A DNA stretch of 15,051 bases, taken from Amoebophrya sp. AT5.2. Lineage: Eukaryota; Sar; Dinophyceae; Syndiniales; Amoebophryaceae. How positions within the stretch are numbered: position 1 is the stretch's first letter; every line of letters begins with the position of its first letter. The translations under genes and the position numbers were made by a program. The DNA lies in assembly GCA_005223375.1 (NCBI GenBank), contig RXOD01005258.1:1-15051 (forward strand), given 5' to 3'. The notes beneath the pieces are model-generated. The model worked only from the letters and a program-made list of their open reading frames with translations. It searched no databases and was not told where the DNA came from. Shown here piece by piece: positions 1-15,051 of the stretch.

Positions 1-102
1 ACCCTGCCGACCGCGAGAAACCGCCCGTGTTGCTGCTGCAGACTTGCTCTCCTTGGGACCGCCAGAGGGGACTCCGAAGAGCCCTCAAAAAATTTCACTT
101 AC
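1..102 (-). other. Intron start and unresolved next exon of the N/Q-rich gene (left edge)
   Basis: On the minus strand a strong GTAAGTG donor (positions 102-96) closes the exon that ends at 103, so the gene very probably continues past the left edge. A possible acceptor is the CTGCAG near 36-41, followed by CAGCAACACGGG, but the intron would be short and the remaining sequence is too little to test its reading frame. If the donor is not used, translation would stop at 95-97. Confidence 0.4.
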
Positions 103-374
103 CACTTAGCCGCTTACCACCTGGTCTCGCCATACGCTTCGGGCAGTTGATCATGTTCTTCACGCCGTAGAAGGGCGCGCCATGATTATTTGTGGAGGAC
201 GTGGATGCAGAAGAAGAAGCAGAACTACTACTGCCTCCTTGCGGTAGAGACCCACCGCCGCCGTCAGGATGCAGGGGGCGAGTCAGAGCGGCAGCCTGCT
301 CGGCGTTTCGATTTTCGGAAAAACGATTTTCGGCTCTACTGCCGCCGCGCCCACCGTTTCCTTGCTGTTGTTCC
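103..374 (-). CDS. Downstream exon of the low-complexity N/Q-rich protein gene
   Basis: This 272-nt exon follows the large exon 505-2513 through a GT-AG intron (375-504; donor GTACTTAG, acceptor GCGCCAG). Joining the two keeps the frame across a split CGG codon. It encodes about 90 residues: a Q/G/R-rich start with NGGRGG, then a serine-rich stretch (SSSSASSSASTSS), and finally a more ordinary basic segment, GAPFYGVKNMINCPKRMARP. It ends at a consensus donor GTAAGTG. RGG-type and Q-rich tracts are common in RNA-binding and transcription-associated proteins, but no folded domain is visible and I assign no function. Confidence 0.6.
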
Positions 375-504
375 CTGGCGCAAGAAGATTTTTTGAGCAG
401 ATTTTTATAAAAAGAAGGTCGTGGGAGAGAAACATAAAACAAAATCGATCACAGAATAGCGATAGGATGCAGGAGCATGTGCATGGTGGGATCAGTCTAA
501 GTAC
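375..504 (-). other. GT-AG intron, 130 bp, N/Q-rich gene
   Basis: The intron starts GTACTTAG after an ACGCG exon end and finishes TTGCGCCAG before GGAACAAC. A pyrimidine-rich stretch lies in its 3' half. Removing it joins two long compositionally similar reading frames, both stop-free, and skips the in-frame TGA at 492-494. Confidence 0.6.
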
Positions 505-2513
505 CGCGTCCCCTGCTCCTGGCCTTTCGCGTAGCGGTCCTCCCCGCGGTACCCCCCTCCATGATACCAGTAACTGTTGCCGTCATCTCGCGGCATCGCT
601 CCGCGCTTCCCATGTTGACGGTCACCGTAGCCCCCCCCGCCTCCTTTCGGGTTCGCGTTCTGGTGGCTACCAGCATTCATGCCCATGCTCCCCGGGTTTG
701 CGTTCCGCAGCCCTCGGGTGCGATCGGTTGAGGGATGCTGCGCGCTGCCAGCATGGGGCGGATCGATGCGATGGATTGTATTCGGATTCGCAGGTGCAGC
801 GCCGCCCCCGCCTCCGTCCATCCCGTTATTCCCCGTCCTCACGTTCATGATCTGGTTATTCATCCCCGGATTCCCGACGGTCATCGCCGGAGTCCCGTTA
901 TATTGGGGGCCGGCCTTGCCGCTGATGTTGCTTAGGTTGTTGTTGCTCATTATTGGCCCTGCTGAGGTTGCTGCTGGGTTCATCATCATATTAGTTGATG
1001 TCGTAGTTGATGTCGTCCCCCCAATATTACCGATAGTAGTATGTTGTGGGGGGTTCGACTGCCCGCCATGTTGACCTTGAAGATGACCCCCATGTTGACC
1101 CTGACCCCCCGACGCGATCAGAGGCCGGGCGCTCGTCCCGTTGATCAGAGAGCCGTTCCCGGACAGCTGCTGGCCGCCGTCGGCGTTCCCATTCGGGTTC
1201 GGCTGGGCCTGCGGATTACTATATGGCTGCTGCTGCTGCACTTTAATATTTCCCCCTGTTGAGGTTGACGCCCCAGGGATATTCATGTTGGGGAACATCG
1301 TCATCGGTTTATTTCCTGGAAAACCCGTGCCCGTATTCCCCATCATCCCCGCGTTCTGTTGTTGGACGAGGAGGCTCTGGTTTACGACACCCGACAGGTT
1401 GTTGTAGCTCTGACAGCTCTGACTCTGTCCGCCGCCGCCGAAGGGCAGCTGCTGCTGGTTTTGGTGATTCTGGTGCAGCTTATGACTCTGGTTCTGGTGC
1501 AGCTGCATCAGCTGGTGGTCCAAATTGTGATTGCCCCCCGGAAGATGCCCTGTCGAGCCCACCCCCATTTGATCCCCAACAGTCGTGCCCGCACCAACCG
1601 TCACACCCTGCATGGGCCCCATTCCCGCCACCGTGATAGTATTACCCGATTGTTGAAGCTGCCCCGATGTCATGCCCTGCTGAAGCTGAGCTGATGGATT
1701 GTTCATCATGCCCTGCTGACCTGAAGTGTTGTTCACGACCGGCAGCAGCTGCGGGTTCTGACCCTGGGCTGGAGGCATCTGGTTGAACGCGAACTGATTC
1801 TGGCTGTGGCTCTGCTGGTGCTGGTTGCTCAAGTTGTTCACCACGTTCAGCATGTTGCCCATGTTATTGTTATTGGCAATACCTATACCGTTCATACCTC
1901 CACCGCCGCTACTGACGCTCAGGTTCGGGCCACTCAGGTTCATGGCCGCGGCCTGGACGAGGTTTTGGCTCAAGCTCAGGGCCGATTGCTGCGCCATCAT
2001 GTTCGCCCCCGCGCCCATGTTGTTCTGGCCCTGCCCAGGTGCTGCGACGCCGAGATTTAGTTGTGTGAGATTCTGATTAGGACCGCCCGCCCCGACATTC
2101 TGATTAGGACCCGGACCAGCATTGGCGCAAGAACTGCCTCCCAGCTGCGGCGTGCCCGTCAGCTGATGATGTTGCGGATTCATCATCCTGTTCATGTTGT
2201 TGGACTGCAGGTTGGGCGTGCCGGAAATGGTGGTGGAGGTGGAGGACGTGGGATTGAACTGCACGGCGCCAGGATTCATCTGGTGCTGTTGCGGTTGATG
2301 TTGATGTTGTTGTCCAACGACCGGATTCATGCCGTTGTTCATGATGTTGCTATGCTGGGGACCGGGTTGGTTCATGGCGGATTGATGCTGCGATTGACCG
2401 AAGCCGAGGTGGTTCGGTATCATCTGCGGACCCGCGGGACCCGGAACCCCCATCGCGGTGGAAAAACGATTTTCTGGGGCAACCTGCTGCGCCACCATCG
2501 CCTCCGGATTCAT
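505..2513 (-). CDS. Very large N/Q/G/M-rich low-complexity protein (main exon)
   Basis: This exon gives about 670 uninterrupted residues made mostly of Asn, Gln, Gly, Met, Ser and Pro, with runs such as HQHQPQQHQ, NNNNMGNMLN and GGGG. There is no recognisable globular domain, signal peptide or membrane segment. The end of the exon becomes RG/DR-rich and basic (GYGDRQHGKRG, GGGYRGEDRY). Such prion-like, disordered composition is typical of transcription coactivators and RNA-granule proteins, but this is composition, not homology. The first ATG, at 2513, is preceded by an in-frame TAG and by GCGCAG, a good splice acceptor. The ATG may therefore be the true start or the first codon of an internal exon joined to the similar exons at 2846-3390. 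Confidence 0.75.
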
Positions 2514-2845
2514 CTGCGCCTATGAAGAACCGAAGAACCCATGATACTGCGGTGCGTGGTATACTATGGCTTGCGTGATATGTAGCATCAGCCATCAGGC
2601 GAGAGAAGTACCAGAAGTAGAATCCATCGCGAGCAACTGGAAACTGCCGCAGTGCCTATATTATTGTTCCTCCGACAGAACCAGAAGCACTACTTCTGGT
2701 AACAGTTTATAGTTGTTGGCCTTGGCTGTGCTATACCAATGCCTATACCAATAGCTATTTCTCATGGCTGGTAGCGATCGATTTAGTGGCATCGAAAGCT
2801 TCTTTAAGGTATCGGTTTCTTCGGTGTAATTGTGGTCCTGCGGAG
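2514..2845 (-). other. Unresolved intron or 5' region between Q-rich exons
   Basis: The frame of the 3006 exon remains open down to a TAG near 2755, while the next exon needs phase 0 at 2513. Possible joins are a weak donor TCC|GTGGGC near 2846 to the acceptor at 2514-2519, or a non-canonical excision between CGCAG copies near 2837 and just upstream of 2513. I cannot choose between them. No other gene is seen here. Confidence 0.3.
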
Positions 2846-3006
2846 CCCACGGACAGGGGTCCATTTCCGGCGTTGGGTTGCTGCTGCCCGAAGTTGGCTG
2901 CTGCCGAAGTTGGCTGCCCGAAGTTGGCCTGCTCCAACCCGACCAGCTGCGGGAAGTTGGCTTGCTGCCCCAGCTGCCCCTGCCCCAGTTGCCCGACAAA
3001 ATTCAC
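2846..3006 (-). CDS. Upstream Q/G/N-rich exon, probably the same gene
   Basis: After the acceptor TTTCATCAG at 3007-3009 the frame reads VNFVGQLGQGQLGQQANF, followed by repeats of the type QANFGQ and PTSAAANFGQQQP. The composition matches the large exon at 505-2513. It joins in frame to the exon at 3147 onward through a 140-bp GT-AG intron (3007-3146; donor GTATCA), with CAGGT at both exon-intron borders. The 3' limit is uncertain, because the frame stays open for about 90 more bases and the donor is not clear. Confidence 0.5.
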
Positions 3007-3146
3007 CTGATGAAACAAATAAAAGTAAAAGTCTAAGTGGAGAACTTTATGTTGTATATTCACCGATTATTTGTTTTGTGATGAGTGCTTATGCACGATA
3101 CAACTTGAACTACCGATTGGAACCTGTAACTATTTCTTCTTGATAC

Positions 3147-3390
3147 CTGCTGCGGTTGCGGGAGCTGCGGCGAGAAGTTCATCCTGCTGATTTCGAGAAT
3201 TGAAGACGAATTGGGTCTGGGAATATCCAAAAATTGTTTTTCCGCGTTTTTCAGCGCCTGTCCACCTCCCCTCCGCCTCAGGAGCTGCTCCACGCTCCTT
3301 TGTCCGATCGCAGCGGCCCCGTCGCCGCGGAAAAAGACATTAAAAGGGCGACGAACGCCGCCGGGGAGTCCTTTATAAGTCCGCGAGCAA
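3147..3390 (-). CDS. Upstream exon, basic then P/Q-rich, probable 5' part of the N/Q-rich gene
   Basis: The frame ending at the 3147 donor reads EQLLRRRGGGQALKNAEKQF, then a segment containing DIPRPNSSSILEISRMNF and PQLPQPQQ. It joins to the exon ending at 3006 with CAG|GT at the border. It stays open up to about 3390 but has no ATG start, so the true 5' end of this exon is unknown. An overlapping frame from an ATG at 3433 to a stop at 3278 (51 residues, beginning MTRSPNFDFPRMYDVARG) could instead be the true first exon or a coincidence. Confidence in exon membership is moderate and in the 5' border low. Confidence 0.4.
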
Positions 3391-4099
3391 CATCATACAT
3401 TCTTGGAAAATCAAAATTCGGACTCCGAGTCATGGCTTTACACAGTGCCCAATCTGGTGAACAGCAGGAGTCTTCTTCTGGCCAGCAAGCTCTCCGTTCG
3501 TACGAGTCTGCGAGTCTAGTACTGTCTGATGCGATACTTTCTTTTAGAAGATTTGCATCACCTTACTTCCACAAGTAAGACATACGTACAGAAACAGAAC
3601 ATCACGCCCTGATCCGCCGCGGCTGCTGCGAATCGCTTGCCGAACAAAGAACGTTCGCTAGAGCTCCCCCGAGGCTGGACGAGCTGGAACTCGAGATGTA
3701 GTTTCGAAAATCGGGTTTTCGCAGCAAGTGGTCTTCTTCTCGATATCGAAGCAACTACATTAATCGGAGTCAGTCTTCAGGGAGCTTTTTCTGGAGTCAG
3801 GGACTTTCTTCTGGAGTCACAGTCAGCGAAGATGCTGGGAGGACGAGGACCGTGTGGAATATGCGAGACCAGTGGTTGGTACATTTCTTCGATGGGTCAT
3901 CGACTCACATTTATCAGTAGCCAGGACGCTTGTATCGGTCGAACCTCCTCTATAGCTACAGTAGTGAGTTGCAGGACAAGACAAAGCAAGGCGCCAACAA
4001 ATTCAGAATTGCGCAGTAGTTCTACTTCTACTAGCGGCTATTCATTTGATGGAAGATGATCGATGAATTTTTGTGTGGGCACAACATAGCTGTTCGTCG
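3391..4099. other. Stretch without a confident gene
   Basis: This is probably intergenic DNA between the coiled-coil gene (3' end at 4100) and the N/Q-rich gene, or contains its unrecognised first exon. A plus-strand frame at 3637-4059 is open but has no ordinary ATG start and no recognisable protein character. A locally repetitive patch near 3768-3826 repeats GGAGTC with pyrimidine-rich spacers. No RNA gene was recognised. Confidence 0.5.
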
Positions 4100-6497
4100 C
4101 TACCCCAGCCTTGGCGCGGAGAACACGCTTTCGTCCTCGCTGAGGACAGTGGTATTGGCCCCACCGCCCCCCGCGCCAACGGTTCCCAGCGCGCGGTGAT
4201 AGTCTCCGCTGTTGTTTACTATTTCCCCCACCCGCAACGAGGTGACCGAAGACACCGGCGAGCCCTCCGGCAGTAGGTGCTGCTGCTGCCTGCTACTGCT
4301 ACTGATCGATGGCCCATGCTGAAGATTCGTGGCCATGCTTGAAGAGGAGTAATATGCTCCTCCCGATTGCAGCTGTGTCGCAGAGGGGGGAAGAACAGCA
4401 CCGCCGCCTGATGTTGCCCGCAGCACGTTCACAGGAGGCGGCCGATCCCCGCTGTCCGATCCCACACTCATTTCATCCCCCCGGATGAAATGCGTGTGCT
4501 GGTGCCCCGGATTCTGTGGCGGCTCGCCGTAAAACAAAGAGGGCGCCTGTCGTGACCCCGTCTGCCGCTTCACCTGGGATGAAAGTATTACAAGTAAACT
4601 TGAAGTATGTCTATGTAGCAGTATGGCAAAAAAATTTTATCTATCAATCCGAAAGAAGCACGCATATGTGTTCCATCGCTCTTCCTGAGACTACTACTTC
4701 CCATACCGGAAAAAATCACCCCCACCTGGCTTCCAGCACTTGAGGACGTGGCGCCGCCCGCCCTCACGGATCCCTCGCGGGGGAGCGGTTGTCGGTTTGG
4801 CGGCGGTGTTGCGTCGTCGTCGTCCTTCATCGCGAGTAGCGTACGTAGATAGTTGCACGCGTCCCGGATCATGGGCGTGAGCATGGCCCCCTTGTCCTGC
4901 TCGACAAGCGTCTCCAGCTCATTCACTTTTTCCACCATCTCGATATTCCGCAGCGCCGCACTCTCGGGCTGCGAGAAGAGTCAGCAGTATCATTTAACAG
5001 AGTACTTACATAAAGAGTTAGAGTGGAGAGAGATAGACATAGACTCCAGTAGACGCCTGCTAAATTAGTAATACCTCGCTGTTGGATGCGAACAAGCGCC
5101 ATAGAAGCACAAAGCAGTGCCTGGCCTCGTGCTCGGTGTGAACTGAAAGCGATAGGCTACTTACAAGACTCGCCAGCAAAATAGTACCGGTCCTGAGCCG
5201 TGGGCCTTGGTGATGACGCTGCTCGAGGCCGAGCCCATTGCGCGCGCGGTCTCCTGCCGCTTTAGCTGAAACTCTAGCGCCTTCACCTGCCGCTGCAGCT
5301 CGTGGTTGCGCTGGCTCGTTTCTGTGGAGTGTAGATCGAAGATCATTTTGAAAAAGATAAATGAATGTCCGTGTCACTCATGGATCGGAGACGGAGCCTT
5401 CTAATCGGATCGCGATCGATTAATAAGATACTAGCCACCTCTAATACCTGCTATGCGGCGGTCGACGTCCTCCACGAGCTTCTTGCGCATGGTCTCCTTT
5501 GCGTTTTTGAGGTGCATGGTCACCTGAGTTTTTGAGGTGCATGGTCACCTGAAGTGAGAGGTTCGAGAATCATCCGATCGCTGTCCCTCACCACGTCGGC
5601 TTTGCACCGCTACGCATCGAGAAGTGAGTCCCAAACGGGTTCCACTTGAAAGAAGAAGATAGTACTTCATTTTCGTATTTTTTCCCTCGCTCCAGCGCGT
5701 TGTTGACTTGTAGGCGGTAGGTTTTGACTTCCTGCTCGAGCTGATCCCAGGAGTCTTTGCCTGCTTTGTACTGCTGCTCCAGCGGGGCCAAGTAGCTCTC
5801 CAGCAACTCCTGGATGGCGTCCGCCTTCTGCGCCAGAAGCACCGACGCCAGCCCCAGCACTTCCGTCAGCTTCACCATCCCTGACGAAGAAGAAGATAAT
5901 ATTTTTTTGAAATATAATTCGCTTCCTCTACCTCCGCAAACAGTGACAAGGTCAAGGAGGTATGAGAAGTACTAATCGATTGATACCTCCAAGGACCTGC
6001 GGGTTGTTGGCGTAGAAGGCGGAGTGCTCCACGATCGACTGCTGCACCTCCGCGATGTTGTCCTGTTGCGTGAAAATTTCATGTATTCCGATCCGATCCG
6101 ACAGACAGAAACGCCGCACTTCTCAGCCCGAAGGCGTTCCCTACCACGATCGACTGCTGGTGCTGCACCTCCGCGATGCCATCGCAGTTCTTCCGGTAGG
6201 GAAGAAGTGTTAATGTTATTGTTATCGTTGGGAATTATAAAGCTATGAAGCATCTATACTATCCATCGGACGGGTAGTACTTACGTCGAAGTGGTCCTGG
6301 AGGCGGTAGAGTTTCGATTGCAGGGCTTGGACGGCCTCGTGGCCCTTCGCGTGGTCGAACTGGCCTTCTTTCAGCTCGCTCAACGTGCGGTTCATTTTTT
6401 CGTTCAGCCCCACCAGCTGCGACAGGCCCCCCCGGAACCGCAGCCGCGGACTCCGTCCGGTCTGAGAGCCCCCCGGGCTAAAAACCAAATCCTCCAT
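4100..6497 (-). CDS. Coiled-coil protein of 476 residues, seven exons
   Basis: Exons on the minus strand: 6497-6285, 6062-5987, 5880-5666, 5523-5448, 5321-5188, 4968-4726, 4573-4100. All six introns are GT-AG and every join keeps frame, giving 476 residues. An in-frame TGA lies just upstream of the ATG at 6497, which supports the start. Residues about 25-290 are rich in L, E, K and Q with heptad-like spacing (LYRLQDHFD, AIQELLESYLAPLEQQYK, LQRQVKALEFQLKRQ, MVEKVNELETLVEQD), indicating a long coiled coil. The last roughly 180 residues are disordered, with DDDD, poly-S, RQQQH and GAGGGGAN tracts. No signal peptide or membrane helix is seen. I do not recognise the family; a cytoskeletal or scaffold role is the usual default for such architecture but is not shown. 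Two introns carry partial copies of adjacent exons. Confidence 0.8.
5503..5552. repeat. Exact 25-bp tandem duplication across a splice acceptor
   Basis: Positions 5503-5527 and 5528-5552 are identical. On the sense strand each copy contains TCAG|GTGACCATGCACC, meaning the 3' splice site plus the first 21 bases of exon 4 of the coiled-coil gene. Only the downstream acceptor (exon start 5523) keeps frame; use of the other acceptor would add 25 bases and shift the frame. Confidence 0.9.
6144..6178 (-). repeat. Partial copy of exon 2 inside intron 1 of the coiled-coil gene
   Basis: Positions 6144-6178 repeat exon 2 positions 6029-6057 (16 + 13 identical bases) with a 6-base insertion that keeps the codon frame (IAEVQ...QSIV). 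The copy sits about 115 bp upstream of the real exon in the 222-bp intron 6063-6284. It has no clear splice sites. Confidence 0.75.
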
Positions 6498-8029
6498 GAT
6501 GGACGCAGCTATTTGTACTCAGGAGGAGACTTCTGTGGTCTCTCTGTGGTCTCGCTTGAGTTGGGCACGAAGATGCGGAGGATCTTCATGCGAAGATGGA
6601 ATTTATTTTCACCTCCGATGGAAGGGGCGTCTATCGATGCTTCTCTGGATCAACGGCTGGGGTCGAAGATTCCTCGGAGCGAACTGCGCGGAGGTACAAC
6701 TACAAGCAGACGGCGCTCGAGGCTGCGACGACGTGCTGGTGCAGGCGGGTATTCTTCGAGAAAAAAGATCGGACACTATAACCTATGTTACTACTACTAC
6801 TACTAAAATATCGGATCGAGAATAGATCTGGATCGTTCTTCTTTCGGGTTCATGCTAGAGGCTAGCAGCACTCTCTTCGCCTCTCGTTTATCCTCGGTGT
6901 CGGTCCGCGAAAATAATAGGAAACGAACGATCGGATAACAAGTAACGAACGAGCCATCAGGCGGTTATTCGCTTCTCTCGTCGCTACAGTTCCTGTAGTG
7001 TCCTGGAGGACAGTGTCAGTTGAGTTCCTTCCGCCGTCAAAGTAGATACTAGCATCATGTCTCGTGTGCTTCACCAGGAGAGTCGTGGCGACAACAAAAA
7101 TCAACGCCTTGTGATACTTATTGTTGGAAACATGTATCTGGCCGCCAATCTGTCAGCGACGATGCTTTACTGAAACTGACCAAGTAGTGGAAGTGGGGCG
7201 AGACTCTACTACTCTTACTCCTAGCGCCACATGCGAATTTATATTGTTGCGGGTGGTGTCTGAGAGTCTCTATGCATGCAGGCCTTTCGAGTAGAGGGGG
7301 CTGCCGGGGGTAGATGGGTTCTTTCTGATCTTCACTCTCGAATAGAATTACCTATGTTCATCTGGAACGCCGCAACTGCTGAGCGTAGCTCTTTCTCCGC
7401 GCGCTTGCGGCTTGGCACCGCATCCGAATTTTGGGCCGGTCCCTTCGAAGGAGTGAGCTGCCTCTACTTCCTACAAGGACACTTCGACCAAGTTTGCTTT
7501 TTCGCAAATCGAGAATGCATTTGAATTCCGCGCGGCCACCGAGTAAGTTGACATATATGCTGTACATTGGAGGCAAAAGCAAAACCCAGCACGCTTTTAA
7601 TTTTAGGCAGGTCCGACTAGCAGCATGTCGTGCTGATTGTGTCTATTCGTTCTGGTCCCAAAGAGCTGTACACACAGGTCGTGAGTGAGTGGAAAACTAA
7701 ATCATCCTCTCCCTCGTATCTACATCTAGCTGCTATCAATCGATCGCCAATGTGGCACGACGCGGCACCGGCAAGCATGAAAATGAAACCATATATCAAC
7801 GATGAAAAGAGAAAAACTAGCAGTGAGAAAACAGGCAAAAAAAATCGCAGAGCAAGCACACTTCTTGTCTAACAAAGCTATTAACACAACTAATTCGCGC
7901 TGGGCGACCCCAAAAAGCGTGTGCAAAATGGTACAGGAGAAAAGCGAAACGGAGTAGATAGAAACAAGAGTTAAAGTAGTTTTGCTTTTGCGTGGAAACA
8001 AGTATAGGCTGAAACAGGGGTTTGTCTGT
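6498..8029. other. Stretch without a confident gene (intergenic)
   Basis: This 1.5-kb stretch separates the 5' end of the coiled-coil gene from the 3' end of the kinase gene. Open frames on both strands are short, start arbitrarily and show no domain character. A CTA trinucleotide run occurs at about 6789-6804. The segment next to 8029 should hold the kinase 3' UTR, and the segment next to 6498 the 5' UTR or leader acceptor of the coiled-coil gene (a possible acceptor ACAAATAG lies just upstream of its ATG). Nothing else is supported. Confidence 0.5.
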
Positions 8030-11000
8030 TCACTTGCGGGGTCGGAAGTCGGTCCACTTGAGGTAGTAGCACTCCTCCTCGTAGTTGCGCACCAGCGGAT
8101 GCTCCGGCGTTACAGGTCAAAAAAATGCATTGTTACACACACGACGGGAGGGCGTGGGCGGAAGCCGCGAGAATCGACGCGCCAGGGCTAGGCTGAGTGG
8201 GGAACGGCTACAGCAGTACAAGCGAAGTGCTATTTTTCCTCCACGCACGAGCATCTGGGTGCCAACAACCCCTGCTGCTGTTCTGGCGGCAGCGCGTTTT
8301 TGTGACGAGGCCAAGAGAGTCGGCCCGAAACGGACCAAAAAAGGGGGCGGCCGTTTTGATGAAAAGATGCGTCCAACAATGCATTTTTTTGAGCTGTAAC
8401 AGCGCCTGCTTCGTCGTCATCCGCCTCTGCACGTCGAACACCAAACACCGCTTGATGAAGTCCCGCACCTTTCATTTCGTGTAGTTGATTACATCTTTGC
8501 AAAACAGATGCTGGCTCCAGCAAGGCGGTGGATTAGAGAGCTGAAGCTACCTATGTACAGCTGTCCATCGCGATGGACCCATCGCGACCGGGGAGATGGA
8601 ACTAAAACGTGTACCTGTTTGTCGTACTGGAAGAAGGTGTGCGTGGTGAAGTCGATTTTCGCGAGTCGTAGTTTTCCCCGGATCTGTCGCATTTTCGGGT
8701 GTCCGACGTAGTTTTGCCCCGCCTCGTCGTCGAAAATCTCGTCGAGGAAGGGAAAGCTACCCGTGCACAGCTTGTACAGCATCACGCCTGAGCGGGTTCA
8801 TTTGGAATCAACAATAAAGAAGCAAATTTGATTGATATCGAATACTAATTCCGATGGTGCCAGCGGTTCGAACGAAGAAGGGCAAAGGTCGTTGGTGATA
8901 CTATGCAGATGCTTAGCTTCGCACTTCTTTAAGAATTCTTTTCCTACTTATGAAAGAATGCATTTTAGTGGCGATAACACTACTGCTACTGATGATACCC
9001 AGTGCGAAGATGTCGCTGGCGGTGGTGTAGTAGCCGTAGTAGCTTTCTGGCGCGATGTACTGGTCTGTACCCATCACGTCGTACACGCGCGTGTCGTCTC
9101 CTCGCGTGTACGACGTGATGGGCACGGACCAGTACCCTTTCACCCCCCTTGACCTCCCTCTAAGTCTATCCCCCCCCTCAACCCCCCCCACGATAAAGGA
9201 CGCGCTTCTTCTTCATATAAAGATAAGTTAATCTATACCCAGTGCGAAGATGTCGCTGGCGGTGGTGTAGTAGCCGTAGTAGCTTTCCGGCGCGATGTAC
9301 TGTTAGAGAGAGAAGCAAGCCATTTCCGGTTCTGTTTCTAGGCTCGTGCTGGGTCTCGTAGCCTACGCGACGAAATACGAGTCAAATACAGGCGAAATAT
9401 CGTCGACGCGCGATCAACATCCAAAACCCAATCCGCTGTAACTGCCTGAAGCTGCAACCCCCAAAGCGAAGCCTATCCCCGAAGCTTCCCTACAGTTTCG
9501 CCCTAAGCAATACAATACCCCATAGCCAGACCAATACAAGTCGAATACGAGTAAAATACGAGTCAAATACAACACCACACACGACCCTCATGGAGCCCAA
9601 TGCCTAGCACACAAATTCCGTGAGGACCTACAAGTCTCCTACTCCTTCTGACCTGTTCCCGGGGAAATGGGTTCATCCTCTCCTTAATACTGGTCTGTAC
9701 CCATCACGTCGTACACGCGCGTGTCGTCTCCGTACTCCTCCACGGTGTCAAAGTCAATCACTTTCAACACTCCGCGCTTCCCCGTGTCCATCAGGACCAC
9801 GTTCTCCAGCTTCACGTCCTTGTGCACCAGCGAAAGCCCCTCGTAGTCGCACAAAGCACGCATGCACTCGTACGCAACCTTTTTCATTGAATTGTGCGTA
9901 CGAATGCATCCGTAGGTATGAGCACTCGATCATACGGATCATAGAATCGAAGCCAGCATAGCTACGTACATTTTTTTCTCTCCCGGTCCCGCCTACCCTG
10001 ATGGAGGAAAACAAAACTCCCAGATTAAAACACCACCTTTTTCACGAAGAGAAGTTTTTGTCCGTCGTCCTGGATTTTGACGTGGTGTATGAACTCGAAT
10101 ATTAGAGGTTCGAAAAACTCAAGGCAGGGTCTAAGGCAGGCTTCGTCACAGACCCTCCCACTTCTGTGTCCGTCGGTACCCTTTCGAAGGGGTACGACGG
10201 CGAACACTAGCACGCAACACCTGCGACTCTACAGAAAGAGACCCCCAAGACGGCGACGGGCTGACACTTCCAGAGAGCGAAACGCCTTCAGATGTGACGG
10301 GTCTCGATAGCCTGTGATAAATCTCAAGGCTGCCTCCCGGATCCCAAACCCCTCTAGACAACCCCCCATCTGAACCGGTACTTGTAGCTAATCCCAGCCA
10401 CCCCGCCCCCTTTCCGGGGATCCTCAACATTCTCCACCGATCAATAGGCCTGCCTTAGGACCATAGCCTTGAGTTTTTTGAAGGCTTAAGAATAGGTCGA
10501 GGCCGTTCACGAGCTCCATCACGACGTAGTACGCGGTCGCGTCCTCGAAGAGATCGTAAAGCCCCGCGATGTGCTCGCCGAAATGCTCCTGCCAATTCAA
10601 CAAATTCTCCATGGCCAGCTTCCACGTGCTGATGTCTTAGGGGGGATGACTGCGGCTGTTCGCTGTGCTTGTTGTCAGAGTCTGGGCGATGAGGGCACAA
10701 CTCAGCTACAGCTAGAGCTACGACTCTCTACTAGGAGCCGCAGAAGTGTGCGAGGAACTACCAAGCAAAGAAGAACGACACGGCTCTCGGGGAAACGCTT
10801 CCTGCAGCTGGGACAGAGCACTGTTGCTGCAGGATGTTTTAGCACTGCCGACAGTTATTTAGAAACCAGCGATTCTTCTACTGGCTGGTGGCATCCGACG
10901 TCCGACTCCGAGTCCGACGACCCACTGATGCTGTAGCTCGCGGGTGCTAACCAGCCTGCTAGGGCGAGACGAGAAGAGCTACACTCGATAGCTGTCGGGA

Positions 11001-11499
11001 ATAAGGAATAGAAACCTCCGCCTGGTCTGACACCAGCGAACAGTAGAACCAGTACGAACTTGAGTCTATGATCTCTATTCCAATGCCTTAAATGTCGTTC
11101 GCGTCCTTGAAGCTGACGAGCTTCTCCCGTATCTTAATCACCACCTTCATACCGTCCCGGGTCCGCGTCGCAAAGTGCACCTCCTGTCCGCGGTGGGTGG
11201 AGGGCATCACCTGATCGACGTTAGATTTAAGCTATCATCTTCCCGCACGTATAAGTAAGTGAGTCGTACTGCCGAGACCACTGCTCCTGCTGAAGGCGGA
11301 TGGATGATGGCCGCTACCCCGACCTCTACCAGTATCTTCAGTATGATATGGGTACCTGGTCCAGTATCCTGTATTCCTTGCTGACGTCGCGGAGCCAGCG
11401 GCATTTTTTGCCCGAGCCGGTTCCTGGATTGGACGAGGATGAGGAAGCGGCGATGGAGCCGTCCGACTTCTCCTGCTTCATCCCCACAGACTTCAGCAT
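8030..11499 (-). CDS. Serine/threonine protein kinase, 343 residues, nine exons
   Basis: Exons (minus strand): 11499-11356, 11210-11092, 10631-10490, 10096-10037, 9878-9688, 9297-9239, 8787-8615, 8468-8400, 8104-8030. All joins keep frame. The protein is almost only a kinase domain: a short S/G-rich N-terminus, a degenerate glycine loop (THRGQEVHFAT), the ATP-binding lysine in VVIK (K74), a likely alpha-C glutamate (E96), the hinge YYVVMELVNG, the catalytic loop HKDVKLEN (D176, N181), IDFDTV in place of DFG (197-199), GTDQYIAPES (215-224), SDIFALG, and a C-lobe ending in RRMTTKQALEHPL. The HKD, DFD and GTDxYIAPE combination is, to my knowledge, typical of expanded kinase families in dinoflagellates. 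The catalytic residues are present, so activity is plausible. No signal peptide or membrane segment is seen, so it is probably cytosolic or nuclear. Substrate unknown. Exon 6 also exists as a second copy (8999-9057). Confidence 0.88.
8105..8404 (-). mobile_element. Introner-like element forming kinase intron 8 (TIR + 5-bp duplication)
   Basis: The element body 8110-8399 (290 bp) starts TTACAG and ends CTGTAA on the sense strand. Its first and last 25 bases are inverted repeats with one mismatch (core TCAAAAAAATGCATTGTT). The flanking 5-mers are CGCTG and CGCCG on the sense strand, a target-site-type duplication with one change. Removing the body plus one flank gives the frame QAL|EHPL, the expected kinase subdomain XI sequence. 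The ends are not GT-AG. Short TIR-bearing introns with target duplications fit the introner/MITE concept; no protein is encoded. Confidence 0.85.
8469..8614 (-). other. GT-AG intron 7 of the kinase gene, 146 bp
   Basis: Donor CAG|GTACACG and acceptor GAAAG|GTGCGG join DKQ to VRDF in frame. No inverted terminal repeats are seen, in contrast to intron 8. Confidence 0.7.
8995..9101 (-). repeat. Intron-less second copy of kinase exon 5 end plus exon 6
   Basis: Positions 8995-9062 match 9235-9302 with one difference (68 bp, offset 240). Positions 9058-9101 match 9688-9731 exactly (44 bp, offset 630). The two parts are fused without the 390 bp (element body plus one target duplication) that separates them in the main copy. 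The segment therefore reads GDDTRVYDVMGTDQYIAPES without interruption. The one base change (CCG to CCA, Pro) is synonymous. It could be an unused relic, an alternative exon, or the pre-insertion state. Confidence 0.85.
9057..9135. repeat. Imperfect palindrome: 33-bp arms, 13-bp loop
   Basis: The arms 9057-9089 and 9103-9135 are inverted copies matching at 31 of 33 positions. Each encodes RVYDVMGTDQY, on opposite strands. The two differences (GGT/GGC and ACA/ACG) are third-position and synonymous. The transcript of this intron could fold into a strong hairpin. Confidence 0.85.
9298..9692 (-). mobile_element. Introner-like element forming kinase intron 5
   Basis: The body 9303-9687 (385 bp) is flanked by identical CAGTA 5-mers (sense strand; 9298-9302 and 9688-9692). 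It begins TTAAGGAGAGG and ends CTCTCTAA on the sense strand. The inner ends show weaker inverted similarity, including CCATTTCC on both sides. Excision leaving one CAGTA joins GTDQ to YIAPES in frame; cutting at the nearby GT and AG would not. Inside, the motif AATACGAGTCAAATAC occurs twice (about 9375 and 9562 on the plus strand). No coding capacity was recognised. Confidence 0.8.
9877..10044 (-). other. Kinase intron 4 flanked by a 10-bp direct repeat
   Basis: The sense-strand sequence TGAAAAAGGT is present at both ends (10044-10035 and 9886-9877). The intron can be read as GT-AG (9879-10036, 158 bp; AAG|GTGGTG to AAAAAG|GTTGCG). Joining gives LLFVKK|VAYEC in frame. No clear inverted repeats. 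The long direct repeat suggests a duplication at the time of intron gain. Confidence 0.75.
10097..10494 (-). mobile_element. Introner-like element forming kinase intron 3 (long TIRs)
   Basis: The body 10102-10489 (388 bp) lies between identical TATTC 5-mers (sense strand; 10097-10101 and 10490-10494). On the sense strand it begins TTAAGCC and ends CCTCTAA. The outer ~36 bases are inverted repeats with small gaps, sharing AAAAACTCAAGGC and TAAGGCAGGC on both ends. Removing the body and one TATTC joins LDLF to EFIHHVK in frame. There are no GT-AG ends and no open reading frame of note. Confidence 0.85.
10632..11096 (-). mobile_element. Introner-like element forming kinase intron 2
   Basis: The body 10637-11091 (455 bp) lies between identical GACAT 5-mers (sense strand; 10632-10636 and 11092-11096). 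It begins TTAAGGCAT and ends CCCCCCTAA, so only about six terminal bases (TTARGG) are inverted-repeated. Removing the body and one GACAT restores DAND-I-STWKLAMENLL across a split Ile codon. It is the longest and most eroded of the four elements. Confidence 0.75.
11211..11355 (-). other. GT-AG intron 1 of the kinase gene, 145 bp
   Basis: Donor CAG|GTACCC and acceptor GATCAG|GTGATG share CAGGT at both borders. Joining gives YRILDQ|VMPSTHRGQE in frame. Nearly the same length as intron 7 (146 bp). Confidence 0.7.
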
Positions 11500-11520
11500 C
11501 TCAACCGTCGGAAAAAAAAA
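11500..11520 (-). promoter_or_regulatory. Polypyrimidine tract and AG directly before the kinase ATG: possible leader trans-splice acceptor
   Basis: On the sense strand nine T residues followed by CCGACGGTTGAG end immediately before the ATG at 11499. Dinoflagellate mRNAs receive a trans-spliced leader at such pyrimidine-AG sites, so this could be the leader addition site. It could also be a cis acceptor for an upstream non-coding exon. The upstream frame is open for only a few codons before a TAA. Confidence 0.4.
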
Positions 11521-12261
11521 GTCGAAGCTTTCCTTAAGTACTTAAGTGTACTACGTCATCAACTTGGACTCAACCTAAGTTTGTAGGGAAAGGACCGCTG
11601 GGCGGCAGAAAAGCACTACTGCGTGGAATTCACTTCTGCTCCGCAGTGGCAGTGGCCATAAAAAACGTGGAGAACTTGTGGAGACTTCTGAACCTAAGAA
11701 AGCGGCTCCTTCCTCGTCGGGAAAAACAAGAAGACCGACCGAGAGCCGCGACCTCATCAATCACGGCATCAGGAAAAAAAATTGCAAAAACAATCTTCGT
11801 TTCGATCCAAAAAAACCACGGCCACGAACCGACAGCGAACAAGGAGCTCAAGCACACGCAAGGAAAACAATCCAATCAGCGACACTTCACACTCGGTTGA
11901 ATGACGTGGATGAAACAAAGATGCGTGTGCCAGTCCTCGAGGAGTCACCAGCCAGATCAAATGCAATGCGGGACGATCCCGATTGCACCAGAGTCAGCCT
12001 CCGGTTCTCGTGCGCAGGCTCAATCAATGCCAGTCTCTTCGACGCATGGGTGAACCAAAGGAAAAAAGCTAAAACTGTCCCTGTGCGCGTGGCCGTCTCG
12101 TGCGTTCGGTCAGCTCCATTGTAAACATACAAGGTTCATCTCGCTGGGGGCGGAAGATTCATATCATGGCGCCAGTCTGAGACTTTGTCGAGGGTCGACA
12201 GCCACAGCCACAGCAGCTGCAGTTCAATTTACGGCATGATAGATATGATTATGAATGCATT

Positions 12262-12385
12262 TTGTGCGAATTAGGGTAGGCTGTATTGTGCGAATTAGGG
12301 TAGGCTGCGATGGGGTAGAATGTAATGCTAATCAATGAGGTAGAATTTTAGTAAGTTTAGGGTAGCCTGTAATGGGGTAGAATTT
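12262..12385. repeat. Short degenerate repeats with TTAGGGTAG core
   Basis: Positions 12262-12285 and 12286-12309 are two 24-bp units sharing TTGTGCGAATTAGGGTAGG and differing only at the last two bases. Downstream are degenerate TGGGGTAGAAT-like units (about 12310, 12336 and 12372) and GTTTAGGGTAGCCTG. The core resembles telomeric TTTAGGG only loosely. Confidence 0.7.
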
Positions 12386-12616
12386 TTATGGGGGGTATCT
12401 TTGTATTATCCCGGCACACGACCACAACAAAACGCTCTCCTTTAGGTGCCTCTGGATTCGCCCGCGCACCATTTTGCAGCAGGGGATCCCTGCTGCGGCG
12501 GAAACCGCGTAAGTGTATGTGGACCTGCTTACTTCCTTCTGAAAATTGGGTTCTATCTTCTGTACGGCTCGTGAGCACAGCCCCGCGATGGGCGTGGGCG
12601 GGTAGGGCCTCAAAAT

Positions 12617-12776
12617 AAACGCTTCGGATAGTCCGACGAAGAAATTCACAGAATTTTTATCATACTGCGTGAACACCGAGCCCGTAACAGTTACAACTTT
12701 GTATACCAGCTAGACACCACTGCTGTTGCTTATTCCTACCCTGTGGAGTACAAGTGTGAGAAACGCTTCGGATAGT
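12617..12776. repeat. 16-bp direct repeat 144 bp apart
   Basis: AAACGCTTCGGATAGT occurs at 12617-12632 and 12761-12776. On the minus strand each copy reads LSEAF in an open frame. The spacing is close to that of the two shortest GT-AG introns of the kinase gene, so it may mark an intron flanked by duplicated sequence. Confidence 0.7.
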
Positions 12777-13382
12777 GTAGCACAAGTGCGGACCTCCTCA
12801 ACTACGTTCACTGAAATTGATTTTGATATAGTTTGACATCATCGAAGAGAACTACTGTACGAGATCATCGAAATAGAAGAACTACGAAAACGGATATGTG
12901 AAACCTGAAAGTGATGCTGGCGAACGTCTTCGATTTGTCGACGTCGTTTCATTCTGCGAAGCGGAAGCCAGCAGCAGCAGCCGATCTTTCTAGTACATGT
13001 ACATCAGTGGAGCCAATGAATACATCATAATGATCGCTCGAAATGCGCTGGGCCTCGGTGGTATGTTAATGTACAAATAAACTATCTAAAGTATAAAAGC
13101 CATTGCCTCGAGAGTGAATGGTGCTCTTGACTTGGTGGTGGATGCTGTCCCTCGTGCTCCGCCCCGAGGTGGAGTAGTAGTGCGTGCTGTATAGCTATAG
13201 TGTACGTGTTGTATCTAGTCTACTAGGGCGAAAGCGAAACTGTAGGAAAGCAGCGGCGTTTCGGTTTGGGGGTCGAATACGAGGAGCTCTCTTGCCTTGG
13301 ACTTGGTGGTGGGTCCCTTTTTCCGATCTTCTTCGTCCCCCTCTAAGCGTCAGCACACCAGTCTAGTAGCAATTTTCCCCGA

Positions 13383-15051
13383 TCACGGTTTAAAATATCG
13401 CTTCGTGTCGCGAGTAACGGTTCGTTTTTTCTCCGCGGCGCAGCTGCTGGCATCAGAAGCGATCTCTACGTCTTCGTTCTCTTTCGGGGAGTCTGCGTCG
13501 TTCTTCCCAGCCGAGCGCTCTTCTCCGACATCCGCCGGAGAAGCCTCCTTCTTGTCGCCTTCGTCTGTCTTCCCAGCCGGGCGCTCTTCCTCCGCCGGAC
13601 GCGCATCCTCCTTCTCGTCGTCCCCACTCTCGGGTTTAAAATATCGATTCGTGGTGCGAGTAACGGTTCGTTTTTTCTCCCCGGCGCAGCTGCTGCCCCC
13701 ATCAGAACCGCTCTCTGCGTCTGCGTCCTCGTCAGGAGAGTCTGCATCTTCTTGGTCGTGGTACTCAGCTTGCTCGTCAGGAAAGTCTGCATCTTCTTGG
13801 TCGTGGTTGTACTCAGCTTGCTCGTCAGGAAAGTCTGCATCTTCTTGGCCGTCCGCAGTACTCACCGACGTAGTGGCACTCACCGATGCCGCACCGATGC
13901 CGCAGCTCTCCCCCACGAACTTAGCCTTGCCGCTGTAGCCCTTCGGCTTCATGCAGCAGCGGTAGTGGTACGCCGTCCAGGCTTCGCCCTGGTACCCCAG
14001 AGCAGCAGCTAGTACTATTGGTATTGTTCTTCCCCTTCGACGGCGACGAATCCCGGCGCTCTTTGTTGAGAATATGTTTGCATTTGGCATCCTCAGCACG
14101 CCCACGATCATCCCCTTCCTTATCCCAACCGCCAGCATCGGATTTTCTGTCGAGCCGCTTCATACACTCATTCACTTCGGCGCTGTGCTCGTCCTTGTCG
14201 TCGTCGGTCACGGGCGGCGCCTCTTTCGGCGGCTGCTCCTGTTCGCATTCGTGCGGCACGGGCGGCAACTTGTGCATGTCTGGCGTCTTCAGTCGCAACA
14301 GTGTGCCGGAGCCAGGCTTTTTCATCGCGCCCTTCTCCAGTGCTGCGCACCGCCTGTACCCGTGGCAGGAGCGCGTGTCGCTGTCGTGCCACAACCATTC
14401 GCAGGTTTCAATCAGCAGGCAGAGCTCCTTGCACCTTTCTAGCCGTCGCGGTTCGTTCGAAACGCACTTTTTATCGCCTTCCTTGTAGTAGTCATACCAC
14501 TTCACGGATATGTCGGGGTCGCACGTCACTTTGATGTCCCACTTTGCCAGCAAAAAACTACCCACGTCCGCTTTGGGGTCGTCCGATTCGCACTTTTCTT
14601 CTGGCGCGCTTCTGCCGCTCCCAAATTTCTCGAAAGGGTCCCTGTCTCCTCCCGCCTTCAGCTGCGCCAGCTCCTTGCGGCAAATTCTTCCCCCAGAAAT
14701 TTCCACGGCTGCGTGAACCACAGACGGAACCGCTAGGATCGCGTCGTACGTCTGCAGATGGCAGTACGCTGACAATAGACTCCAATGCGAAAACGTAAAG
14801 TAGTAGCACGACGGCGTCGACGCACACAGCAACTGGCATTCTTGGTACGATTTCACGTACCCGCGGCCCTCAGTGTTGGTGCCGAAGACGTAGCCCATGC
14901 CGTCCTCCAGGGTCCCGACTGAGTTCTCCTGGTGGCCCCCTACATACCTCTTTTTCTTGGTCAGGCCGCAGAAGTCGAAGGCCTTGGATGCGGGTGAACT
15001 CTGGTGTCTAGAAGTGTCCAGCAGACTGCTGCTTCGCGCCGTCCTCGCTGC
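13383..15051 (-). CDS. Cysteine-rich PAN/Apple-like protein with acidic repeat tail (5' end missing)
   Basis: The frame is open from the right edge, so the N-terminus is missing. The first visible module (about 14975-14680) has the spacing of a PAN/Apple domain: FDFCGL, then ECQLLC, SCYYFTFS, YCHLQ and ICRK. A second Cys-rich module (about 14500-14290) has KCVS, RCKELC, CEWLWH and SCHGYRRC. PAN/Apple modules bind proteins or carbohydrates outside the cell, so secretion or a surface location is inferred; the signal peptide would lie beyond the edge. Between about 14030 and 13990 the frame changes: upstream coding ends near NNTNS, and coding resumes with GYQGEAWTAYHYRCC in another frame. The C-terminus is acidic, with DADFPDEQAEY repeats and two copies of a KKRTVTR..RYFKP module, ending at the TGA at 13383. 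Confidence 0.7.
13386..13694 (-). repeat. Two copies of a 21-residue C-terminal module
   Basis: Positions 13386-13448 and 13632-13694 encode SSCA.EKKRTVTR.T.RYFKP, with three residue differences. One copy forms the extreme C-terminus. Between them lies an E/K/D/A/P-rich linker. Confidence 0.85.
13725..13855 (-). repeat. Acidic tandem repeat in the PAN-like protein
   Basis: Three imperfect units of about 45-51 bp encode DADFPDEQAEY-(N)-HDQE-type sequence. The DNA units share AGTCTGCATCTTCTTGG on the plus strand and differ by a 3-base indel plus a few substitutions, so the repeat is recent and length-variable in frame. Confidence 0.85.

Follow-up and report, generated by a model that had tools for sequence, protein, structure and literature searches.

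Non-canonical introner elements have been described in Amoebophrya, where they carry inverted repeats and direct repeats of 3-5 nt (PMC7789003). According to that report, the inverted-repeat families of A25 begin with TTA followed by two purines, and the mean length of a non-canonical intron is 120 nt for A25 as opposed to 240 nt for A120; how Amoebophrya recognises non-GT-AG introns is left open there. MITE-like introners are reported to create introns in other eukaryotes, dinoflagellates included, and their splice sites may derive from the duplication; in a Symbiodinium introner, the 4-bp duplication supplies the 5' splice site and the element carries the 3' splice site (PMC9860276). A recent intron with an 8-nt direct repeat has also been reported (PMC4770533).

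In the present study, we analysed a window of 15,051 bases (the whole stretch of DNA considered), in which one predicted kinase gene contains four TTA...TAA elements. They are of the kind already published for Amoebophrya (PMC7789003), to which they add members; the preliminary description had rightly stated that related elements are reported there. They are very probably introner elements, that is, non-autonomous DNA-transposon-like inserts in exons that are now introns and are removed without a fixed GT-AG. With the introners of A25 and A120 they share predicted non-GT-AG borders, terminal inverted repeats, direct repeats at the junctions, and repeated families, as well as the TTA start (A25), genes that mix both kinds of intron, and a dinoflagellate host (PMC7789003). 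Elements 1-3 conform to the 8-20 nt inverted repeats of Amoebophrya introners (18, 8, and 13) and to their repeated families (40 scored places each), whereas element 4 (3) conforms to neither. The present bodies (221-591 bp), the 5-bp repeat, and the TTACA start of family A differ from A25 and A120; in addition, orientation to the gene is nearly fixed here, a point on which the main text of PMC7789003 has no statement under the terms orientation and antisense, and our junctions are predicted from sequence alone. Whether the TTA-ended family was a described one had been left undecided: the wording for A25 in PMC7789003 fits elements 2-4 (sense starts TTAAG, TTAGA, and TTAGG), but element 1 (TTACA) falls outside it.

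The MITE-like character is shared with the introners of PMC9860276, some families of which have target duplications, inverted repeats, or both; unlike in the Symbiodinium introner, no splice dinucleotide is fixed here. Variable borders, direct repeats, end pairing, and a suspected MITE origin are shared with euglenid and diplonemid nonconventional introns (PMC6221363, PMC4770533, PMC12621601), whereas the host phylum differs and a dinoflagellate spliced leader is found here. The term orientation is absent from the available text of PMC6221363 and PMC12621601, and TTA from that of PMC12621601. The orientation bias, the coding location, and a natural empty site, described below, narrow the recognition question, since these three features would not be expected from a hairpin alone or from DNA excision. 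One small kinase gene with four elements is a compact test case.

Results

The features of the locus are as follows (5-mers are given on the plus strand, element ends on the sense strand).

8030..11499, minus strand: predicted protein kinase gene (putative start codon), 9 coding exons and 8 introns
11211..11355, minus strand: GT-AG intron 1, 145 nt (joined reading frame)
10637..11091, minus strand: element 4, TTAAGGCATTGG...CCCCCCTAA, within codon 88 (KDAND/I); single copy
10632..10636 and 11092..11096, minus strand: 5-mer of element 4, ATGTC, 5/5
10102..10489, minus strand: element 3, family C, TTAAGCCTTCAAAAAACTC...GAACCTCTAA, between amino acids 135 and 136 (DLF/EFI)
10097..10101 and 10490..10494, minus strand: 5-mer of element 3, GAATA, 5/5
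9879..10036, minus strand: GT-AG intron 4, 158 nt (joined reading frame)
9303..9687, minus strand: element 2, family B, TTAAGGAGAGG...TCTCTCTAA, within codon 219 (DQY/IAPE)
9298..9302 and 9688..9692, minus strand: 5-mer of element 2, TACTG, 5/5
8788..9238, minus strand: GT-AG intron 6, 451 nt (joined reading frame); holds the empty-site duplicate
8995..9101, minus strand: empty site of element 2 within GT-AG intron 6, an exon-pair duplicate lacking the element, with one TACTG
8469..8614, minus strand: GT-AG intron 7, 146 nt (joined reading frame)
8110..8399, minus strand: element 1, family A, TTACAGCTCAAAAAAATGC...GACCTGTAA, between amino acids 319 and 320 (QAL/EHP)
8105..8109, minus strand: 5-mer of element 1, CGGCG, 4/5 match to 8400-8404
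8400..8404, minus strand: 5-mer of element 1, CAGCG; sense CGCTG reads Leu, compare QALEHP in PDB 3lij

When the four bodies, each with one 5-mer, and the four GT-AG introns (145, 158, 451, and 146 nt) were taken out, one open kinase was obtained. The joined product matched Pkinase (PF00069, E 6.9e-38) at amino acids 59-323, and its best PDB match was 3lij (E 2.4e-24). The preliminary description, which counted eight introns, four of them of the TTA...TAA design, and held that exact removal of body plus one 5-mer restores frame and kinase in all four, was therefore borne out. The genome also contains a kinase paralog in which none of the four inserts is present.

The proposed TTA...TAA ends with flanking 5-mers were found in all four bodies (three 5/5, one 4/5). 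Inverted repeats, first put at about 6 to about 36 bp, are present in elements 1-3, but the upper value was too long: without gaps, element 1 has 25 bp with one mismatch (longest exact run 18), and the exact runs of elements 2 and 3 are 8 and 13. In element 4 the repeat is nearly absent (run 3), the arms agreeing only as TTA.GG. A scan of the window for TTA...TAA of 150-700 bp, with a 5/5 flanking repeat, or 4/5 plus an inverted-repeat run of at least 7, returned these four elements only. Across 100 dinucleotide shuffles, the mean count of pairs with a 5/5 repeat was 0.94 (maximum 4, against 3 observed), and that of pairs with an inverted-repeat run of at least 7 was 0.07 (maximum 1, against 3 observed); thus, it is the inverted repeats that place elements 1-3 beyond chance, and the 5/5 repeats alone would not suffice. 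Element 4 is indistinguishable from chance by its anatomy, and its support comes from the kinase reading and the paralog without the insert.

Among all 64 terminal triplets, tested in 180,385 bases from 65 loci, all fetched for holding family members, only TTA was in excess, with 24 hits (5/5 repeat, inverted-repeat score of at least 8); ten Markov-model shuffles gave 0.0 hits and every other triplet gave at most 1. A chance origin of elements 1-3 is ruled out by the shuffles and this control. The repeat is 5 bp long, agreement past position 5 on the side tested being at chance (2 to 10 of 24 per position). When the loci were scanned generically for repeats of other designs, each design gave counts of 1-2 and just 2 of the TTA elements were recovered; the scan was thus insensitive and shows little.

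Elements 1-3 belong to repeated families. The first-look candidates numbered 115 for family A, 79 for family B, and 62 for family C, of which 40 were scored in each case; these yielded 58 matching pieces for family A (a figure that contains its own copy and matches between arms), 46 for family B, and 48 for family C. With up to two mismatches, the sense 5' arm of element 1 had 193 matches, some of which are the opposite arm (reversed-pattern control, 1), and that of element 3 had 45 (control, 2). In the case of element 4, a sequence search for relatives gave its own copy only. The set of 51 elements studied further, with bodies of 221-591 bp, omits the element 4 of the window because its inverted-repeat score lay under the limit. 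Copies were identical to their best relatives at a median of 76-87%, depending on the family, and related copies of elements 1-3 carry differing 5-bp duplications.

The traits of a MITE (terminal inverted repeats, a target duplication of fixed length, multiple copies, and short length) are all seen in elements 1-3; element 4 has the duplication and the size only. The empty site of element 2, a duplicate of 107 bp, is identical to the joined flanks at 102 of 103 bases. Transposon-like insertion, first proposed for all four, is favoured for elements 1-3 by related copies with different duplications, by this empty site, and by the insert-free paralog; element 4, a single copy without real inverted repeats, calls for reserve.

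When the reading frames of the two flanks were called separately for the 51 elements, with codon statistics trained on open frames from the same loci, exact removal fitted 44 of the 44 usable pairs, 7 of the 51 being unusable (in 6 the strands differed and 1 was weak). The 608 decoy pairs fell into the three phases as 96, 80, and 73, the remainder being unusable. In the counts with n = 50 (stops and GT-AG), one element, L004, was omitted owing to its negative coding call. A stop occurred within 90 nt past the junction in 3/50 at exact removal, and in 32 and 10 when the junction was shifted by 1 or 2 nt. The coding flank was missing in 0/50, compared with 31% of random points. In 11/50, an in-frame TAA begins within the first 3 nt of the body, and 19/50 have their terminal TAA in frame.

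Of the family copies in the fetched loci, which are not every copy of the genome, 87 of 88 callable ones are sense to the gene and 1 is antisense (9 were weak, 2 lacked a usable flank, and 14 duplicate places were removed). The sole antisense call, L004, is doubtful, since most wider windows are coding on the strand that makes it sense, although the nearest left window is opposite. Removal as introns is supported by the predicted frame restoration (44/44) together with this orientation (87/88). The exact junctions remain putative. Mismatched duplications were also compared in order to place the exact cut, but in 10 cases the differences in coding score were small and of mixed sign; the QALEHP position of the kinase alone favours the sense-strand 5' copy.

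Discussion

We propose that a short, non-autonomous, DNA-transposon-like element would enter an exon of a dinoflagellate gene by a 5-bp staggered cut, presumably made by a transposase, and leave a 5-bp target duplication behind. The pre-mRNA would then lose the element and one copy of the 5-mer, probably through a spliceosome with relaxed choice of splice sites, and the original protein would be restored. The ends of the element, not GT-AG, would set the cut points. Removal would also require signals having direction, because the copies share one orientation relative to the gene. The specific version, in which the splicing machinery cuts by the transposon ends (TTA...TAA plus the 5-bp duplication) and recognises a directional signal within the element, is tentative, and we rate it at somewhat below an even chance. 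If it is true, new introns would be usable at almost any exon site, in a single orientation only.

Alternatively, ordinary splice sites of the GT-AG type (or GC-AG, GA-AG) close to the ends could serve the same elements, with codons gained or lost, and codon-adding introners are reported in other systems (PMC9860276). When the cut was free to shift as far as the next in-frame stop, or by up to 12 nt on the exon side, a frame-keeping GT-AG pair was available in 37/50 elements (GC-AG 37/50, GA-AG 38/50), so that the sequence excludes such GT-AG splicing in just 13/50, element 2 included. However, GT-AG is available at the repeat boundary in only 4/51, none of the slide positions has a fixed dinucleotide, and, among the 15 listed coding members of family C, 12 have a sense 5' end free of GT over its first 28 nt. 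Splicing without GT-AG, as originally suggested, thus gains support at the level of sequence, and we consider ordinary sites improbable. Removal by an inverted-repeat hairpin alone, independent of the spliceosome, has been considered for euglenid nonconventional introns, and end pairing is discussed both in those papers and in PMC7789003. An end-to-end stem was indeed predicted in 47/47 family members tested, but the antisense strand forms the same stem (also 47/47); thus, the hairpin alone fails to explain the orientation bias. Moreover, the covariation between arms that would indicate selection on the hairpin was not found within copies (p 0.06 to 0.51), and element 4 has no pairing ends. 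We regard this explanation as unlikely, if slightly less so than ordinary sites.

The orientation bias likewise argues against excision at the DNA level, whether through programmed elimination or through the precise excision of a transposon, in the manner of the internal eliminated sequences of ciliates. DNA-elimination systems do lose exactly the element and one repeat copy, and one empty site is present; however, such removal has no reason to track the direction of transcription, and the spliced-leader copies point to a dinoflagellate rather than a ciliate, so we hold it very improbable. RNA-mediated spread by reverse splicing would give the sense orientation (87/88) and the genic location (no coding flank missing) directly, but it does not lead one to expect 5-bp duplications and inverted repeats with a constant end triplet, which are marks of DNA transposition; we consider it improbable, slightly more so than ordinary sites. 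The least probable reading, with hardly any weight, is that the insertions are unspliced and the genes are dying. Many element ends do hold in-frame stops, yet the flanking exons are open (a stop past the junction in 3/50) while the copies stand at 76-87% median identity, and four inserts lie within one otherwise intact kinase.

Searches for U1 snRNA and U2 gave no match; as U2 was also missed and the control genomes gave none either, nothing follows from the empty U1 search. The pattern of the dinoflagellate spliced leader had 18 exact and 15 one-mismatch matches, with 0 in the control, and these predicted copies identify the host as a dinoflagellate. The GC content is 53.3% in the window and 56.3% in the loci used.

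Four probable non-GT-AG introns in a kinase gene

The window, C1462, is one entire contig of an assembly of 50.7 Mb in 2,759 contigs. It contains the following gene.

11499 to 8030, minus strand: protein kinase gene, nine exons joined into a single open frame

The joined frame bridges four GT-AG introns (145, 158, 451, and 146 nt) and four TTA...TAA segments, here called elements 1 to 4 (bodies 8110-8399, 9303-9687, 10102-10489, and 10637-11091), in agreement with the preliminary description, which had counted four of the eight introns as non-GT-AG. Removal of each body with one copy of its flanking 5-mer was said to restore the kinase, and it does: the joined product matches Pkinase (E 6.9e-38, aa 59-323, profile search) and many kinases in the PDB, the best being 3lij. 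The 3lij alignment (aa 103-326) spans three element junctions (DLF/EFI, DQY/IAPE, and QAL/EHP), and the fourth, KDAND/I (aa 88, element 4), is covered by a paralog.

Each element begins with TTA and finishes with TAA, and the two flanking 5-mers agree fully in three elements and at 4/5 bases in one, as previously noted. The four are the sole matches in the window to this repeat-flanked design. Three 5/5 repeats were observed, against a mean of 0.94 and a maximum of 4 in 100 shuffles of the window; inverted-repeat runs of at least 7 were also observed three times, against a mean of 0.07 and a maximum of 1. Inverted terminal repeats had been ascribed to all four elements; runs of at least 7 were found in three, and the ends of element 4 show no clear inverted repeat. 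GT-AG intron 4 carries GAAAAAG at its 3' end (9879-9885), as does the end of the preceding exon (10037-10043); this 7-bp direct repeat may likewise be an insertion scar.

Related copies in the genome

Genome searches gave 58 matching pieces for element 1 (family A), 46 for element 2 (family B), and 48 for element 3 (family C), the window's own included; they came from 40 scored places in each case, of 115, 79, and 62 first-look candidates, respectively. The search with element 4 found no further copy. With up to 2 mismatches, the sense 5' arms of elements 1 and 3 had 193 and 45 matches (reversed-pattern controls, 1 and 2); these are not copy numbers, because some copies, the window's own included, match with both arms. 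Family A matches often lie less than about 200 bases from contig ends (for example, in contigs C503, C1392, C1914, and C2259). The assembly seems to break inside family A elements, and copy numbers are therefore probably underestimated.

The expectation of many related copies elsewhere was borne out for elements 1 to 3. Sixty-five loci (180,385 bases), which were fetched for holding family members and are not a random sample, contained 24 TTA...TAA segments with a 5/5 repeat and an inverted-repeat score of at least 8, against 0.0 in ten Markov-model shuffles; under the same criteria none of the other 63 of 64 terminal triplets gave more than 1. Five of 31 listed elements (in L024, L034, L045, L051 at 235, and L060 at 2385) were not the reason for which their locus was fetched. 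The 5-bp repeats differ from copy to copy, and the closest full-length pair is 94.6% identical.

Reading frame and splice sites

For 51 scan-found elements, the coding frame was called independently on the 120 nt of either flank, based on codon statistics of the same loci (99 open frames of at least 250 codons). One flank pair was weak and six had differing strands; in all 44 others, exact removal of the body and one 5-mer restored the phase. With shorter flanks, 43/44 (90 nt) and 39/39 (60 nt) agreed. Among 608 decoys (TTA...TAA pairs with at most 2/5 matching repeat bases), 222 gave weak calls and 137 disagreed in strand; the rest were spread over the three phases (96, 80, and 73). Body length plus 5 falls into all three classes modulo 3 (21, 22, and 8); therefore, 30/51 elements would shift the frame if retained. 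A stop within 90 nt past the junction occurred in 3/50 after exact removal, and in 32/50 and 10/50 when the junction was shifted by 1 and 2 nt.

Of the 51 elements, 4 allow GT-AG at the six potential cut positions inside the repeat, 20 an AG acceptor alone, and 25 a GT donor alone. The dinucleotide varies at each of these positions, and the proposed absence of GT-AG is supported at the sequence level. An in-frame TAA starts at one of the first three nucleotides in 11/50 bodies, and the terminal TAA is in frame in 19/50. When the cut was allowed to fall anywhere in the open frame or up to 12 nt inside the exons, a frame-keeping GT-AG pair was available in 37/50 and in none of the other 13, element 2 among them. 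As judged from these sequences, GT-AG is excluded for a quarter of the elements and is unlikely in the remainder because no site is fixed.

Origin and orientation of the elements

A duplicate at 8995-9101 in GT-AG intron 6 contains the exons flanking element 2 with one TACTG and no element, and is identical to the joined flanks at 102/103 bases. It represents either the pre-insertion state or a copy made after removal, and it may also be a product of assembling two alleles. An inverted copy of its end follows at 9103-9134 (about 94%), making 8995-9135 an intronic fold-back duplication of coding sequence. The kinase paralog on contig C1908 (L113) aligns in two stretches (37% over aa 47-204 and 41% over aa 201-326); a break of its own falls near aa 204, and none of the four element positions is interrupted. 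Another on contig C2000 (L115; 46%, aa 197-319) is uninterrupted at the element 2 position. Both paralogs, 37-46% identical to the kinase, have the motif GTDQYIAPE.

Nearly all family members examined lie in the sense orientation: when written in the sense direction, members aligned plus to plus in 13/13 (family A), 18/18 (family B), and 15/16 (family C), the exception, locus L004, having a negative coding call. Under relaxed criteria, after 14 duplicate places were dropped, 87 copies were called sense and one, the doubtful L004, antisense; another 9 were weak or non-coding, and 2 had no usable flank. Among the 50 elements whose flanks were long enough, coding calls of a single strand were made on both sides in 36, on one side in 14, and on neither in 0. 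For random points in loci longer than 2.5 kb, the corresponding shares were 28%, 38%, and 31%, with differing strands in a further 3%.

Neither DNA-level excision nor removal by a hairpin alone predicts this bias; an end-to-end stem is predicted in 47/47 sense and 47/47 antisense RNAs, and pairing between the two arms is no better within copies than between copies (p 0.06 to 0.51). Spread through RNA would also predict sense orientation, but it does not predict the 5-bp duplications. Selection does predict the bias: antisense copies would be unspliceable and hence selected against. In a comparison by eye, no directional signal was located within the elements, because their ends are inverted repeats, and the purine-rich 5' end and pyrimidine-rich 3' end look much alike in both orientations.

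Comparison with published introners

Non-canonical introns exceed 60% in Amoebophrya A25 and A120, introner elements there have inverted repeats of 8-20 nt and direct repeats of 3-5 nt, A25 families start with TTA and two purines, and U1 was not detected, the splicing mechanism being left open (PMC7789003). Such introns seem limited to part of the genus (PMC12005148); introners are covered broadly in PMC9860276 and reviewed in PMC11453091. The present elements form new families of the kind described in PMC7789003; to that description they add the empty site of element 2, the phase test, and, probably, the orientation bias.

U1 and U2 snRNA searches of the genome were both empty and uninformative. 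The dinoflagellate spliced-leader pattern had 18 exact and 15 one-mismatch matches in the genome (control, 0).

Other features of the window

492-2519, minus strand: 675-codon open frame, Gln-, Asn-, and Gly-rich
13383-14159, minus strand: 258-codon open frame, acidic repeats of the DADFPDEQAEY type

Neither frame had a Pfam match. A tandem pair of 25-base copies, G[CA]GTTTTTGAGGTGCATGGTCACCT, was seen by eye at 5501-5550.
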